Source: Microlunatus panaciterrae | GTDB lineage: Bacteria > Actinomycetota > Actinomycetes > Propionibacteriales > Propionibacteriaceae | DNA: 64,000 nt | Direction of reading: 5' to 3' | Assembly (NCBI RefSeq): GCF_016907535.1 | Contig: NZ_JAFBCF010000001.1 | Coordinates: 1,922,001 to 1,986,000, forward strand | Shown here: in pieces, positions 1 through 64,000 of the stretch | Layout: each line of letters opens with the position of its first letter | Position numbering within the stretch: the first letter of the stretch is position 1 | The notes under the pieces: model-generated | Told to the model about the DNA's origin: nothing | Database searches by the model: none | What the model saw: only the letters and a program-made list of their open reading frames with translations | Made by a program: the position numbers and the translations under genes

Positions 1-667
1 AGACGTACTCGGCCAGGTGCCGGACGGTGTCATGCGGCTCGGCCCGAAAGACCGGGCCGGTTTCGTACACCCGCTCGAAGACGCCGACCATCATCTGCTT
101 GTAGAACTGGGGGGACTGGGCCAGGTAGGCCGGTCGGCCGAAGTAGTCGACCTCGAACACGTTGGCGCCGGACTCGGTCGAGCCGGCCACCAGCTTCGGG
201 GTCTGGATCTCGGTGAAGTCCTGCGCCTCGAGGCTGAGCCGGAACCCGCGCAGCGAGGCCGCCGCGACCTGCCAACACGCCCGCTGGCGCGGGTGCCGCC
301 AGGCGACGGCGCCCTGGTCGAGCTGGATCGGCAGCGACGCCTCCAGGGCCGGCCGCCACAGCTCGAGCACCGTCGGCTCCGCCGGGGACGACAGCGGGGT
401 GATCATCGGTTCGGTCAGTTCGACGCCGAGCGGCGCTCGCAGGTTGGCTGTCACCCGGCCCTCGACCCGTACCACCGTCTCCTCCCCGAGCCGGTCCAGC
501 TGCTCGCGGGTCGCCGGGTCGGTGACGACCACCTGGGCCAGGCCGGAGCGGTCACGGACGATGAGGAACGTGACGCCGGCCAGTCGGCGGCGACGGTGGA
601 TCCATCCTTCGATGACGGTGCGCTGGCTCTCCTGTCCGGCCAGCGCCGCACTGAGCGTGCGTTGCAT
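1..667 (-). CDS. aspS: Aspartate--tRNA ligase, archaeal type (5' part; runs off the window)
   Basis: Charges tRNA with aspartate in the cytoplasm. The visible 222 residues hold the N-terminal OB-fold anticodon-binding domain (about residues 15-105) and the start of the class II catalytic domain, with the motif-2 region reading FRAEPHDTVRH and the nearby AQSPQFYKQMM. This combination and the short linker match archaeal/eukaryal-type AspRS rather than the long bacterial type. Such enzymes may be non-discriminating and also charge tRNA-Asn; that cannot be settled here because the C-terminal third lies outside the window. ATG is chosen because a strong GGAGGTG Shine-Dalgarno lies 6 bases before it. 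Expression is probably controlled by the T-box leader just upstream. Confidence 0.92.
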   Translation of the reverse strand, partial: MQRTLSAALAGQESQRTVIEGWIHRRRRLAGVTFLIVRDRSGLAQVVVTDPATREQLDRLGEETVVRVEGRVTANLRAPLGVELTEPMITPLSSPAEPTVLELWRPALEASLPIQLDQGAVAWRHPRQRACWQVAAASLRGFRLSLEAQDFTEIQTPKLVAGSTESGANVFEVDYFGRPAYLAQSPQFYKQMMVGVFERVYETGPVFRAEPHDTVRHLAEYV

Positions 668-829
668 AGGGTTCACCTCCTGGGTCTTCTCTTCCCGGGA
701 GGTGTGGGCGATCGGGGGCTCGCGGTGCCACCACACCTTCGCCGACCTGATCGGTCGGCCTCGCTGCAGTCCGTCGCCGTGGACCAGGCGGGCGGCTCGG
801 GGATCGTCACTCCCGTCGGCACCGCTCCG
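668..829 (-). promoter_or_regulatory. Translational T-box riboswitch (ultrashort Stem I, Asp specifier) of aspS
   Basis: Read on the minus strand, the leader has a small Stem I hairpin at 814-800 (GGGA, 7-nt loop GTGACGA, TCCC) inside a GCGG/CCGC helix. A 7-bp hairpin (GCCGACC/GGTCGGC, 759-741) sits where Stem III is expected. The T-box core GGTGGCACCGCG follows around 732-721. GGTGTGG (737-731) pairs with CCACACC (707-701) to form the antisequestrator. The alternative hairpin pairs CACCTCC (704-698) with the Shine-Dalgarno GGAGGTG (680-674), extended by GGG/CCC, so the two folds exclude each other. There is no poly-U tract, so control should be at translation. GAC in the Stem I loop (808-806) would be the aspartate specifier. 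The elements are seen; tRNA binding is inferred. Confidence 0.85.
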
Positions 830-833
830 CGCC

Positions 834-839
834 AGCATA
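834..839 (-). promoter_or_regulatory. Probable -10 box for the aspS leader
   Basis: TATGCT on the minus strand, about 170 bases before the aspS start. It would start transcription a few bases before the first T-box helix. No good -35 box is visible, so the assignment rests on position. Confidence 0.4.
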
Positions 840-920
840 GGCGCCCACCAGCCGCCGCCGCACCGGATTTTCCGACGTTTCTTCGGCGCCCGGTAGGGTG
901 CGCCTCAGGAGGAGATGACA

Positions 921-1688
921 GTGATCGAACTACGCACGCCGGCCGAGATCGACCAGATGCGGCCGGCCGGCCGGTTCGTGGCCGAGGTGTTGACGCGGTT
1001 GGTGGCTGAGGTCAGGCCGGGCGTCAACCTGCTCGACCTGGATGCGCTGGCCCACCGGATGATCCGCGACCGGGGCGCTGAGTCGTGTTACATCGACTAT
1101 CACCCGTCGTTCGGCGCCAGCCCGTTCGGCAAGGTGCTGTGCGCCTCCGTCAACGATGCGGTGCTGCACGGGCTCCCGCGTGACTACACCGTGCAGGACG
1201 GCGACCTGGTCAGTCTCGACTTCGCTGCCGCCGTGGACGGCTGGGTCTGCGACTCGGCCGTCTCCGTCGTCGCCGGCACGCCCCGCGCGGAGGACCAGCG
1301 GTTGATCGATCTGGCCTCGCAGGCCCTCCGGGCCGCGATCGACGTGGCCCGGCCGGGCAACCGGATCGGCGACATCTCCGCCGCCATCGGTGCGGTGGCG
1401 ACCGGGGCGGGGCTCAAGGTCAACACCGACTTCGGCGGCCATGGGGTGGGCCGGACCATGCACGGCGACCCGCACGTGCCCAACAATGGCCGGCCGGGTC
1501 GTGGACTGCCGCTCAAGCCCGGGCTGGTGATCGCCATCGAGCCCTGGTTCTGTGCGGGCACGGACAAGATCTTCACCGACCCGGACGGCTGGACGCTGCG
1601 CAGCCTGGACGGCAGCCGGGGTGCCCACATGGAACACACCATCGCCATCACCGACGGTGACCCGATCGTGCTGACCGCCCGCGGCTAG
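921..1688 (+). CDS. map: Type I methionine aminopeptidase
   Basis: Removes the initiator methionine from nascent proteins in the cytoplasm. The M24 pita-bread fold is complete at 255 residues. The five metal ligands are visible in order: Asp in SLDFAAAVDG, Asp in VCDSAV, His in GGHGVGRTMH, Glu in AIEPWF and Glu in HMEHT. The substrate histidine lies in the HGLP motif. GTG at 921 is preferred over ATG at 915, because the AGGAGG at 907-912 is 8 bases from the GTG and only 2 from the ATG. Its TAG stop overlaps the stop of the convergent dinB2-like gene in one CTAG. It starts about 80 bases beyond the promoter of the divergent aspS leader. Actinobacteria often have two map genes; which one this is cannot be told. 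Confidence 0.95.
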   Translation: MIELRTPAEIDQMRPAGRFVAEVLTRLVAEVRPGVNLLDLDALAHRMIRDRGAESCYIDYHPSFGASPFGKVLCASVNDAVLHGLPRDYTVQDGDLVSLDFAAAVDGWVCDSAVSVVAGTPRAEDQRLIDLASQALRAAIDVARPGNRIGDISAAIGAVATGAGLKVNTDFGGHGVGRTMHGDPHVPNNGRPGRGLPLKPGLVIAIEPWFCAGTDKIFTDPDGWTLRSLDGSRGAHMEHTIAITDGDPIVLTARG

Positions 1689-2728
1689 CCGCCCACCGCC
1701 GACCCGGGCGGAGCCATCTCCGCTCGGACCCCGAGCAGCCGCACTGCCCGATCGTGGTCGAACCGGTCGATCAGTCCGACAGCGGCCTGCTCGATCAGGG
1801 CCGGATCAGTGGTCGAGGCCCCCAGCGTGACCGACCGGGTGTGGGTGTCGAACGGCGCGTAGCGGACCTTGAGGGCCACCCGCACAGCCGGCCGGCCCTC
1901 GTCGGCGAGGTCGCGGCAGACCTGCCGGGACAGCCGACGGACCTCGGTCTCCACCCGCGACCAGTCCTCGAGGTCGGTCTGGAACGTGGTCTCCCGGCTG
2001 TGCGAGCGGGCCTGGTACGCAGCGGCGTCCACCACCGCATCGCCCACGCCCCTGGCCAGCCGCTGATACCAGGGGCCCATCGTCGGCCCGAGCCGGTCAG
2101 CGAGCACGGCCGGGTCGGCGCGGGCCAGCTGCTCGACGGTGCCGATGCCGAGGCCGGCCAGCCGCTTGGCGGTCTTGCGGCCGACCCCCCAGAGGGCGTC
2201 GGTGGGGCGGTCGGCCATCACCGCGAACCAGTTGTCGCGCGTCAGCCGGAACACGCCCCGCGGTTTCGCGAACCCGGTCGCGATCTTGGCCCTGAGCTTG
2301 TTGTCTCCGATGCCGACCGAGCAGTGCAGCCTGGTCGCCGCCAGCACGCTGGCACGGACACCCTCCGCGTACGCCTCCGGGTCGTCGGTGTCCACCCCCA
2401 GGAAGGCCTCGTCCCAGCCGAGCGTCTGGACCACCGCGCCGGTGGCACGCAAAGCCTCCATCACCTGGGCGGACGCCGCCGCGTAGTGGGCCGCATCCAC
2501 CGGCAGGAACACCGCGTCCGGACAACGCCGGACGGCGACCCGCAACGGCAACCCGGAGGAGACACCGAAGGCCCTCGCCTCGTACGACGCCGTCGACACC
2601 ACTCCCCGCTCGGTCGGATCACCGCGGCCGCCCACCACCACCGGGCGGCCGGCCAGCTCCGGATGCCGCAGCACCTCGACAGCAGCAATGAACTGGTCCA
2701 GGTCGACGTGCAGCACCCAGGCGGTCAT
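1685..2728 (-). CDS. dinB: Y-family DNA polymerase, DinB2-like (Pol IV)
   Basis: Translesion polymerase, 347 residues. The palm begins HVDLDQFIAAVE, giving catalytic Asp9, and the second catalytic pair is in GWDEAFLG. A helix-hairpin-helix segment reads LWGVGRKTAKRLAGLG, and the C-terminal little-finger domain ends near RAVRLLGVR. The residue after Phe13 is Ile14 (codon ATT). In canonical DinB this is the aromatic steric gate that excludes ribonucleotides; mycobacterial DinB2 has Leu there and incorporates rNTPs. Overall sequence resembles DinB2 more than DinB1, and no beta-clamp tail is obvious. It starts 6 bases after the L,D-transpeptidase gene, so the two are probably cotranscribed. Confidence 0.93.
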   Translation of the reverse strand: MTAWVLHVDLDQFIAAVEVLRHPELAGRPVVVGGRGDPTERGVVSTASYEARAFGVSSGLPLRVAVRRCPDAVFLPVDAAHYAAASAQVMEALRATGAVVQTLGWDEAFLGVDTDDPEAYAEGVRASVLAATRLHCSVGIGDNKLRAKIATGFAKPRGVFRLTRDNWFAVMADRPTDALWGVGRKTAKRLAGLGIGTVEQLARADPAVLADRLGPTMGPWYQRLARGVGDAVVDAAAYQARSHSRETTFQTDLEDWSRVETEVRRLSRQVCRDLADEGRPAVRVALKVRYAPFDTHTRSVTLGASTTDPALIEQAAVGLIDRFDHDRAVRLLGVRAEMAPPGSAVGG

Positions 2729-2734
2729 CGGCGC

Positions 2735-3889
2735 TCAGCGGTAGACGATCACCTTGTCGCCCACCTGGACGTGGTTGAACAGGTACTGGATGCCGCTGAG
2801 GTTGCGGACGTTGACGCAGCCGTGGGACGCGCCGTTGTAGCCGCGGGCGGCGAAGTCGCTGGAGTAGTGCACCGCCTGGCCGCCACTGAAGAACATCGCA
2901 TAGGGCATCTTCGAGTGGTAGATCGTCGAGGTCCAGTCCCGCGCCTTCCAGCCCACCTGGAACGACCCTTCCCGGGTCGGCGTGGTGTCCGACCCGAAGC
3001 GCACATCCACCTGGAGCTGCGGCTTGCCGTCGACGACCCAGACCAGCTGGTTGGTGCTCTTGCTGATGCACATGGCACGGCCGGTGAGACAGCGGGCGTC
3101 CAGGCCCGCCGTCGTGGGCTTGTCAGCCTGAGTCACCTTGTTGTGCTTCTCCGCCTCGGTGGGCGTCCGAGTCATGCCGGTGAGCCGGTCCCAGGTCCGC
3201 TGGTCCACCTCGCCGGTCACCGGGATCTGCCGCTTGGCCTGGAACTCCCGCACCGAGGTCACCGTCACCGAGCCGTAGAAACCGGTGACGTCGCCGGAGT
3301 ACCAGCCGATCTGCTTGAGCCGGGCCTGGAGGTCACGCACCCGGTCGCCCTCGGACCCCTTCATCAGGATGGCCTTGCCGGGCACCAGCTTGTTGTGCTT
3401 CTCGTTGTAGCTGGGTTCGCGGGTCATCGCGACCAGCGCTGTCCAGGTCTTCTGGTCCACCTCGCCGGTCTTCGGCAGCTTGCGCTTGCCCTGGAACCCG
3501 CTGACCCCCTGCACGGTGCTGTCCCCATAGCTGCCAGTGATGTTGCCCGAGTACCAGCCGATCTGCAGCAGCCGGTGCTGCAGCTCGCGCACGTTGTCGC
3601 CGCTGGAGCCGCGCGCCATGATCGCCTTCGGCTTGGCAGGCGGCGTTGGCGTCGGCTTGGCCGACGGGGTGGGCGTCACCGACGCGGAGGGTGTCGGCGA
3701 CTGCTCCGGCGTGGCCGGGGCGGACGAGCCGACCGTGGGGCCCTGGGTGGCGGCCGGCGCGGTCGAGTGGGCCGGCTGCGGAGCTGCCTCACCGGTGCCG
3801 GGCTGGGATCCGCAGGCGGTCAGGCCGCTGAGGGCGACGATGACCAGGCCAGCGACCAGGCTGGGCGTTCTCAATCGACGGATGGGCAT
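2735..3889 (-). CDS. L,D-transpeptidase lipoprotein with two peptidoglycan-binding repeats
   Basis: Probably crosslinks peptidoglycan 3-3 outside the membrane. 384 residues from an ATG preceded by AAGGAGAG. A lipoprotein signal peptide ends in LSGLTAC. A Ser/Thr/Pro-rich linker follows (about residues 25-90), then two tandem PG_binding_1 repeats, each with LQ..L.QIGWYSG and ending in a Thr-Trp helix, and a C-terminal YkuD domain. The catalytic motif is SHGCVNVRN, with the upstream His in AVHYSSDFAARG. A longer frame reaches 3988, but it lacks a ribosome-binding site and would bury the signal peptide. The DinB2-like gene follows 6 bases downstream. Other members of the family anchor lipoproteins, so the exact reaction is open. 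Confidence 0.9.
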   Translation of the reverse strand: MPIRRLRTPSLVAGLVIVALSGLTACGSQPGTGEAAPQPAHSTAPAATQGPTVGSSAPATPEQSPTPSASVTPTPSAKPTPTPPAKPKAIMARGSSGDNVRELQHRLLQIGWYSGNITGSYGDSTVQGVSGFQGKRKLPKTGEVDQKTWTALVAMTREPSYNEKHNKLVPGKAILMKGSEGDRVRDLQARLKQIGWYSGDVTGFYGSVTVTSVREFQAKRQIPVTGEVDQRTWDRLTGMTRTPTEAEKHNKVTQADKPTTAGLDARCLTGRAMCISKSTNQLVWVVDGKPQLQVDVRFGSDTTPTREGSFQVGWKARDWTSTIYHSKMPYAMFFSGGQAVHYSSDFAARGYNGASHGCVNVRNLSGIQYLFNHVQVGDKVIVYR

Positions 3890-4067
3890 TGAACTCTCCT
3901 TTGATGCATCCGGGGAAGGTGTCCGCATCTTGCCGCCCGAGCCATCCCTGGCTTGCGGAGCGGAAGACAATCTATCCACTGTCGACACCGGTCACGCCAC
4001 CTACTACGCGGTCGTGGACTGAATGGTTGCAGAGTTGCGACCTTCCACAGTCGTTACGAGCGGCGCC

Positions 4068-6563
4068 TCACCTGGCGATCTCCTGTGTCCCGGCGGGCAA
4101 CCGGACCTCGGCGCCGTCGGAACCGACGAAGACCACCGGGACCGGACTGACGATCCTCACCCGGTCAGCATCCACCTGTACGGTGACCAGGCCGTGAGGT
4201 GTCGGGACGGCACCCTCCAGGTGCCGCAACGATCCCGGTGCCGGCGCCACCCGGGCCGCGGCGAAGCCGGGTTCGGCCGGGGTGATGCCGAGCACGTATG
4301 CGACCAGATCGCGGGCCGGCGCCGAGCTCCAGCCGTGCACCGGCGTGCCCCAGCCCCAGCACTCGCCGAACGTGTCATACCCGCCCACCAGGAACTGTGA
4401 CCACCGTCGCACCAGGGTCACCAGGTCCGCGGCCCGGCCCGCCTGCGCCACGGCCTCATGCACCAGGTAGGAGAAGAACGGCTGCGCGATCACCACCTCA
4501 CGCTCGGCGTCCCAGTCGACCTGCTGGACCCCGCGGATCTGGTCGGCGATCTTCTGCGGGTCGTAGCCGCCGTCGTTGCCGCCGATCCAGGACCGGACCA
4601 CCAGGGTGTCCGGGTCGGTGATGGTGTCGATGATCCGGCTCCAGCGCTCCTGCGGCGCCAGCCCTGACACGATTGCGGTCGCCCCCGCCGCCTGGGAGGC
4701 GGCCGGCTGAGGCTCACCGTCGACCACGTGGTCGACATAGGTCCCGCGGGTCTCGTCCCAGAAGTCCTCGAAGCCCTCGGCCGCCCGCGCCAGCAGCCCG
4801 CGGGCCCAGCCGGCGCTGCCGGCGTTGCCGACGTAGTCGCCGATCTCGGCGAACTCGGCCAACGCCCGGGCCCAGAGCGCCGTCAGCAGTGCGCTGCGGC
4901 CGGTGCTGAACACGCTGGCCCAGTCCACCAGGTTCCACTCCGGAACGTCAGCGATGGTGCCGCGGTCGTCGACGTAGGGCAGGTACCAGCGCAGGATCCG
5001 CTCGACGGTCGGCAGCAGCGACAGCAGCTCGGACCGGTCGCCGAGGTAGCGGTAGAGGTTGTAGACGCCATGCACCCAGTGCAGCGACCAGTCCGGGATG
5101 GTGAACCCGCCGCCGGCCTCGATGTCACCGACGACCGTCATCGGCAGGATCCCGTCCGGGCGCGGCGAGTTGCCGAGCCAGAGGTAGTTGCGGGCCAGCC
5201 GCCAGTCGTTGTTGGTGGTCAGCTGGACCAGCTGGTGCACCACCCCGTCGCCGACCCAGGCCCGCTGCTCCCGGGTCGGGCAGTCGGTGAACGCATCGTG
5301 TGCGTTCAGCTGCACGGTTCTGACCCCGGCGGTATACAGGGCGTTCAGCTCGGCATCGTCGCAGCGGAAGTACGCTCCGGGGATCTGCGGGTACAGCAGC
5401 TCGCGTACCGCGAACCGGAGCAGCCGGGCAGCGCCGTCGGCTGCCGAGACGACCAGGTGGGCGTAGCGCAGGCCGTTGGTCTCCAGCGCCTCGAACACGT
5501 CATGGTGTCCGCGGGCGACATAGCCGGCACCGATCCGCGGCGCCGAGAGCGGGTTGTCGTCCCCGGAGACGTAGGGCCGTTCGCAGTACAGCAGGTCGAC
5601 CCTGGTGCCGGCCGGCGCCTCCAGCTCGAACTGCACCAGGCCGGCGACGATCCGGCCGAAGTCCACCACCAGATGGGAGACCTGCCCCTGCGGCGGGTCG
5701 AGATCGACCGGGAACCCGGTCTGCTCGGCCGGATCCCGGTCGTGGCCGTCGACGACCTGCCGCACCGCCATGATCGGGTGGTCCACCGGCTCCGCCGCGG
5801 CCGGCAGATAGCTGCGACGTACCCGGTCAGCCTCCACGGTCTCGCCGGTGAGCTCGCCGATCGAGCGCGGCAGCAGCGCACCGTACGGGTCGGTCGGCGG
5901 CCTGGTCCGCCCGAAACCACCGATGTGGGCCGCGCCGAGCACGGTGGCGTGCTCCCAGCCCGTGTCGTCGAAGTCGGCGCGGGCCCAGTCGTGCGGCAGG
6001 CGCCGGGCGTCACGGACCTCCACCGGCACACCGTCAACCCCGGCCCGCTCCGGCATCGTCCAAGCGGTGGAGCTGTGCACCCGCCAGTCGTCGTCGGAGA
6101 CGAGCCAGCTGCCGTTGACCCGCGCCTCGAAAACGAGGGTGGCGTCGGCGCCGAGGCTGCCGTTCGGGACGGCCGGCTGCCAGAACGCTGTCGCGTTCCC
6201 GTAGTAGGTGACCAGCACCGCGACGACGTTGGCCCCGGGCCTCAGGCAGGACGCCAGGTCGTGGCTGTCATAGCACAACCGGCGGGGCTGGGAGCGTTGC
6301 GGTCCGCGGCCGACCTCCACGCCGTTGACGTAGAGGACGTAGCGCGAGTCCGCCGTCAGCCGGGCCGGGACCGTGTCAGGCACGGCGTCGACGGCGAAGG
6401 TCCGGCGAAACAGCACCCGGTGGAAGGGCGCCGGTTCGGCGTCCCGGCCCAGCCCGAGCACATCCCCGGCCGAGGCCGGACGCGAACCGATCCAGTGCCC
6501 TCGCCAGCTGCGGTCGGCAACGGCGGGCGTGGGGCTGGCGACGAGGGCGGGTCCGGTCTGCAT
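4068..6563 (-). CDS. GH78-family alpha-L-rhamnosidase-like glycoside hydrolase
   Basis: Likely releases terminal alpha-L-rhamnose from plant glycosides or pectin side chains. 831 residues with no signal peptide, so cytoplasmic. N-terminal beta-sandwich domains (to about residue 380) include the rhamnosidase N motif YVNGVEVGRGPQRSQPRRL. The (alpha/alpha)6 catalytic domain begins near FRCDDAELNALYTAGVRT and contains the family signature DAFTDCPTREQRAWVGDG. The carboxy part shows GECWGWGTPVHGWSSAPA, then a small beta domain. The start is supported by AAGGAG 6 bases upstream. It lies 18 bases after the DUF1479 gene and is probably in the same operon under the ROK repressor. Substrate is inferred from the family only. 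Confidence 0.85.
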   Translation of the reverse strand: MQTGPALVASPTPAVADRSWRGHWIGSRPASAGDVLGLGRDAEPAPFHRVLFRRTFAVDAVPDTVPARLTADSRYVLYVNGVEVGRGPQRSQPRRLCYDSHDLASCLRPGANVVAVLVTYYGNATAFWQPAVPNGSLGADATLVFEARVNGSWLVSDDDWRVHSSTAWTMPERAGVDGVPVEVRDARRLPHDWARADFDDTGWEHATVLGAAHIGGFGRTRPPTDPYGALLPRSIGELTGETVEADRVRRSYLPAAAEPVDHPIMAVRQVVDGHDRDPAEQTGFPVDLDPPQGQVSHLVVDFGRIVAGLVQFELEAPAGTRVDLLYCERPYVSGDDNPLSAPRIGAGYVARGHHDVFEALETNGLRYAHLVVSAADGAARLLRFAVRELLYPQIPGAYFRCDDAELNALYTAGVRTVQLNAHDAFTDCPTREQRAWVGDGVVHQLVQLTTNNDWRLARNYLWLGNSPRPDGILPMTVVGDIEAGGGFTIPDWSLHWVHGVYNLYRYLGDRSELLSLLPTVERILRWYLPYVDDRGTIADVPEWNLVDWASVFSTGRSALLTALWARALAEFAEIGDYVGNAGSAGWARGLLARAAEGFEDFWDETRGTYVDHVVDGEPQPAASQAAGATAIVSGLAPQERWSRIIDTITDPDTLVVRSWIGGNDGGYDPQKIADQIRGVQQVDWDAEREVVIAQPFFSYLVHEAVAQAGRAADLVTLVRRWSQFLVGGYDTFGECWGWGTPVHGWSSAPARDLVAYVLGITPAEPGFAAARVAPAPGSLRHLEGAVPTPHGLVTVQVDADRVRIVSPVPVVFVGSDGAEVRLPAGTQEIAR

Positions 6564-6581
6564 CCGTCTCTCCTTCGAGAC

Positions 6582-7835
6582 TCAGAGCCCGAGCTGTGCC
6601 CGACCGACGTCGCTGAGGTCGGCGACCGTCATCCGGTCGGTCCAGTTGACCTCGTAGTCCTCAGCGGCGAAGTCGCTGGGGCTGGCGCCGGTCAGGAAGG
6701 CCTGACCACAGGCCCGGGCATAAGCGGCGTTCTTCTCACAGTAGGGCGAGGCCGGGATGTACATCACATTGCCCCAGCCCTTCTGGTCGGTGACCGGTCC
6801 GACGGAGTGGATGCCGTCGCCGTGCCACCAGACCGTGTCGCCCGGCTGGACGGCGGGGATCGGGGTGAGCGCCGGCAGCAGCACCGAGTGGTACTTCTCA
6901 CTCACCGGGAGAGCCTGGCCGTTGGCCGCACCGCACAGGTCGTCGTCGGCGACGTCGTCCTGCAGCGCCCGCAGCAGCAGGTAGACCATTGCGTTCGGGA
7001 TGGGCACCACATGCAGCACCCCCTCGGTGGGCTCCATGTCGGACAGCGCGGTCCAGCCCTGGAAGGTGCGGAAGGCCGAGCACATCACGGTCGACTCGAA
7101 CTCGTGGACCTCGGTGCGGTAGGCGCCGTCCCAGGCGTCGTAGGACCGCCAGTCACCGGAGAAGACGTGCCGGAAGACCTGCTGGTAGGCGGGCAGCAGC
7201 CAGCGTTCGATCGAGCCGGAGTCGGTGTGCGGGGACAGCCCACCGGAGTTGGTGCCGGGCTCCCGGCGCCGGACCCGGTCCGGGTAGGCCGTGTCCCGGG
7301 TCGGGTCGAACCAGACCCGGCCCTGCGACTCGTGCTTCCAGAAGCTGTTCAGGAAACCGCGGGTGGCGACCATGTTCGGGTCCTCGCGAGCCTCCATCTG
7401 CGGCCGCGACCAGTAGATCGGGAAGATCGAGGGCCGGGCCGCGGCGAGCCCGCCGAAGACGCCGTCGTCGATGTAGGAGTAGGTCTCGGCGAACTTGTTC
7501 TGCTCGAGGTACTTGACGAGCTGCGCGTCCCAGTCAAGGGCGCGCTCCCGCGGGAACGTCTGCCGGACGACGGCACAGCCGCGACGGCGGACCGCCTCGA
7601 CGGTGTCGGCCGGCACGGTTCCGGCGGCGATGTCGGCGAACTGGACGACCGGCCAGATCTCCTCGCCCGCCTCCCGGGCGGCGACGACGGCGGCCACTTC
7701 ATCCTTGATCGCCTCCTCCACCTCGGCGAAGACCGCTGCGACGTCCCCGAGCTGCCCTCGCAGCTTCGCTTTCACCTCCCTGATCGCGGCGGCGACGTCG
7801 GCTGGAGCCTGGTTGTCGGTAACGGCGGCGGTCAT
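6582..7835 (-). CDS. DUF1479 / YbiU-family protein, probable Fe(II)/2-oxoglutarate-type oxygenase fold
   Basis: Function unproven; the family has a jelly-roll fold like 2OG dioxygenases. 417 residues from an ATG preceded by AGAGGA. An in-frame ATG 15 bases upstream lacks a ribosome-binding site. Visible candidate iron ligands are LSPHTDSGSIERW (His-X-Asp) in mid-protein and a distal His in WWHGDGIHSVGPV. The N-terminus is helical and Ala/Glu-rich. It is the first gene of a two-gene unit with the rhamnosidase and diverges from the ROK repressor, which suggests it acts on a sugar or glycoside-derived compound brought in by the same regulon. Related fungal and bacterial genes are often next to carbohydrate loci. 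Confidence 0.8.
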   Translation of the reverse strand: MTAAVTDNQAPADVAAAIREVKAKLRGQLGDVAAVFAEVEEAIKDEVAAVVAAREAGEEIWPVVQFADIAAGTVPADTVEAVRRRGCAVVRQTFPRERALDWDAQLVKYLEQNKFAETYSYIDDGVFGGLAAARPSIFPIYWSRPQMEAREDPNMVATRGFLNSFWKHESQGRVWFDPTRDTAYPDRVRRREPGTNSGGLSPHTDSGSIERWLLPAYQQVFRHVFSGDWRSYDAWDGAYRTEVHEFESTVMCSAFRTFQGWTALSDMEPTEGVLHVVPIPNAMVYLLLRALQDDVADDDLCGAANGQALPVSEKYHSVLLPALTPIPAVQPGDTVWWHGDGIHSVGPVTDQKGWGNVMYIPASPYCEKNAAYARACGQAFLTGASPSDFAAEDYEVNWTDRMTVADLSDVGRAQLGL

Positions 7836-7854
7836 GGCGCGTCCTCTCATCTTT

Positions 7855-7871
7855 GGTAAGGAGTCCTAACT
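7855..7871. promoter_or_regulatory. Putative ROK-repressor operator
   Basis: Imperfect palindrome GGTAAGGA-G-TCCTAACT in the 89-bp gap between the divergent DUF1479 and ROK genes; six of eight arm positions pair. On the minus strand it reads AGTTAGGACTCCTTACC, similar to the GTTAGGAAA..TTTCCTAAC type of site bound by actinobacterial ROK regulators. It covers the region where the DUF1479 promoter must lie. Confidence 0.5.
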
Positions 7872-7924
7872 AGAATGTGGTTGATACGTTAGTCGCTCAT
7901 CGACAACAGCGCAAGAGGTGCCTG

Positions 7925-9103
7925 GTGGACAACACCCAGCAGCCGTCGGACCAGCAGCCGTCGGCGCGTGGCCTGCCACGGCTGACCCTGCTGCGCGAGA
8001 TCACCGACGGCACGGTGCTCGACGAGGTGTTCCGCCGGGGCAGGGTCACCCGGGCCGAGCTCGCCACCAGCACCGGCATCTCGAAGCCGACGATCTCCGA
8101 GTCGGTCCGTCGGCTGCAGGAGGCCGGATTGCTGCGCGAGTCCGGCACCCGGACCGGCCGACGCGGACGGGTGGCGAGCTTCTACGAACTCGATCTGCGG
8201 GCCGGTTGGGTGCTGGCGCTCGAGGTGAGCCAGGCCGGTCTGCACAGCAGCGCCGCCGACCTGGCCGGACGGGAGTTCGACAGCCGCTGGGAGCCGCCGG
8301 TGCGTAGCGGTGACACCGACGCCCTCATCCAGTCCCTCCGCCGCACCGCCCGGCAGGTGCTGGAGACGGGCCGTCGGTTGCACGGCGAGCTGCGCGCCGT
8401 CAGCCTGTCGGTCGCCAACCCGGTCGACCCGACGTCCCGCGAGATCATCGCACTGCCGAACTCCCCCTTCCCCGAGGGCCTGGTCCGACCGCACCAGATC
8501 CTGGCCGACCTGCTCGAGGCGCCGTTGCTGATCGACAACGACGTCAACTTCGCTGCCCTGGCCGAGCGCCGTTCCGGGGCGGCCCGGGAGGCCAGCAGCT
8601 TCGCCTACCTGCACGTAGGCGCCGGTCTAGGGATGGCCTACTTCCTCCAGGACCAGTTGCTGCGGGGCGCACACGGGCTGGCTGGCGAGATCGGCTACCT
8701 GCCGATCCGCTCGGTCGACGGCCGGAGGGCGAGCCTGGCCGTCACCCTGGCTCGGCAGGGGTTCGGGCGTCCGGACGCGCCGTCCATCGACGTCGTGCGG
8801 GTGACGGACATGATCGAGGCCGCGGTCGCCGGGGAAATGCCGGCGAGGACGGCGCTGGCCCTGTTCGCCGACACCCTGGCCCAGGCCATTGCCGCGATCT
8901 GCGCCGTGAACGACCCCGAGCTCGTCATTCTCGACGGGCCGATCGGGAACCATCCAGCGCTGCAGCAGCGGGTGCGCGACAGCCTCACCGAGATCACCAC
9001 CCTGCCGGTACGCGTCGAGGGTGGTCAGGTCGACCGTGCCGCTCTCCGGGGCGCAGTGCACCTCGCCGTCGACACCGGCCGGTCAGCGTTGCTGACCGGC
9101 TGA
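7925..9103 (+). CDS. ROK-family transcriptional repressor
   Basis: Sugar-responsive regulator, 392 residues. An N-terminal winged helix-turn-helix (about residues 15-75, TRAELATSTGISKPTISESVRRL) is followed by a ROK/ASKHA domain with LLIDNDVNFAALAE and GLAGEIGYLPI. The usual cysteine zinc cluster of the ROK signature is not evident. GTG at 7925 is chosen because AGAGGTG lies at 7914-7920; the frame is open further upstream to 7877 but lacks a Shine-Dalgarno. It diverges from the DUF1479-rhamnosidase pair and its 3' end overlaps the convergent DUF4091 gene by 21 bases. It is likely the local regulator of this carbohydrate cluster, with the palindrome at 7855-7871 as a candidate site. Confidence 0.87.
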   Translation: MDNTQQPSDQQPSARGLPRLTLLREITDGTVLDEVFRRGRVTRAELATSTGISKPTISESVRRLQEAGLLRESGTRTGRRGRVASFYELDLRAGWVLALEVSQAGLHSSAADLAGREFDSRWEPPVRSGDTDALIQSLRRTARQVLETGRRLHGELRAVSLSVANPVDPTSREIIALPNSPFPEGLVRPHQILADLLEAPLLIDNDVNFAALAERRSGAAREASSFAYLHVGAGLGMAYFLQDQLLRGAHGLAGEIGYLPIRSVDGRRASLAVTLARQGFGRPDAPSIDVVRVTDMIEAAVAGEMPARTALALFADTLAQAIAAICAVNDPELVILDGPIGNHPALQQRVRDSLTEITTLPVRVEGGQVDRAALRGAVHLAVDTGRSALLTG

Positions 9104-10897
9104 GTGAGCCCTCTCCGCGGTTGCGGGTCTCTGCTCGATCTCCGTGTTGACCTGTTCGCGGGCCGCTCGGTAGAAGTCGGGATCCAGCGGGAAGTGCGAA
9201 TAGCTGAGGGTGCCGTCCGGATCGATGATCTCCAGCGCGCGCTCCCGACCGGCCCGCTCACGCAGCAGCTGGAGGGCGCGGTGGTCCGCCATCGCCTGGG
9301 CTGCCACCCGGTGCCGGATCGACTCCCAGGGTGTCCGGTCAGGTCCCGGGTAGACGATGAAGGCGTCGCCGGCTGGGAAGGCGCCACCGGCGCAGGTGTC
9401 GACGAACGGGTCGATCCGACGGGTCGAGCGAGCTGAGTTGTAGAAGTTGAAACCCCAGTGCAGGAAACCGCCGGCCTCATGCGCGAACAGCTGATGTCCC
9501 AGCACCCGAAGCCGGGCGGACGGCAACCCGATGAAGCGGTTGGCGACGTCGCGGTCCTGGCCTACGCAGAAGTACACCCACAGGTTGGGCACCCCGGCGT
9601 CCAGGAAGGGCTGGACCGCGTCGGTGGCAACGACCGGGTTGCTGACCAGGCCCGAGCGGTAGAACTCGAAGTCGCTGAGGGCGTCGATCACCGTGCAGTC
9701 GACCAGCAGGTCGGCGACCACGGTCCGGGCGGCACGGTAGGAATCGGCATGCTCGGCACCGTGCGGCTCGTCCGAGAGATGGAAGAGCACCCGGTCGAGG
9801 CCCCAGCGCTCGGCCAGGAACGCCTTCAGCCGGGGAAGCAGCTGGACCAGGAACTCGCGGTAGCGCGGGTCGGTGGCCGGCACCTCCCAACCGAACAGCT
9901 GCGTGAGCTTCCCGTCCTGGACGCCGTCGATGGCCGGGGTGGCCCGGGCGCCCCACTGGGTGAACAGGTGCGGCATCTCCAGGTAGCTGATGCCGTGCCG
10001 GCGGCAGACCTCCAGCCACCGGTCCAGCTTCTTGAAGTCGAAGTCGTAGTCACCGCCGTCGACGGTGATGTCGACCAGCTGCACCGGTGTACGGCGGGCG
10101 CCGACGGCGGTGTCGACCGGCGGGGTCCAGACCGGCGTCAGCAGTGAGTTGATGTCCATCCGGGCGGCGCTGCCGACGAAGGCGTCGATGGTGGACCAGT
10201 GCCGTTCACTGAAGACCTCGTCACCGTAGTGATCGGCCAGCCCGTCGGCATGGAACCAGTGGGTGTTGACGAGGTCCAGCTCCGGCAGTGTCTCGCCGAT
10301 GACCCGCAGCCGCACGACGTCCTCGTACAGCGTCTCGCCGGTGCCGGGCACGCTGGCCCGGACCCGCAGCTCGAGGTCGCCGGCGTCCTCGGCACTCGGA
10401 ACGCAGACATCGAACCAGGCGCTGCGCCAGTGTCCGACGATCGGTTCCACCCGTCCGTCCGGCGCCGGCCGCAGCAGGTCCGGATAGAGCCCCGGCGCGT
10501 CCCTCAGGTAGCCGTCGTCATGGCCGGGGAAGGCCACCAGGGTGCAGGGCACCAGGTCGACGCTGGAGATGCTGACGAACCTGGCGGCCGGTCCGTCGAT
10601 GCTCAGCTGCACCGCGTCAGCCGGCACCCGGGCCGAGTCCGGCGGCCGGAAGGCGACCTGGAAGGAGAACACCTCGCCAAGGAACACCGAGGCAGCGATC
10701 CTGGCGTTCAGCGGGCGAGGGGTGGAGTCGGCAAAGACCTTCTCCAGCGAGTCGACTGTGACGAACTGCCATCCGTTGGTGATGATGTGCTCCAGAGCGT
10801 AGTGACCGGGTCCTGGGCAGAACCCTAGTGGCCCTCCGGAGCGCCGGACGGCCGGGACGGCAGGTGAGGGCCCACCCCGGTTAGAGAAAACGGCCAT
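9083..10897 (-). CDS. DUF4091 (GH123-like) protein
   Basis: 604 residues. Matches the DUF4091 family, whose catalytic domain resembles GH123 N-acetylgalactosaminidases. An N-terminal beta domain (about residues 45-200, from FVTVDSLEKVF) precedes a TIM-barrel-like region containing MDINSLLTPVWTPP, GISYLEMPHLFTQWG and HLSDEPHG, the last a likely acidic active-site motif. The GGFLHWGFNFYNS segment is also typical. No signal peptide is visible, so it probably acts on imported sugars. ATG at 10897 is the only start in the open N-terminal stretch, but GGAGGA touches it directly, so the first 40 residues are uncertain. Its start lies 20 bases from the divergent RNase J start. Confidence 0.75.
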   Translation of the reverse strand: MAVFSNRGGPSPAVPAVRRSGGPLGFCPGPGHYALEHIITNGWQFVTVDSLEKVFADSTPRPLNARIAASVFLGEVFSFQVAFRPPDSARVPADAVQLSIDGPAARFVSISSVDLVPCTLVAFPGHDDGYLRDAPGLYPDLLRPAPDGRVEPIVGHWRSAWFDVCVPSAEDAGDLELRVRASVPGTGETLYEDVVRLRVIGETLPELDLVNTHWFHADGLADHYGDEVFSERHWSTIDAFVGSAARMDINSLLTPVWTPPVDTAVGARRTPVQLVDITVDGGDYDFDFKKLDRWLEVCRRHGISYLEMPHLFTQWGARATPAIDGVQDGKLTQLFGWEVPATDPRYREFLVQLLPRLKAFLAERWGLDRVLFHLSDEPHGAEHADSYRAARTVVADLLVDCTVIDALSDFEFYRSGLVSNPVVATDAVQPFLDAGVPNLWVYFCVGQDRDVANRFIGLPSARLRVLGHQLFAHEAGGFLHWGFNFYNSARSTRRIDPFVDTCAGGAFPAGDAFIVYPGPDRTPWESIRHRVAAQAMADHRALQLLRERAGRERALEIIDPDGTLSYSHFPLDPDFYRAAREQVNTEIEQRPATAERAHSAGQQR

Positions 10898-10905
10898 TCC
10901 TCCAC

Positions 10906-10911
10906 TAGTTT
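10906..10911 (+). promoter_or_regulatory. Probable -10 box giving a leaderless rnj mRNA
   Basis: TAGTTT ends 6 bases before the RNase J ATG, and no Shine-Dalgarno precedes that ATG. Transcription would begin at or next to the start codon. The -35 region is weak. Confidence 0.45.
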
Positions 10912-10917
10912 CATAGG

Positions 10918-12603
10918 ATGAGCCATCCTCATCCCGACCTCGGCGCCCCTCCCAAGCTGGACCGCAAAGCTCTGCGGATCACCCCGCTCGGCGGGCTGGG
11001 TGAGATCGGCCGCAACATGACCGTCTTCGAGCACCGGAACAAGCTGCTGATCGTCGACTGCGGCGTGCTCTTCCCGGAGGAGCACCAGCCCGGCGTGGAC
11101 GTGATCCTGCCTGACTTCAGCTCGATCCACGACCGGTTGGCCGACGTCGAGGCGATCGTCCTGACGCACGGTCACGAGGACCACATCGGCGGGGTGCCCT
11201 ACCTGCTCAAGGAACGCCCGGACATCCCGCTGATCGGGTCCAGGCTGACGCTCGCCTTCGTGGAGGCCAAGCTCAAGGAGCATCGGATCAAGCCGAAGAC
11301 GATCGAGGTGGCCGAGGGTCACCGGCGTTCCCTCGGTCCGTTCGACTGCGAGTTCGTTGCGGTCAACCACTCCATCCCCGACAGCCTCGCCGTCGCCATC
11401 CGGACGTCGGCCGGACTGGTGTTGCACACCGGCGACTTCAAGATGGACCAGTTCCCGCTGGACGGCCGGATCACCGACCTCCGCGCCTTCGCCCGGCTGG
11501 GAGAGGAGGGCGTGGACCTGTTCCTCACCGACTCCACCAATGCCGAGGTGCCGGGCTTCACCACCTCCGAGAGCGAGCTGTCACCGGCCATCGAGGCCGT
11601 CTTCCGCACCGCCCCCCGGCGGGTGATCGTGTCCAGCTTCGCCAGCCACGTACACCGCATCCAGCAGGTGCTGGACGCCGCCCACACCCACGGCCGCAAG
11701 GTCGCGTTCGTGGGCCGGTCGATGGTGCGCAATATGGGTATCGCGCGCGATCTCGGCTACCTGAAGATCCCCAAGGGCCTGGTCGTCGACCTCAAGGTGC
11801 TGGAGAAGCTCCCCGACGAGAAGGTGACGCTGATCTGCACCGGTTCGCAGGGTGAGCCGATGGCGGCGCTGTCGCGGATGGCGAACCGGGACCACATGAT
11901 CCGGATCGGCGAGGGTGACACGGTGCTGCTGGCCAGCTCGTTGATCCCGGGCAATGAGAACGCCATCTACCGGGTGATCAACAGCCTGACCCGGTGGGGC
12001 GCGAACGTCGTGCACAAGGCCAACGCCAAGGTGCACGTCTCCGGTCACGCCAGCGCCGGCGAGCTGGTGTACTGCTACAACGTCGTCCGACCGCGAGGCG
12101 TGATGCCGGTTCACGGCGAATGGCGGCACCTCAAGGCGAACGGCGATCTCGCCGTCCGCACCGGCGTCGCACGTGACCGGGTGGTGATCGCCGACGATGG
12201 TGTGGTGGTCGACCTGGTGGACGGCCGCGCCTCCATCACCGGAAAGGTCCGGGCGGGCTACGTCTATGTGGACGGAATGACTGTCGGCGGTGCCACCGAC
12301 GCCTCCTTGAAGGACCGGCGGACGCTGGCCGAGGAAGGGGTCATCACGGTCGTCGCGATCGTGGACGCCGATACCGGCATGCTGGCCGAGGCGCCGGACT
12401 TCCTGGCCCGCGGCTTCGTGCACGATGACGACGCCTTCGACAGTGCGGCACCGCTGATCGAGAAGGCTCTGGCCAGGGCCGCCGAGGAGAGCATCGGGGA
12501 CGCCCAGCAGCTGGAGCGGTTGATCAGCCGCACGCTGAGCCAGTGGTTCTTCAAGAAGTACCGGCGTAACCCGATGATCATCCCGGTGGTAATCGACGCC
12601 TGA
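10918..12603 (+). CDS. rnj: Ribonuclease J
   Basis: Metallo-beta-lactamase/beta-CASP ribonuclease with 5'-3' exo- and endonuclease activity in RNA processing and decay. 561 residues, the normal length. Motif 2 is THGHEDHIGG (His84, His86, Asp88, His89), followed by the HTGDFKMD metal motif, beta-CASP motifs including FLTDSTNAEVPG and SSFASHVHRIQQ, the RNA-binding GSQGEPMAAL, and the C-terminal HVSGHASAGEL and PVHGEWRHL segments. The last 100 residues form the usual C-terminal domain. The gene is not next to dapA as it often is in actinobacteria. There is no Shine-Dalgarno, and a TAGTTT box 6 bases upstream suggests a leaderless transcript. Confidence 0.96.
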   Translation: MSHPHPDLGAPPKLDRKALRITPLGGLGEIGRNMTVFEHRNKLLIVDCGVLFPEEHQPGVDVILPDFSSIHDRLADVEAIVLTHGHEDHIGGVPYLLKERPDIPLIGSRLTLAFVEAKLKEHRIKPKTIEVAEGHRRSLGPFDCEFVAVNHSIPDSLAVAIRTSAGLVLHTGDFKMDQFPLDGRITDLRAFARLGEEGVDLFLTDSTNAEVPGFTTSESELSPAIEAVFRTAPRRVIVSSFASHVHRIQQVLDAAHTHGRKVAFVGRSMVRNMGIARDLGYLKIPKGLVVDLKVLEKLPDEKVTLICTGSQGEPMAALSRMANRDHMIRIGEGDTVLLASSLIPGNENAIYRVINSLTRWGANVVHKANAKVHVSGHASAGELVYCYNVVRPRGVMPVHGEWRHLKANGDLAVRTGVARDRVVIADDGVVVDLVDGRASITGKVRAGYVYVDGMTVGGATDASLKDRRTLAEEGVITVVAIVDADTGMLAEAPDFLARGFVHDDDAFDSAAPLIEKALARAAEESIGDAQQLERLISRTLSQWFFKKYRRNPMIIPVVIDA

Positions 12604-12710
12604 GCTAGCCGAGTTTTCCCCAGCAGTAAAGGGGACCAACGACTCTATTTGTGCCCAATCTTCCCGGAATACCATGAGGTCACATCAACTCGACCCCCGG
12701 GAGTTTGATC

Positions 12711-13133
12711 ATGCCCTCCTCGCGCACCGCCACCAAGACGCCCTCTCCTGGTCGGCGGCCCCTCGATCCGCGCACCTGCCGTGCCCTGCTGGCCAGCCAG
12801 CGGGAGGGCCGGCTCGGCTACACGTCCGGCCGGGGGCATCGCGCCGTGCCTGTGCACTACAAGACCGAGGACGGCTACATCTTCCTACGGACCGCTGACT
12901 ACAACGAGATCGCCCAGTACGCCCCCGGCGCCAAGGTCTCCTTCGACCTCACCCATCGGGCCGACGAGGCCCACGAGGGCTGGGAGATCCACGTCGTCGG
13001 TGTCGCCGAGCCGCTCGAGGAGGAGCCGGAGGTCGACGACGAGGAGCCCGAGGCGTGGCCGGCGGGCGTCCGGGCGCTCGCCCTCCGGATCCCTGTCACC
13101 GAGATCACCGGGGTCGAGATCGCGGCCCACTGA
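12711..13133 (+). CDS. Pyridoxamine 5'-phosphate oxidase-family flavin-binding protein
   Basis: Small split-barrel protein of 140 residues that probably binds FMN, F420 or heme. After a basic N-terminal tail comes LDPRTCRALLASQREGRLGYTSGRGHRAVPVHYKTEDG, then FLRTADYNE and the barrel strand WEIHVVGVAEPL, with an acidic insertion EEEPEVDDEEPEAW and a final strand ALRIPVTEITG. The ATG is preceded by GGGAG. Such proteins are abundant in actinobacteria and most lack known substrates. The 107-bp gap after rnj holds a possible weak hairpin (CCCC/GGGG at about 12616-12634) and a candidate promoter, so this is probably its own unit. Confidence 0.8.
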   Translation: MPSSRTATKTPSPGRRPLDPRTCRALLASQREGRLGYTSGRGHRAVPVHYKTEDGYIFLRTADYNEIAQYAPGAKVSFDLTHRADEAHEGWEIHVVGVAEPLEEEPEVDDEEPEAWPAGVRALALRIPVTEITGVEIAAH

Positions 13134-13168
13134 GCACACTCGTGGCCCCTCCCTATGTGTCTCTGTGC

Positions 13169-13187
13169 GCGAGACAAACCGTCTCGC
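13169..13187. promoter_or_regulatory. Inverted repeat upstream of the methyltransferase gene
   Basis: GCGAGAC, AAACC, GTCTCGC: perfect 7-bp arms with a 5-base centre. It ends 16 bases before the TAGGGT -10 box of the next gene, so it overlaps where a -35 would be. It may be a TetR-type operator or a short hairpin ending the previous gene's transcript. Confidence 0.5.
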
Positions 13188-13203
13188 TGACTGAGAATCG
13201 CCC

Positions 13204-13209
13204 TAGGGT
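13204..13209 (+). promoter_or_regulatory. Probable -10 box, leaderless methyltransferase mRNA
   Basis: TAGGGT followed by 7 bases and the ATG at 13217. No Shine-Dalgarno is present, so translation probably starts at the mRNA 5' end. Confidence 0.45.
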
Positions 13210-13216
13210 CGGCGGC

Positions 13217-13996
13217 ATGGACGCAACGAGGACCGAGCTGTTGGAGTGGGATGCCGGGAGCTATGACGACCTGCCGCTGCCACACCTTCGCTGGGGTCGC
13301 GATGTCGTCGAGCGGCTGGAGCTCGTTGGCAGCGAGACGGTCCTGGACCTTGGCTGCGGCACCGGTCGCGACGCCCAGCACCTGCTGGAGCAGTTGCCGT
13401 CCGGGCGGGTGGTCGCCGTCGACGGCTCCGTGCAGATGCTCGACCAGCTGCGCTCCAGGCTGACGGGGCATCGGGACCGGCTCACCGTGCTGCACGCCGA
13501 CCTGAGGCGCCCGCTACAGCTCCGGCCCCCTCTCCAGCTCGGACTGTCGCTGGATGCGGCCATCAGCGTGGCGACACTGCACTGGCTGCCCGACCATGCG
13601 GTCGTCTTCGGCTCGGTGGCCGCCGTGTTGCGGCCGGGCGGGCGGTTCGTCGCCGAATGCGGTGGCCAGGGCAATATCGCCGCCGTCCGGCGCGCGCTGC
13701 GCGCAGTCACCGGCGAGGACGGTGCCGGGGTCTGGAACTTCGCCGGCGTGGCCGAGACGAGGGTCGCCCTGGAGGCTGCTGGACTTGTGGACCCGCAGGT
13801 GGCTCTGGTTTCGGATCCGGCCCGGCTTGAGCGCGGCGACCAGCTCGAGGCCTATCTGGCAACGGTCGTCCTGGGCGCCCAGCTGCGCGCCCTGGAACCG
13901 GAGCGCCGTCCGGAGCTGGTGCGCGAGGTCGCCGCAGCCCTGCCGGAGCCGACCATCGACTACGTCCGGCTCCAGATCAGCGCAACCCGCGGTTAG
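13217..13996 (+). CDS. Class I SAM-dependent methyltransferase, trans-aconitate methyltransferase-like
   Basis: 259 residues with the full Rossmann methyltransferase signature: motif I VLDLGCGTGRDAQHL, motif II acidic residue in VVAVDGS, the motif IV region SLDAAISVATLHWLPD and motif VI VLRPGGRFVAE. The arrangement LHWLPDH and ECGGQGN is like trans-aconitate 2-methyltransferase (Tam) and related small-acid methyltransferases, but the substrate cannot be assigned. The N-terminus MDATRTELLEWDAGSYDDLP is typical for the group. It is probably transcribed alone and leaderless from TAGGGT, possibly controlled through the inverted repeat at 13169-13187. The stop faces the GNAT gene 9 bases away. Confidence 0.85.
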   Translation: MDATRTELLEWDAGSYDDLPLPHLRWGRDVVERLELVGSETVLDLGCGTGRDAQHLLEQLPSGRVVAVDGSVQMLDQLRSRLTGHRDRLTVLHADLRRPLQLRPPLQLGLSLDAAISVATLHWLPDHAVVFGSVAAVLRPGGRFVAECGGQGNIAAVRRALRAVTGEDGAGVWNFAGVAETRVALEAAGLVDPQVALVSDPARLERGDQLEAYLATVVLGAQLRALEPERRPELVREVAAALPEPTIDYVRLQISATRG

Positions 13997-14005
13997 CCGG
14001 CCGCC

Positions 14006-14569
14006 TCAGCGGCTGGGCCCGACATCGTAGGCGGGCCGGTCTCGGGTGGGGTTGGGCACTGAACCGGGATCCGTGGACAACGAGAGCACCATGGCGATCT
14101 CCTGCTCACCGAACTCCTCGTTCACCACCCGGGTCGGTCGCCGCTTGCCGGACGGCCGGAACCCGAAGTTGACGGCGAACGCGATTGCCCGACCGTTCTC
14201 GGAACCCACCCAGTAGTAGAGCTGGCTGTAGCCGCTGTTCCTGGCGGCCCGGGCCGCTGCCCGCACCAGCTGCCATGACACCCCGGTATTGCGCCCCTCG
14301 GGAGTGACGTAGAGCCCGAAGAGGTCTCCGATCCGGTCCTCTTCGCTGTGCACGCCCAGACTCACGATCCCCTGAGGCCGGCCGTCGCGCATGGCCAGGA
14401 ACCGAACCGATCGGTTCATCCGGTCCCGCCAGAACTGCTCATCCTTCCGGGCCTCGTCGGCATAGCTCGCGACGAAGGAGTTGGGGGACTCCTGCAAGGC
14501 GGCCAGGCGGACCTCGCGGTAGTCCTGCCAGTCGTCCTCATGCAGAGTGCGCACAGTGATCTCGCTCAT
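14006..14569 (-). CDS. GNAT-family N-acetyltransferase
   Basis: 187-residue acetyl-CoA-dependent acetyltransferase. The fold is clear: N-terminal VRTLHEDDWQDYREVRLAAL, central strand FLAMRDGRPQGIVSLGVH, the acetyl-CoA loop region DLFGLYVTPEGRNTGVSWQLVRAA and a C-terminal YYWVGSENGRAIAFAVNFGFRPSG. The canonical R/Q-X-X-G-X-G/A loop is altered to RNTGVS, which is common in this group. Acceptor unknown; the N-terminal form recalls acetyltransferases of small molecules. GAGGA lies directly before the ATG. A perfect 16-bp palindrome sits 3-18 bases upstream of the start and may control expression. Confidence 0.85.
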   Translation of the reverse strand: MSEITVRTLHEDDWQDYREVRLAALQESPNSFVASYADEARKDEQFWRDRMNRSVRFLAMRDGRPQGIVSLGVHSEEDRIGDLFGLYVTPEGRNTGVSWQLVRAAARAARNSGYSQLYYWVGSENGRAIAFAVNFGFRPSGKRRPTRVVNEEFGEQEIAMVLSLSTDPGSVPNPTRDRPAYDVGPSR

Positions 14570-14571
14570 TC

Positions 14572-14587
14572 CTCATGCTCGCATGAG
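14572..14587. promoter_or_regulatory. Perfect palindrome immediately upstream of the GNAT start
   Basis: CTCATGCTCGCATGAG: 7-bp arms around a 2-base centre, beginning 2 bases upstream of the start codon and overlapping the ribosome-binding region. It may be an operator or a small RNA hairpin limiting translation. Confidence 0.5.
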
Positions 14588-14640
14588 AGGAACACCTCAC
14601 ACAACGTCCCACGACGGGCGCCGACCCGGAGCGACGCCGG

Positions 14641-16617
14641 TCAGCCCGCAGGCCGAGATCGGAGGCGCAGCCGGAGCGCACCGGTGCGCTGGAGCAGTGG
14701 CTGTGTCGCCGTCAGCGTCAGCCGGGTCAACCCGGACGTCCAGACCGACGCGAGCTTCGGATCGGCCAGCGGGACCGGCTCCTCGGCACAGGTGACGAGC
14801 TCCTGGTCGTAGCCGATCTCCAGTTCCCGGCCGGGCCCGGGAAGGCGCAGCCGGACCAGCCCGGGGGCCGAGGAGACCTCGGCCGGCGTGATCAGATGCC
14901 AGACCAGTGAGGCCGGGCCGGTGGCCAGGTCCCAGCTGTCGGTGACCTCGAGTCCGGCGTCGGTACTTTCCCGGGCCAGCACCAGCTGCCGCCGCCAGGA
15001 CCTGGCGCCGGCCCCAGCCGGATAGGCGGCGGCCAGCTCGATCGAGCAGCGCACCTGGTCGCGACCGATTTCGACCGCCATCGCGTCCGCCCGGAACTCC
15101 GGACCAGCCTGCTGGGGCTGCCCGTTGATCTCCGGGACGTTGTGGAAGCCGCTCTGCATGGTGAAGATCTCATACCGGTCAGGCCCGAAGGTCTGCCTGG
15201 TGTAGGTGCCCGCGCCCATGTCGATGATCATCGGCCGACCGTCCACGGCGACGACGAAGTTGCCGATGTCGTTGTGGTTGTGCGACTCGTCGTTGTGACC
15301 TCCCTTCACCGCGAGGTAGATGCCCTCCGGTGAGCCGGGAAGCTGCCGGGCCACCAGCACCTGGGTGTCCGGGAACCACAGCTCACCCAGGTAGGGGAAG
15401 GTGTCGGCCTGGTCGTCCCTGGGTCGCAGCAGGCAGCCGACCACCCGGCCGATGGACGAGAGCTGACGTACCAGGGGTTCCGTGCGGGCCAGTTGACGTT
15501 CGATGGCCAATGCCTGTCGGACGACTACCGGCTGGTCGGTGTGCCGGCCCAGCCGGTAGAGCGGCTCGGCCATGGTCCGATCGGTCAGTCGCGCCGAACC
15601 GTCGGCGAAGCTGACCAGCCACTGGTCGTCAATGTGCATGGCCGGGAGGTAACGCGCCAGGGCGGCCACCTTCGGATGGCCGAAACCGTCGACGGCACCG
15701 CGGGTCGCGTCGTAGAGGAGGGAGAGGCAGTCCCCCAGCGACCCACCGGCCCGACCCCAGTAGGTGGCGCCCTCATCGCAGCCGCCGTCGGCCGGGCAGG
15801 AGTCGAGGAAGCGGTCCAGACCCTCCAGGGCGCGGCCGATCACCTGGCGTCGCTGCTGGGGGTCGATCTCGGTGAGCAGGGCCACGGCCAGCACGCCCGA
15901 GTGGATCCAGGGGTTCCAGTTGTTGGTGAACTCCACCAGCCAGCGCCAGTCACGATGCTGCAGGAACGGCTCGAGCACCCTCGTCCGCAGCTCGTCCGCC
16001 ACCCGGGGCCGGATGGTCTGCGACAGGTCGTCCAGTCGGTCGCCGATCAGGTAGTCCACCCAGGCCAGCAGGCCGCCCGTCTCGGCGCAGAACAGGTCCA
16101 GGTCCAGGTCGTCGGGTCTGGCCAGGGCGCTGCCCCGCTGCTGGGCCCTGGTGGCATGCGCCGGGATCGCCCAGGTGGTCTCCTCGCAGATGAGCATCAG
16201 CCCGTCGACGGCATCCCGCAGCCAGGCCTCCTCGCCGGTGAGGACGGCGGCCAGTGTGGAGGCGACCAACCGGGTCCGCCGACCGAAGTAGAGCTGCTCG
16301 TAGTGGCTCCGGTCTCCATCCAGCGCGTAGCGGGCGAAGTCGCTGGCCAGCAGCTGCGGCCAGGGGTGCTGGAGCAGGGCTCGGGCGGTGCTGATGACGT
16401 CCAGCCGATGCGCTTCGGCCACCCCGCGCCAGCGACTGTCGCCGATTCGGGGATAGGGCAGTGGGATCCGACGTTCCGAGAGTTGGGCGCTGCCGTCGAC
16501 CGTGTCGACCAGGTCGGCCAGGCGTGCGAGCGGCAGGCTGGAGGCTGCGCCCGGCAGGCCGGAGGCTGCACCAGAGAGGCTGGAGGCTGGGCCAGGCAGG
16601 GGCGGAGACGTCGTCAT
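14641..16617 (-). CDS. Heparinase II/III-family polysaccharide lyase-like protein
   Basis: 658 residues. An N-terminal (alpha/alpha) toroid (about residues 60-380, with EFTNNWNPWIHSGVLAVAL and DEGATYWGRAGGS) is followed by a beta-sandwich heparinase II/III domain whose signature is KGGHNDESHNHNDIGNFVV, then IIDMGAGTYTRQTFG. These match the family that cleaves uronate-containing polysaccharides by beta-elimination. There is no clear signal peptide: the N-terminus is a 7-residue Pro/Gly/Ala/Ser repeat encoded by 21-bp tandem repeats. Together with the rhamnosidase and DUF4091 genes it suggests use of acidic, rhamnose-containing plant or microbial polysaccharide. Exact substrate unknown. Confidence 0.82.
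   Translation of the reverse strand: MTTSPPLPGPASSLSGAASGLPGAASSLPLARLADLVDTVDGSAQLSERRIPLPYPRIGDSRWRGVAEAHRLDVISTARALLQHPWPQLLASDFARYALDGDRSHYEQLYFGRRTRLVASTLAAVLTGEEAWLRDAVDGLMLICEETTWAIPAHATRAQQRGSALARPDDLDLDLFCAETGGLLAWVDYLIGDRLDDLSQTIRPRVADELRTRVLEPFLQHRDWRWLVEFTNNWNPWIHSGVLAVALLTEIDPQQRRQVIGRALEGLDRFLDSCPADGGCDEGATYWGRAGGSLGDCLSLLYDATRGAVDGFGHPKVAALARYLPAMHIDDQWLVSFADGSARLTDRTMAEPLYRLGRHTDQPVVVRQALAIERQLARTEPLVRQLSSIGRVVGCLLRPRDDQADTFPYLGELWFPDTQVLVARQLPGSPEGIYLAVKGGHNDESHNHNDIGNFVVAVDGRPMIIDMGAGTYTRQTFGPDRYEIFTMQSGFHNVPEINGQPQQAGPEFRADAMAVEIGRDQVRCSIELAAAYPAGAGARSWRRQLVLARESTDAGLEVTDSWDLATGPASLVWHLITPAEVSSAPGLVRLRLPGPGRELEIGYDQELVTCAEEPVPLADPKLASVWTSGLTRLTLTATQPLLQRTGALRLRLRSRPAG
16532..16594. 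repeat. Three tandem 21-bp repeats within the lyase gene
   Basis: Units at 16532-16552, 16553-16573 and 16574-16594 share a GGAGGCTG core. They are in frame on the minus strand and encode three near-identical 7-residue Ser/Gly/Ala/Pro units at about residues 8-28 of the lyase-like protein. A multiple of three keeps the frame if copy number changes. Confidence 0.85.
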
Positions 16618-16686
16618 GGCTCTGGAGGTCCGTTCTGTTGCCGGTGACGGAATGCGCTATCCCACGACGCTACCGCACCTGGGCGA

Positions 16687-17382
16687 CTACTCCGGCAGCT
16701 GGGCGTTGTTGCCGCCGGCCGCCTGATAGACCAGGGCAGCAGCCACGTCGCGCAACCGGACGTTGGTGTGCTGCGACATCGAGGTCAGATGGTCGAAGGC
16801 CTCCTCGGCCCCGCAGCCGAGCTGAGCCATGATGATCCCCTTGGCCTGCTCGATGGTGGCCCGTGACGTCAGCGCCTCACGCAGCTGGCTCACCTCGTTC
16901 ACCAACTCGGTGAAGGCCTTCGCGCTGTGCACGGCGGCGCCGTCGGTGGTCCAGAACGACAGCACGCGCGCCAGGTCCGTGCGCAGACAGGTCACGTCCT
17001 CCACCTTGTGCGCGATCGCCACCAGGGCGCCGTCGGGGTCGAGGATCGGCGTGCAGACCCAGTTCCAGTACCTCTCCTCGAACTGGCCGGAGCGGCTGCA
17101 GATGTCATAGCGCTGGACCGGCATGCTGGCGGCTTCCTGGGTGCTGACCACGCGCTGCAGCGAGGCGTTGAGGGCGGTGACGCCGTCAGCACCGGGATCG
17201 TCCGGGTTCTCCGGGAAGGCCTCGAAGATGTGCCGACCCAGGATCCGCTCCGGCTCGGCCATCGCCACGTCCAGATAGGCCCGGTTGGCGTCCCGGATCG
17301 TCAGTTGGAGGTCCAGCACAACCGTCGGTGCCGGGACTGCTCGGAACACCTGGGCATAGTCGATGATCAGCCCCTGAGACAT
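16687..17382 (-). CDS. PAS-ANTAR RNA-binding regulator
   Basis: 231 residues. An N-terminal PAS domain (about residues 10-125, VFRAVPAPTVVLDLQLTIRD then a late strand DPDGALVAIAHKVEDVT) is followed by a helical linker with ELVNEVSQLREAL and a C-terminal ANTAR domain (about 175-225: RATIEQAKGIIMAQLGCGAEEAFDHL). ANTAR domains bind paired hairpins in mRNA leaders and antiterminate transcription; the PAS domain would supply the signal. A small ligand or redox signal is possible but unseen. It stands alone between the lyase and the DUF2207 gene, so its RNA targets cannot be read from context. Confidence 0.88.
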   Translation of the reverse strand: MSQGLIIDYAQVFRAVPAPTVVLDLQLTIRDANRAYLDVAMAEPERILGRHIFEAFPENPDDPGADGVTALNASLQRVVSTQEAASMPVQRYDICSRSGQFEERYWNWVCTPILDPDGALVAIAHKVEDVTCLRTDLARVLSFWTTDGAAVHSAKAFTELVNEVSQLREALTSRATIEQAKGIIMAQLGCGAEEAFDHLTSMSQHTNVRLRDVAAALVYQAAGGNNAQLPE

Positions 17383-17472
17383 GACGCCCCCTTGCCATTA
17401 CTGATCGGCTTCGGGCTGCGTTTCTGAACCCGGGTGCAGGACTGCGGAGCCAATAGTAGGCCACGCCGCGAC

Positions 17473-19317
17473 TCACCAGCCCCCGCCGCCGCCGCCGCCG
17501 ACCCCGCCTCCGGCGCCGGCACCCCCGGAGAAGCCGGAGCCACCGCCGGAGGCGACCGTCGCGCTGACCATGGCGGCGGTGGCCGTCTCCGAGAAGGCGT
17601 TCAGGGAGTCGGCGAAGGAGCCGCCCACGGCAGCGGTGAAGAAGCCGGCCTGGGTGCCCACGTACCACCCCGGCTCGGGCACCTGGCGGCCCTGCGCCGC
17701 CAGGTCCGCAAAGACCTTGGCCCAGCGTTCGGCGACGTCGAAGGCGATCGCGAACGGCAGGTAGCGCGAGAAGATGTCCTCACCCTCCTCGAACCTAATC
17801 TGGTCCGCCTCGGCGGTCTCCAGATACAGCTTGAAGCCGAGCGACTGGGCCAGCACCGCAGTGCCCTCAGCGGTCCGCGCCGGCATCCGATGGGCGACGA
17901 TGAGGGTGACCACACCGACCAGGGCGACGCCGACGCCGACCAGGCCCCAGCCGACGGTCAAGGCCAGCAGCACCGCGAGCAGGGCTCCGAGCACGACGAT
18001 GCCCGCCCCGATCCCGTACCAGCTCGCCCGGACGTTGAACGGGTTGGCGCGGAACCAGCCGCGGCTGGTCACCTCCTGGTAGAGCCACCGCTGGGTCTTG
18101 CCGAGCGTGCCGACGAACGACTTGCCGAGGTCGCTCAACAGGGTCTCGTCGTGGGCGGAGAACAGCCCGTCGAGGATGGTGCGCTCGTAGGCTCTGAGGT
18201 CCCCCGCCCCGCCGCTCAGCCGGACCAGTCGCCAGTCCGGCTTGCCCTTCCTCCGGGACCCGGGTTCGGAGCCGACCTCCTCGATCCGGAGGTGACCACG
18301 CACTGCGAGGTCGACGATGGTCGCGGTCACGTCGCGTGGGTCGGCGACCTCGTCGGTGAGCGTCCCCATCTCGCCCGGGCCGACCCCCTCGGGGGGCCGG
18401 AACTGGACGGCGACCGGGGTGTGCGAGCCGCGTCGTCCCACTGCTGCCGCCTGCTCGGTCCTCGGCGTCAGGCCGGGGGTGAGCCCCAGATACGCCTCGT
18501 CGCGCCCCTTCCGTTGCGACCGACGCACCACGGCCACGCTGCCGACCAGAGCGAGGAGCGCGGCCAGGCCACCGGTGAGCGGGGTCAGGCCGAAGGTGTT
18601 CTGCAGGTTGTACCGCTTGACCAGCTTGGGCTCTGCACCGACGAAGGTGCCGCCCGGCCAGCCTGCGACCAGGGTCAGGGCCGAGCCTGGCTCGACGACC
18701 TGCTGGCTGTAGGTGACCCCGTCGGCGGTGACCTGGTGCTTGTCACACTCCCGTGAGCTGCCGGGCTCGCCGACGAAGCAGGTGGCGTCGGCGACCTCGG
18801 CCGGGCCGGTGAGGTTGACGCTGATGTTGTGCAGCGGGATCTCCCACTGCTGGCCGATGATGTTCCAGAAGATCTCGTCCTGCCCCCGGGCACCGACCTT
18901 GGGGTTGACCACGCCGGAGATCCGGTAGGACAGCTGGTAGTTCTGGATCCCGGTCACCTCGGTGTTCTCGTCGCCGATCTTGATCGCCAAGGCGCCGTTC
19001 TTGGTCTCGGTGGCGACCGCGTCCGGAGCGCCCGAGGGGCTGTCGGCGCTGATGTCGGTGATGCCGAAGCTGCGGTAGTGGTCGGGGTCGCCGGCGATCT
19101 CCTGGCGCAGCGGCAGGGTGACGTACGGTCCGTGGCCAGGCTGGTCGGCGAAGTCGAAGTCGAAGTCGAGCCTGACCGTGATGACGCCGTTCCTGGCCGC
19201 GGTCGCCTCCACCTCATAGCGGGTGATGCTCCAGTTCCCTTGGTCCGCCTGCGCGGTCCCAGGGAGCAGGATGAAGGCGGCCAGCCCCAGCCAGACCGCA
19301 ATGACGATGCGCTTCAT
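17473..19317 (-). CDS. DUF2207 membrane protein with glycine-rich tail
   Basis: 614 residues, function unknown. A signal peptide MKRIVIAVWLGLAAFILLPG ends near AQA. An extracytoplasmic DUF2207 domain (about residues 25-250, starting GNWSITRYEVEATA) follows. Next come a membrane segment (TPLTGGLAALLALVGSVAVV), a cytoplasmic winged-helix-like region (TATIVDLAVRGHLRIEEV), and a hydrophobic pair (IVVLGALLAVLLALTVGWGL and on) before a second cytoplasmic part. The last 25 residues are almost all glycine and serine, ending in Trp. The start is the ATG before the signal peptide; the frame extends upstream without support. DUF2207 proteins are widespread in actinobacteria and Firmicutes and are thought to be envelope-related. 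Confidence 0.82.
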   Translation of the reverse strand: MKRIVIAVWLGLAAFILLPGTAQADQGNWSITRYEVEATAARNGVITVRLDFDFDFADQPGHGPYVTLPLRQEIAGDPDHYRSFGITDISADSPSGAPDAVATETKNGALAIKIGDENTEVTGIQNYQLSYRISGVVNPKVGARGQDEIFWNIIGQQWEIPLHNISVNLTGPAEVADATCFVGEPGSSRECDKHQVTADGVTYSQQVVEPGSALTLVAGWPGGTFVGAEPKLVKRYNLQNTFGLTPLTGGLAALLALVGSVAVVRRSQRKGRDEAYLGLTPGLTPRTEQAAAVGRRGSHTPVAVQFRPPEGVGPGEMGTLTDEVADPRDVTATIVDLAVRGHLRIEEVGSEPGSRRKGKPDWRLVRLSGGAGDLRAYERTILDGLFSAHDETLLSDLGKSFVGTLGKTQRWLYQEVTSRGWFRANPFNVRASWYGIGAGIVVLGALLAVLLALTVGWGLVGVGVALVGVVTLIVAHRMPARTAEGTAVLAQSLGFKLYLETAEADQIRFEEGEDIFSRYLPFAIAFDVAERWAKVFADLAAQGRQVPEPGWYVGTQAGFFTAAVGGSFADSLNAFSETATAAMVSATVASGGGSGFSGGAGAGGGVGGGGGGGW

Positions 19318-19375
19318 GTCCGGTGGTCCCCCTCGCTGAGACCTCCAGACTACGGGATCTGCGCCTCGCCGACCC

Positions 19376-20674
19376 TTACCCGGCGGCTCGTTCGGCCTCG
19401 ATGTGTTCCAGCGACTTTCCGACCGTGTGCGGCATGAAGAAGAACCCCACCACGCCACTGATCAACAGGAACAACGCCAGCAGACCACCGACCACGCTGA
19501 AGCCCTGAGTGGCCAGTACCGGCACGAAGAAGCTCCAGATGCCGAGGAACATCCGCGCCACCCCGAAGGTGTAGCCCTGGGCGGTCCCCCGCAGCATGGT
19601 GGGGAACAGCTCCTGGCTGAAGATCTTGTAGACGGCCTCCCCCGCCAGCGCTGCACCGATGGCGAACAGCACCACGTTCAGGATGATCACCGGCACTGTG
19701 AACGGCAGCACGATGAACATCCCGTAGGCCACGATCTGCATGACCGAGCCGACCCCCCAGAACACTTTGCGCAGCCCGTGGGTCTTGTCGTAGTGCGGCA
19801 TGAAGATCACCACTGTGGCGATGATGCCGATGGCGAATCCCGCGCAGGCCAGCCCGACACTGACCGCCTGGCTGCCGCCGCCGAGGGTCTTGACCATGTA
19901 GGGGGTGAAGATGCCCGACGTGCCGGCGGCCAGGTTCCAGAACACGTAGATCGTGGCGGTCCACAGCAGCGCCTTCAGGTTCGCCCCACGGAACAGGTCG
20001 CTGACCCGGTGCCCGGTCTCCTTGACCGCGGCCGACGCCGACTTCCAGCGGACCGACTCCGACATCCCGCGGCGGAGCCCCCAGGTGACCAGCGCGACCA
20101 GGCACAGATGCAGGAAGACGATTCGGATACCCAGCAGGCCGAGCGGCGCCAGCACCAGAGCCAGCAGCAGCACGATCACCGGGCCGAAGTTCCAGGCGAC
20201 CTGGCTGAAGCCGAGCAGCTTGCCGCGGGCCTTGGCCGGCGACAGCTCCCCGACCAGGGCCAACGAGGTGGGTACGTCGGCGCCGACGGTCACACCGACG
20301 ATGAAGGTGCCGACGAACAGCATCACGGGGTTCACCGAGAAGGCGATCAGCAGGATGCCGACGGCGTAGAGCAGCAGGTCCCACTGGTAGATCTTCTTGC
20401 GGCCCAGCTTGTCGCCCAGCCGCCCGCCGATGAAGGCCCCGAGCGCGCAGCCGAGGGCGTTGGGGCCGATTGCGGCCAGCGCGCCGACCGCGCCGCTGCC
20501 GAGCCCGAACTCCGCCTTGAACAGCGCCAGTCCGGCGCCGAGGGCGACGATCGAACCGGCGTCGAGATAGGACGCCATCCCAGCCAGGATCGTCCATTTC
20601 CACTGTTGCCGGGTGACCTTGCCGCCGTCAGGGTCGTGGTCCACTTCCACGTCGGTTGTTGTGGTGTCCGCCAT
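19376..20674 (-). CDS. MFS transporter, sugar/inositol-porter-like
   Basis: 432 residues with about 12 membrane helices. The conserved loop after helix 2 reads GGRLGDKLGRKKIYQ, and a second-half counterpart is PHYDKTHGLRKVF. GVTVGADVPTSLALVGELSPAKARG resembles the sugar-porter signature that ends in E-X-X-P-X-X-X-R-G, as in metabolite:H+ symporters. It probably imports a sugar, polyol or organic acid. ATG at 20674 is supported by AGGAGGAG; an upstream extension has no ribosome-binding site. The 200-bp divergent gap to the alcohol dehydrogenase carries a LacI-type palindrome, suggesting catabolic control. Confidence 0.87.
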   Translation of the reverse strand: MADTTTTDVEVDHDPDGGKVTRQQWKWTILAGMASYLDAGSIVALGAGLALFKAEFGLGSGAVGALAAIGPNALGCALGAFIGGRLGDKLGRKKIYQWDLLLYAVGILLIAFSVNPVMLFVGTFIVGVTVGADVPTSLALVGELSPAKARGKLLGFSQVAWNFGPVIVLLLALVLAPLGLLGIRIVFLHLCLVALVTWGLRRGMSESVRWKSASAAVKETGHRVSDLFRGANLKALLWTATIYVFWNLAAGTSGIFTPYMVKTLGGGSQAVSVGLACAGFAIGIIATVVIFMPHYDKTHGLRKVFWGVGSVMQIVAYGMFIVLPFTVPVIILNVVLFAIGAALAGEAVYKIFSQELFPTMLRGTAQGYTFGVARMFLGIWSFFVPVLATQGFSVVGGLLALFLLISGVVGFFFMPHTVGKSLEHIEAERAAG

Positions 20675-20776
20675 GGGTGCGCTCCTCCTGTGTTGAAAAG
20701 TCGGGCGAGATCGACGTCGGGACAGCACGTGTCTGGATGCTGTCTCAACTACCGCGGGTACCCACTGTGACGACAC

Positions 20777-20790
20777 TGAAACCGCTTCCC
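20777..20790. promoter_or_regulatory. LacI-family-like operator
   Basis: TGAAACCGCTTCCC contains GAAACCGCTTCC, close to the GAAA-N-CG-N-TTTC pattern of LacI/CcpA-type sites. It lies between the divergent MFS and alcohol dehydrogenase genes. No LacI-family gene is present in the window. Confidence 0.4.
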
Positions 20791-20875
20791 TGGCGCCGCT
20801 GGGCCTTCTCGTAGGGGCCGCGGTCCGCTTAACTGGAAGCCAGACCTGCCTCAGACACGGGTCAACTGGAGCGAC

Positions 20876-21880
20876 ATGCGCGCATGGTGGGTGGAGAGGC
20901 CAGGACCGATCGCCGGCGGTCCGCTGCGCAGTGGATCACGGCCGGACCCGGTACCCGGACCGGGCGAGGTGCTGCTGAGGGTGCGCGTCTGCGGCGTCTG
21001 CCGGACCGACCTGCACCTGGCGGAGGGCGACCTCGCGCCACGGCGAGCAGGCGTCGTCCCGGGACACGAGATCGTCGGCGAGGTGGTCGAGCTCGGTCCC
21101 GGCTGCCGCCGGCTGAAGGTCGGTGACCGGATCGGGGTCGCCTGGCTGCGGCACACCTGCGGCCGGTGCCGGTTCTGCCGACGCGGAGACGAGAACCTCT
21201 GCCTCGACCCGCTGTTCACCGGTTGGGACGCCGACGGCGGCTACGCCGAACTGGCCACCGTGGCCGAGGACTTCAGCTACCCGATCCCGGAGATCTTCAC
21301 CGACGAGCAGGCCGCGCCGCTCCTCTGTGCCGGCATCATCGGCTTCCGTTCGCTGCGGCGCACCTCCCTGCGCCGGGGCGGGCGGCTGGGCATCTACGGC
21401 TTCGGCGGCTCGGCCCATCTCGCCGCCCAGGTCGCGCTGCACGAGGGCGCCGAGGTGTACGTGATGACCCGCTCTGCTGCGGCCCGCCGGCTGGCCGCCG
21501 ACCTGGGGGCTACCTTCGTCGGCGACGCCGACCAGGAGCCGCCGGCCAAGCTGGACGCAGCCATCCTGTTCGCCCCGGTGGGCACCCTGGTGCCGCCGGC
21601 GCTTCGGGCGCTGGACCGCGGCGGGGTGCTGGCCGTCGCCGGCATCCACCTCTCGGACATCCCGCCCCTGCATTACGCCACCGACCTCTTCGAGGAGCGT
21701 CAGCTGCGTAGCGTCACCGCCAACACCCGTCGGGACGGGGAGGAGTTCCTCCGGATCGCCACCGAGATACCGATCCGGCCGACCACGGTTGGCTACCCGT
21801 TGGAGTCGGCGGACCGGGCGCTGCTCGACCTGGCCGAGGACCGGGTCACCGGTGCCGCCGTCCTCCAGGTCGGCTCCTGA
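20876..21880 (+). CDS. Zinc-dependent alcohol dehydrogenase
   Basis: 334-residue medium-chain dehydrogenase. Catalytic zinc ligands are visible: Cys in [14 protein letters not shown] and His-Glu in [10 protein letters not shown]. The structural zinc cysteines are in [16 protein letters not shown]. The NAD(P) Rossmann region reads [19 protein letters not shown]; the usual GxGxxG is GFGGSA. It closely resembles AdhA-type enzymes that oxidise or reduce small alcohols and aldehydes. Start ATG follows GGAGCGAC. It diverges from the MFS transporter and may share the LacI-like site, which suggests a role in metabolism of the transported compound. Confidence 0.9.
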
Positions 21881-21895
21881 ACCGGACCGGCCAAC

Positions 21896-22744
21896 TCAGG
21901 AGGTGATGTCCTTGTTGGAGAACCGGGCCCAGGCGGCCAGCCAGAAGACGAGCGCATAGCCGGCCGCCACCAGCAGCCCGCGGAAGATCGAGTCCCAGAC
22001 GATCGGGTCGCGGTACAGGTCACCGAAGGCGGTCCACCAGTGCGTGAACAGCCACGGGTGCAGCCAGGACAGCTGCTGGATCGAGTCGAGGGTGAAGCTC
22101 ATCACGTTCAAGATCACGATGGCGATGGTCGCAGCGATGGGCTGTTCGGTGAGCGTGGACACGAACAGCCCGATGGCACCGAGGGCGGCGAACCCCGCCG
22201 TCAGGTACAGCACGGTGAGCAGCACCCGCCCCAGTGCGGCGGCCATCGGGATCCGGGTTCCGGACAGCAGCGTCATGTCACCGCCTCCGAACAGCGCCAG
22301 CCCGATGATCACGCCGACGCCGGCGACGGTCAGCGTGGCGACGAAGGTGAAGATCACCACCGCCAGGTACTTGACCGCCAGCAGCCTGGTCCGCTCGACC
22401 GGAACGGTCAACAGATACCGCAGGGTGCCGATGTTGGCCTCGCCGGCGACCGCGTCGGCCGAGATCGCCGCCACCGCCAGCGGCAGGAAGACCACCAGCT
22501 CGATGGTCAGCGCGGCCAGCGCGACGAAGATCCCGTTGCCGGTGATCGACGCGATGAAGTCGGGACCGCCACGATCACCACCGGGCGAGGACACCTTGAC
22601 CGCCACCGCGATCAGGATCGGGACCAGCGCCAGCACCCCCAGCCCAGCCAGGTTGCGCCGCCGACCGAAGATCACCCTCAGCTCGGAGCGGAGGAAGCGC
22701 AGCGACACCGGCCGGGTCCGGGGGGGCGCGTCAGCCGCTGACAT
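21896..22744 (-). CDS. ABC-2-type transporter permease
   Basis: 282-residue membrane protein with six predicted helices, the first in NLAGLGVLALVPILIAVAVKV and the last near RGLLVAAGYALVFWLAAW. The pattern GEANIGTLRYLLTVPVERTRLLAVKYLAVV, with a small-residue loop before a helix, is typical of ABC-2 exporters of the NatB/YhaP kind. It overlaps the ATPase gene upstream by 14 bases and so forms a transporter with it. Substrate unknown; association with a LolA-like lipoprotein and a two-component system suggests export for envelope maintenance or antibiotic defence. Confidence 0.87.
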   Translation of the reverse strand: MSAADAPPRTRPVSLRFLRSELRVIFGRRRNLAGLGVLALVPILIAVAVKVSSPGGDRGGPDFIASITGNGIFVALAALTIELVVFLPLAVAAISADAVAGEANIGTLRYLLTVPVERTRLLAVKYLAVVIFTFVATLTVAGVGVIIGLALFGGGDMTLLSGTRIPMAAALGRVLLTVLYLTAGFAALGAIGLFVSTLTEQPIAATIAIVILNVMSFTLDSIQQLSWLHPWLFTHWWTAFGDLYRDPIVWDSIFRGLLVAAGYALVFWLAAWARFSNKDITS

Positions 22745-23681
22745 CGAAGCCCTCCCCGGTGAGCTGGACGAACCGGTCCTCGAGGCTCTGGCCGGCGACG
22801 GCGAAGCCGAGGACCGGGACCCCCTCGTGCACCAGTGCGGGAACGATCTTCTCCACGGCTATCTGGCCGAGCAACCCCTGGATCTGTCCGGGGGACACCT
22901 TCACGTCGGCGATGCCGAGCATCCGCAGCACCCGAGCGGCGTCCTCCTCGCGGTCGGAGTCCACCCGGACCCGTGGCTCGCTGCCGGAACGTACTTCGGC
23001 GACCGATCCCTGTGCCACCAGGTTGCCCACATGCATCACCCCCAGATGGGTGCAGATCTGTTCGACCTCCGACAGCAGGTGGCTGGAGATCAGGACAGTG
23101 GCGCCGTCGGCGGCCAGCGAGGCCACCAGCGACCGCACCTCACGGGTGCCCTGCGGGTCCAGTCCGTTCGTCGGCTCGTCGAGCACCAACAGCTCGCGAG
23201 GCTCCAGCAGCGCGGCAGCGATCGCCAGCCGCTGGCGCATCCCCAGCGAGTAGGCCCGGTAGCGCTTACGCGCGGCGGCGAGCAGGCCCACCCGGTCCAG
23301 GGCGGCGTCGATCCGTCGACTGGCGGTACCCGGGTCGCTCTGCCGGTCAGCGGCGTCCAGCCGGACCAGGTTGGCCCGCCCGGACAGGTACGGGTGGAAC
23401 GCCGGACCCTCGACCAGCGACCCGACCCGGCCCAGTACTGCGCCAGCCCTCCTCGGCATCGGCTGGCCGAGCAGCTCGTGCTCGCCGGAGGTGGGCCTGA
23501 TCAGGCCCAGCAGCATCCGGATCGTCGTCGTCTTGCCGGAGCCGTTCGGGCCGAGAAACCCGTACACCGACCCGGTCGGCACCTCGAGGTCGATCGAGTT
23601 CACCGCCACCTGGTGGCGGAAACGTTTGGTCAGCCCTCGGGACCTGACAGCCGCGGCTGGACCGGAGGTCCCGGTCGTCAT
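22731..23681 (-). CDS. ABC transporter ATP-binding protein
   Basis: 316 residues. Complete nucleotide-binding domain: Walker A GPNGSGKTTT, a signature SLGMRQRLAIAAALL in place of LSGGQ (usual in this exporter subfamily), Walker B ELLVLDEPTNGLDP and the H-loop VLISSHLLSE. A C-terminal extension of about 90 residues ends in LEDRFVQLTGEG, as in CcmA/NatA-like drug or peptide exporters. ATG at 23681 starts the conserved region and lies 10 bases after the LolA-like gene; the frame extends upstream into that gene without support. It partners with the permease, whose start overlaps its end. Confidence 0.92.
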   Translation of the reverse strand: MTTGTSGPAAAVRSRGLTKRFRHQVAVNSIDLEVPTGSVYGFLGPNGSGKTTTIRMLLGLIRPTSGEHELLGQPMPRRAGAVLGRVGSLVEGPAFHPYLSGRANLVRLDAADRQSDPGTASRRIDAALDRVGLLAAARKRYRAYSLGMRQRLAIAAALLEPRELLVLDEPTNGLDPQGTREVRSLVASLAADGATVLISSHLLSEVEQICTHLGVMHVGNLVAQGSVAEVRSGSEPRVRVDSDREEDAARVLRMLGIADVKVSPGQIQGLLGQIAVEKIVPALVHEGVPVLGFAVAGQSLEDRFVQLTGEGFDVSG

Positions 23682-23691
23682 CCGAGCCGGC

Positions 23692-24777
23692 TCATCTGGA
23701 GCCCAGGGCGGCATAGAGCGCGGACGGCCTGACCGCCCCGGCCACCACGGTGCCGTCGTCGGTGACCAGCACCGAGAACGCGGTGCCGGCGAGCAACCGG
23801 CCCGAACCCCAGCTGCCGGAGACCCTCGGCAGCGCGTTGAGCATCCGCTGCAGGTCACGCGGACCCGAGGCCGACCCTGCTGCCGGGGCCGGAGCCTTGG
23901 CCACCACGACCGTCGTCCAGCCCTTGCCGACGACCTTCGGCGCTGCCTGGGTGTGGGCCTTCCGGTCGGCCCGCTTGGTGTCGGTGCTGCCCGGCTTGAC
24001 CTCCTTCACCGTGGCTCCCGGGGGCGGGTTGAAGGTGAACTGGGCCGCGTCCGGCCGGGTGAAGTTGACCTGGGTGAAGCCGACCTGGAAGGCCGGCTTG
24101 GAGCCGCCGTCCGCCCACAGCTGCACCCTGGTCGGGACGTGCGCAGCGCCGTCGATCGCGATCCGCACCTGCGCGACCAGCGAGGCCGAGTCCCTCGGTG
24201 TGAGCACCAGCTCGTAGGCCGGTCGTCCGGCCACGGTGACGTTGTCCGCAACGGTGACCTCGGTGCTCGGGTCGATGGCCGCCAGCGCGGCGTCGGCCGC
24301 CTGTTGCGGGGTCTTCGGCGTCTCGGTGCGCGGGTGCTTCTGCTCCGACGGGGTGACGGTGTAGTGGCTGGCGGTGTTGTCCTTGCTCGACCACAACCAG
24401 ACGTCCTTGCCGTTCTGGATCACATCGGATTCGCCCAGGGTGCCGAGCAGGGCCAGTCGCGCCTTGTCGGGTCCGGACGACCAGACCTTCATCGTATGGG
24501 TACCGGAGATCAGGGACGTGAGGTCGGAGCTGCCGGCACCGCCCACCCCGGGCAGGTCGGGAATGCCCAGGTCGGAGTTCTGCACCACAGTCCCGGACAG
24601 TCCGCTGATCCGGGCCTGCTGAACATCGACGAGGAGCTGGCCGGCCGTACGCTCGGGGAGTGTGGTGTCGGCGGAGGCGGAGAGCGAGCTGATGGCAGCA
24701 CCGCCCCCGATCAGCAGCAGGGCGGCCAGCAGCGGCACGGCCCAGCGAAGCAGGGGTCTGCGGTTCCAAAGAGGCAT
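23692..24777 (-). CDS. LolA-like / DUF2092 secreted protein
   Basis: 361 residues. One N-terminal membrane anchor or signal segment (LLRWAVPLLAALLLIGGGAA). The exported body has the half-barrel features of LolA-like lipid-binding proteins: GTHTMKVWSSGPDKARLALLG, WLWSSKDNTASHYTV and a strand VTVAGRPAYELVLTPRD. A C-terminal part after residue 270 (KVVGKGWTTVVVAK) may be separate. In actinobacteria such proteins bind lipids or sense the envelope, but none is proven here. The first gene of a three-gene unit with the ABC exporter, divergent from the two-component system 101 bases away. Confidence 0.78.
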   Translation of the reverse strand: MPLWNRRPLLRWAVPLLAALLLIGGGAAISSLSASADTTLPERTAGQLLVDVQQARISGLSGTVVQNSDLGIPDLPGVGGAGSSDLTSLISGTHTMKVWSSGPDKARLALLGTLGESDVIQNGKDVWLWSSKDNTASHYTVTPSEQKHPRTETPKTPQQAADAALAAIDPSTEVTVADNVTVAGRPAYELVLTPRDSASLVAQVRIAIDGAAHVPTRVQLWADGGSKPAFQVGFTQVNFTRPDAAQFTFNPPPGATVKEVKPGSTDTKRADRKAHTQAAPKVVGKGWTTVVVAKAPAPAAGSASGPRDLQRMLNALPRVSGSWGSGRLLAGTAFSVLVTDDGTVVAGAVRPSALYAALGSR

Positions 24778-24878
24778 ATCCCCATCATGCCCGGCGGCAC
24801 CTGTGCGGACGCTGAGAAGACCGAGCCGGGCGACGTCGCGCCCGAACGGCATTCCCGACGGCGTGACACCCTGGGGGC

Positions 24879-25535
24879 ATGCGGGTGTTGATCGTCGAGG
24901 ACGAGGTGCGGCTGGCAGCATCCCTGCGCCGCGGTCTGGTCGCGGAGGGGTTCGTGGTGGAGCTCTCCGACAACGGCCCGGATGGTCTGGACGCCGCCCG
25001 GGACGGCGAGTTCGACGCGGTGATCCTGGATGTGATGCTGCCTGGGATGTCGGGCTATGACGTGGTCCGCCGGCTGCGCGCCGAACGCAACTGGGTCCCC
25101 GTGATCATCATCTCGGCCAAGGACGGGGAGTACGACCAGGCGGACGGCTTGGACTGCGGGGCCGACGACTACCTCACCAAGCCGTTCTCGTTCGTCGTCC
25201 TGCTGGCCCGGTTGCGAGCGGTGCTGAGGCGGGGAGCTCCGGCGCGCCCCGCGGTGCTGTCGGCCGGGGCCGTCAGGCTCGACCCCGGCTCGCGGGAGGT
25301 GTTCGTGGCCGGCGACCCGGTGACGTTGGCTCCGCGTGAGTTCACCCTGCTGGAGTATCTGATGCGCAACCCCGACCGGGTGATCGGCAAGACGGAGCTG
25401 CTGGACCACGTCTGGGGCAGCGGTGACCAGGCGGATGGGAACGTGGTCGAGGTCTACGTCGGCTATCTGAGACGCAAGCTCGGCCGGTCAGCCGTGGTCA
25501 CGGTCCGGGGCGCCGGCTACCGGCTGGCCTGCTGA
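24879..25535 (+). CDS. OmpR/PhoB-family response regulator
   Basis: 218 residues. Receiver domain with acidic pair Glu7-Asp8, phosphoacceptor Asp51 in AVILDVMLPGMSG, switch Ser in IIISAKDGE and the conserved Lys in LTKPFSF. The C-terminal winged helix (about residues 125-218) has REFTLLEYLMRNPDRVIGKTELLDHVWG. GGGGGC precedes the ATG. Its stop is 1 base before the kinase start, so the two are coupled. Placed back to back with the LolA-ABC exporter unit, it is the obvious candidate regulator of that unit, as in other drug- or envelope-responsive systems; the link is inferred. Confidence 0.94.
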   Translation: MRVLIVEDEVRLAASLRRGLVAEGFVVELSDNGPDGLDAARDGEFDAVILDVMLPGMSGYDVVRRLRAERNWVPVIIISAKDGEYDQADGLDCGADDYLTKPFSFVVLLARLRAVLRRGAPARPAVLSAGAVRLDPGSREVFVAGDPVTLAPREFTLLEYLMRNPDRVIGKTELLDHVWGSGDQADGNVVEVYVGYLRRKLGRSAVVTVRGAGYRLAC

Positions 25536-25536
25536 G

Positions 25537-26937
25537 ATGGCTCGCTTGAGCCGCCTCAGTCTGCGCGCCCGGCTGATGGTCGTCGGCGTCAGCGGGGTGG
25601 CGGTGGCGCTGCTGCTGGGTGGTGTGGTGCTCTACGGCACGCTCGCCGTCGCCGTGCTGCGCACCCTGGACGCCGGTGCCCGGGCCACCGCAGCCGAGAT
25701 CGTGACCCTGGCCGGCCAGGACCGCCTTCCCGACCCGCTGCCCGTCTCCGGAGCCCAGCTGGTCCAGGTGGTGGACGACCAGCAACGGGTCATCGCCTCG
25801 TCGGCGAACGCGGACCGGCTGACCCCGTTGCTGCGACCGGCTGAGCTGACCCGGGCACTCGGCGGAGCGGCTCTGACCGTCGACGGTGCCCGAGCCGGCC
25901 TGACCGGGCCGTTGCGGGTGGTGGCCGCCCGAACCCGGACACCGGACGGGCCACGGAGCGTTCTGGTCGCCATCCCGATCGCTGACGTGACCCACAGCCA
26001 GCAGGCGCTGCGGACCGGGCTGTTGATCATCTTCCCGCTGCTGCTGGTGGTGCTGGCTGCGATCGCCTGGCGAGTGATCGGCTGGACGCTCCGGCCGGTG
26101 GAAGCGCTCCGGGCCGGCGCGGACCGGATCAGTGGCAGCGGTGAGGGCGAGCGACTGCCGGTGCCCGAGTCCGCAGACGAGATCCGAGCACTGGCGCTGA
26201 CGCTGAACTCCATGCTGGACCGGCTGGCGGCCGGCCGGCGCAGGCAACGCGACTTCGTCGCCGACGCCGCCCATGAGCTGCGGAACCCGCTGGCCAGCAT
26301 CCAGCTGCAGCTCGAGGTCGCCGAGCGGCTGGGAGACGGCGGCAGCCTGCCGACCGAGCTGCTGGCCGACGTGCACCGGCTGAGCCGGCTGGTCGACGAC
26401 CTGCTGCTGCTGGCCGGCGCCGACGCGGACACCCGGCCGCCCGGGTCGGCAGAGTCGTTCGATCTGACGGACCTGTTGACCGAGGTCGTGTCCCGCTACT
26501 CCACGGCCCGGGTGCCGGTCCGGCTGCAACCGGGCGCCCCGGTGCAGCTGCTCGCGGCCCGGGAGGAGATCCGCCGGGCGATCGCCAATGTGGTCGACAA
26601 CGCGGTCCGGCACGCCGGGCACGGCGTACTCCTCACGGTAGAGACGCCGAGCGACGCCGAGCCCGCCACTGCGCTGATCGCGGTCACCGACGATGGTCCG
26701 GGCATCGCGCCGGCCGACCGGGAGCGGGTCTTCGAGCGGTTCACCCGGCTCGACGAGGCCCGCGACCGCGACGCCGGCGGCACCGGGCTCGGGTTGGCCA
26801 TCGTGCGCGAGCTGGTCCGTCGCGCCGGCGGTACGGTGACGCTGCAGGACGCGGCACCCGGCCTGCGGGTGGAGATCTCGCTGCCGCGACGTGTGCCGGT
26901 CGGTTATCGAGGTGACAGTGTCAGCGCCATCTCATAA
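25537..26937 (+). CDS. Sensor histidine kinase
   Basis: 466 residues. Two membrane helices (about 12-40 and 161-183) flank an extracytoplasmic sensor of about 120 residues. A HAMP domain (RVIGWTLRPVEALRAGADRI) is followed by the H-box with phosphoacceptor His246 in VADAAHELRNPLA, then the ATPase domain: N-box AIANVVDNAVRHA, G1 VTDDGPGIAP, F-box VFERFTRLDEA and G2 GGTGLGLAIVREL. All catalytic motifs are intact. The partner is the response regulator immediately upstream. The short sensor gives no clue to ligand. Confidence 0.94.
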   Translation: MARLSRLSLRARLMVVGVSGVAVALLLGGVVLYGTLAVAVLRTLDAGARATAAEIVTLAGQDRLPDPLPVSGAQLVQVVDDQQRVIASSANADRLTPLLRPAELTRALGGAALTVDGARAGLTGPLRVVAARTRTPDGPRSVLVAIPIADVTHSQQALRTGLLIIFPLLLVVLAAIAWRVIGWTLRPVEALRAGADRISGSGEGERLPVPESADEIRALALTLNSMLDRLAAGRRRQRDFVADAAHELRNPLASIQLQLEVAERLGDGGSLPTELLADVHRLSRLVDDLLLLAGADADTRPPGSAESFDLTDLLTEVVSRYSTARVPVRLQPGAPVQLLAAREEIRRAIANVVDNAVRHAGHGVLLTVETPSDAEPATALIAVTDDGPGIAPADRERVFERFTRLDEARDRDAGGTGLGLAIVRELVRRAGGTVTLQDAAPGLRVEISLPRRVPVGYRGDSVSAIS

Positions 26938-26984
26938 CGTTGGCTTGCTCCCCGGATCCCTCGCGCACCCAAGGACGTCCTGAC

Positions 26985-28448
26985 GTGACCACCACCCCGC
27001 TCGCCGCACCGCCGACGTCTGCCATGACGGCGCGCGACCGGAAGGTCATCACGACGCTGCTGGTCGCCACCTTCGTGGTGATCTTGAACGAAACGATCAT
27101 GGGCGTCGCGCTGCCGCGGCTGATGACCGAGCTGCAGGTGGACGCGGGCACGGTGCAATGGCTGTCCACCGCGTTCATGCTGACCATGGCCGTCGTCATC
27201 CCGACCACGGGCTTCCTGCTCCAGCGACTGACGACCCGGACCGTTTTCGTCACCGCGATGGGACTCTTCTGCACCGGCACCCTGCTGGCCGGTCTCGCCT
27301 CCGGGTTCTGGCTGCTGCTGGCGGCGCGGATCGTGCAGGGATCCGGCACTGCGATCATGCTGCCGCTGCTGATGACCACGATCTTGAACCTGGTGCCGAT
27401 CGAGCGCCGCGGCGGGGTGATGGGCAACGTCAGTATCGCCATCTCGGTGGCGCCGGCAATCGGGCCGACGCTGTCGGGGCTGATCCTGCAGTACCTCTCC
27501 TGGCGGTTCATGTTCCTGCTGGTGCTGCCGATCGCGCTGGCTGCGCTCGTCTACGGCGCGATGCGGCTGGTGAACGTCGGCGAGACGCAGCAGCAACCGT
27601 TGGACCTGCTCTCCGTGCTGCTGTCCATTCCTGGCTTCGGCGGTCTGGTGTTCGGCCTCAGCCGGGTTGGTGAGGCCGCCTCCGTCGGCGTGCTGATGGT
27701 GGTACTGCCACTGCTGATCGGCGTGGTGTGCCTGGCGCTGTTCGGCTGGCGGCAGGCCGCGCTGCAGTCCGACGGGCACCCGCTGCTGGATCTGCGCGTC
27801 TTCAGCTATCCGATGTACCGGCTCGGCATCGCGGTGCTGATGATCGCCATGGTCGCGCTGTTCGGTGTGGTCATCCTGCTGCCCATCTACCTGCAGAACA
27901 TCCGGGGCCTCGACTCGCTCCAGACCGGGCTGCTGCTGCTTCCGGGCGGGCTGATGATGGGTCTGCTCGCTCCTCTCGTCGGCAAGCTCTTCGACCGGTT
28001 CGGCCCGCGGGCGCTGACCGTGACCGGCTCGGTGCTGCTGACCTTCGCCCTCTGGCGGTTCAGCACCCTCGACGCCACGACAGCGGTCTGGGTCCTGCTC
28101 GGCCTGCACCTGCTGTTGTCGCTGGGGCTGGCCTGTCTGTTCACTCCGACCTTCACCACCGCCCTCAATCCGCTGCCGCAGCGGCTGTACTCCCACGGCA
28201 GCGCAATGCTCGGCACCCTGCAACAGGTCTCCGGCGCCGCAGGCACGGCGTTGCTGGTGACGATCATGGCGGGCCGCAGCCTCACTCTCACCGCGGAAGG
28301 CATGCCTGGGCTGCAGGCGCAGAACGAGGGGATTCAGACCGCCTTCCTTGTGGCCGCGGTCATCTCAGTTGGTGCCATAGCCCTGTCCGCCTTCCTGAGC
28401 AGACCCGGGTCGACCGCGGTTGCCGAGGAGTCAGCAGATCTCCGGTGA
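26985..28448 (+). CDS. DHA2-family (EmrB/QacA-like) MFS drug exporter
   Basis: 487 residues with about 14 helices, a proton-driven multidrug exporter. Typical DHA2 features are the N-terminal LNETIMGVALPRLMTELQVD, WLSTAFMLTMAVVIPTTGFLL, motif C around SVAPAIGPTLSGLILQ (G-X-X-X-G-P-X-X-G), WRFMFLLVLPIAL and the later LLPIYLQNIRG. It resembles Lde/LmrB-type pumps. GTG at 26985 has AAGGAC 8 bases upstream; the frame begins 45 bases earlier without a ribosome-binding site. It follows the kinase by 47 bases and might be under the same response regulator. Confidence 0.9.
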   Translation: MTTTPLAAPPTSAMTARDRKVITTLLVATFVVILNETIMGVALPRLMTELQVDAGTVQWLSTAFMLTMAVVIPTTGFLLQRLTTRTVFVTAMGLFCTGTLLAGLASGFWLLLAARIVQGSGTAIMLPLLMTTILNLVPIERRGGVMGNVSIAISVAPAIGPTLSGLILQYLSWRFMFLLVLPIALAALVYGAMRLVNVGETQQQPLDLLSVLLSIPGFGGLVFGLSRVGEAASVGVLMVVLPLLIGVVCLALFGWRQAALQSDGHPLLDLRVFSYPMYRLGIAVLMIAMVALFGVVILLPIYLQNIRGLDSLQTGLLLLPGGLMMGLLAPLVGKLFDRFGPRALTVTGSVLLTFALWRFSTLDATTAVWVLLGLHLLLSLGLACLFTPTFTTALNPLPQRLYSHGSAMLGTLQQVSGAAGTALLVTIMAGRSLTLTAEGMPGLQAQNEGIQTAFLVAAVISVGAIALSAFLSRPGSTAVAEESADLR

Positions 28449-28545
28449 CGGCGAGAAGGAAAGCAGCAACCCGTCCAGGGGGAGATCCAGCAGCACCGCA
28501 CCATCGACGGCGCGCTCGAAGGTCGTCTGTGGGCGTCGGCGCTTG

Positions 28546-28551
28546 TAGAGT
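28546..28551 (+). promoter_or_regulatory. -10 box of the GAF-ANTAR gene
   Basis: TAGAGT preceded by TTG (extended -10-like), 30 bases before the GTG start at 28582, which has its own GGAGG. No strong -35. Confidence 0.45.
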
Positions 28552-28581
28552 CTGCACTGTCGATGGGACGGAGGTGAGGAC

Positions 28582-29307
28582 GTGACTGAGATCGAGTCTG
28601 TGGGGCCCGAGGGGGCCGACGTCGTCATGGTCTACGCCCGGCTCGCAGAGATCGTCTACTCCGAGGGCGGCTACGACGAGATCCTTCAGGGGGTCTGCGA
28701 TGCCGCGCGACAGCTGGTCGATGGCTGCGACCACAGCAGCATCATGCTGCGTCGCAGCGAGGGGTTCGTCACCGTCGCGTCGAGCGACGAGGTCGGCTCG
28801 ATGATTGATGCGATCGAGCGGGCCGTGCACGAGGGACCCTGCCTGGACGCGATCGAGGACAACCCGATCCAGCTCGACACCGACCTGACGAAGTCGACCT
28901 GGCCCCGGCTCGCCGCTCGGGTGCTGGTGGAGACGCCGGTCCGGGGCGCCGCCGGCTTCCGGCTGCTGGTGGGCGGCAACAAGGTCGGAGCACTCAACAT
29001 CTTCTCCGACACCGCTGGCGCGCTCACCGCGGAGTCGGTCAACCAGGGCAGCATCCTGGCCTCGTTCGTGTCAGTGGCACTGACGGCCGCCGCCGAGCAG
29101 CGCGAGGCGGAGACGCTGCGTACCGGCCTGGCCAGCAACCGCGAGATCGGCAAGGCGATCGGCCTGCTGATGGCGTTCCACAAGATCGACGACCAGGCGG
29201 CCTTCGCGCTGCTGCGCAAGACCTCCCAGGACCTCAACATGCGTCTCACCGAGGTGGCCCGGCAGGTGGTCGACCACCACAACACCCGGCCACTCGACGC
29301 GCCCTGA
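28582..29307 (+). CDS. GAF-ANTAR RNA-binding regulator
   Basis: 241 residues. GAF sensor domain (about residues 15-165: LAEIVYSEGGYDEILQGVCDAARQLV, and SIMLRRSEGFVTVASSD), then ANTAR (about 175-235: RTGLASNREIGKAIGLLMAFHKI and LNMRLTEVARQVVDHH). This is the common actinobacterial cytosolic design: a small-molecule or redox signal in GAF alters binding to hairpin pairs in target RNAs. The basic first ANTAR helix is intact. Start GTG follows GGAGGTGAGGAC. The second ANTAR protein of the window; neither has a recognisable target nearby. Confidence 0.9.
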   Translation: MTEIESVGPEGADVVMVYARLAEIVYSEGGYDEILQGVCDAARQLVDGCDHSSIMLRRSEGFVTVASSDEVGSMIDAIERAVHEGPCLDAIEDNPIQLDTDLTKSTWPRLAARVLVETPVRGAAGFRLLVGGNKVGALNIFSDTAGALTAESVNQGSILASFVSVALTAAAEQREAETLRTGLASNREIGKAIGLLMAFHKIDDQAAFALLRKTSQDLNMRLTEVARQVVDHHNTRPLDAP

Positions 29308-29320
29308 GCCCGTCGACCCG

Positions 29321-31159
29321 CTAGTCGGAGCTGGTCACCGACCAGCGGAGATCCTCACCGCGGTCGCACAGATCGAGCCGGACCAGCCCGCACAGGCCGC
29401 GCCGGTTCTCATACCCGAACGGCAGGTCGGACGCGCGCTCGAGCTCACCGTCGACGCTGAACTCGACCCACTCCTCCGCCAGCGAGAAGCGCACGCCGTG
29501 GCCCGTGAAGGTCACCGCAGTGGTCGGGCCCGTGCCCGGGTCGCGCAGGTAGGGGATGAGCAGGCTCCGGTGGTGGCTCGCCCCGGGGGTGGCCTCGCGC
29601 ACGTCGAGGCCGCTCGTGGTCAGCCGCACCTCGCACCGGTACCGCTGACCGGCCACGGGATCGTTGTCGGTGTCGGTGTCGCTCTCGGCCAGGATGGTCT
29701 CGAAGGCCAGGCCCCCGTCGAGGTGGTCGTGCAGTGGCGATGCCAGCGTCTGTCGGCGTGCGCCGAGCGGCGTCACCAGGGTGGCTCCGGCACCCGGGCG
29801 GACGGCCAGCCCGGGGTTCAGCCAGGGCCCGCCGGCCAGGTGCCGAGCCGAGCTGACGAACTGCAGCAGCCTGCCCGAGCCGAAGGTGAGGTCGACGATG
29901 CCGGTCGCGTCGTAGACGCCGTCGGCCTGGCTCTGCAGGGCAGCGGAGATCCGCCCCCTGTGCAGCACTCCCCGATGGGTGGGCGCCCCCTCGGCGAGGG
30001 AGACGATCGGCCGGTCATCGAGCCGCTCCTGCTGTGGGCGCTGGTCGGCGCCGAAGCCGAACGTCACCGCTGAGGCCAGGAAGGCCAGCGCCAGCGGCGC
30101 ATAGTGGCCGTCGGCCGTGTATCCCTCATAGCCGACCCGCAGCTGGGGTGCGAGCGCGTTCTGGACCGGGGAGAAGGGACCTCCGTCACGCTGCCAGCCG
30201 GCCAGTGACCCGAAGGCCCGCCAGGCGCTGTGCCGGGCGGCGTCCGCCTCGGCCGCGCCGCCCAGTCCGAGCGCCACGGACCCGGTGAAGAGCGCGACCT
30301 GGGCGCCGAGCACCCAGGTTTGACCGGTGCTCCGGTAGCCCGAGGCCATCGACCCGTCGGAGAGCTGCATCGCCAGGCTGCGGCGCAGCCCGCTCGCCAG
30401 GAAGGTCTCCAGCCGGTCGCGGTTGCGCCCGTCGTAGCCCTGCAGCAGCAGGTCGGTGAAGTGGGCCCGGGTGAACAGGTCGTAGGCGTTGGGGAGGCCG
30501 CGCTCGAAGAACAGGCCGGCCTCCAGGTCGAAGCCCGAGTCCTGGCCGGCCTCGAAGAAGGCGTCGATCCAGCCATCGAAGGTGGCCATGGTCGTCGGCG
30601 AGAGGCCGGCCTGCATCCGCAGCCACTCACCGCTCATCCAGACGGCGGCCCAGTTCGACGGCGGCCGGGCCCGGAAGGACGCCTCTACGTCGACTGCCGC
30701 AATGGCCCGGTCCACCTCGGCCCAGTCGAGGTCGGTCCGGTCCAGGTCTGCATCGAGCCGACGGAGTGTGAGGTAGGTCTTGAGGATCGGCGGCCAGGTG
30801 AAGTCGCGGTGGTTCAGCCGGTTGACCACGCTCAGCGTGCGGCGGTCGAAGCCGGACGCCCACGGTCCCCGGCTCGGGTCCGCGGTGTGGGCCAGCGCAG
30901 CCGTCATCACCCGCTGGGCACGCTCGAGTGCGGCCGACGCCTCGGCTCCGCCCTGGTCGGCCAGAACGGCGTTGCACCAGCCGAAGTAGGCGCTGCCGTA
31001 CTGCGTCGGACAGTCGAAGACCGGGTCGTTCAGCGTGCCGTCCGGCTGCAGGAACGGGACGAACGACTCCGTCCCGACTGCGAGGACGTCCAGCACCTCC
31101 TGACGCGACCGGCCCGGCAAACGCTTACCCGTTGTCGCGTCACTGACCCGCTGGCTCAT
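29321..31159 (-). CDS. Uncharacterised protein, probably an (alpha/alpha)-toroid carbohydrate-active enzyme
   Basis: I do not recognise the family with certainty. 612 residues, soluble, no signal peptide. The first 380 residues are helical with regularly spaced aromatic and acidic residues (FDCPTQYGSAYFGWCNAVLA, NRLNHRDFTWPPILKTYL, SNWAAVWMSGEWLRMQAG, LFFERGLPNAYDLFTRAHFT), like toroid lyases and GH88/105-type enzymes. The last 220 residues look like a beta sandwich (GYENRRGLCGLVRLDL near the end). This two-domain plan resembles polysaccharide lyases of the heparinase type. The ATG at 31159 has GAGGTGG 6 bases upstream; a GTG 15 bases earlier lacks one. No neighbour fixes its role. Confidence 0.6.
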   Translation of the reverse strand: MSQRVSDATTGKRLPGRSRQEVLDVLAVGTESFVPFLQPDGTLNDPVFDCPTQYGSAYFGWCNAVLADQGGAEASAALERAQRVMTAALAHTADPSRGPWASGFDRRTLSVVNRLNHRDFTWPPILKTYLTLRRLDADLDRTDLDWAEVDRAIAAVDVEASFRARPPSNWAAVWMSGEWLRMQAGLSPTTMATFDGWIDAFFEAGQDSGFDLEAGLFFERGLPNAYDLFTRAHFTDLLLQGYDGRNRDRLETFLASGLRRSLAMQLSDGSMASGYRSTGQTWVLGAQVALFTGSVALGLGGAAEADAARHSAWRAFGSLAGWQRDGGPFSPVQNALAPQLRVGYEGYTADGHYAPLALAFLASAVTFGFGADQRPQQERLDDRPIVSLAEGAPTHRGVLHRGRISAALQSQADGVYDATGIVDLTFGSGRLLQFVSSARHLAGGPWLNPGLAVRPGAGATLVTPLGARRQTLASPLHDHLDGGLAFETILAESDTDTDNDPVAGQRYRCEVRLTTSGLDVREATPGASHHRSLLIPYLRDPGTGPTTAVTFTGHGVRFSLAEEWVEFSVDGELERASDLPFGYENRRGLCGLVRLDLCDRGEDLRWSVTSSD

Positions 31160-31298
31160 CGAAGCCCACCTCACGCATTGTGGAGCCCGGTCGCGGGCTC
31201 AGAATGGCCGGCGGTCCCACCCCGATGGCCGCCATGTCGACCCACAGATCTACCCGACCGGCCGGATGCGGGTCAAGCCCTGGGCCATGATGGCTGAC

Positions 31299-32201
31299 AT
31301 GACCTCAACTGCCGGCCCGCAACTGGGTGTCGCGTTCGTTCCCAACCAGCCACCCGAGCGGCTCAGGTCCTTCGCCCAGGCGGCCGATGCTGCCGGACTG
31401 GACGAGCTCTGGGTCTGGGAGGACTGTTTCAAGGAGAGCGGGATCGCGACAGCGACCGCGGCGCTGGCGTTCACCGAGAGGATCCGGGTAGGTGTCGGCC
31501 TGCTACCCGTTCCGTTGCGGAACGTCGCGCTAGTCGCGATGGAGATCGCGACCCTCGACCGGCTCTTCCCCGGCCGCTTCGTCGCCGGCGTCGGTCATGG
31601 GGTCCAGGAGTGGATGGCCCAGGTGGGTGCCCGAGTGGAGTCCCCGATGACCCTGCTGCGGGAGTACGCCGTAGCGCTCCGCCGCCTGCTGGCCGGCGAG
31701 GAGGTGACCATGGACGGCCGCTATGTGCGACTGGACCGAGTCAGGTTGGACTGGCCGCCCAACCGGCCGCCGGCCCTCATGCTGGGCGGCGCCGGACCGA
31801 AATCGCTGGAACTCGCAGGCCGGCTGGGTGACGGGACCCTGCTGGGCGCGGCGTTGGGTGACGACCAGGTCGAGTCGGCCTGCCGCATTATCACCGCCGC
31901 GGCCGAGGCTGGCTCGGCATCGGGCGCCGGACCGCACAAGATCGTGGCGACACAGATCGCCGCCACCGGGCCGGGTGCTCAGCGGCGGGTCGACGCTGAG
32001 CTACCCCGCTGGGGTCAGGTGGCAGGACTCGGCATCGCGATAGCCGGTGATGCCAGAGTCTTCGCCGCCTCGATCCGACGGCTGGCCGAGGTCGGCGTGA
32101 CCTCGGTGGTCATCCAGCCGACCGAGGACGAGCCCGACCTGGAGGGGCTGATCCACTTCCTGGGATCGGAGGTCCGCCCATTGCTGGCCGCCGACCAGTA
32201 G
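31299..32201 (+). CDS. LLM-class (luciferase-like) flavin/F420-dependent oxidoreductase
   Basis: About 300 residues. TIM-barrel luciferase-like monooxygenase: AFVPNQPPERLRSFAQAADAAGLDELWVWEDCFKESG, then RIRVGVGLLPVPLRNVALVAMEIATLDRLFPGRF and GVGHGVQEWMAQVG. The ALMLGGAGPKSLELAGRLGDG segment is the usual cofactor-binding region. Many actinobacterial members use F420 rather than FMN; the sequence does not decide. Several ATGs cluster at 31266-31299 and none has a clear Shine-Dalgarno. The one before the conserved core is used; the true start may be up to 33 bases earlier. Confidence 0.85.
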   Translation: MTSTAGPQLGVAFVPNQPPERLRSFAQAADAAGLDELWVWEDCFKESGIATATAALAFTERIRVGVGLLPVPLRNVALVAMEIATLDRLFPGRFVAGVGHGVQEWMAQVGARVESPMTLLREYAVALRRLLAGEEVTMDGRYVRLDRVRLDWPPNRPPALMLGGAGPKSLELAGRLGDGTLLGAALGDDQVESACRIITAAAEAGSASGAGPHKIVATQIAATGPGAQRRVDAELPRWGQVAGLGIAIAGDARVFAASIRRLAEVGVTSVVIQPTEDEPDLEGLIHFLGSEVRPLLAADQ

Positions 32202-32205
32202 CTGC

Positions 32206-32949
32206 TCAGGCCTGACCCGACGACCGGTTGCGGCCGATGAAGTCGATGATCAGTTGCCAGGCGCGGTCGCAGGCATCGCTGTGCTCGGCGTACGAACGGT
32301 CGAAGAACGAGTGCGGCTGACCGTCGAAGACGACGCACTCGGCCGGCACCACCCGGCTGGCTCGGGCGGCCAGCGCCTCGGCCGCAGCCACCGGGATGCT
32401 CTGGTCCGCTCCACCCATCAGCATCAGGATCGGGCTCTGGAGCCGGTCGACCACGTCGCTGAGGCTTTCCGGCCGTCCGTAGAACCCGATGGCTCCGGCC
32501 AGCCCGGGTGTCTCGGCCGACTGCCGCCACGAGTTGCCGCCGCCGAAGCAGAAGCCGACCGTGAACACGTCGGTCGCACCCCTGGATCTCAGCAGCGCGA
32601 CGGCACCGGCGACGTCGGCGGCAACGCCGGCCGGCGTCACCTTCTCCACGTGCGGGCGGAACTCGAAGGCCGCCGACCGGTCGTCGGTGGTGGCGGTCCG
32701 GCCGAAGTAGTCGATGGCCACCGTCTCGTGACCGATCTCGGCGAACCGGACAGCGAGGTGGCGGTAGTAGGGGTGCAGCCCACGGACGTCCGGCAGGATG
32801 ACCACGCCTGCTCCCGAGGGTCGAGCCGGCCGCGCCTCGTGCGCCAGCACCCGGGTGCCGTCGCTCGACTGGACCTGGGTCGGCGCGTCCGAAGCCGCCG
32901 GCTGGCCGCCGGGTGGGACCGGTGGAAGGCTGTCGGGGTCGTGGCACAT
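32206..32949 (-). CDS. Dienelactone hydrolase-family protein
   Basis: 247-residue alpha/beta hydrolase. The nucleophile is Cys in GFCFGGGNSW, as in dienelactone hydrolase, with the acid in MGGADQSIPV and catalytic His in GQPHSFFDRSYAEH. The core begins VVILPDVRGLHPYYRHLA. Classical members open dienelactones in aromatic degradation, but many actinobacterial paralogs act on unknown esters or lactones. The first 20 residues are Pro-rich. The ATG is supported by GAGGAG upstream. It is convergent with the LLM gene (4 bases apart), and no aromatic-degradation genes are nearby. Confidence 0.88.
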   Translation of the reverse strand: MCHDPDSLPPVPPGGQPAASDAPTQVQSSDGTRVLAHEARPARPSGAGVVILPDVRGLHPYYRHLAVRFAEIGHETVAIDYFGRTATTDDRSAAFEFRPHVEKVTPAGVAADVAGAVALLRSRGATDVFTVGFCFGGGNSWRQSAETPGLAGAIGFYGRPESLSDVVDRLQSPILMLMGGADQSIPVAAAEALAARASRVVPAECVVFDGQPHSFFDRSYAEHSDACDRAWQLIIDFIGRNRSSGQA

Positions 32950-33059
32950 CGTCTGCTCCTCGGTCGTGACGTGGGTTCCGGCGACTGGCCGGTGCTCCCA
33001 CTCTGACCTGTCGCGGCCCGGGCCCACAAGACCTCGCAGGTCACAGCTCCGGGGCGGGC

Positions 33060-35180
33060 TCAGGGTGTGCGGACCGACTCGACCAGCGCGCTGACCCGCG
33101 TCGAGGCGAACACGTCCTCGAGTCGCAGCGGGGTCCCGTCCGGCCCGGACAGCGGCACCCGCCAGTTGGGGTACTCGTCGGTGGTGCCGGGCTGGTTCTG
33201 GGTTCGCCGGTCGCCGACCGCATCCGCCAGGGACACGCACAGCAGCCGGGCCGGGCTCAGCCGCAGGTAGCGGTGCAGCGCCAGCACGGTCTCCTCGACC
33301 GAGGCGTCGGCCGGCAGCAGGCCGCGACTGTGGACCTCCGCCAGCCACGCTGCCCGCTCGGCCTCGTCCGCGGCCAGCTCGACCTCCAGGCTCGCGGCCA
33401 ACCGTCCGAGTTGGTGGCGCAGCCGGATGTGGTCACCCGCCAGGTAGCCGGCGGTCGGCGGCAGGTCATGGGTGGTGACCGAGGCCAGGCAGAGCTCCCG
33501 CCATTCGTCCGCCGGCCGCGGACGGCCGAGGTCGTCCAGCTCGAACCACAGGATCGAGGTGCCGAGGATGCCGCGGCTGCGCAGGTAGTCGCGGACCGGC
33601 GGCTCCACCAGGCCGAGGTCCTCACCCACCACGACGGCCCCGGCCCGGTAGGCCTCCAGCGCCAGGATGCCGATCAGCGCCTCGTGGTCGTAGCGGACAT
33701 AGGTGCCTGCCGAGGCCGGCCCGCCGGCCGGGATCCACCACAGTCGGAAGAGCCCGATGATGTGGTCCACTCGAACGCCGCCGGCGTGCCGGAGCACGGC
33801 CGCCAGCAGCTCACGGAACGGCAGGTAGCCCAGCTCCTCGAGCCGGTCCGGGCGGAACGGCGGCTGGCTCCAGTCCTGACCGACCTGGCTGTAGGCATCG
33901 GGTGGGGCACCCACCTGGACGTGCTGGGCGTACACGTGGCGGAGCCGCCAGGCGTCGGCGCCGCCCGGGTGCACGCCGACGGCCAGGTCGTGCATGATCC
34001 CCAGGGCCATCCCCGCCGCCACCGCCTTGACCTGGGCATTCTGCAGCTGTTCGTCGGTCACCCACTGCAGCCAGAGGTGGAGGTCGATCTGCTGCCGGTG
34101 CTCCTCGGCGAACCGGGCCACCTCCCGGGAGGTGATGTCCTGCAGCTCCGCGGGCCAGCTGCGGAAGTCGTTGCCGTACGTCTCGGCCAGGGCACTCCAG
34201 GTGGCGAAGTCCCGCAGGCCCTGACCCTCCCGCCGAAGGAACCCCTGGAAGTCTGCCTCCCGACCGGCGCTGCGTGGCACGGCGTGGACCAGCAGCAACG
34301 CCTCCCGCTTCGCCGTCCAGGAGGTGTTCCGGTCGATGGCGTCCAGCTCGTCCAACCGGCGCCCGGTCTCGGCCGCGATCTGCTCCACTCTGGCCCGGTC
34401 AGCCGGCGGCAGGTCGACGTACTCGGCGATCCGCTCGACCCTCAGGTAGAGCGGGTTGACGAAGCGGCGCGAGCTCGGCAGGTAGGGCGACGGCTCCATC
34501 GGCGCCACCGGCTCGGCGGCATGCAGCGGGTTCACCAGCACGAAGCCGGCGCCGAGCTCCGAGGCGGACCAGACCGACAGGTCGGTCAGGTCGGTCAGGT
34601 CCCCGACGCCCCAGGAGCCGCGCGAACGGACGCTGTAGAGCTGGGCGGCGAAGCCCCAGGTCCGACGCTCGCCCAGTCGCGGCGGCAGCCCGAGCCAGGG
34701 CGGGGTGACCGCAAGCGTGGTCGAGGCCTCCATCCCAGCCGATCGGGCGTGCAGGGTGTGGTAGCCGAGCGGCAGGTCGGCAGGGAGCTCGAAGGTCGCC
34801 TCACCGATCATCCGGTCCGCCAGCAGCCTGGGCTCGACCCACCGGTCGATCTGGGTGAGCCCGGTCCGGGTGCCGCCGTTCTCCAGGCCGACCCACAGCT
34901 CCACCTCCGCGCCGGCCGGGACGTGCACCCAGATCTCCCGGTGTTCGCCCTGCTGGACCACCAGACAGGGCGGCAGCATCCGCACCCAGCGCTGCTCGTC
35001 CCGGGTGCGCAGAGCGGCGGCCGCGGCGGCCGGGCTGGAGACGTCCACGTCCATCGCCGCCAGCACCGCAGTGATCGTCTCCTCGGCCACCTGGACGTGC
35101 GTCCCGTGAAAGTCGTAATACTCGGTGGCGACCCCGTAGGCGGCGGCGACCTCGCGCTGTTCCTGGCTCAGATCCGGCAC
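33060..35180 (-). CDS. malQ: 4-alpha-glucanotransferase (amylomaltase)
   Basis: GH77 enzyme that disproportionates maltooligosaccharides in glycogen and maltodextrin metabolism; cytoplasmic. 706 residues including the N-terminal extension domain usual in actinobacteria (about residues 1-160). Catalytic motifs: nucleophile region GGVRVDHIIGLFRLWWIP, acid/base region VVVGEDLGLVEP and the later Asp in VTTHDLPPTAGY. YSVRSRGSWGVGDLTDL is the typical start of the barrel. Short in-frame repeats (GGTCGGTCA type near 34578) encode LTDLTDLS and look incidental. It starts 7 bases upstream of the sulfite-oxidase-like gene's end, so the two may be cotranscribed. Confidence 0.95.
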   Translation of the reverse strand: MPDLSQEQREVAAAYGVATEYYDFHGTHVQVAEETITAVLAAMDVDVSSPAAAAAALRTRDEQRWVRMLPPCLVVQQGEHREIWVHVPAGAEVELWVGLENGGTRTGLTQIDRWVEPRLLADRMIGEATFELPADLPLGYHTLHARSAGMEASTTLAVTPPWLGLPPRLGERRTWGFAAQLYSVRSRGSWGVGDLTDLTDLSVWSASELGAGFVLVNPLHAAEPVAPMEPSPYLPSSRRFVNPLYLRVERIAEYVDLPPADRARVEQIAAETGRRLDELDAIDRNTSWTAKREALLLVHAVPRSAGREADFQGFLRREGQGLRDFATWSALAETYGNDFRSWPAELQDITSREVARFAEEHRQQIDLHLWLQWVTDEQLQNAQVKAVAAGMALGIMHDLAVGVHPGGADAWRLRHVYAQHVQVGAPPDAYSQVGQDWSQPPFRPDRLEELGYLPFRELLAAVLRHAGGVRVDHIIGLFRLWWIPAGGPASAGTYVRYDHEALIGILALEAYRAGAVVVGEDLGLVEPPVRDYLRSRGILGTSILWFELDDLGRPRPADEWRELCLASVTTHDLPPTAGYLAGDHIRLRHQLGRLAASLEVELAADEAERAAWLAEVHSRGLLPADASVEETVLALHRYLRLSPARLLCVSLADAVGDRRTQNQPGTTDEYPNWRVPLSGPDGTPLRLEDVFASTRVSALVESVRTP

Positions 35181-35187
35181 GGGTCCA

Positions 35188-36306
35188 TCATGCCGGACGA
35201 ACGCTTACCGCCACCCGCTGCACGTGGTTGTTGGCCATCGCCTGCCGGTTCCAGCGCTGCTCCAGCGGCTGGGTGTTGCCGTCCGCATCACTCGCACGGG
35301 CGCACAGCTCGTAGCGACCCGGTCGGTCGACCGACCAGGTCCAGTGCCAGCCGCGCCAGGCGAACCGGCCGAGCGGCGGGTCCAGGTCCGCATCGCTCCA
35401 CGTGCTCCCGCCGTCGACGCTGACCTCGACCCGGTCGACGGTGGCCAGCCCTGACCAGGCCCGTCCGGTCAGCCGGTGCCGGCCGACGTCCAGCACCCGG
35501 GTCCGGGTCTGGAAGTCGGGAAAGCCGGGCGGGCGGAGCAGCGCCCGCGGCTGGATCCTCGTCACCGGCCGGCCGCGGTCGTCGGGGTCGGTGCTGATCC
35601 GGTAGGCCGTCACGTTCTGGTAGCCGTCGAAGGCCCGGTCCAGCACCGTGATCCGGGTCAACCACTTCACCTGCGCCATGCCGTACCAGCCGGGCACGAT
35701 CAGCCGGAGCGGGGCGCCGTGTTGCGGCGGCAGCGGCAGCCCGTTCATGGTGTGGGCCAGCAGCACCTCCGGTGAGCTCGCGGCGTCAAGCGACAGTCCC
35801 CGCTGGTAGTCCTGCTCGACGCCGCGCTCGACCCCGTGGTCGGCTCCGGTGAAGGCGACGTCGACCGCGCCCTGCCGGGGCCGGGCCTCGGCCAGCACCG
35901 CAGCCAACGGGACACCGGTCCACGCGGCCGTCCCGACCGCCTCGTCAAGCCACGGCTGGCTGATCGGTCGCGGCTGCAGCCTGGCCCGCCCGTTGCCGGC
36001 GCATTCCATCGTGACGGTGTGCGTGACATGCGCCCGATCGTGCAACTCGGCGAGGCCGAGGCTCAGCGGCTGGTGCACGTGACCGTCAACCTGCAGTCGC
36101 CAGGCCGACGGGTCGACGGTCGGGATGTCGTAGTGGACCAGTAGGTAGTGCAGGCCGTCCGGGGTCAGGTCGTGGTCGAGCATCTCCAGCGGCATCCCGC
36201 GGTTGCGGGTCGCGAGCCGCAGCTCGTCCAGGGTGATGCCCTCATCCTCGGCGGCGAGCCGCGCTCGTGGACTGACTGACTCGTCGATGCCACCCATCGT
36301 CCTCAC
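35188..36306 (-). CDS. Sulfite oxidase-like molybdopterin oxidoreductase
   Basis: 372 residues. Two domains: a Mo-cofactor domain with the ligand Cys102 in VTMECAGNGR and conserved TGVPLAAVLAEARP, MNGLPLPPQHGAPLRLIVPGWYG and KWLTRITV, then a Mo-co dimerisation domain (about 255-372, VDRVEVSVDGGSTWSDADL). The domain plan matches sulfite oxidase and actinobacterial soluble homologs. There is no heme domain and no Tat or Sec signal peptide, so it should be cytoplasmic. Physiological substrate (sulfite or an S/N-oxide) unproven. The GTG or ATG near 36306 starts the frame; the conserved core begins about residue 45. Confidence 0.88.
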   Translation of the reverse strand: MRTMGGIDESVSPRARLAAEDEGITLDELRLATRNRGMPLEMLDHDLTPDGLHYLLVHYDIPTVDPSAWRLQVDGHVHQPLSLGLAELHDRAHVTHTVTMECAGNGRARLQPRPISQPWLDEAVGTAAWTGVPLAAVLAEARPRQGAVDVAFTGADHGVERGVEQDYQRGLSLDAASSPEVLLAHTMNGLPLPPQHGAPLRLIVPGWYGMAQVKWLTRITVLDRAFDGYQNVTAYRISTDPDDRGRPVTRIQPRALLRPPGFPDFQTRTRVLDVGRHRLTGRAWSGLATVDRVEVSVDGGSTWSDADLDPPLGRFAWRGWHWTWSVDRPGRYELCARASDADGNTQPLEQRWNRQAMANNHVQRVAVSVRPA

Positions 36307-36361
36307 CCCGATCCTGTAGTACCACCGTCGTCAGGCGTTGTCCATGCGGTAGAACTTGAGC

Positions 36362-38038
36362 GTGAACGACCCTCTGGTGCTCGGTCCCCTGCTCCGCTAC
36401 GTGGACGAGACCTCGGCCTCCATCTGGGTGGAGACCGCCGAGTCAGCCACCGTCGTCGTCCGGGCCGAGGGACGCAGCTGGCGGAACAGCACCTTCGCTG
36501 TCCACGGTCACCACTACGCCCTGGTCGAGGTGGCCGGGCTCGAGCCGGGCAGCGTCGTGCCCTACACCGTCGAGATCGGTGACGCCACGGTCTGGCCGCC
36601 GGCCGACTCGCCCTACCCCCCGAGCTGCATCGCCACCCTGAAGCCGGGCAAGCCGCTCCGGCTGGCCTTCGGCTCCTGCCGGACGTCGGCGCCGCACGAC
36701 CGCGAGGGCAACCGGATGCACGGGGTCGACGCGATGCGGGCGTACGCCCTGGCGATGGCCGATCATTCCGCCGGGCACTGGCCTGACCTGCTGCTGTTCC
36801 TGGGTGACCAGGTGTACGCCGACGAGACCACAAAGGAGATGCGCGACTTCATCGAAGCCCGGCGCGACATCACCCAGCCACCGTGGGAGGAGCTGAAGGA
36901 CTACCAGGAGTACGCGCACCTCTACCGGTTGGCATGGACGGACCCGGCCAACCGCTGGCTGCTGTCGACCCTGCCGACCTCGATGATCTTCGACGACCAC
37001 GACATCCGCGACGACTGGAACACCTCGCTGGCGTGGCGTCGCGACATGCAGGCGACGACCTGGTGGCACGAGCGCATCGTCAGCGGGCTCGCCTCCTACT
37101 GGGTCTACCAGCATCTGGGCAACCTGTCGCCGGCCGAGCGTGCCACCGACGAGATCTGGCAGCGGGTGGTCGGCCACAGCGATGACGGCGAGCCCGACCT
37201 GACCGAGGCGCTGGAGGAGTTCGCCGACCGGGTCGACCAGCAGCCGGAGACCTACCGGTGGAGCTATGCCCGCGACCTGGGCCGGTCACGCCTGGTGGTC
37301 GTCGACTCGCGGGCGGCCCGGGTACTCGACCCGGCACGCCGCTCGATCCTGGACGAGAACGAGCTGCGCTGGTTCGACCAGCAGTTGCACGGGGACTGCG
37401 ACCACCTGTTCATCGGCACCTCACTGCCCTACCTGCTGGCCCCCGGCCTGCACTTCGTCGAGGCCTGGAGCGAGGCGCTCGCGGCCGGCGGCTGGGGCAA
37501 GCGGCTCAAGCCGGTCGGTGAGAAGCTCCGGCGCACCGTCGACCTGGAGCATTGGGCCGCCTTCCAGCACGGCTTCCAGACGGTGGCCGGGATGATCATC
37601 GAGGTGGCCCGGGGGCGGCGCGGGAGAGCACCGCGGACCATCACCTTCCTGTCCGGTGACGTGCACCACTCCTATCTTGCGGAGGTACGACGGCCGCGCG
37701 GCGAGCCGGCGGAGACCAGCCGGATCATCCAGGCGGTCTGCTCCCCGGTACGCAACCCGTTGTCCCGCGGCATGCGGTACATCACCGCGTTCCTGGCGTA
37801 CGGCCTGGCCGGACCGATCGGACTGGTCGTGGCCCGTTCCGCCAAGGTGCCGGCGCCGCCGTTCCGCTGGGACTTCCTGCGCCGGCCCTGGTTCGACAAC
37901 AACCTGGGCACGCTCGAGGTTGTGAAGGATGGCCTGCGGCTGTGGTGGGAGACCGGGGTGGTCAGGGCTGGCGACGATGAGCATCCCCGGCTCAAACGGC
38001 TGGTCACGATGGACCTGGTGGGGCGGCCTAGAGCCTGA
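36362..38038 (+). CDS. PhoD-like alkaline phosphatase / phosphodiesterase-family protein
   Basis: 558 residues. N-terminal beta-sandwich (GPLLRYVDETSASIWVETAES) then the metallophosphatase domain with GSCRTSAPHDREG, FLGDQVYADET, MIFDDHDIRDDWN, RLVVVDSRAARVL and FLSGDVHHSY, which hold the metal ligands of the PhoD family. It lacks the Tat signal of secreted PhoD, so it is probably cytoplasmic. Many such cytosolic homologs exist in actinobacteria with unknown substrates. GTG at 36362 is preferred to the TTG at 36356; neither has a Shine-Dalgarno. The 3' end overlaps the convergent reductase gene by 11 bases. Confidence 0.87.
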   Translation: MNDPLVLGPLLRYVDETSASIWVETAESATVVVRAEGRSWRNSTFAVHGHHYALVEVAGLEPGSVVPYTVEIGDATVWPPADSPYPPSCIATLKPGKPLRLAFGSCRTSAPHDREGNRMHGVDAMRAYALAMADHSAGHWPDLLLFLGDQVYADETTKEMRDFIEARRDITQPPWEELKDYQEYAHLYRLAWTDPANRWLLSTLPTSMIFDDHDIRDDWNTSLAWRRDMQATTWWHERIVSGLASYWVYQHLGNLSPAERATDEIWQRVVGHSDDGEPDLTEALEEFADRVDQQPETYRWSYARDLGRSRLVVVDSRAARVLDPARRSILDENELRWFDQQLHGDCDHLFIGTSLPYLLAPGLHFVEAWSEALAAGGWGKRLKPVGEKLRRTVDLEHWAAFQHGFQTVAGMIIEVARGRRGRAPRTITFLSGDVHHSYLAEVRRPRGEPAETSRIIQAVCSPVRNPLSRGMRYITAFLAYGLAGPIGLVVARSAKVPAPPFRWDFLRRPWFDNNLGTLEVVKDGLRLWWETGVVRAGDDEHPRLKRLVTMDLVGRPRA

Positions 38039-39035
38039 CCACCATCTTTCCGACGTTGCCGCCGCGCATCATGGCGATGAAGGCCGGCACAGCGTTCTCC
38101 AACCCGTCGACGAACGTCTCCGGCGCCTGCAGCCGACCCGATCGGAGCCAGCCGCCGACGGTCTCGGCGAACTCAGCCTGCAGGTCGGTGTGGTCACCCA
38201 CCAGGAACCCCTGCAGGGTCAGCCGCTTGCCGGTGATCTGGGACATGTTGCTCGGGCCGCACGGCTTCTCGGTGGCGTTGTAACCCGAGATCGAACCACA
38301 CAGGGCGAACCGGGCATGCACGTTGGCGACGTCGATCGCCGCCTCCAGGTGCTCGCCTCCCACATTGTCGAAATAGACGTCGATGCCGTCCGGTGCCGCG
38401 CGTCGCAGCTGGTCGACGACAGCTCCGTCGTGATAGTCGAAGGCGGCGTCGAAACCCAGCTCCTCGGTCAGGAACGACACCTTGGCCGCCGAGCCGGCGC
38501 TGCCGATCACCCGGCCGGCGCCGCGCAGCCGGGCGAACTGCCCAACCAGGCTGCCGACCGCCCCGGCCGCGCCGGAGACGAAGACGGTCTGCCCGGGCTG
38601 GAAGGCGGCGACCCTGAACAGTCCGGCGTAGGCGGTCAGTCCGGGCATGCCCAGCACTCCGAGATAGCGCGTCGGGGCGACACCCTCGACCGGCTGGATC
38701 ACGGTCAGCTGGTCGGCCGGCACCACCGCATGTTCGCGCCAGCCCAAGTAGTGCAGCACCAGGCTGCCCTCGGGCAGCTCCGGCAGCCGGGAGGACACCA
38801 CCGTGCCCACCGCTCCGCCGGTCGCCGGCTCGTCCAGGCCCCACGGTGGCGCATAGGAGGGACCGTCGTTCATCCGACCGCGCATGTACGGGTCTACCGA
38901 CATGGCGAGGTTGCGGACCAGCACCTCCCCGGGGCCCGGTTCGGGCAGCTCCGTCTCCACCAGCCGGAAGTTGCTCTCGGTCGGCTCGCCGACGGGTCGG
39001 GAGGCCAGTCTGATCTCACGCGTTGTTGGGCTCAC
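38028..39035 (-). CDS. NADP-dependent oxidoreductase of the MDR (CurA/leukotriene B4 dehydrogenase-like) family
   Basis: 335-residue zinc-independent medium-chain reductase that probably reduces alpha,beta-unsaturated ketones or aldehydes. Features: LVRNLAMSVDPYMRGRMNDGPSY at the start, PGLTAYAGLF, the nucleotide-binding GQTVFVSGAAGAVGSLVGQFARL and the YFDNVGGEHLEAAI strand, as in CurA. There are no zinc-binding residues. The frame is open far upstream, but the family begins at REIRLASRP. GTG at 39035 overlaps the stop of the TspO-like gene (GTGA), so translation is coupled. The two functions are not otherwise linked. Confidence 0.9.
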   Translation of the reverse strand: MSPTTREIRLASRPVGEPTESNFRLVETELPEPGPGEVLVRNLAMSVDPYMRGRMNDGPSYAPPWGLDEPATGGAVGTVVSSRLPELPEGSLVLHYLGWREHAVVPADQLTVIQPVEGVAPTRYLGVLGMPGLTAYAGLFRVAAFQPGQTVFVSGAAGAVGSLVGQFARLRGAGRVIGSAGSAAKVSFLTEELGFDAAFDYHDGAVVDQLRRAAPDGIDVYFDNVGGEHLEAAIDVANVHARFALCGSISGYNATEKPCGPSNMSQITGKRLTLQGFLVGDHTDLQAEFAETVGGWLRSGRLQAPETFVDGLENAVPAFIAMMRGGNVGKMVVRL

Positions 39036-39826
39036 CGGGCCAGTCTGGCACGGTGCCGCAGCTTCTCCCGTATGGTCGCGGCAATGATGACGACCGCGAC
39101 CAGCGCGGCGACCAGCGCGGTGGCCGCCGAGCGGGGCTGGTCGGTGAGCCGGCCCACAGTGATCCAGGCCAGCCCCCAGGCCATCGCCGCCGCGACCGCG
39201 ACCCGGCCGCGGAAGGTCCACGCCAGCACCACGCCGACGGCGGCGACCACCACCAGCACGACCACCGACCAGAGCACCGAGATCGACCTCGAGGGTGTCA
39301 CCCCGCTGGCGACCAGCGCAGCCGTGATGTTGGCGCAGGTCGCGACCGAGACCCAGCCGAGATAGGCACCGAAGGTGCCGTCGACGATCAGCCGCTCGGC
39401 CGTGCCGGAGGCCGGTCTGCTGGTCAGCCGGCGGACCAGCTCGCCCAGGGAGACCAGCAGCGCGATGATCACGATCACGCTGACCCAGATCCAGCCGACC
39501 TGGGTGACCAGCAGCCAGCCCGCGTTGAGGACCATCGAAACCGCGGCCAGCCAGCCCGTTCGGCGGAACCGCTCGCCGGTCGCGTTCCGCGGCAGCCACT
39601 GCCACACCGTGTAGGCCGCCAGCCCGAGGTAGATCAGGCTCCAGATGCTGAAGGCCGGCCCGGCCGGCGCCAGGAGTGTCGCGTCCGCGGCCAGCGCACC
39701 GCCCGAGGACTCCTGCACCCGGGTACCCAGCACCCCGACCCCGAACAGGGTGCCGATGACACAGAAGACCTCGCTGAGGGTCACCGCCACCTGGCGGACC
39801 CGATCGGCCGACGTCGGCAGGCTCAT
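39032..39826 (-). CDS. TspO/MBR-like tryptophan-rich membrane protein
   Basis: 264 residues with about seven helices. The segment PAGPAFSIWSLIYLGLAAYTVWQWLP and later GWLAAVSMVLNAGWLLVTQVGWIW resemble the Trp-rich helices of TspO/MBR proteins, which bind porphyrins and cholesterol-like ligands. It is longer than classical TspO (about 160 residues), with a C-terminal pair of helices; the long actinobacterial variety is common. Role unknown, possibly tetrapyrrole or stress related. It overlaps the downstream reductase start by 4 bases. It diverges from the arsR-like gene. Confidence 0.72.
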   Translation of the reverse strand: MSLPTSADRVRQVAVTLSEVFCVIGTLFGVGVLGTRVQESSGGALAADATLLAPAGPAFSIWSLIYLGLAAYTVWQWLPRNATGERFRRTGWLAAVSMVLNAGWLLVTQVGWIWVSVIVIIALLVSLGELVRRLTSRPASGTAERLIVDGTFGAYLGWVSVATCANITAALVASGVTPSRSISVLWSVVVLVVVAAVGVVLAWTFRGRVAVAAAMAWGLAWITVGRLTDQPRSAATALVAALVAVVIIAATIREKLRHRARLAR

Positions 39827-39876
39827 CGAGCGCTCCTTTCCTCAGCCCCGACCGTAGCCGAACGCGCCACCATCCG

Positions 39877-39904
39877 TTGACACATTCCGATATCGGCATA
39901 TGAT
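39877..39904 (+). promoter_or_regulatory. Strong sigma-70 promoter with embedded ArsR-type operator
   Basis: TTGACA (39877-39882) and TATGAT (39899-39904) are 16 bases apart. Between them is CCGATATCGG (39887-39896), a perfect 10-bp palindrome extended to ATTCCGATATCGGCAT with one mismatch. The GTG start of the ArsR gene is 6 bases after the -10 box, so the mRNA should be leaderless. A regulator bound here would block polymerase directly. Confidence 0.75.
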
Positions 39905-39910
39905 TGGGCT

Positions 39911-40261
39911 GTGGCACGCGCAGCAACGACCTCGGATGTGTTCAACGCGGTGGCCGAACCCGGCCGTCGTGACATCCTCGACGTACTCGCTGACGGCGAG
40001 CTGTCGGTCGGCGACCTGGTGTCTCGGCTGGGGCTCCCCCAGCCGGTGGTGTCCAAGCACCTGGCCGTGCTGCGGGCGGTCGACCTGGTGTCGGTGCGCG
40101 TCGACGGACGCAGCCGGCTGTACCGGGTCAACGCCACTGCGCTGACGCCGATGTACCACTGGCTGACCAGGTTCGAGCGGCTCTGGAGCGAGCGGCTCGA
40201 TCGCTTCGAGGACGTCCTCGCCGAGCTGCGCGAGGACAACGCACCCAGAAGGAGTGAATGA
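39911..40261 (+). CDS. ArsR-family winged-helix repressor
   Basis: 116 residues. HTH core: AEPGRRDILDVLADGELSVGDLVSRLGLPQPVVSKHLAVLRAVDLVSVRVDGRSRLY. There are no Cys pairs for metal, so it is of the SdpR type that acts with SRPBCC/AHSA1 partner proteins rather than the metal-sensing kind. It is coupled to the SRPBCC gene, which starts at its stop codon. GTG start with no Shine-Dalgarno, fitting a leaderless transcript from the promoter 6 bases upstream. The palindrome between -35 and -10 makes autorepression very likely. Confidence 0.93.
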   Translation: MARAATTSDVFNAVAEPGRRDILDVLADGELSVGDLVSRLGLPQPVVSKHLAVLRAVDLVSVRVDGRSRLYRVNATALTPMYHWLTRFERLWSERLDRFEDVLAELREDNAPRRSE

Positions 40262-40263
40262 TC

Positions 40264-40755
40264 ATGAACCACCCGAGGGCCACCGTGACGCTGCCCAACG
40301 ACACCCAGATCCAGATCACCCGGACCTTCGACGCCCCGCCCGAGCTCGTGTTCAAGGCCTGGACGACCCCGGAGTACGTACGCCGGTGGTGGGGCTCCGC
40401 GGAGGCCCCGCTGGTTGTCTGCGACATCGACCTGAGCGTCGGTGGCAGCTGGCGCTACGTCAGCCGCGACGCGTCGGGCACCGAGCTCGGCTGGCACGGG
40501 ACGTGCCTGGAGCTGGACCCGCCGTTGCGGATGGTGTCGACCGAGGTCTTCGAGGGCTTCCCAGATGCGGAGGCCGTGAACACCCTGGTGCTGTCGGCCG
40601 ACGGCGACCGGACCTTGATGACGGTGACGGTGCAGCACTCCAGCCGGGAGAATCGGGACGGCCACCTCAACTCCGGCATGGAGGCGGGCATGCAGGTGGT
40701 GCTGGAACGCCTCGACGACGTGCTCGAGGGCCTGAAGATCGTCAGCGCGCCTTGA
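40264..40755 (+). CDS. SRPBCC (AHSA1/START-like) domain protein
   Basis: 163 residues. Hydrophobic-ligand-binding helix-grip fold: TRTFDAPPELVFKAWTTPEYVRRWWG at the start, DLSVGGSWRYVSRDASG in the middle and a final helix MEAGMQVVLERLDDVLEGLK. Functions range from stress response to ligand binding; none is assigned. The ArsR stop and an ATG at 40258 overlap in TGATG-like fashion, but the ATG at 40264 is a better distance (9 bases) from AAGGAG at 40249-40254. A two-gene ArsR-SRPBCC operon is a common actinobacterial pairing, where both respond to the same signal. Confidence 0.9.
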   Translation: MNHPRATVTLPNDTQIQITRTFDAPPELVFKAWTTPEYVRRWWGSAEAPLVVCDIDLSVGGSWRYVSRDASGTELGWHGTCLELDPPLRMVSTEVFEGFPDAEAVNTLVLSADGDRTLMTVTVQHSSRENRDGHLNSGMEAGMQVVLERLDDVLEGLKIVSAP

Positions 40756-41134
40756 CGGCGAGCACCGGACAGTCGGCATCCAGCAGCACCTGCTGAGCCG
40801 TACTGCCGGTGATGATCTTGCCGACCGGGGTGCGCCGCCGCAGCCCGATCACGATCAGCCCGGCGTCGACCTCCTCGGCCACAGCGAGGATGACGGCCGC
40901 CGCCGACTGCCCGACGGTCAGCTGGCGGACTTCGTGATCGACCCCGGCAGCGGTGAGCTCGGTCTCGATGGCGTCCAGGTCCTGTGCGGTGGCGAAGTTC
41001 GGGTGCGAGAAGTCGCCGTGCCGGCCCGTGTTGACCACCACCAGGCGGGCCGAGTGCAGCCGAGCCTGGTCGATGGCGGCGTCCATGGCCGCAGAGCCCT
41101 CGGGAGTGGGCAGGTAGCCCAGCACGATGTTCAT
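40742..41134 (-). CDS. Universal stress protein (UspA) family
   Basis: 130 residues, one Usp domain. The nucleotide-binding signature is GLRRRTPVGKIITGSTAQQVL, matching G-2X-G-9X-G-S/T, with the final VLLDADCPVLAVK, so it is likely the ATP-binding type. It starts 8 bases after the sugar ABC ATPase gene and is probably the fourth gene of that operon, an uncommon linkage. The 3' end overlaps the SRPBCC gene by 14 bases on the other strand. Confidence 0.9.
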   Translation of the reverse strand: MNIVLGYLPTPEGSAAMDAAIDQARLHSARLVVVNTGRHGDFSHPNFATAQDLDAIETELTAAGVDHEVRQLTVGQSAAAVILAVAEEVDAGLIVIGLRRRTPVGKIITGSTAQQVLLDADCPVLAVKAR

Positions 41135-41142
41135 CCGGCCTC

Positions 41143-41958
41143 CTAGCGCAGGCTCTGCTCGGCCTCGGGCACGGTCATGGCGCCGGTCATGATCGCCACC
41201 GCGTCCTGCATCGAGTGGGTCTTGGGGCTGATCACACCGGCCCCACCGCCCAGTCGCTGGACGTGGATCCGGTCGGCGGTCTCGAACACGTTGGGCATGT
41301 TGTGACTGATCAGGATCACCCCCATGCCCTTGTCCCGCAGGTCACGGACCAGTCGCAGCACCTGAGCGGTCTCGCGTACACCCAGGGCGGCCGTCGGCTC
41401 GTCGAGAATGACAACCTTGCTGCCGAACGCCCCCGTCCGGGCGACGGCGACGATTTGGCGCTGGCCACCCGACAGGGTCTCGACCGCCTGGTCGATGTTC
41501 TGCAGGGTGCTGATGCCGAGGCTCTTGATGTGGTCGCTGGCATGTTGGCGCATCGCCTTGGTGTCGAGCATCCGCAGCACGGTGCCGGCGAAACCTGGGC
41601 GCCGGATCTCACGTGCCAGGTAGAGGTTGCTGGCGATGTCGAGGGCCGGTGCCACCGCCAGCGTCTGGTAGACCGTCTCGATGCCGGCGGCGCGCGCGTC
41701 CTGGGTGGCGCGGAAGTGGACGACTCTGCCGTCGACCTTGACGGTGCCCTGGTCGGGTGTCATGGCACCGGAGAGGCACTTGATCAAGGTGGACTTGCCG
41801 GCCCCGTTGTCGCCGATGACAGCGAGCACCTCGCCCGGGAAGAGCCTGAGGTCGACGCCCCGCAGCCCGACGACGCGGCCGAAGAGCTTGACCAGGCCGG
41901 TCGCCTCCAGCACCGGTGTGCTGGAGGGTTCGGCGGTCGACGACGTTGTGCTGGTCAT
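41143..41958 (-). CDS. Sugar ABC importer ATPase (FrcA-like, single domain)
   Basis: 271 residues. One nucleotide-binding domain: Walker A GDNGAGKSTLIKCLSGAMTP, signature ETLSGGQRQIVAVAR, Walker B VVILDEPTAALG, H-loop VILISHNMP. Unlike RbsA-type ATPases with two domains, this is the one-domain form used in fructose (FrcA)-type importers, probably forming a homodimer. ATG at 41958 overlaps the permease stop by 4 bases (ATGA). Third gene of the importer operon; with the permease and binding protein it should import a monosaccharide. Confidence 0.92.
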   Translation of the reverse strand: MTSTTSSTAEPSSTPVLEATGLVKLFGRVVGLRGVDLRLFPGEVLAVIGDNGAGKSTLIKCLSGAMTPDQGTVKVDGRVVHFRATQDARAAGIETVYQTLAVAPALDIASNLYLAREIRRPGFAGTVLRMLDTKAMRQHASDHIKSLGISTLQNIDQAVETLSGGQRQIVAVARTGAFGSKVVILDEPTAALGVRETAQVLRLVRDLRDKGMGVILISHNMPNVFETADRIHVQRLGGGAGVISPKTHSMQDAVAIMTGAMTVPEAEQSLR

Positions 41959-42983
41959 GCTTTGACCCTTCTGATCCACTGGTCGACGGAGACGGCGAGG
42001 ATGACCAGGATGCCGGTGGCCAGCACCTGGTAGTTCGGGTCGACGCCCGCCAACGCCAGCCCACTGTTGAAGACCTGCACGATGAGCGCCCCGATCAGGC
42101 TGCCCACCACCAGCCCCCGACCACCGAACAGGCTGGTGCCGCCGATGACAACGGCCGTGATGCTCAGCAGGTTGTAGTTCAGACCCGCGTTCGGGTCCGC
42201 GCCGCCGACCCGGCCGCAGACGATCCAGGCAGCGACACCGACGGCGACGCCGGACACCACATAGGCGCTGAGCAGGACCCGGCCGGTCGAGATGCCGGCC
42301 AGCCGGGAGGCCTCCGCGTCGTCCCCGGTCGCGTACAGATGCCGCCCCCAGGCGGTATTGCGGAGAGCGAAGCCCACCACCACATAGAGCAGCAGCATCA
42401 AGATCACGCCCCAGGTGACGCTGACGCTGCCGATCGTCAGGGTTTGACCGGTCCAGAGCAGGAAGGCGTTGGGCTCCAGGGTCACCGTCTGGCCTTGGGC
42501 GTACAGCAGTGAGATGGCGGTGAAGATCGAGAAGGTGCCCAGTGTGACGATGAACGGTGGCAGGTGCACCCGGGTGACCAGCGCACCGTTCAGCGCTCCG
42601 GTGCCGATGGCCACCACAATGCCGATGATCAACGCGAGGGCGCCCGGCACCCCCTGGTCGTGGTTCAGTTTGACCATCACCAGCGAGGCCAGCACCATCG
42701 CCATCCCGTTCGACAGGTCGACGCCGGCGGTCAGGATCACCAGCGTCTGACCGACGGCCAGCGCCCCCACCACGGCCATCTGCTGCACCAGCAGCGAGAG
42801 TGCCTGCGGGCGCATGAAGTTGTCGGCCACCAGGCCGAAGATGATCACCGAGAGCACCAGGACGATCAGTGGGCTGAGGGCGGGGTTGCTGTGCAGGACG
42901 TGCTGGATGCGTTCTGCTGGAGTGTGCTTACGGCTCAGGAGATCCTCGGCCGATGTTGGGGTCTCGTTCCCGACGGTGGTCAC
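41955..42983 (-). CDS. Sugar ABC importer permease (RbsC/FrcC family)
   Basis: 342 residues with about ten hydrophobic segments. Signature motifs: VLTAGVDLSNGMAMVLASLVMVKL, TLGTFSIFTAISLLYAQGQ, FALRNTAWGRHLYATGDDAEASRLAGI and GGTSLFGGRGLVVGSLIGALIVQV, all characteristic of branched-type sugar permeases. The N-terminal 25 residues are cytoplasmic. It starts 22 bases after the binding-protein gene and overlaps the ATPase gene. Sugar identity follows from the binding protein, probably fructose, ribose or mannose. Confidence 0.93.
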   Translation of the reverse strand: MTTVGNETPTSAEDLLSRKHTPAERIQHVLHSNPALSPLIVLVLSVIIFGLVADNFMRPQALSLLVQQMAVVGALAVGQTLVILTAGVDLSNGMAMVLASLVMVKLNHDQGVPGALALIIGIVVAIGTGALNGALVTRVHLPPFIVTLGTFSIFTAISLLYAQGQTVTLEPNAFLLWTGQTLTIGSVSVTWGVILMLLLYVVVGFALRNTAWGRHLYATGDDAEASRLAGISTGRVLLSAYVVSGVAVGVAAWIVCGRVGGADPNAGLNYNLLSITAVVIGGTSLFGGRGLVVGSLIGALIVQVFNSGLALAGVDPNYQVLATGILVILAVSVDQWIRRVKA

Positions 42984-43005
42984 GAGGGCCTCCTTTCGCT
43001 CATGT

Positions 43006-44100
43006 CTATTTACCCCAGCACGCCGTCATGGCCTTGTCGGGAGTTTGGCTGTCGAGACCCTGCAGCGGTTTCGCCGTCACCAGTGACGTGCCGGTGTCGA
43101 AGAAGTCCTTGCCGGAGCTGGCTTCTGGGCGTGGGCCGCCCTTGGCGAGCCCGGCGATGGCGGTGACGCCGAGGCCGGCCATCTTGCCCGGGTACTGGGT
43201 CGCGTCGGCGGCGAAGACACCGCTCTTGACGTCGCCGATCCCCTGGCAGCTGCCGTCGATGGTGACGATGAACGCCTGGTCCTGCTTGCCGGCTGCGGTG
43301 AGGGCCGCCCGGGCACCGCGGCCGGCGGGCTCGTTGATGGTGTAGACGACGTTGATGTCGGGGTTGGCCGAGAGACACTGCTCCATCGCCGTCCGGCCAC
43401 CGTCGATGGCGCCCTGGGTCGGCTCGTGGCAGGCGATCTGGTAGCTGCCGCCACCACCTGCGGTGTACTTGCCGCTCTTGGCCTCCTTGGCGTTCTGGGT
43501 CTTGCTGCCCGGGTCGATGCCCATGCCCTTCAGGAAGCCGTGGTCGCGGTTGATGTCGACCGAGACGATCTGGTCGTTGTAAAGGTCGAGCATGGCGATC
43601 ACCGCCGGTTTGCCGGCGAGTCTGGTGGCCGCATACTCCCCGATCAGCTTGCCGGCCTGCTCGTTGTCGGTGGCGAAGGTGATGTCGGCGGTGTTCGCCG
43701 GGTTGAGCGGCGTGTCCAGCGCGATCACGAACAGGCCGTTGTCCTTGGCCTGCCGCAGAGCGGCGTTCACCGCGTCACCGTTGCTGGTGATCAAGATGCC
43801 CTTGTCCCCGCGTGCGATCGCGGTGTCGATCGCGTTGATCTGGTTCTGGGTGTCGCCGTCGGCCGTGCCGGCGGCAACGGAGAGCCGCACGTTCAGCTTG
43901 TCTGCCGCCTCCTGGGCGGACTTCTTCATCGAGACGAAGTAGGGATTGGTCTGTGTCTTGAGGATCAAGGAGACACCGACCCTGGTGTCGCTGGAGGCGC
44001 AGCCGGCGAGCGAGGCGACCAGTGCGACCACGAGGCAGATCACCCAGCCCAGCCACCGCGCCCGTCGGCGGTCGTAGCGCAGGTTGACCTGTGCCCCCAT
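43006..44100 (-). CDS. Sugar ABC transporter substrate-binding lipoprotein (FrcB/RbsB-like)
   Basis: 364 residues. Lipoprotein signal VICLVVALVASLAGC after an arginine-rich N-terminus. The type-1 periplasmic fold shows GVSLILKTQTNPYFVSMKKSAQEAAD, then INAIDTAIARGDKGILITSNGDAVN, FVIALDTPLNP, and HEPTQGAIDGGRTAMEQCL and VVYTINEPAGRGARAAL in lobe 2. These are close to fructose-binding FrcB; D-ribose or D-mannose remain possible. The ATG is preceded by GGAGTG. A possible promoter with TTGACG lies about 85 bases upstream. It opens the operon with permease, ATPase and UspA; no regulator gene is adjacent. Confidence 0.92.
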   Translation of the reverse strand: MGAQVNLRYDRRRARWLGWVICLVVALVASLAGCASSDTRVGVSLILKTQTNPYFVSMKKSAQEAADKLNVRLSVAAGTADGDTQNQINAIDTAIARGDKGILITSNGDAVNAALRQAKDNGLFVIALDTPLNPANTADITFATDNEQAGKLIGEYAATRLAGKPAVIAMLDLYNDQIVSVDINRDHGFLKGMGIDPGSKTQNAKEAKSGKYTAGGGGSYQIACHEPTQGAIDGGRTAMEQCLSANPDINVVYTINEPAGRGARAALTAAGKQDQAFIVTIDGSCQGIGDVKSGVFAADATQYPGKMAGLGVTAIAGLAKGGPRPEASSGKDFFDTGTSLVTAKPLQGLDSQTPDKAMTACWGK

Positions 44101-44211
44101 GGTGCACTCCGATCCAGCGGCGGTGCTGTTCGTGAGATTCGGTACTGGCGTGTCCTCAGTCCTGTCTTAGACCTATGGGACGGTCGGCGTCAATGCCTCA
44201 CCTGCCGCGGT

Positions 44212-44709
44212 TCACCAACCCTGGGTACCGGGGCCGCCCTTGAACGGACCCACCACGCGCGACGTGATCCAGCCGCCGTAGAACCCTCCCTGCTGTGGGA
44301 CGACCTTCTCCCCGTCCACGAGGCAGGCGTCCACCAGTCCGGGCATCACGGCGACATGATCACGAAGCGGCGCGAAGCCCGGGCTGGGGTCCGGGTAGGT
44401 CCACCCGGCCCGCGGGGCCACCACGTCGCCGCTGATCAGGTCGAAGTAGCGGGCTGTGCCCTTCCACTCGCACCAGGACGAGCCGCGGCAGGGCCGGAGC
44501 GATCCGTTGACGAAGGCGTCGCGGGGCAGGTAGTACGTCGGCGGATGGCTGGTCTCCAGCACCCGGAGGGAGGAGCTGGTGCCGGCGATGACGGCGCCGC
44601 CGAGCACGACCTCCACCCGCTCGGTGCTCTGCTCCACCCGTGGTGGGCGCGGATAGTCCCAGGCAGATTCCTGCCCGGGGCCGACCGGAAGAGGTTCGGG
44701 TCGTGTCAC
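44212..44709 (-). CDS. DUF427 protein
   Basis: 165 residues, function unknown. The signature is the C-terminal block CRGSSWCEWKGTARYFDLISGD with a conserved Tyr/Trp core, preceded by EVVLGGAVIAGTSSSLRVLETSHPPTYYLPRDA; this is the full single DUF427 domain. The C-terminal 50 residues (DACLVDGEKVVPQQGGFYGGWIT) are also conserved in this subgroup. Common in actinobacteria and fungi, without known activity. It appears to be a single gene. Confidence 0.87.
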   Translation of the reverse strand: MTRPEPLPVGPGQESAWDYPRPPRVEQSTERVEVVLGGAVIAGTSSSLRVLETSHPPTYYLPRDAFVNGSLRPCRGSSWCEWKGTARYFDLISGDVVAPRAGWTYPDPSPGFAPLRDHVAVMPGLVDACLVDGEKVVPQQGGFYGGWITSRVVGPFKGGPGTQGW

Positions 44710-44739
44710 CTCTCGACCTTAGCGCCGCGTGTGCTGATC

Positions 44740-45444
44740 TCAGGCCGGGTTGTCGTGCGGCAGCGGCTCTCTGAAGTCGTACACCAGGATGCCCTCCGAG
44801 CCCCAGGGGCGGAACCCCACTCTGGACCAGTGCTCGGTCAGTCCCGGTCGCGATGCGGCCCGCACCTCGTCATCGGTGGCGTCCGGGTCGGTGGGGTCCA
44901 GGATCGCGCACAGACCGCCGTGGCGGAACTCTCGCAGCAGCAGCTCGACGGCGGTGAGGCTCAGCTGGTGACCTCGAAACTGCGGGGCCACGGTGATCTG
45001 CTCAACGAGCAGAGCCCGGGTCCCGACCGGGGCGAACTGAGCCTGGAGGTCCGGCAGGGCCGAGCGCAGCAGCTGACCGAGGTGCGACGCGGCACTGTCC
45101 CGCGCGTCGAGGGCGTCGAAGGCCGACGGGTAGCCGAGGTCAACAGTGACCAGCCGAGCCCGGCCGATCGTCAGGGAGATGCATCCCTCGTCATCCGGCA
45201 TGACGCCGTGGGAGAGGGCGAGTGCCCGCATCTCCCGGTCGTCACCGGCCCAGTTGCGGCCGCTGTCCAGGTAGTAGTCGACGACGAAGGTCGCGTCGTA
45301 GTCCTGCGCACCGCGCGGCAGGTCGTCGTTGAGGACCAGCTCTGCCCTCAGCTCCACCCTGAGCATGGTCGACAGGTCCGCCTGCAGAGTGGACGACAGG
45401 GAGGCCGGCGTCGGCGTGGTGCCAGCTGTGGTCGGCTCGGTCAC
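44740..45444 (-). CDS. GNAT-like acetyltransferase
   Basis: 234 residues. The second half has a GNAT core: VEQITVAPQFRGHQLSLTAVELLLREFR, the acetyl-CoA helix-loop, then TEHWSRVGFRPWGSEGILVYDF. The first half (AELVLNDDLPRGAQDYDATFVVDYYLDSGRNW) is not clearly related to known domains. GTG at 45444 is chosen because a longer frame to 45543 has no Shine-Dalgarno. The start itself also lacks one but sits about 7 bases after a TANNNT-like ATACT, so it may be leaderless. Acceptor substrate unknown. Confidence 0.7.
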   Translation of the reverse strand: MTEPTTAGTTPTPASLSSTLQADLSTMLRVELRAELVLNDDLPRGAQDYDATFVVDYYLDSGRNWAGDDREMRALALSHGVMPDDEGCISLTIGRARLVTVDLGYPSAFDALDARDSAASHLGQLLRSALPDLQAQFAPVGTRALLVEQITVAPQFRGHQLSLTAVELLLREFRHGGLCAILDPTDPDATDDEVRAASRPGLTEHWSRVGFRPWGSEGILVYDFREPLPHDNPA

Positions 45445-45627
45445 AGTTCCGAGTATCGCAGCCTGGACGCGACCACGAGGGCCCTTCCACTCACGCACCA
45501 TTTTTCGCGGATACTTGTGTGGCAACATCCAGCGCGGCGCCACAACCGGCCACCCGGCTACGACCTATGGCGCCGGTGCGATGGGAGTGCGACGATCAGC
45601 AGGACCGCTCTCCCAGAAAGGACCACT

Positions 45628-45978
45628 GTGCGTGTCGTGGAGATCATCGCTGACCTGCATGTCGCTGACATCGAAGCAGCGAAGGACTTCTACGCCGGCT
45701 ATCTCGGACTGAGCAACGAGGAGTTCAACCTGGGATGGGTCGCTCGCTTCACCTCGCCCGACACCGGCGCGAACGTCCAGCTGGTGACCCGCGACGCCGC
45801 GGCGTCGGAAGACCCGGTCCTGTCCATCAAGGTGGAGGACGTCGACGCAGCGTACGAGGACGCCCAGCGGCGCGGCTACGAGATCGTGCACCCGCTCGGC
45901 ACCGAGCCATGGGGGGTCCGTCGGTTCTTCGTCCGCGCACCCGACGGCAACGTCCTGAACATCGTGCAACATCACTGA
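45628..45978 (+). CDS. Glyoxalase/VOC-superfamily protein
   Basis: 116 residues. One vicinal-oxygen-chelate domain: ADLHVADIEAAKDFYAGYLGL, ARFTSPDTGANVQLVTRD, LSIKVEDVDAAYEDAQRRGYEIV and the final RRFFVRAPDGNVLNIVQH. It has one His and a terminal His-rich end, but the metal-ligand set is not clear. Such small proteins include antibiotic-binding and glyoxalase types. GTG at 45628 follows AGAAAGGA with good spacing. The gene is 17 bases from the dnaB stop on the opposite strand. Confidence 0.83.
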   Translation: MRVVEIIADLHVADIEAAKDFYAGYLGLSNEEFNLGWVARFTSPDTGANVQLVTRDAAASEDPVLSIKVEDVDAAYEDAQRRGYEIVHPLGTEPWGVRRFFVRAPDGNVLNIVQHH

Positions 45979-45995
45979 AGCAGGCGGCCACCGGC

Positions 45996-47360
45996 TCAGT
46001 GCTGCATGTCCATGAAGCGGGAGTAGTGACCCTGGAAGGCGACCGTGATGGTCCGGGTGGGCCCGTTCCGGTGCTTGGCCACGTCGATGTCAGCCTCGCC
46101 GGCGCGCTCGGACTCCTTGTCGTGGATGTCGGGCCGGTTGAGCAGGATGACCATGTCGGCGTCCTGCTCCAGCGAGCCGGACTCACGCAGGTCCGACAGC
46201 ATCGGCTTCTTGTCGTTGCGCTGCTCCGGGCCACGGTTGAGCTGGGAGAGAGCGACGACCGGGACCTCCAGCTCCTTGGCCAGCAGCTTCAGGTTCCGGG
46301 AGAACTCGGACACCTCCAGCTGGCGCGACTCCACCTTCTTGCCGGACGTCATCAGCTGGATGTAGTCGATCACCACCAGCTTGAGGTCGTGCCGTTGCCG
46401 CAGCCGGCGCGCCTTGGCGCGGATCTCCATCATCGTCAGGTTGGGCGAGTCGTCGATGAACAGCGGCGCCTCGGACACCTCCCCCATCTTGCGGGCCATC
46501 CGCTGCCAGTCGTCGTCGCTCATCTTGCCGTTGCGGATGTGGTTCAGCGGGATGTTCGCCTCGGCCGACAGCAGCCTCATGGTGATCTCGATCTGCGACA
46601 TCTCGAGCGAGAAGATGGCCGAGGTCAGCCCGTGCTTGATCGAGGCGGACCGGGCCAGGTCCAGCCCGAGAGTCGACTTACCCATACCGGGTCGGGCAGC
46701 GACGATGATCATCTGCCCGGCGTGCAGCCCGTTGGTGAGGTCGTCCAGTTCGACGAACCCGGTGGGGACGCCGGCCAGCTGCCCACCGCGCGAACCGATC
46801 GCCTCGATCTCATCCAGCGTCGGCTGCATCAGCTCCGACAGTGGCTTGTAGTCCTCGCTGGCCCGCCGGTCGGTGACGCCGTAGACCTCGGCCTGGGCCC
46901 GGTCGACGATGTCGGTGACGTCGCCCTCGGCCGCATAGCTCATCTGGCCGATCTTGATCGAGGCGTTGACCAGCCGGCGCAGAATCGCCTTCTCCCGGAC
47001 GATCTCGGCGTAGTAGCCGGCGTTGGCGGCCACCGGGACGCTGGCGAGCAGCGTGTGCAGGTAGGGCGCACCGCCGACCCGTCCGATCTCGCCACGCTTG
47101 GTCAGCTCCGCCGCCACCGTGATCGCGTCAGCCGGCTCGCCCCTGCCGTAGAGGTCGAGGATGGCGTCGAAGACCTGCTCATGCGCGGGGCGGTAGAAGT
47201 CGGTGGCGCGCAGCACCTCGACGACGTCGGCGATGGCGTCCTTGCTCATCAGCATCGCCCCGAGCACGCACTGCTCGGCGGGCAGGTCCTGAGGAGGCGT
47301 GCGGTCGTTGCTGCGGCGCTCGTCGGTCCGGTACGACGGCATCACCTCGGCAACGCTCAC
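45996..47360 (-). CDS. dnaB: Replicative DNA helicase DnaB
   Basis: Hexameric 5'-3' helicase of the replication fork. 454 residues. N-terminal primase-interacting domain (about 20-130, QDLPAEQCVLGAMLMSKDAIADV), linker helix, then RecA-like ATPase: Walker A ARPGMGKST (222-230), Walker B LVVIDYIQLMTSG, arginine-finger region and KHRNGPTRTITVAF at the end. No intein is inserted, unlike many mycobacterial and other dnaB genes. It is not preceded by rplI as usual but by a 469-bp region with DnaA-box-like sequences. Start ATG; a GAGGAGG stretch lies 9 bases upstream. Confidence 0.97.
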   Translation of the reverse strand: MSVAEVMPSYRTDERRSNDRTPPQDLPAEQCVLGAMLMSKDAIADVVEVLRATDFYRPAHEQVFDAILDLYGRGEPADAITVAAELTKRGEIGRVGGAPYLHTLLASVPVAANAGYYAEIVREKAILRRLVNASIKIGQMSYAAEGDVTDIVDRAQAEVYGVTDRRASEDYKPLSELMQPTLDEIEAIGSRGGQLAGVPTGFVELDDLTNGLHAGQMIIVAARPGMGKSTLGLDLARSASIKHGLTSAIFSLEMSQIEITMRLLSAEANIPLNHIRNGKMSDDDWQRMARKMGEVSEAPLFIDDSPNLTMMEIRAKARRLRQRHDLKLVVIDYIQLMTSGKKVESRQLEVSEFSRNLKLLAKELEVPVVALSQLNRGPEQRNDKKPMLSDLRESGSLEQDADMVILLNRPDIHDKESERAGEADIDVAKHRNGPTRTITVAFQGHYSRFMDMQH

Positions 47361-47829
47361 AGTGCCTCCTCCAGGCTAGGTTCGGTGATGGTCACAGTAC
47401 GTCCCAGCACTGACACCGCGGCCCGCCTCGGGCCTGCCTGGTGCCTCCCGGAGCTGGAGATCGCCGACCGACGAGTGACAACGTACGCGTCCAGACCGGT
47501 CCTGCAAAGCGCGTTATCCACAGGGCCTGTGGACAACCCGAACGGCATTGTGGAGACACGCACAGGAGTTGTGCACTGGCTGGGTACCAAGCTGGGGATA
47601 ACCTCGGGAAAGATCCTGGAAACCATCTCTGACCAGGGGTTTTGGTTCGGTGGATCGGTGGATGAAAAGTTCTCTCGGACCAATTCTGGCGATGCCAGAT
47701 TCACGCGACCGGAGTTGACAGGACCCAGGATCTGTGGGATTACACACAGCCCTTGGGGATAAGTCGACCCGGCCAGGCTTGATGGCCAATACCCTAGGGG
47801 GGTAATGTAGCAGCGACGAAGGAGGGCTG
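47361..47829. promoter_or_regulatory. 469-bp divergent region with DnaA-box-like cluster and promoters of dnaB and csoR
   Basis: The only gene-free stretch over 300 bases. It carries TTATCCACA at 47514-47522, TGTGGACAA (reverse box TTGTCCACA) at 47528-47536, and TGGGGATAA (reverse of TTATCCCCA) at 47593-47601 and 47754-47762. The first two face each other across 5 bases. The left 150 bases next to dnaB hold its promoter and ribosome-binding site; the right end holds the csoR promoter. The stretch 47602-47750 contains no further feature I can recognise. Confidence 0.6.
47779..47808 (+). promoter_or_regulatory. csoR promoter with CsoR operator
   Basis: TTGATG (47779-47784) and TAATGT (47803-47808) are 18 bases apart. 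TACCCTAGGGGGGTA at 47790-47804 matches the GC-tract pseudo-palindrome that copper-sensing CsoR binds (TACCC, TAGGG, GGGTA). It overlaps the -10, so copper-free CsoR would repress its own operon. Confidence 0.78.
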
Positions 47830-48132
47830 ATGACGGAAGCCACGACGAGCCACCACGGCTACATCGGTCACAAGGACGACTACCTCAAGCGGCTCCGCCG
47901 GATCGAGGGTCAGGCACGCGGCCTGCAGAAGATGGTCGAGGAGGAGAAGTACTGCATCGACATCCTCACCCAGGTCTCAGCCATGACCAAGGCCCTCCAG
48001 TCGGTCGCGCTCGGCCTGCTGGACGAACACCTCAATCACTGCGTCGTGGGTGCGGTGGAGGCCGGCGGCGAGGAGGCCGACGAGAAGCTCAAGGAGGCCT
48101 CCCAGGCGATCGCCCGGCTGGTCCGCTCCTGA
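47830..48132 (+). CDS. csoR: Copper-sensing repressor CsoR
   Basis: 100 residues, all-helical DUF156 fold. Cu(I) ligands Cys42, His67 and Cys71 are present in KYCIDILTQ and LDEHLNHCVVG, the C-H-C set of CsoR rather than the RcnR/FrmR sets. DNA binding is by LKRLRRIEGQARGLQKMV. Binding copper releases the operator. Start ATG after AAGGAGG. A matching operator overlaps its promoter. The copper chaperone gene follows after 40 bases; the usual P-type ATPase copA is not next to them. Confidence 0.96.
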   Translation: MTEATTSHHGYIGHKDDYLKRLRRIEGQARGLQKMVEEEKYCIDILTQVSAMTKALQSVALGLLDEHLNHCVVGAVEAGGEEADEKLKEASQAIARLVRS

Positions 48133-48172
48133 TGTCGATGACCGGAAAACCACTCACAGCAAGGACACACAG

Positions 48173-48385
48173 ATGACCACCACCCAGTACACCGTGACCG
48201 GCATGACCTGCGGGCACTGCGTCCACGCCGTCACCGAGGAGGTCAGCGCGATCGACGGCGTGACCGACGTGACCGTCAGTCTGGAGGACGGCCGGATGAG
48301 CGTCACCAGCGACGCCGAGGTGCCGTTCGACGCCATCGCCGCCGCTGTGGACGAGGCGGGCGACTACACGGTCGCGGCCGCCTGA
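48173..48385 (+). CDS. copZ: CopZ-like copper chaperone (heavy-metal-associated domain)
   Basis: 70 residues, one HMA domain. The copper site is the Cys13-X-X-Cys16 pair in GMTCGHCVHAVTEEV; the rest is VTDVTVSLEDGRMSV and the final helix. It carries Cu(I) to an exporter or sensor. AAGGAC precedes the ATG. It is in the same operon as csoR. No copA is found in this window, so the ATPase is probably elsewhere. Confidence 0.92.
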   Translation: MTTTQYTVTGMTCGHCVHAVTEEVSAIDGVTDVTVSLEDGRMSVTSDAEVPFDAIAAAVDEAGDYTVAAA

Positions 48386-48403
48386 CCTCGAGAGCTCGCC
48401 CGG

Positions 48404-48949
48404 TTACCTGACCGCGTAGGTCAGCACGGCGAAGACATCCCCGCGGTTGACCGCACTGATGAGCCGCATCGGCTGGGTGATCTTGCGCGGGAGCAGTGGC
48501 GCGCCGGCTCCCAGGGTGACCGGTGCCACGCTGAGAATGATCTCGTCGACCAGCCCGTGATCATGGAACTGGCCGACCAGGTCACCGCCACCGACGAGCC
48601 ACACGTTCCGACCGGAAGCGGCGGTCACCATCTCCGCGTGCACGCCGGCCACATCCCCTGACGCGAAGCGGATATCGGCACCCGGGATGGTGGGCAGCTC
48701 GCGGTGGCTGAACACCCACGTGGGGATCGTGTACGGCCACTTCTCCGGGTGCGCGAGCAGGTCCTCGTGCTCGATGATCCACTGGTAGGTGGTCGAGCCC
48801 ATCGCCATCGCACCGGCTGCCTCGATGAAGTCCGGGTAGTCGTCCTCCATGCTGTCGATCTCACCGAACTGGAACAACCAGTCCAGCGAGTTGTGCTCAT
48901 CGGCGATGTAGCCGTCGATGCTGGTCGCCGTGTAGTACTGGGTCTTCAT
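48404..48949 (-). CDS. Dihydrofolate reductase / RibD C-terminal family protein
   Basis: 181 residues with the RibD_C reductase fold: YYTATSIDGYIADEHNSLDWLFQFG at the N-terminus, GAMAMGSTTYQWIIEHE, FSHRELPTIPGADIRFASGDV, the NADPH-binding WLVGGGDLVGQFHDHGLVDEIILSVAPV, and the last strand FAVLTYAV. The family is widespread and often uncharacterised; some act on pteridines, others unknown. It is not near riboflavin genes. Converges on copZ with an 18-base gap. Confidence 0.85.
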   Translation of the reverse strand: MKTQYYTATSIDGYIADEHNSLDWLFQFGEIDSMEDDYPDFIEAAGAMAMGSTTYQWIIEHEDLLAHPEKWPYTIPTWVFSHRELPTIPGADIRFASGDVAGVHAEMVTAASGRNVWLVGGGDLVGQFHDHGLVDEIILSVAPVTLGAGAPLLPRKITQPMRLISAVNRGDVFAVLTYAVR

Positions 48950-48987
48950 GCCATCAGCCTGCCATCACCCACTGACGGTGCCGTGGT

Positions 48988-49839
48988 TCAGCGGAGACGG
49001 CGAGCCAGCCCTCGGCGTACGCGTTGCCACAGCGTCAGCTGCTTGGCGGGAGGTGGCGGCGCCGGCCGGCTCTTCGCCTGCCGCTGCTGCCTGGCCCTGG
49101 CCGACTCGCCCAGCCGGATCACCGGCTGGCCGGCGATCTGCTGCACCTCGTGCCAGATGCGCTCGTCCCGCTGGGCCAGTTCGAGGATGGCCGCCCGATA
49201 GGGCTCCGGATCGCTGAACACCCCGTACAGCTTCTGGGTGGTCAGCGCGACCGGGATCAGGCCCTGGGTGAAGACGGCTTCCCAGACAGCAGCAGTCACC
49301 CCTGGGGTGTGCTCGCTGCGGATGTCGTCGAACACCACCAGACCGCCCGGCCGCAGCAGCAACCGGGCCGACTCGACGTCGCCGCGTACCGCCTCGTAGA
49401 GATGGGAGGCATCGACGTGCATGAACCGGACGGACTGCGGGTCAAGGTGGTGCACGACCTCGGAGCTCAAGCCCGCAACCACGTCGGGCAGCTCGCCCCG
49501 CACGGCCAGGTAGTTTCGCTCGAAGGCCCGCCGGGTCAGCGACCGGTACGAGCGCAGGCTCTCCCTCAGATTGGCCTGTCCCACCTCGGTTGACTCCAGG
49601 GCGTCAATGCTCTCGAACAGGTCCACGACCACGAAACGCTCCGCCGGTCGCCGATGCTCTCCGACCACTACAGCACTCTTGCCGAGGTAGGTGCCCAGCT
49701 CCACCAGATGACCCGGCGGAGTCTCCTGCTGGTGGGTCAGCATCGCTCTGAACATCGCCCGGTCCAGCCAGAAGAACCAGCCGGGGATGTCGTCGACACT
49801 CGCCGGGACGGCAGAACCGATCGCTGTCTCCACGCTCAC
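48988..49839 (-). CDS. Class I SAM-dependent methyltransferase (Methyltransf_24-like)
   Basis: 283 residues. Motif I GHLVELGTYLGKSAVVVGEH, the acidic end of the next strand VVVDLFES, motif IV VRFMHVDASHLYEAVRGDVESARLLLRPGGLVVFDD. This organisation (DASHLYEAV) is like cephalosporin-hydroxylase or glycan-modifying methyltransferases acting on sugars. The last 50 residues are basic and Pro-rich. Substrate unknown. GTG start. A GTG four bases past the divergent gap to hdeD-like is the chosen start; other in-frame starts are less supported. Confidence 0.78.
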   Translation of the reverse strand: MSVETAIGSAVPASVDDIPGWFFWLDRAMFRAMLTHQQETPPGHLVELGTYLGKSAVVVGEHRRPAERFVVVDLFESIDALESTEVGQANLRESLRSYRSLTRRAFERNYLAVRGELPDVVAGLSSEVVHHLDPQSVRFMHVDASHLYEAVRGDVESARLLLRPGGLVVFDDIRSEHTPGVTAAVWEAVFTQGLIPVALTTQKLYGVFSDPEPYRAAILELAQRDERIWHEVQQIAGQPVIRLGESARARQQRQAKSRPAPPPPAKQLTLWQRVRRGLARRLR

Positions 49840-49913
49840 GTGTCGGATGCTAGGAGGTGCGGGTTACCAGCCGGTGGCGACGGGATGGCCGCCGCATGAT
49901 CATCGGGTGGCGG

Positions 49914-50498
49914 TCAGACCGTTTGTGCCCGCGGGGTCGCGCCCCTGCGCTGCATGATCGCGCTGGTCAGCCCTACCACGCCGACCACGATCAGCAGGAT
50001 GCCGGCGACCTGGGTCAGCAGCACCAGCGAGGCCCCTGGGAAGATGGCAACGACGATGCCGGCGATGACCGAGATGATGCCCTGGACGATCAGCCAGATG
50101 ACGCCGCCGGCGCGCCGGCCCTGGCCGAACGCGTGGACGAAGTAGGCGATGCCCTCGGCGATCCAGCCGGCCGCCAGGAAGATGGCGATCAATATCAGTG
50201 AGGCCGAGGGCCGGAAGAAGCAGATGACGCCGGCGACCACGGTCAGCAGGCCCAGGATGACACCGGCCACGCGCACCCATCCCGGTCCGAGGCTCATTGT
50301 GGCTGCGGCGGCGACCCGCAGGCCGCCCAGGAAGAGCAGCTCCAGCCCGAACAGGATGGCAACGATCAGCAGCGTCATGCCCGGCCAGGCGAGTACGGCG
50401 ATGCCCAGCAGGATGGAGATGATGCCCATCCCGATGCCGGCGCTGCCGGCCGGAGCCAGAAAGGCGGTAGTGGCAGTGGGTGTTGCGGTGTGGGTCAT
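49914..50498 (-). CDS. HdeD-family (DUF308) membrane protein
   Basis: 194 residues with six hydrophobic segments in three repeats typical of DUF308: GMGIISILLGIAVLAWPGMTLLIVAILFGLELLFLGG, GVILGLLTVVAGVICFFRP and IWLIVQGIISVIAGIVVAIFPGASLVLLTQ. HdeD was defined as an acid-stress membrane protein in enterobacteria; function in actinobacteria is unproven. ATG at 50498 has GAGAGGAATC upstream; a longer frame reaches 50537. It follows the methyltransferase gene. Confidence 0.87.
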   Translation of the reverse strand: MTHTATPTATTAFLAPAGSAGIGMGIISILLGIAVLAWPGMTLLIVAILFGLELLFLGGLRVAAAATMSLGPGWVRVAGVILGLLTVVAGVICFFRPSASLILIAIFLAAGWIAEGIAYFVHAFGQGRRAGGVIWLIVQGIISVIAGIVVAIFPGASLVLLTQVAGILLIVVGVVGLTSAIMQRRGATPRAQTV

Positions 50499-50618
50499 GT
50501 CCGATTCCTCTCGGGGTTCTCCTTGATCGTCACTCACGGCGGGAACGCCGCTCTAGGGGCGAAGGTCTCCCCACCTCAGGCGCAAGGTCCTGTGACAGCC
50601 CGGTGAGGAATCCGTCCG

Positions 50619-53510
50619 TTAGGCGAGTCTGGCCCTCGGTCTGCCCTCGAGCACCTGCTGCAGCAGCACGACCGTCTCCGGGTCGATGTCGACTCCGGTC
50701 TCCCGAGCATGCGCGGCCAGCTGCAGTGCCAGCCGTTCGACGGCGGCGACGTTGCCGGCCGCGTGCTCGGTCCTGATCCGGGCACAGAGCAGCCGCTCGT
50801 CCTCCGGTGCCGCGACCAGGCTCCTGGACGCGGCCCACCTGGCCAGGTCGAGATCGTGCGACGCCAGCGCACGCGCGCTCAGCTCGATCCCGATATCGCG
50901 GATGACCGAGGACATGTCTGTCCTCAGCTCCTCGGCCCAGTGCCACTGTCCGGGGGCGGCATCGGCCAGTGGGGCTCCGCGGACCAGGTCGAGTGCTCGG
51001 CGAAGGTTCTCAGTCGCGGCCCGGTTGACCCCGGTCGCGGTCAGCAGCTGCAGCCGATGCCAGTCCGAGCTGACGCATGGATGCAACCTGATGCGGCCGC
51101 TGTACGCATCCGGCAGATACGGATCCCCCTGATCATCGACGCCGAGCCAACTGCGCAACCGGCTCATGTTGGACCGGCGGGTGCCCTCCGCCACCGCCAG
51201 GGCGGCGGACATCTGCTGAGCCGTGGTCCCGGGGTGCTCCAACAGCCAGGCGCAGTACTCGAGGCACTGCTTCTCCGCCCGGGCCGGCGGACACCCGGCA
51301 GCCCCGAGCAGGTCGATCGGTCCCAGCAGGCGCAGCAGCGGATGTCGCGTCCCCGCGTCGGGAGGTCCGGCCACCATGTCATCCACTCTGGCCGACTCCT
51401 CCCTGCCCCAACCGTTCAGACGTGCTCCGATGAAGGTGACGTTGTCGCCCGACTCCACCGACGCGGACGACTCGTGCCACCAGGGTGCCGGCGTGGTGTC
51501 GCTGCTGCCGGTGGCGCCGATCAGCTCGAGCAGCGGCCGGTCGAGGTCCTCGTCGATCAGCTGCGGAGTGAGGTCGACGTCATACGGCGCCAGGGTGGCC
51601 GCCCACCGCGTGCCGGAGTGAGTGCTGGCCGCGCGCTCCATCCGCAGCGACCAGGAAGCGTCAGCGGCACCACCGGGGACCACCGCGGCCATCGCGGGCC
51701 GCGGCTCCTCGAGCAGGATGCTCCGCAGCCGCGCGGCCTGGGTATCCGACAGCTCCGTCTCCACCAGGATGATCTCCGCTGCCCACGGGTCGGCCAGGTC
51801 GGGTTCGAGCCGTTGCTGCGCCGGAGTCGTACCGCCGGACAGATGCTGACGCTGCTCCCGGGCCCGCTGTCCCAGCCGGTCCAATGCGGCGTCCAGGTCC
51901 GGGGTGTGGGTGACGTTCGGCAGGCCGACGGCCCGCGCCAGGTCCGGTCGCTCCCCGACCACCGTCAGTGTCAGCTCGGGTGCCCAGGGCGAGAAGGAGA
52001 GCTCAAGGGCGATCGCCTCTAGGAGTGCCGTCACCGCCGACCGGTCCGTGCAGTCCACCGTCAGCACCCCTGCCGCCTCCAGATCGACCAGGATGAGAGC
52101 GTCGTCGCCGTCGCGCCCGAGGGAGACCAGTGCTGGGTACGGTCTGGCCACCTCATTCAGCCCCGGCACGGACTTCAGGTACTCCGCGTCCGCCCGGTCC
52201 AGTCGCCAGCTGCAACCGGAGACCGTGAAACCCACCGGCGCCACCTCCGCCGGCGCGGCCATGGTCAGCTCCAGCTCGTCGTCGGACACCCGGGCGAGCT
52301 GCAGGGCGGGGAGCGCTGTCTCGGTCTGTCGACAGTGCGCGGCGACGGCGCGCATCGCCAGATCCAGCGTGCGCAGAGAGATCGGCCTGGCCCGGCGGTC
52401 CAGCTGCGACTCCAGCACCTGAGCGGCCGGGCTCGGATGGAGGATCCGTCGACCGACCGGTCGGGCCGACAGCTGGATCCGCCGCCGGGCCGCCAGGCCG
52501 GCGAGCAGACCGGCAGCCAACAGGCCACCGATACCGGCCATCGCCGCCGGGACGTGAACGGGAGTCGCTGCTGGCGGCCGCTCCGGCACGGAGCCGGGGT
52601 CCCGAGCAGGGAAGTCGGCCCGGTACGGCGGGCGGACCGGACGGGGCGTCTCGTCCCTGGCAACGGGCTCGCGGGCGCGCGGATGGCGAGCGTGCTGCTC
52701 ACCGGGGAGGAGCAACTGCATCCCGACATCGATCTGGTCCGGACTGGACAGCTGCGACCGGTTGGCCCGGTACAGGGCAGGCCAGTTGGCGGAGGAGCCC
52801 AGCTCGGCTTCGGCGATGGAGGACAGGGTGTCGCCCGCCTTCACCGTGACCCTCCGGCCGGCCGGAAGATCGTCGGGCGGGCCGGTTGGATCCGGAATCC
52901 TCAGTCGCCAACCTGGCTGCAGCCGGTCGGGCCCACCGGTCAGCACGGACGGGTTGGCAGCGGCGATCCTGCGCCAGTCACGGCCGTTTCCGTAGTAGTG
53001 CTCGGCCAGGCTCCACAGGTCGTCGCCCGGTTGCACGACGTGTCGGGTATCGCTGCCGGTCGACGGCGCCTCGTCCACCACCGGAACCGACCGGTCCTCG
53101 CTGGGCGCGGGCCGATCCGGAACCGGCTCCGGGCGCAGCGGTGCCGGCGTCGCCTGGGCCGCCACCGGTGCAGCCAGCAATGCCGCCACCGGAACCACCA
53201 GCAGCGCCGCCCAGCGCCGCGGGCGGCTCAGCCCCGGCAGCCGCAGCAGGCCGTGTCGTCCCGAGCCGACCGTCAGGGCCTCGACCAGGACGGAGGCCAC
53301 GAACACCAGCCAGGCCAGCCAGCCGACCACGGTGACCAGCCCGACCAGGACGGTACCGTCGTCAGGGCCGAGCAGCCGTGCTCGGAGGGCGGCCGGGCTG
53401 ACCTCTCCCGGGAACGGGTTGCCCCCGAGCAGCACCAGCCCGACTGGCACCCCGACAACGCCGGCCAGCAGGACCATCAGGGCGGCGAGCCCACGCAGGA
53501 TGCGCGTCAT
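50619..53510 (-). CDS. Multi-domain membrane protein with LysM repeats and C-terminal BTAD
   Basis: 963 residues, last gene of the Tad pilus operon. Three hydrophobic segments (about 5-28, 54-78, 99-119) are followed by LysM-1 (156-206, VVQPGDDLWSLAEHYYG) and LysM-2 (220-270, VTVKAGDTLSSIAEAELG), a fourth hydrophobic segment (323-341) and a long cytoplasmic part. The last 220 residues are a bacterial transcriptional activator domain (helical, TPR-like) as in SARP regulators, preceded by a winged-helix-like segment (MSAALAVAEGTRRSNMSRLRSWLG). So outer LysM domains can contact peptidoglycan and the inner part may regulate. ATG overlaps the upstream stop (ATGA). Such LysM-BTAD proteins are known next to actinobacterial Tad loci; their action is undescribed as far as I know. 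Confidence 0.85.
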   Translation of the reverse strand: MTRILRGLAALMVLLAGVVGVPVGLVLLGGNPFPGEVSPAALRARLLGPDDGTVLVGLVTVVGWLAWLVFVASVLVEALTVGSGRHGLLRLPGLSRPRRWAALLVVPVAALLAAPVAAQATPAPLRPEPVPDRPAPSEDRSVPVVDEAPSTGSDTRHVVQPGDDLWSLAEHYYGNGRDWRRIAAANPSVLTGGPDRLQPGWRLRIPDPTGPPDDLPAGRRVTVKAGDTLSSIAEAELGSSANWPALYRANRSQLSSPDQIDVGMQLLLPGEQHARHPRAREPVARDETPRPVRPPYRADFPARDPGSVPERPPAATPVHVPAAMAGIGGLLAAGLLAGLAARRRIQLSARPVGRRILHPSPAAQVLESQLDRRARPISLRTLDLAMRAVAAHCRQTETALPALQLARVSDDELELTMAAPAEVAPVGFTVSGCSWRLDRADAEYLKSVPGLNEVARPYPALVSLGRDGDDALILVDLEAAGVLTVDCTDRSAVTALLEAIALELSFSPWAPELTLTVVGERPDLARAVGLPNVTHTPDLDAALDRLGQRAREQRQHLSGGTTPAQQRLEPDLADPWAAEIILVETELSDTQAARLRSILLEEPRPAMAAVVPGGAADASWSLRMERAASTHSGTRWAATLAPYDVDLTPQLIDEDLDRPLLELIGATGSSDTTPAPWWHESSASVESGDNVTFIGARLNGWGREESARVDDMVAGPPDAGTRHPLLRLLGPIDLLGAAGCPPARAEKQCLEYCAWLLEHPGTTAQQMSAALAVAEGTRRSNMSRLRSWLGVDDQGDPYLPDAYSGRIRLHPCVSSDWHRLQLLTATGVNRAATENLRRALDLVRGAPLADAAPGQWHWAEELRTDMSSVIRDIGIELSARALASHDLDLARWAASRSLVAAPEDERLLCARIRTEHAAGNVAAVERLALQLAAHARETGVDIDPETVVLLQQVLEGRPRARLA

Positions 53511-53908
53511 CCTCCCCCTCCGACGGCAACAACGTCAGCGACCGCGTGACCCGTGCCGCTGACCCGGTCGATCCCGATCAGAGAGAGGAACACCGTTGAG
53601 GCTGCCGCTCGAGTGTCGACCACGACCGTGCCGGCGGTCAGAGTCACCGACCCCGTCACCCCAGGCGTTCCGGCCAGGAAGGTCCGGGCGGCAGCCGTCG
53701 CCGCCGAGACGTCCGGCGTACCGACCACGGACCCGGCCGCAGCCGCATTGCCCGCCGCGCGTGCAGCACCTGCGGCCGCTGTCTCCGCCCGGCTGACAGC
53801 GGTGACCTTCTGACCTCCGTCGACCACCAGCCCAGCGGTGAGGATCAGCGCCATGGTGACGAGCACGACGAACACACTGACGGACTGGCCCCGTTGGCTG
53901 CGCCTCAT
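53507..53908 (-). CDS. TadG/Rv3654c-like pilus assembly membrane protein
   Basis: 133 residues. One N-terminal membrane segment after a basic start (MRRSQRGQSVSVFVVLVTMALILTAGLVVDGG) and an Ala/Gly/Thr-rich outside part. The RGQ...VVLVTMALILTAGLVVDGG pattern is that of TadG-type minor pilins or pseudopilins (helicase-like Rv3654c position in mycobacteria). Overlaps TadE by 4 bases (ATGA) and the LysM gene by 4, so translation is coupled on both sides. Exact role unknown; TadG helps anchor the pilus complex. Confidence 0.8.
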   Translation of the reverse strand: MRRSQRGQSVSVFVVLVTMALILTAGLVVDGGQKVTAVSRAETAAAGAARAAGNAAAAGSVVGTPDVSAATAAARTFLAGTPGVTGSVTLTAGTVVVDTRAAASTVFLSLIGIDRVSGTGHAVADVVAVGGGG

Positions 53909-54327
53909 CGCCGCTCCCGGTAGGTGTCGAGGGCCGAGCTGCCGACGGCGGTGATCGTCATCTGCCCAGGCATGCCGGGCAGCAGCAGGTCGCCGAAAGT
54001 GACCGTGCAGGCCACCCGAGTCGTGACGGTGGCGGGCTGGCCCACGGGGACCGCGAACGCTCCGGCGTCCACCCGTACCGACTGATCGGCGCAGCCGAAG
54101 CCGCCGGTCCTCAGCACGTGTCGACCGGCCAGGCCACCTTCCTTGACGGCCTCCGGGCCGGTTCGTGCCAGCGACGCCGACCGCGCCGCCGTAGAGGCCG
54201 CCTCCTCGACCGTCTCCCGGGCGAACCACACCCGGCCACCGGCGATCATCAGACCCAGCAGCAGCACCAGGCACGGCACCACCAGGGCCAGCTCGACCGC
54301 GGCCGTCCCACGGCTGGTGCGCCTCAC
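53905..54327 (-). CDS. TadE-like minor pilin 2
   Basis: 140 residues. A TadE motif SRGTAAVELALVVPCLVLLLGLMIAGG (processing between Gly and Thr is possible) is the membrane helix, followed by a 90-residue exported domain with one cysteine pair (GGFGCADQS and RVACTVTF). GTG at 54327 overlaps the stop of TadE-like 1 (GTGA), the family's normal first residues; frames extending upstream lack support. Confidence 0.85.
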   Translation of the reverse strand: MRRTSRGTAAVELALVVPCLVLLLGLMIAGGRVWFARETVEEAASTAARSASLARTGPEAVKEGGLAGRHVLRTGGFGCADQSVRVDAGAFAVPVGQPATVTTRVACTVTFGDLLLPGMPGQMTITAVGSSALDTYRERR

Positions 54328-54698
54328 GGCCGGCTGATCCGTTCCACCGGGGCGCTCGCGTATTCGGTGACCGCCCCGAGACCGAGGTCGAAGAACATCG
54401 GGATCCGTCCCGTCACCGTCACCTCCACTCGCGACGTCGTTCGACTGACCTGGACGGACACCTCGGTCAGCCCGCCGACGGCGGCGACGTGACGTCCGAC
54501 CCGCTCGCCGTCGGTGGCGGACGACCTGCTCCCGCGGGCGGCATCCGCAGCTGCGGATGCCGCCTGCTCCGCCACGTTGCGTCCATGGGTCCAGACACCG
54601 GCCTGGATGATGCCCAGCGTCGAGAGCATCAACACAGGTAGCACCAGCGCATACTGCACCGACTGGCTCAGTCCCCGCTCGACTCGTCTGCCGACCAT
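54324..54698 (-). CDS. TadE-like minor pilin 1
   Basis: 124 residues. N-terminus MVGRRVERGLSQSVQYALVL then a hydrophobic helix; this resembles TadE with Gly-Leu as a prepilin-type cleavage site and no Glu5 (Gln or Val instead), so processing is doubtful. The exported part has a RVEVTVTGRIPMFFDLGLG strand. ATG at 54698 is 15 bases after the flp gene; a TTG 6 bases earlier is less likely. Overlaps TadE-2. Confidence 0.8.
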   Translation of the reverse strand: MVGRRVERGLSQSVQYALVLPVLMLSTLGIIQAGVWTHGRNVAEQAASAAADAARGSRSSATDGERVGRHVAAVGGLTEVSVQVSRTTSRVEVTVTGRIPMFFDLGLGAVTEYASAPVERISRP

Positions 54699-54713
54699 GA
54701 TCAACCGTCCCGT

Positions 54714-54905
54714 TCACTGCCCGGGCAGGTTGCTCCTGACGTAGGCCGTGATCACCGCGACGACGATCCCGGCCACGGCGACAGCGCCGGCGAGCAGAAT
54801 CGCATTCTCCGTGGACTGGCTCAGGCCACGCTCCGAGCGGTGGCGTGGCGTCATCAGCACCATCAGCAGCCTCATCAGGGCGCTGATCGCCCGTTGTCTC
54901 TTCAT
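54714..54905 (-). CDS. flp: Flp-type major pilin
   Basis: 63 residues. Long basic leader, then the prepilin cleavage site G-LSQSTENAILLAG with Glu at +6, and one hydrophobic helix GAVAVAGIVVAVITAYV; mature peptide of about 37 residues ends SNLPGQ. This is the Flp signature that builds tight-adherence pili. GGAGGGATCG precedes the ATG. The only 62-base gap in the operon lies just upstream and contains two hairpins, which may allow higher expression than its neighbours. Confidence 0.82.
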   Translation of the reverse strand: MKRQRAISALMRLLMVLMTPRHRSERGLSQSTENAILLAGAVAVAGIVVAVITAYVRSNLPGQ

Positions 54906-54924
54906 CGATCCCTCCGTTCCCGAT

Positions 54925-54968
54925 ACCCGACGACGCGGGTCCCCTTCGTGTGTCAGTTCTTGACTGAC
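54925..54968 (-). terminator. Two intercistronic hairpins between tadC and flp
   Basis: On the minus strand, GTCAGT-CAAGA-ACTGAC (54968-54952) begins at the last base of the tadC stop region, followed by ACCCG-CGTCGT-CGGGT (54940-54925). Neither is followed by a U-tract, so they are more likely mRNA stability or partial termination elements than full terminators. Confidence 0.45.
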
Positions 54969-55858
54969 TAACCCGTGACGATCCTCAGCAGTGGCGGCAC
55001 CATGAAGATCAGACCGAAGATCAATGCCGGAACCGTCATGTAGATGGTCATTCCCTCCGAGACCGCGCTGGCCTCGGTCTGTGCCTGGGTGAAGTGCGCG
55101 TCGCGCAACTCCCTGAGCCGTGCCCGCAGGGCTCCGGACAGAGCCGCCCCGCTCTCGTCGAGCTGCATTGTGTCGGCGACGTCGGTGAGCTCCGGCAGGT
55201 TGAGCTGGGTGGCGAGTCGGCGCAGCTCCGGATACGGTGCGCGCTGTTCCAGCCTGGCCCGCTCAAGGGCAGCCCGGATCTGGGCGAATAACGCGACATC
55301 GCTCAGATTGGCGGCATTGTGCAGCGCCTGGGTGGCGGAGGCGTTCGCCATCCGTTCCAGGGTGACCAGGTCGATGAACGTCAGCAGCGCCTCGCTGGCG
55401 TCGGACCGCACCGAGCCCGCCTGCCGGCGCAACGTGAGATCCGGGACGAAGTAGCCGATCGTGGCACCCACCAGGGTGACCAGCCCCGGCACCGCCGGCG
55501 ACCATCCGGTCACCAGCGACCAGGCTGCAGCCACCAGCCCGGGACAGAGGGCTCCGACGATGGCCATCGCGGCCTTGTCGCCGTAGAACTCTGCCACCGA
55601 CCGGTCCTGGATCCGCAGGTTCTGCCGCTGCCGGGCGGTGAGGGGCAGCGGGCTGTGCCGATGCAGCCAGCCGCCGAGCCGGTCGGACCTGCTTGCGCCA
55701 GCCGCCGTCGGCCGGCCGGCCGCATGCTCCGGCCAGGGTTCGTTGAGCCCGTTGAGCGTGTCGGCCAGATGCGGGGTGACCGGCAGGAACGCCGTCACCA
55801 GCGCAAGCACACCACCGGCCAGCAGGATTCCGGTGAGGAGGACGATGGCGAAGGTCAT
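54968..55858 (-). CDS. tadC: Tad pilus inner-membrane protein TadC (T2SS F family)
   Basis: 296 residues. Membrane helices at the N-terminus (FAIVLLTGILLAGGVLALVTAF) and mid (AMAIVGALCPGLVAAAWSLV and PGLVTLVGATIGYFVPDL), then the GspF cytoplasmic domain SVRSDASEALLTFIDLVTLERMANASATQALHNAA and LARLEQRAPYPELRRLATQLNLPEL, and a terminal helix VPALIFGLIFMVPPLLRI. Overlaps tadB by 4 bases. It and TadB form the platform for pilus assembly. Confidence 0.9.
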   Translation of the reverse strand: MTFAIVLLTGILLAGGVLALVTAFLPVTPHLADTLNGLNEPWPEHAAGRPTAAGASRSDRLGGWLHRHSPLPLTARQRQNLRIQDRSVAEFYGDKAAMAIVGALCPGLVAAAWSLVTGWSPAVPGLVTLVGATIGYFVPDLTLRRQAGSVRSDASEALLTFIDLVTLERMANASATQALHNAANLSDVALFAQIRAALERARLEQRAPYPELRRLATQLNLPELTDVADTMQLDESGAALSGALRARLRELRDAHFTQAQTEASAVSEGMTIYMTVPALIFGLIFMVPPLLRIVTG

Positions 55859-56727
55859 CGATGCACCCCCACCAGGATGCGCTGGCGTTGCCGCGGCCGC
55901 GCCCGACGGCGCATGATCACCAGGGAAGCCGCGTACGCCATGATCAACACCGTCAGGATGAGCTGACCGACCGGTGTCCGGTAGGGCGAGAAGAAGTCAC
56001 GGCCGATGATCATCGCCAGCACCAGGGTGCCCAACGTGATCACGGTCACCTGCCGCACCACGATGTAGGGCTTGGCCCGTTCGGTCTCGATCAGCCGTCG
56101 GCCCCGCAGCTGCACCTGGAGCGAGTCCGCCAGGGCGTTGAGGGTGCTCGCGGCTCCGTTGGAGCCCCGCTGGGCGGCCAGGATGAGGGCAGCGACCACC
56201 CCGTCGGCGTCCGGGCTGTCGAGCTCGTCGGCGAACCGCATCAGGGCGTCTCTGGTGTCCCAGCGAGAGTTCAGCCTGGCGACCATCACGGACAGGTGGT
56301 CCTGCAGGAGTGCAGGGGCGGTGCGACGGGACAGCCGGATGGCGTCGGTGATCGACTTTCCGGTCGGCAGGGTGGCCGAGAGACTTCTGACCCACCGGTC
56401 GAGGGCCTCCAACAGCTCGAGGTCACGGCGTCTCGGTGTCGCCAGCAGCGCTGGCAGGCCGAGCACCAGTGCCGGCGTGATCACCACTGCCACGACCCAT
56501 CCGGACACGGCGGCGACGATCACACCGACCATCACACTGGCGACCAGGACGAGATCACGTCGTCGGCGGTCGGGACCGGAGGGTCTGCGCGTGATCGACC
56601 CCCACCTGTCGGCGAGGGACCGGCCCTGACCGCCGGTGTCCGGAGAGCGCTGAAGTCCGACCATCACCGCGATCAGGCCACCGATACAAAGCATGCCGGC
56701 CAGGGTGGCCATCACCGCGGAGGTCAT
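55855..56727 (-). CDS. tadB: Tad pilus inner-membrane protein TadB (T2SS F family)
   Basis: 290 residues with helices MATLAGMLCIGGLIAVMVGL, LVLVASVMVGVIVAAVSGWVVAVV and two near the C-terminus around VTVITLGTLVLAMIIG. The GspF domain reads LEALDRWVRSLSATLPTGKSITDAIRLSRRTAPALL and the characteristic DGVVAALILAAQRGSNGAASTLNALADSL. It starts in the tadA stop codon (4-base overlap) and ends in tadC, as in M. tuberculosis Rv3658c. Confidence 0.9.
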   Translation of the reverse strand: MTSAVMATLAGMLCIGGLIAVMVGLQRSPDTGGQGRSLADRWGSITRRPSGPDRRRRDLVLVASVMVGVIVAAVSGWVVAVVITPALVLGLPALLATPRRRDLELLEALDRWVRSLSATLPTGKSITDAIRLSRRTAPALLQDHLSVMVARLNSRWDTRDALMRFADELDSPDADGVVAALILAAQRGSNGAASTLNALADSLQVQLRGRRLIETERAKPYIVVRQVTVITLGTLVLAMIIGRDFFSPYRTPVGQLILTVLIMAYAASLVIMRRRARPRQRQRILVGVHR

Positions 56728-58217
56728 CTCGTCACGCCTTCTCCGCTGAGGCCCGGCAACGGCCGCCAGAACGGTGCGAGCTCTGCCTGGAACGTGGCGT
56801 CCGGAAAGAACGTCGACGCACCGCCGTCGGTCGCTCGATAGGTCAGGTGGGTGACCGGTCGGTTGGACTCGATCGCCCGGGTGACCTGGCGGATCTCGGA
56901 GACGAAGCGCCGACGGGTGCCGCCCCTCCAGGTGTCGTCGACCAGCTTCAGATAGACGAACAGGTGGATGTTGTGGGCAATCTGCCGGTAGGCCTCGTCG
57001 ATGGTGAGTACGCCACCCTGGGCCACCCGGGAGGCGAGTCGGTCGATGGTGGACTCCGCCGAATGGGAGTGGGTCGTGCTCAACGTTCCCGCCCCGGCCT
57101 GCATCGCTTCGAACATGGCACCGGCCTCCCCGCCGCGGACCTCGCCGACCACGAGCCGGGACAGGTTCTGCCGCAGCGCTTCGGGGATCAGGTCGGCGAT
57201 GGTGAACTCGCCCAGTGCGCGTCCGCCCTCACGCTCACCGTGCCCGGACCTCGCCTGCAACGCCAGGATGTTCTGCCGGCCGGGTTGCAGATGGGTCATC
57301 AGCTCGTAGTCGGTCTCCAGCGTCCCGAATCGCTCGTTCGGTGGGATGGCATTGATCAGCGCCCGCAGCAGGGTGGTCTTGCCAGCACCCTGGTCTCCGG
57401 AGATCACAACGGACTTCCGGGCCAGGATGGCCGCGTCGAGGAACTGGGCGGCCTCGGTCGTCAACAGTCCGCCACGGCTGAGATCGGCCAGGGAGACGTC
57501 GGTGAGGATGTGCTGGCGGATGACCACACTCGGGCGGTAGGAGAGCCCGAAGCCGATGGCGTGCAGCCGGTAACGGTCGCCGAGCGCCAGGGTCATGGTC
57601 GGATGGGTGTCGTCGAACGGACGGCTGGGCTGGGCGTTCTCGCCCAGGAACCGGATCGCGTCGACGAGCTCCTCGTCGCTGTCCGCGACCGGCGGATGAC
57701 TCTGGCGGCGGCCGTTGCCGTACTGCACGACACAGCTGTCCCAGCCGTGGATCTCGATGTTCTCCGCGTCCGCCAGCTCGAACAGCGGCTGCAGTCGGCC
57801 GTAGCCGAACACCGCATCCTCGACCGCCTGGACGTAACCGAGCTCGGTCTCAGTCGACCAAAGGGCGGCACCCTCGCGGTGCAGGACACGCACGTGGTCG
57901 GCGACCACCCGCCGGATCAGCGCCCGCCCCAGCAGCAGCCTGTCCTCCTGGGGCATCGGGTTGCCGGTGTCGGCGAGAAACTGCTGGGTCTCGGTGGTGA
58001 TCAGCTCCGAGGCCTCCTTGCGCAGCAGCACCACCTGAGCCCAGTCCACCTGCTCGCGCGGCAAGGCCCGACGCCGATCGTGCAGCTCACTCGCCCGAAA
58101 GGTGCCGAAACCGCTCGGCGCGATCGCCGGACCGCTTGCCGGTGCCTCGGGGGGGTCGACGAAGATCGGCATGCTGCGCAGCCTGGCCTGCTGGTCGGTC
58201 GCGAACGGGTTCGTCAT
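56724..58217 (-). CDS. tadA: Tad pilus assembly ATPase TadA/CpaF
   Basis: 497 residues. Secretion ATPase powering pilus assembly at the inner face of the membrane. N-terminal helical part (about 1-170), then RecA-like domain: Walker A VISGDQGAGKTTLLRAL, Asp box FGTLETDYELM, Walker B-like NLSRLVVGEVRGGEAGAMFEAMQAG and the His box LSTTHSHSAESTIDRLASR. ATG at 58217 is 4 bases inside the TadZ stop; the frame extends further up without support. All catalytic motifs are intact. Confidence 0.94.
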   Translation of the reverse strand: MTNPFATDQQARLRSMPIFVDPPEAPASGPAIAPSGFGTFRASELHDRRRALPREQVDWAQVVLLRKEASELITTETQQFLADTGNPMPQEDRLLLGRALIRRVVADHVRVLHREGAALWSTETELGYVQAVEDAVFGYGRLQPLFELADAENIEIHGWDSCVVQYGNGRRQSHPPVADSDEELVDAIRFLGENAQPSRPFDDTHPTMTLALGDRYRLHAIGFGLSYRPSVVIRQHILTDVSLADLSRGGLLTTEAAQFLDAAILARKSVVISGDQGAGKTTLLRALINAIPPNERFGTLETDYELMTHLQPGRQNILALQARSGHGEREGGRALGEFTIADLIPEALRQNLSRLVVGEVRGGEAGAMFEAMQAGAGTLSTTHSHSAESTIDRLASRVAQGGVLTIDEAYRQIAHNIHLFVYLKLVDDTWRGGTRRRFVSEIRQVTRAIESNRPVTHLTYRATDGGASTFFPDATFQAELAPFWRPLPGLSGEGVTR

Positions 58218-59002
58218 GCCACCACCTCGGCCGGGCCTCGGGTGTGCTGGATGTCCTTGCTGAGCAGGTGGGTCGCCTGCTGCAGGCTCCGCACCAGCGG
58301 AGCCGAGCCGAATCTGCGAGAACGTGGCTCCCCGTCGGAGAAGTGGGCCGCCGAGGCGGGCTCGTCGGCGATGCTGCAGGCCACCGGCAGACCGATCAAC
58401 CCTGAGATCTCCCGGCCCGAGTAAGGCTGACCCTCCCCCACCAGCACCAGACCAGCGGCCCGCTCGGCTCCGAGGAGTCGGCACTGCTCGCTCAGGGTCG
58501 CAGCATGAAGCCTGCACGCAGCGATCGCCCGAAGGCTCGTCCTGGTGACGAGCAGGACCTTGCCGGCCCGCTCGAGCAGGCCGTCGGGCAAGCCCTGTGC
58601 CGTCATCCGCCCCGCGTCGATGATGACGTCGATCTCCGCTGCGTCGAGGCCGAGCAGGGTCTCAGCGAGGTCGGTCCACACCGAGCTGAACAGGGCGGCG
58701 CTGCCCGGCCTGGTGAAGCCGGCCAGGAACATTCTCCGCGGGCCCGCCTCCACGGCCAGCGGCACCGTCTGGTCGACCACGACCTCCCGCAGGGGTCGAC
58801 CGTCACGATGGGCTTCGGCCACCCGCAGCAGACCCTTGCCGGTGCGGCTCTGTCCCCGGAAGTAGCCGGCCAGTACCGCCTGCTGAGCCGACGGGTCGGC
58901 GTCGACGAGCAGGACGCTGCGTGGCCAGGTCAGGGCAAGTCCGACAGCAAGGGTCGTCACCCCCGGTGATCCGGCTGCGGAGGTCATCACCAGCAGGGCC
59001 AT
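58214..59002 (-). CDS. TadZ/CpaE-like (Ssd-like) ParA-family protein
   Basis: 262 residues. The P-loop-type start MTSAAGSPGVTTLAVGLAL lacks the lysine of the deviant Walker A GKGGXXKT, an atypical form as in actinobacterial Ssd. The second strand SVLLVDADPSAQQAVLAGYF follows, then IDVIIDAGR. ATPase function is doubtful. In caulobacter CpaE and TadZ position the pilus machine at the pole; mycobacterial Ssd (Rv3660c) is the same gene order. Starts 3 bases after the SAF gene. Confidence 0.82.
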   Translation of the reverse strand: MALLVMTSAAGSPGVTTLAVGLALTWPRSVLLVDADPSAQQAVLAGYFRGQSRTGKGLLRVAEAHRDGRPLREVVVDQTVPLAVEAGPRRMFLAGFTRPGSAALFSSVWTDLAETLLGLDAAEIDVIIDAGRMTAQGLPDGLLERAGKVLLVTRTSLRAIAACRLHAATLSEQCRLLGAERAAGLVLVGEGQPYSGREISGLIGLPVACSIADEPASAAHFSDGEPRSRRFGSAPLVRSLQQATHLLSKDIQHTRGPAEVVA

Positions 59003-59005
59003 CGT

Positions 59006-59701
59006 TCAACCCTCCGAGTCCCGTACGACCACCAGTCGTTCCTGCGCCGCAAGCAGCGCCGCAGCCGAAGCCTGGCCTTCCGGCAGCTCGACGTTGAGCA
59101 CGATCGACAGCCCGTCGGGACCGTCGGTGGTATCGATCACCTTGGCCTTGATGATCATGTTCGTGTAGCTGTCCCGGAAGGATGGATCGGCACCACCGGG
59201 CGGTAGGGCCACGAGTCTGACCGGGCCACTCGACGGCAGGTGACCGACGGGAGCGCGGCCGCTCACCAGTCTGATCCCGATCACGGAGTGGTTCGCGGCT
59301 GGGACGGTCACGCTCCCCACCGCACCGGCAGAGAGCAGCGAGCCGGCCATCAGGTCGACGGTGGCGTGCTGGCCGACCAGGACGGACAGCTGGTCAGCCG
59401 ACACGGTGCGCACCCCTGGGGTGTTGCCGACCGTTGCGGTCGTCAGGTCGCCTGCGCGGATGACTGCGCCGCGGTGGACGGTCCGAGCCACCACGACAAC
59501 GGTCTGGGCCTGCGAGACGTCGTGGTAGACGAAGAGCGAGGCGAGGCCGCCGAGGCAGAGGGCGATGATGCCGACGGCGATCCATTTCGGACTGCGCCGG
59601 AAGCGGACGGGAGGAGCTGCCGGTACACCAGGCACGGGTGTGACAGCTGACTGCTGGTTCTCGACGCGCTGGTGATTCGAGGTGTGCAAGGTCGACGGCA
59701 T
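59006..59701 (-). CDS. SAF-domain protein, CpaB/RcpC-like
   Basis: 231 residues, first gene of the Tad operon. One membrane helix (WIAVGIIALCLGGLASLFVYH) then a SAF domain (about 70-140: VVVARTVHRGAVIRAGDLTTATVG and GSLLSAGAVGSV) and a C-terminal beta part. CpaB/RcpC stabilises the outer part of the pilus channel and contacts pilin or peptidoglycan. GGAGGACT lies 11 bases before the ATG. A TAGCAT -10-like box is about 45 bases upstream, so the Tad operon probably begins here. Confidence 0.82.
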   Translation of the reverse strand: MPSTLHTSNHQRVENQQSAVTPVPGVPAAPPVRFRRSPKWIAVGIIALCLGGLASLFVYHDVSQAQTVVVVARTVHRGAVIRAGDLTTATVGNTPGVRTVSADQLSVLVGQHATVDLMAGSLLSAGAVGSVTVPAANHSVIGIRLVSGRAPVGHLPSSGPVRLVALPPGGADPSFRDSYTNMIIKAKVIDTTDGPDGLSIVLNVELPEGQASAAALLAAQERLVVVRDSEG

Positions 59702-59787
59702 TATCCCCCTAGTCCTCCTGATTTCGCGGGAGACTTGCCGACGATGCTAGGACAGGATGTCGGTCCATGTAACCCCCCAAGACCTGC
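59702..59787 (-). promoter_or_regulatory. Probable promoter region of the Tad operon
   Basis: Gap between the sigma-like gene and the SAF gene. Minus-strand TAGCAT at about 59751-59746 is a -10 candidate; 17 bases upstream of it a TTACAT is a weak -35. No GGACAACA box, as found upstream of the sigma-like gene, is seen here. Confidence 0.35.
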
Positions 59788-60546
59788 TCATGCCACCAGG
59801 GCGAGCTCGTCAGCGTGGGCGGCCAATCGGCGAACCGCTTTGCTGCAGACGAATCGGACCATGTCGGGGCTCATTCCATGCCGCGCCGCCGCCTCCCGAC
59901 CGGAGAGCCCTTCCGCATACACGCTGAGCAGGACATCCCGCGTCCGTGGGTTGATCAGACCCAGCCGACGACCGGCCGCGATCGTCCGCCAGGCCGTGAT
60001 CCCGGCTAGGTCGGCATTGTGGTCCAGGCACTGCCGGAGCATCTCCGCGGTGCGCACCCGATCGAGCACCTCATCGGGTGGCAACAGCATCAGACAAGCT
60101 CTGTCACGGCGGGCGGGGTCCTCCCTGGAGACGGCCTTGAGCGTGTCCAGGGCCAGATTCGCAGCTATCCGGCGCGGTCGGCGGGCCAGCGGGTAGGTCC
60201 GGATCCGACACCACAGCTGGGTGACGTAGTCGTCGACTCCGGCCCAGCGATCCCGCCGGGCCATCGTCACCACCTTGCCGAGCATCGTCTGCAGGACCAC
60301 CCGACCGGCGAGCTCAGATCCTCGGTGGTTCTCGGAGATCAGCGCCGCCAGCGCCGGGTCGGGCGACTCACGGATCACCGCGAGGACAGCGTCCAGGTTT
60401 GAGCAGTGCGCGAACACCGCCAGTCGCGTCTTCCAGTCGTCCAGCTGGTCGCCCTGCTCCGCGACCAAGGCTGTCCACTCGGTGTTGAGGGCTACCACGA
60501 TCTGGAAGTCCCCGCGCTCTGCTGCGTTGCCCCGGCGCTGTGACAC
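59788..60546 (-). CDS. Sigma-factor-like regulator preceding the Tad operon
   Basis: 252 residues, family not recognised. The C-terminal 50 residues (196-242) are a sigma-70 region-4-like helix-turn-helix: LINPRTRDVLLSVYAEGLSGREAAARHGMSPDMVRFVCSKAVRRLA. A helical middle (about 85-140, VLQTMLGKVVTMARRDRWAGVDDYVTQLWCRIRTYPLARRPRRIAAN) resembles region 2 only weakly. Such atypical sigma-like proteins or small activators sit beside other Tad loci. GTG start after GGGGAGGAAC. It lies on the same strand just upstream of the SAF gene (86 bases). The 21-bp-spaced boxes are upstream of this gene. Confidence 0.68.
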   Translation of the reverse strand: MSQRRGNAAERGDFQIVVALNTEWTALVAEQGDQLDDWKTRLAVFAHCSNLDAVLAVIRESPDPALAALISENHRGSELAGRVVLQTMLGKVVTMARRDRWAGVDDYVTQLWCRIRTYPLARRPRRIAANLALDTLKAVSREDPARRDRACLMLLPPDEVLDRVRTAEMLRQCLDHNADLAGITAWRTIAAGRRLGLINPRTRDVLLSVYAEGLSGREAAARHGMSPDMVRFVCSKAVRRLAAHADELALVA

Positions 60547-60570
60547 TGTTCCTCCCCGCTGTCGGTCGAT

Positions 60571-60653
60571 GACAACACAATGCCGAGGCGTTGTTGTGCG
60601 AAGTGTTGTCCGACCCGGAGGAGGTGTTGTCCGGTTATCGACCGATGTTGTCC
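60571..60653. promoter_or_regulatory. Array of TGTTGTCC boxes with 21-bp period
   Basis: Three direct copies of TGTTGTCC at 60604-60611, 60625-60632 and 60646-60653, exactly 21 bases apart (two helical turns), plus an inverted GACAACA at 60571-60577. They are 58-107 bases upstream of the sigma-like gene's start. An activator or autoregulator bound here would lie on one DNA face. Confidence 0.7.
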
Positions 60654-60684
60654 GTTGAGGCCGAGCGCCTAGGACGCCCTCGGC

Positions 60685-61017
60685 CTACACCACCCGGAGC
60701 CCGAACGCGAGCAGCAGCCCGAGCCCGAGGAAGAACGCGACCAGCTGCACCAGCCAGGGCACGCGGACCGTTGTGGTCCTGATGTCACCGCGCCCGCGGT
60801 AGGCGATGCCGGCCAGTCCCAGCAGGGCGAACAGGCCACCGAGCAGCGACACGACCAGCAGGCACCAACTCGCCTTGAGCAGGACCTTCTCCGAACCGGT
60901 CGCCTGGTCGGCCCAGCCACTGGAGAAGGTCACGGACAGCGCGAGGATGGCCGCCGCCAGGGTGATGACTTGCGCGATGGCCTCCTTGGCGAAGTCGAAC
61001 TGTCGGTTGACGTCCAT
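60685..61017 (-). CDS. Small three-helix membrane protein
   Basis: 110 residues, no family recognised. Three hydrophobic segments: AIAQVITLAAAILALSVTF, LLKASWCLLVVSLLGGLFALLGLAGIAY, VPWLVQLVAFFLGLGLLLAFG. Its ATG overlaps the stop of the upstream gene (TGATG), so the pair is translated together. Nothing links it to the Tad locus beyond proximity (its 3' end is 30 bases from the box array). Confidence 0.65.
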   Translation of the reverse strand: MDVNRQFDFAKEAIAQVITLAAAILALSVTFSSGWADQATGSEKVLLKASWCLLVVSLLGGLFALLGLAGIAYRGRGDIRTTTVRVPWLVQLVAFFLGLGLLLAFGLRVV

Positions 61018-61394
61018 CACGTCGGTGCCGTCCCGGTGGCCTGGCGGCGACCTTCGTCGCCGTAGCAGAAGGGTGGGATCCCGGCGCCACCGAAGCGTGC
61101 GTGCGCGGCGGCCAGGAACGTCGCCGCGTCCACGACTCCGCCGTCGGAGACGTCGTCATGCAGGACCCGTGCAGCCTCGGCGAGGTTGCTGACGGCGGTC
61201 TCCAGCAGGCTCTGACCCTCGTACCGGCTGGTCTGCCGCACCGCCTCGACCGCCCGGGTCCCCTGAGCCAGATAGGACCGCACCAGCCGCTGCGCCTCCT
61301 CGGTGAGCTCGACGTCGGCCGCGTGAACCCGATAGACGGCCAGGAACTCCGGTAGGACCGGTTCCTGATCTTGGGCGGCGCCGGCTGTGGTCAT
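61017..61394 (-). CDS. Hypothetical soluble protein
   Basis: 125 residues, function unknown. Helical and charged, with EFLAVYRVHAADVELTEEAQRLVRSYLAQGTRAVEAVRQTSRYEGQSLLET, then DAATFLAAAHARFGGAGIPPFCYGDEG. No signal peptide or motif. Coupled with the membrane protein gene downstream. It may be a partner of that protein; no toxin or antitoxin motif is seen. Confidence 0.55.
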   Translation of the reverse strand: MTTAGAAQDQEPVLPEFLAVYRVHAADVELTEEAQRLVRSYLAQGTRAVEAVRQTSRYEGQSLLETAVSNLAEAARVLHDDVSDGGVVDAATFLAAAHARFGGAGIPPFCYGDEGRRQATGTAPT

Positions 61395-61417
61395 GGTCGT
61401 CTCCTCCTGGGGTTCAG

Positions 61418-63004
61418 CTAGGCAGCGCCGAGACGCAGGTGCGAGACCTCGCTCGGTGGCTCATGTACGTCCATCGTCGGCGACGACGCCGCGGCACGCC
61501 AGACCGCTTGGGCAAACGGGTTGTCCCCCAGGTTGTGGGAACCGCTGCCGTTGGTCAGGAAGATCCACCCGTGCGGAGAGCGCCACAGATAGCTGCCCGG
61601 GTCAGGCTGTCGCAGCCGCCAACGGCTGAATGTCTTGAGCCGATGGTGGTAGGTGGTGAGCTTTCCCAGGTTGGCGAGGCTGGTCTGGCCGGGTGGCCCA
61701 CCCTTGTCCGGAGCCAGGTACGGGATGGTGTGGTCGACCTGCATTGCGCGCGAGGTGCAACCGCCGAACGGGAAGGCGTCGGCGGGTGAACGGAGGTGCA
61801 GCGTCTCCCGGATCCGGTACGACGCCTCATAGCCGTCGATCGGTGTCACGTCGATGGGGTCCAGCACCGGCTGGACGGTGACCCGGCAGTCCGCCCCAAG
61901 GAACTCGCGCACCTGGTCCAGAGTGACCGGTCCCACACCCTCGACTCGGGCCACGCCGCGACGGAGGCCCAGGAAGGACGCCACGTCGACGTGGATGTAG
62001 AGGGTGGCCCTGGGCAGCAGGCTGTCCGGGTCCATGCCGTCCAGTCGGATGAACGGGACCGCGCTCCGATCGGGCGCCGGGTCGTCTGCGTCGTTCTGGC
62101 TGGGGTGCAGGTCGCTCTCACTCACCAGGGCATCCAGGTCGTCGGCACGGCCGGGGGTGTGTGACTGCACCAAAGCATCCGCTGCGCTCTCCCCCACGAA
62201 CGGTGCCTCGAAGCACGGTTCCTCCAGCACCCGATCCTCGAACTCGCGCAACAGCATCAGCGCCCGGGCCGGGCTGGCGAGGATGCCCACTGCCTTCGAC
62301 CGGCGCACGTCGGCTGGGTCACCATCGCCCTTCCAGTGCAGGATCTGCGCGATCCGGTCGGCCATGGCGACGAACATGATCACGTCGCCGGCGCGAGCTC
62401 TGGCGACGAGAGTCTTGAGGCCGCAGTCGTTGGACTGACCACTGCGGACGAAGCGTTGCGCCTCCTCATGCCTGCGCCTGGCCTCGGCCTGCTCGGGGTC
62501 GGCCTCGATGATCTTGGCCACGACGAGGCTTTCGAACCGGCCCCAGGACAGGGCCGTGATGAACCCCGCGACCTCCGCATCGACATACCTGGCTGCCTCT
62601 TCCGACAGGTGACGGGTGGCCTGGCAGACCTTGCGGGCCATCCACCCGCGCACCTCACCCAGGCAGACCCGGCCCCACAACCGGGGCAGCCGGTGCCGAA
62701 GATCGAGAGCGTCGGCGATCAGGGCCGCGGCCGCGTTGGTCGTGGTGTTCTGCAGCGCGCCCAGTTCGGCGGCCGCGAACTCCAGCACCAACGGGGTTCC
62801 GGCCCCACCGAGCAGCTTGACCTGCTCCATCCCCGGCAGCAGTCGACCGTATCGGTCGCGCGCCTCGCCGTTGTGCAGATCGGCCCAGTGCGCCGCCAGC
62901 TGCAGCAGGCGCGTCTCCTGCTCGACCAGAAGCCGATGGCACTCGGACACCATCGAGGCCGCCGCCTTGGCGTCCAGCTCGGTCAGCCGATCAGCTTCGA
63001 TCAC
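61418..63004 (-). CDS. DUF222/13E12-family HNH endonuclease-domain protein
   Basis: 528 residues. N-terminal DUF222 helical domain (about 1-300), then an HNH domain: CTSRAMQVDHTIPYLAPDKGGP followed by NLGKLTTYHHRLKT, holding the His-Asn-His-like metal site. These proteins are frequent in high-GC actinobacteria in many copies; they are thought to be mobile-element-derived or phage-defence-related, but function is unknown. Starts with GTG 6 bases after a TAGAGT box, so it is probably leaderless. Single copy in this window. Confidence 0.85.
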   Translation of the reverse strand: MIEADRLTELDAKAAASMVSECHRLLVEQETRLLQLAAHWADLHNGEARDRYGRLLPGMEQVKLLGGAGTPLVLEFAAAELGALQNTTTNAAAALIADALDLRHRLPRLWGRVCLGEVRGWMARKVCQATRHLSEEAARYVDAEVAGFITALSWGRFESLVVAKIIEADPEQAEARRRHEEAQRFVRSGQSNDCGLKTLVARARAGDVIMFVAMADRIAQILHWKGDGDPADVRRSKAVGILASPARALMLLREFEDRVLEEPCFEAPFVGESAADALVQSHTPGRADDLDALVSESDLHPSQNDADDPAPDRSAVPFIRLDGMDPDSLLPRATLYIHVDVASFLGLRRGVARVEGVGPVTLDQVREFLGADCRVTVQPVLDPIDVTPIDGYEASYRIRETLHLRSPADAFPFGGCTSRAMQVDHTIPYLAPDKGGPPGQTSLANLGKLTTYHHRLKTFSRWRLRQPDPGSYLWRSPHGWIFLTNGSGSHNLGDNPFAQAVWRAAASSPTMDVHEPPSEVSHLRLGAA

Positions 63005-63010
63005 ACCTTC

Positions 63011-63016
63011 ACTCTA
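63011..63016 (-). promoter_or_regulatory. -10 box giving a leaderless DUF222-HNH mRNA
   Basis: TAGAGT on the minus strand, 6 bases before the GTG start. Confidence 0.5.
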
Positions 63017-63169
63017 GGCACCGGCACTGACAGAAGAGCGGCGCTCGCGGGGGTGCCGGGCACGGTCTTGATCACGATCCGGACTCGTTGATCAGGTTGA
63101 CCTTCCGCTGGCCCTACGCTTCCCTCACCGAGGCCCACAGAACGCCTCGCCCCGCCGACTGGGAGTGAC

Positions 63170-63823
63170 ATGCGAATGCGTTGGGTAGCGACCCTGGTCG
63201 CGCTGTTGATCATGGTCTGCGGCGGCTGCCTGCCTACCCCCGATCCGGCCACACCGTCGGCGCCAGCGTCGCCGTCGGCGACCCGCCAGGCCCAGCCGAG
63301 TCCCACCCCTTCGGAGCCGCAGATCTCGGCCCCGGCCGACCCCTCGCCGACACCCTCCCAGTCGGGCGCCTCCCAGTCGCGGACGGTGTTCCGGGTGTTC
63401 GTCGTTCGCCATGCCGAGCGCGCCGACGACGGAACCGACGACCCGCCGCTCACCCAGGAGGGGCAGGCGCGGGCCGAACGGTTGGCCAACCTGCTGGCCG
63501 CCCAGAACGGCATCGCCGTCTACGCCACCCAATACCAACGCGCACAGAGCACGGCCAAGCCGACCTCGCTGCGGTGGAACGTCAACATCACCAGCTATGA
63601 CCCGACGCAGCAGACGGCGGCCTTCGCCCAACAGGTGTTCGATGATCACCCCACCGGTGTGGTGCTGATCGTCGGGCACAGCGACACCGTGCCGGGCATC
63701 GTCGGCGCATTCTGCGAATGCCAGGTGAAGCCCATCTCCGAGCAGGACTTCGGCAACCTGTTCTGGGTCGACCTCGCCGCCGACGGCAGCGTGGTCGACT
63801 TCGAGCAGCGACCGACGTACTGA
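63170..63823 (+). CDS. Histidine phosphatase-family lipoprotein
   Basis: 217 residues. Lipoprotein signal peptide MRMRWVATLVALLIMVCGGC, a 50-residue Ser/Pro/Ala linker, then a phosphoglycerate-mutase-like domain: the catalytic motif VVRHAERAD, then LTQEGQARAERLANLLA, and the second His in VLIVGHSDTVPGIV. It acts outside the membrane; substrate unknown. GGGAG precedes the ATG. Its stop codon is inside the first copy of the tandem repeat. Confidence 0.87.
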   Translation: MRMRWVATLVALLIMVCGGCLPTPDPATPSAPASPSATRQAQPSPTPSEPQISAPADPSPTPSQSGASQSRTVFRVFVVRHAERADDGTDDPPLTQEGQARAERLANLLAAQNGIAVYATQYQRAQSTAKPTSLRWNVNITSYDPTQQTAAFAQQVFDDHPTGVVLIVGHSDTVPGIVGAFCECQVKPISEQDFGNLFWVDLAADGSVVDFEQRPTY

Positions 63824-63874
63824 TCAGAGACCGGGCTGATCAGAGACCGGGCTGATCAGAGACCGGGCTGATCA
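63820..63874. repeat. 16-bp tandem repeat (CTGATCAGAGACCGGG) x 3.4
   Basis: Identical units at 63820-63835, 63836-63851 and 63852-63867, with a partial fourth (to 63874). Each contains the palindrome TGATCA. The first copy supplies the TGA of the phosphatase gene and the last the TGA (minus) of the next gene. Copy number may vary between strains. Confidence 0.9.
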
Positions 63875-64000
63875 GGCGGACCTCACCACCAGCGACGGCA
63901 CCGCGAGCAGCCCGGAGGCCAGCCCGTCCCCGGCACGGTCCAGGTCCTGCATCCGGAACCGCCGCCCATAGCGCGCCACACTGTCGTCGACCAGGCCGTG
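63872..64000 (-). CDS. C-terminal part of an unidentified protein (runs off the window)
   Basis: 43 codons to the stop. The visible part includes DDSVARYGRRFRMQDLDRAG and ends LLAVPSLVVRSA. The stop TGA is inside the last, partial repeat unit. Too little is visible to assign a family. Confidence 0.5.
   Translation of the reverse strand, partial: HGLVDDSVARYGRRFRMQDLDRAGDGLASGLLAVPSLVVRSA

Follow-up and report, generated by a model that had tools for sequence, protein, structure and literature searches.

A second aspartyl-tRNA synthetase and its leader

The window, a stretch of 64,000 nucleotides from Microlunatus panaciterrae, opens with the gene for a second aspartyl-tRNA synthetase (AspRS), preceded by a leader that an earlier note, made from the sequence letters, had read as a translational T-box with an ultrashort Stem I. 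The locus raises a question in three parts: whether this leader belongs to the T-box family, which tRNA it could read, and how so short a Stem I could hold that tRNA.

The gene, aspS2, lies on the minus strand at 1..667 and runs out of the window; in the genome it encodes 428 amino acids. The assignment to the archaeal type, made in the same note, agrees with the domain searches. The protein scores 515.9 bits against NF003483 (aspartate--tRNA(Asn) ligase; cut-off 353), and Pfam models find an OB fold and a class II core and no GAD domain, the lack of which is given as a criterion for archaeal-type AspRS in a section of PMC4206432. Against TIGR00458 the score is 336.7, under the cut-off of 368.4, and the best solved relative is 1n9w, the AspRS2 of Thermus thermophilus. 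The genome also has a full bacterial AspRS elsewhere, together with GatB. The divergent neighbour at 915-1688, plus strand, encodes a peptidase M24, presumably methionine aminopeptidase-like.

At E 1e-90, aspS2 is present in at least 79 of the 293 genomes of the order sample, in one of the 57 of the family sample, and in at least two of the 396 of the phylum sample; the lower bounds reflect scoring of the best six candidates per genome in the order sample and the best four in the phylum sample. Three of the 79 order-sample matches (G585, G507, and G556) are partial, and their leaders are not included in what follows. As relatives of the gene, the best 80 of 563 loci were kept. A bacterial AspRS was found in all 147 genomes of an order sample, and for the 58 aspS2 holders checked among them the gene therefore supplies an additional synthetase.

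Layout of the leader

Because the gene is encoded on the minus strand, coordinates in the leader descend, from 829 to 668. The elements of the leader are as follows.

834..839 (read 839-834), minus strand: candidate -10 element TATGCT, placed by the TANNNT spacing in relatives
792..825, minus strand: ultrashort Stem I, base helix GCGGU (825-821) with GCCGC (796-792)
814-811 with 803-800, minus strand: upper part of Stem I, K-turn-like GCC-GA / GA, then GGGA (814-811) with UCCC (803-800)
804..810, minus strand: apical specifier loop GUGACGA, 7 nt, putative specifier codon GAC (Asp) at 808-806
769..790, minus strand: candidate small pseudoknot in the Stem IIA/B position, CGCC (790-787) with GGCG (778-775) and GUCC (784-781) with GGAC (772-769)
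741..759, minus strand: Stem III hairpin GCCGACC / GGUCGGC, 7 bp, from folding and from covariation in relatives
701..737, minus strand: antisequestrator, helix A1 GGUGUGG (737-731) with CCACACC (707-701), helix A2 GCGA (723-720) with UCGC (711-708)
724..730, minus strand: T-box bulge UGGCACC, 7 nt, with UGGC at 730-727
732-721, minus strand: T-box core GGTGGCACCGCG
674..704, minus strand: sequestrator, anti-SD CACCUCC (704-698) with SD GGAGGUG (680-674)
667-665, minus strand: aspS2 start codon ATG, six bases after GGAGGUG

Written out on the minus strand, Stem I (825-792) is GCGGU-GCC-GA-C-GGGA-GUGACGA-UCCC-C-GA-GCCGC and the candidate pseudoknot (790-769) is CGCC-UG-GUCC-AC-GGCG-AC-GGAC, and GAA separates the Stem III hairpin from the antisequestrator. 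All motifs named in the earlier note, that is the T-box core, GGTGTGG/CCACACC, and CACCTCC/GGAGGTG, are present on this strand; the 7-nt bulge UGGCACC and the GCGA/UCGC helix, which lie between the antisequestrator arms, had not been spelled out there.

The anti-SD CACCUCC and the 3' arm of A1 overlap by four bases, so antisequestrator and sequestrator cannot coexist. An anti-SD common to the antisequestrator and an SD sequestrator, with no terminator, is what marks a T-box as translational, and the window has this arrangement. Were the T-box transcriptional, the CACCUCC/GGAGGUG hairpin would be a terminator and not a mask over the ribosome site. Some Chloroflexota aspS2 leaders do look that way (L030 has a GC-rich stretch and four T after its T-box), but in the window a scan of 640-960 found no terminator-like site, and one hairpin arm is the ribosome-binding site itself, with the ATG close behind, which makes a transcriptional mode here very unlikely.

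Folding of the single sequence gave a divided answer to the expectation of a two-state switch. In the ViennaRNA model, which excludes the pseudoknot and the tRNA, the free minimum-energy structure is the sequestrator state at -75.5 kcal/mol, as the switch would have it. Enforcing the antisequestrator gives -65.8 kcal/mol, and the Stem I base helix and upper stem then appear with GUGACGA unpaired; both also form when the Stem I part is folded alone. The z-scores, by contrast, are weak: -2.0 for the whole leader and +0.93, no better than shuffles, for the 60-nt Stem I part. For this reason we take single-sequence folding as weak evidence. A free search for H-type pseudoknots placed the window no higher than its shuffles, 55% of which reach eight pairs, and the pseudoknot in the window is a candidate proposed from its sequence.

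Separately, the 5' strand of Stem I, GCGGUGCC (825-818), is fully complementary to GGCACCGC (729-722) of the T-box core on the minus strand, and this pairing is present in the minimum-energy structure of the 162-nt leader. By eye, no such complementarity was seen in a few relatives. The pairing may be an extra off state.

Homology to accepted T-box leaders

The earlier note had proposed a search with Rfam RF00230 and was ready to give up its reading if no T-box covariance model matched. On RF00230 the outcome went against it, the window leader being unmatched both at the gathering score and at E up to 10. The genome's only match to that model is an ileS-type leader at C1:1167930 (L001 1501-1687, minus strand; the gene was read as ileS from its first codons), and it too falls under the gathering score, with 42.6 bits against 93, from which we judge RF00230 a poor detector of leaders with a short Stem I. 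Given twelve aspS2 leader loci, the model matched eight, with E from 6.6e-16 to 0.054 and all under the gathering score; the four left unmatched are the ultrashort L003, L005, and L156, plus L028. Counting the window, none of the four ultrashort leaders submitted to RF00230 was detected.

A covariance model built from relatives, R1, gives the match that RF00230 does not. R1 was made from 15 Nocardioides-type aspS2 leaders, with the window left out, and finds the window leader with 51.2 bits and E 3.6e-9 in its own 4.07-Mb genome, where the next match has E 0.061 (150 of 7520 first-look candidates scored). Over 34 sources totalling 216 kb, the window leader has E 1.9e-10; these are 34 of about 165 sources, and four more were searched. 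Elsewhere in the window R1 gives weak matches at 12137-12252 (plus strand, E 0.003) and 9970-10144 (minus strand, E 0.05), which we take for chance in GC-rich sequence. R1 also matches leaders that RF00230 can detect (L093, L020, L088, L159, L017, and L031), and by this comparison the window leader is homologous to accepted members of the T-box family. The agreement between R1 and the window, judged by eye, lies mostly in Stem III and the antisequestrator; the model aligns the window's UGAC loop with those of relatives and puts the Stem I base helix out of register.

Applied to the 147 order genomes, R1 has a match at E <=1e-4 in 60, one each, and 58 of these 60 places sit just upstream of aspS2.

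Core, antisequestrator and sequestrator across aspS2 leaders

The strict core TGGNACC[GA][CT]G occurs within 500 nt upstream of 104 of the 122 non-clostridial aspS2 genes fetched; searching the opposite strand gave 1 in 122, and mononucleotide shuffling gave 87 in 6100. The window leader is one of many aspS2 T-box leaders, not a lone case. Among the 18 leaders that have no strict core, seven have a variant core and eleven have none, and two of the eleven, L033 and L046, are on contigs that carry only part of the gene. Variant cores outside the strict pattern are TGGCACAGCG, in the four aspS2 leaders from the genus of the window, and TGGCACCGGG, in Nonomuraea. One aspS2 within the order, at L149, has no T-box core that could be recognised within 500 nt. 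The non-clostridial counts exclude 35 loci from clostridia (L048-L082), and the geometry and sequestrator counts also exclude L041; leader counts are partly dependent, some genomes being present twice, and identical rows were removed from the alignments and the tree.

Full geometry, defined as A1 with at least five pairs, a 7-nt bulge, and an adjacent A2 with at least three pairs, was found in 103 of 103 strict-core leaders and in 191 of 7200 shuffles (of 36 distinct leaders); we used the joined geometry since the A1 pair count alone is too permissive against shuffles. In an alignment of the 36 distinct leaders, 94.4% of antisequestrator cells are paired, and six of the eleven pairs change on both sides, a number reached by 1 of 500 shuffles; the 22 cells changed on both sides are reached by none of 500. 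The number of pair types in these 36 leaders shows no excess, 483 of 500 shuffles reaching the observed value.

A sequestrator helix of at least seven pairs over GGAGG is present in 37 of 40 ultrashort-class leaders, 35 of 58 long-class leaders, and 1 of 5 others, counts made over GGAGG only and without a shuffle control. In 23 of the 103 leaders no helix of even five pairs lies over GGAGG, and some of the long leaders have a weaker SD sequestrator or none. Because one arm of the sequestrator is the ribosome-binding site, this helix can be judged by complementarity only. The expectation that relatives would keep both alternative helices by covariation is therefore borne out for the antisequestrator, while for the sequestrator it stops at complementarity.

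Two forms of Stem I

Two kinds of Stem I precede aspS2. A long canonical Stem I, found in 65 of the leaders compared and carrying AGAGAG and GAAGAC, occurs in genus g266 (which we guess to be Kribbella-like), Actinoplanes, Nonomuraea, the four genomes from the genus of the window, and some Chloroflexota. The ultrashort form occurs in leaders of Nocardioides and g268, in Nakamurella aerolata, in L004, and in the window. As to the long form, L093 and the g266 leaders (L094-L130 and L134-L139, a few in these ranges being g268) combine a long Stem I bearing GAC with an SD sequestrator and with a short linker, free of Stem II, that joins Stem I to Stem III; in L093 three nucleotides of this linker stand for 40 model positions.

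Alignment A3 comprises the 15 of the 28 ultrashort leaders that have a second hairpin and align cleanly; all are Nocardioides-type, eight from Nocardioides and seven from other genomes, and the window is not among them. From this alignment alone, RNAalifold recovers the base helix, the specifier hairpin with UGAC open, the second hairpin, Stem III, the antisequestrator, and the first of the two pseudoknot helices; of the 43 pairs it predicts, 12 have changes on both sides. For the named structure, 99.5% of cells pair in the 15 leaders and 11 of 38 pairs change on both sides, values that none of 500 shuffles reach; the number of pair types shows no excess, 59 of 500 shuffles reaching it. In the first pseudoknot helix one pair is C-G in 10 and U-A in 5 of the 15 leaders, and in Stem III one of six pairs is changed on both sides, over nine cells. 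The antisequestrator and the second pseudoknot helix are invariant in A3 and so uninformative there. Covariation supports Stem I, one pseudoknot helix, and Stem III in these relatives, and the antisequestrator over the wider set. With R1 and the RF00230-matching relatives, these comparisons uphold the earlier reading of a translational T-box with an ultrashort Stem I.

In A3 leaders (L005, L122, L151, L156, and others) the specifier hairpin and a second hairpin of variable length stand on one base helix, making a three-way junction; to our knowledge no other T-box has a Stem I of this shape. Columns 10 and 66 of A3, in the Stem I base helix, hold an A-C mismatch in nine of the 15 leaders, A-U in three, G-C in two, and a gap in one. 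The window and six relatives are without the second hairpin, as judged by length, and the apical loop has 7 nt in the window fold and 9 nt in the A3 group.

Covariation also bears on whether the stretch instead encodes an N-terminal extension of AspRS, its motifs coincidental. In the window the frame is indeed open for 57 codons upstream of the ATG. Against this, an in-frame stop occurs between a point 60 nt upstream of the core and the gene in 12 of 32 leaders (window included), the base pairs covary, and both relatives and solved structures match from near residue 1 of the ATG form. We reject the coding explanation, to which we would give next to no credence.

In the window 47 nt separate UGAC from the GAGG at the start of Stem III, and across the window, L004, L089, L090, L117, L152, and L153 this spacing is 46-49 nt (L003 is longer, with 72). 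Since the remainder of Stem I (its 3' half) and the small pseudoknot have to fit into these 46-49 nt, there is no room for a Stem II hairpin. On the other side, 16 of the 28 ultrashort leaders have a TANNNT 26-31 nt upstream of UGAC, as against 4.8% of shuffles; a consensus scan of 640-960 found no sigma-70 site. The candidate -10 element TATGCT would put the transcript start at the base of Stem I, near 826-828, and since the TANNNT boxes place transcript starts there, a hidden distal arm further upstream is unlikely. Leaders of the window type thus seem to be without both the elbow-binding tip and the Stem II S-turn.

A tree of 83 of the 111 distinct AspRS2 proteins (seven loci and 32 clostridial ones were left out) places the window protein as sister to that of Nakamurella aerolata (97/94), the two weakly joined to the Nocardioides clade (89/64), and groups the four AspRS2 proteins from the genus of the window with Nonomuraea (100/93), apart from the window protein. 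From this placement, the window aspS2 was probably acquired by transfer together with its leader. The tree and the loop AGUGACGC also hint that Catellatospora may represent a second, independent truncation.

A transferred gene might carry along a T-box that has decayed and no longer functions. The position of the window gene outside the clade of four same-genus genes would suit such decay, as would a truncated Stem I with a weakly supported base helix. Yet the window retains its core, bulge, helices, and sequestrator intact, and the truncation is common to the Nocardioides-type clade, where it is kept with covariation; we consider decay highly improbable.

Specifier and tRNA match

The genome's tRNA-Asp has anticodon GUC and G73, with CCA not encoded, and the bulge UGGC is complementary to GCCA, G73 followed by CCA. 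Of 111 non-clostridial leaders whose core is strict or variant, 107 have C directly after UGG and 4 have U. By comparison, the ileS-type leader of the same genome carries UGGU, as would fit tRNA-Ile, which has A73.

GAC occupies the codon position of the loop in 28 ultrashort leaders and in 65 long ones, counts that are partly circular because both classes are recognised by motifs containing GAC; likewise UGAC is found in 28 of 28 ultrashort leaders, which were located by UGAC. In the window, the choice of specifier loop rests on the fold and on homology. One leader, L042 from a Sulfobacillus MAG, seems, as judged by eye, to have GAU in place of GAC upstream of the core.

The base before the codon differs between the two classes. 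It is U in 28 of 28 ultrashort leaders (partly by the choice of UGAC) versus A in 65 of 65 long leaders; in ultrashort leaders the two bases before UGAC vary, and a purine follows the codon in all 28. The anticodon loop of the genome's tRNA-Asp is CUGUCAC, and in the window six contiguous pairs are possible between GUGACG and U33 to C38, one of them G-U. The U before GAC could pair with A37 and the purine after GAC with U33. Such a longer helix between apical loop and anticodon loop might be what holds the tRNA in place of the elbow-binding tip and the Stem II S-turn, which would make these leaders a fifth T-box plan; we put this forward tentatively, as a possibility that we doubt somewhat more than we believe.

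The leader before a bacterial AspRS

The two R1-matched genomes without an aspS2 match, G005 and G029, belong to one genus of the window's family. In these, the R1 match lies 110 and 35 bases, respectively, before the match of a single bacterial AspRS.

L169 3073-3212 and L170 7183-7360: ultrashort leaders before the single bacterial-type AspRS in these two genomes of the window's family

The leader loops in G005 and G029 also read GUGACG, and in both, the GGAGG able to pair with the anti-SD is not next to the ATG. Because the leader also stands before a bacterial AspRS in these two genomes, it follows the amino acid and not the gene family, and this link of one leader to two AspRS types is free of the circularity that attends the GAC counts. 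One leader before two such unlike AspRS types suggests that these switches are exchangeable between genes.

Aspartate and asparagine had both been entertained in the earlier note; the codon GAC fits tRNA-Asp and leaves asparagine without a matching codon. There are grounds for considering a T-box that reads tRNA-Asn, or tRNA-Asp and tRNA-Asn together, and feeds the tRNA-dependent asparagine pathway: NF003483 is an aspartate--tRNA(Asn) ligase family, AspRS2 enzymes also charge tRNA-Asn, GatB is encoded in the genome, and tRNA-Asn also has G73, so that UGGC would not tell it from tRNA-Asp. A precedent is Clostridium acetobutylicum, in which Saad et al. reportedly found T-box control of tRNA-dependent amidation. 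The apical loop, however, has GAC and no AAC, and GUGAC is retained where the leader precedes a bacterial AspRS. We therefore regard a reading of tRNA-Asn as very improbable.

Proposed switch

We conclude with considerable confidence, the regulation being inferred from sequence comparison, that the leader is a translational T-box that reads tRNA-Asp and controls the second, archaeal-type AspRS. While tRNA-Asp is charged or absent, the anti-SD CACCUCC would pair with the ribosome-binding site and translation would be low. When uncharged tRNA-Asp accumulates, its anticodon GUC would bind the specifier GAC in the apical loop of the ultrashort Stem I, and its free end GCCA would pair with UGGC of the T-box bulge. 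The GGUGUGG/CCACACC antisequestrator would then be held by the tRNA, the anti-SD withdrawn, and the ribosome-binding site freed. Binding of the tRNA, sensing of its charging, and the effect on translation are all predicted steps.

As for purpose, our guess is that AspRS2 is switched on when the housekeeping AspRS fails, is inhibited, or cannot keep tRNA-Asp charged. Second synthetases kept against natural inhibitors are reviewed in PMC9437257, a passage of which names SerRS, IleRS, and TrpRS.

Comparison with known T-box systems

A search of openly licensed PubMed Central papers found no report of leaders of this kind; TBDB may list some. The T-box classes described in a section of PMC10482949 are four, with the distal double T-loop of Stem I, the S-turn of Stem II, or both reinforcing the binding. 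According to the same section, class III (short) T-boxes require Stem II, and class II, which lacks Stem II, is glycine-specific. As predicted here, the plan of the window leader does not fit any of the four classes as that section sets them out.

Like the class III ileS T-box of Nocardia farcinica, as treated in parts of PMC10482949 and PMC7583486, the window leader is actinobacterial and translational with an SD sequestrator, and has a short Stem I without an elbow-binding tip and an apical specifier loop. Unlike it, the window leader would read tRNA-Asp, sits before an AspRS, and leaves no room for Stem II; its loop, moreover, has 7 nt (9 nt in A3) where those parts give 5-6 nt for class III. 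The short Stem I, apical loop, and missing tip of class III are thus found in the window leader, and the 5-6-nt loop and the Stem II S-turn are not. The likeness to ileS leaders drawn in the earlier note accordingly holds for the short Stem I and the translational mode and fails for the overall plan, with its 47 nt from UGAC to Stem III; the ileS-type leader of the window genome differs too, its Stem I and Stem III lying far apart.

Class II, represented by Bacillus subtilis glyQS in a section of PMC10482949, resembles the window leader in passing from Stem I to Stem III with no Stem II hairpin. By that account, however, class II glyQS has a long Stem I with an elbow-binding tip, is glycine-specific, and is generally transcriptional. 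The long aspS2 leaders of g266 are laid out much like class II, but with GAC and an SD sequestrator.

In Clostridium acetobutylicum, a T-box controls one of three AspRS genes, a redundant aspS, according to a passage of PMC2494555; the window has likewise a probable T-box before a second AspRS, but the clostridial host is a Firmicute. The enzyme itself resembles the Thermus thermophilus AspRS2 (1n9w), an archaeal-type, non-discriminating second AspRS.

A conserved tRNA-Asp group with a short Stem I and without Stem II would break both class rules as given in parts of PMC10482949 and PMC7583486, and raises the question of what a minimal tRNA-sensing mRNA is. Before a single gene family, the aspS2 leaders range naturally from a long to an ultrashort Stem I, a gradation along which loss of the distal arm is traceable step by step.
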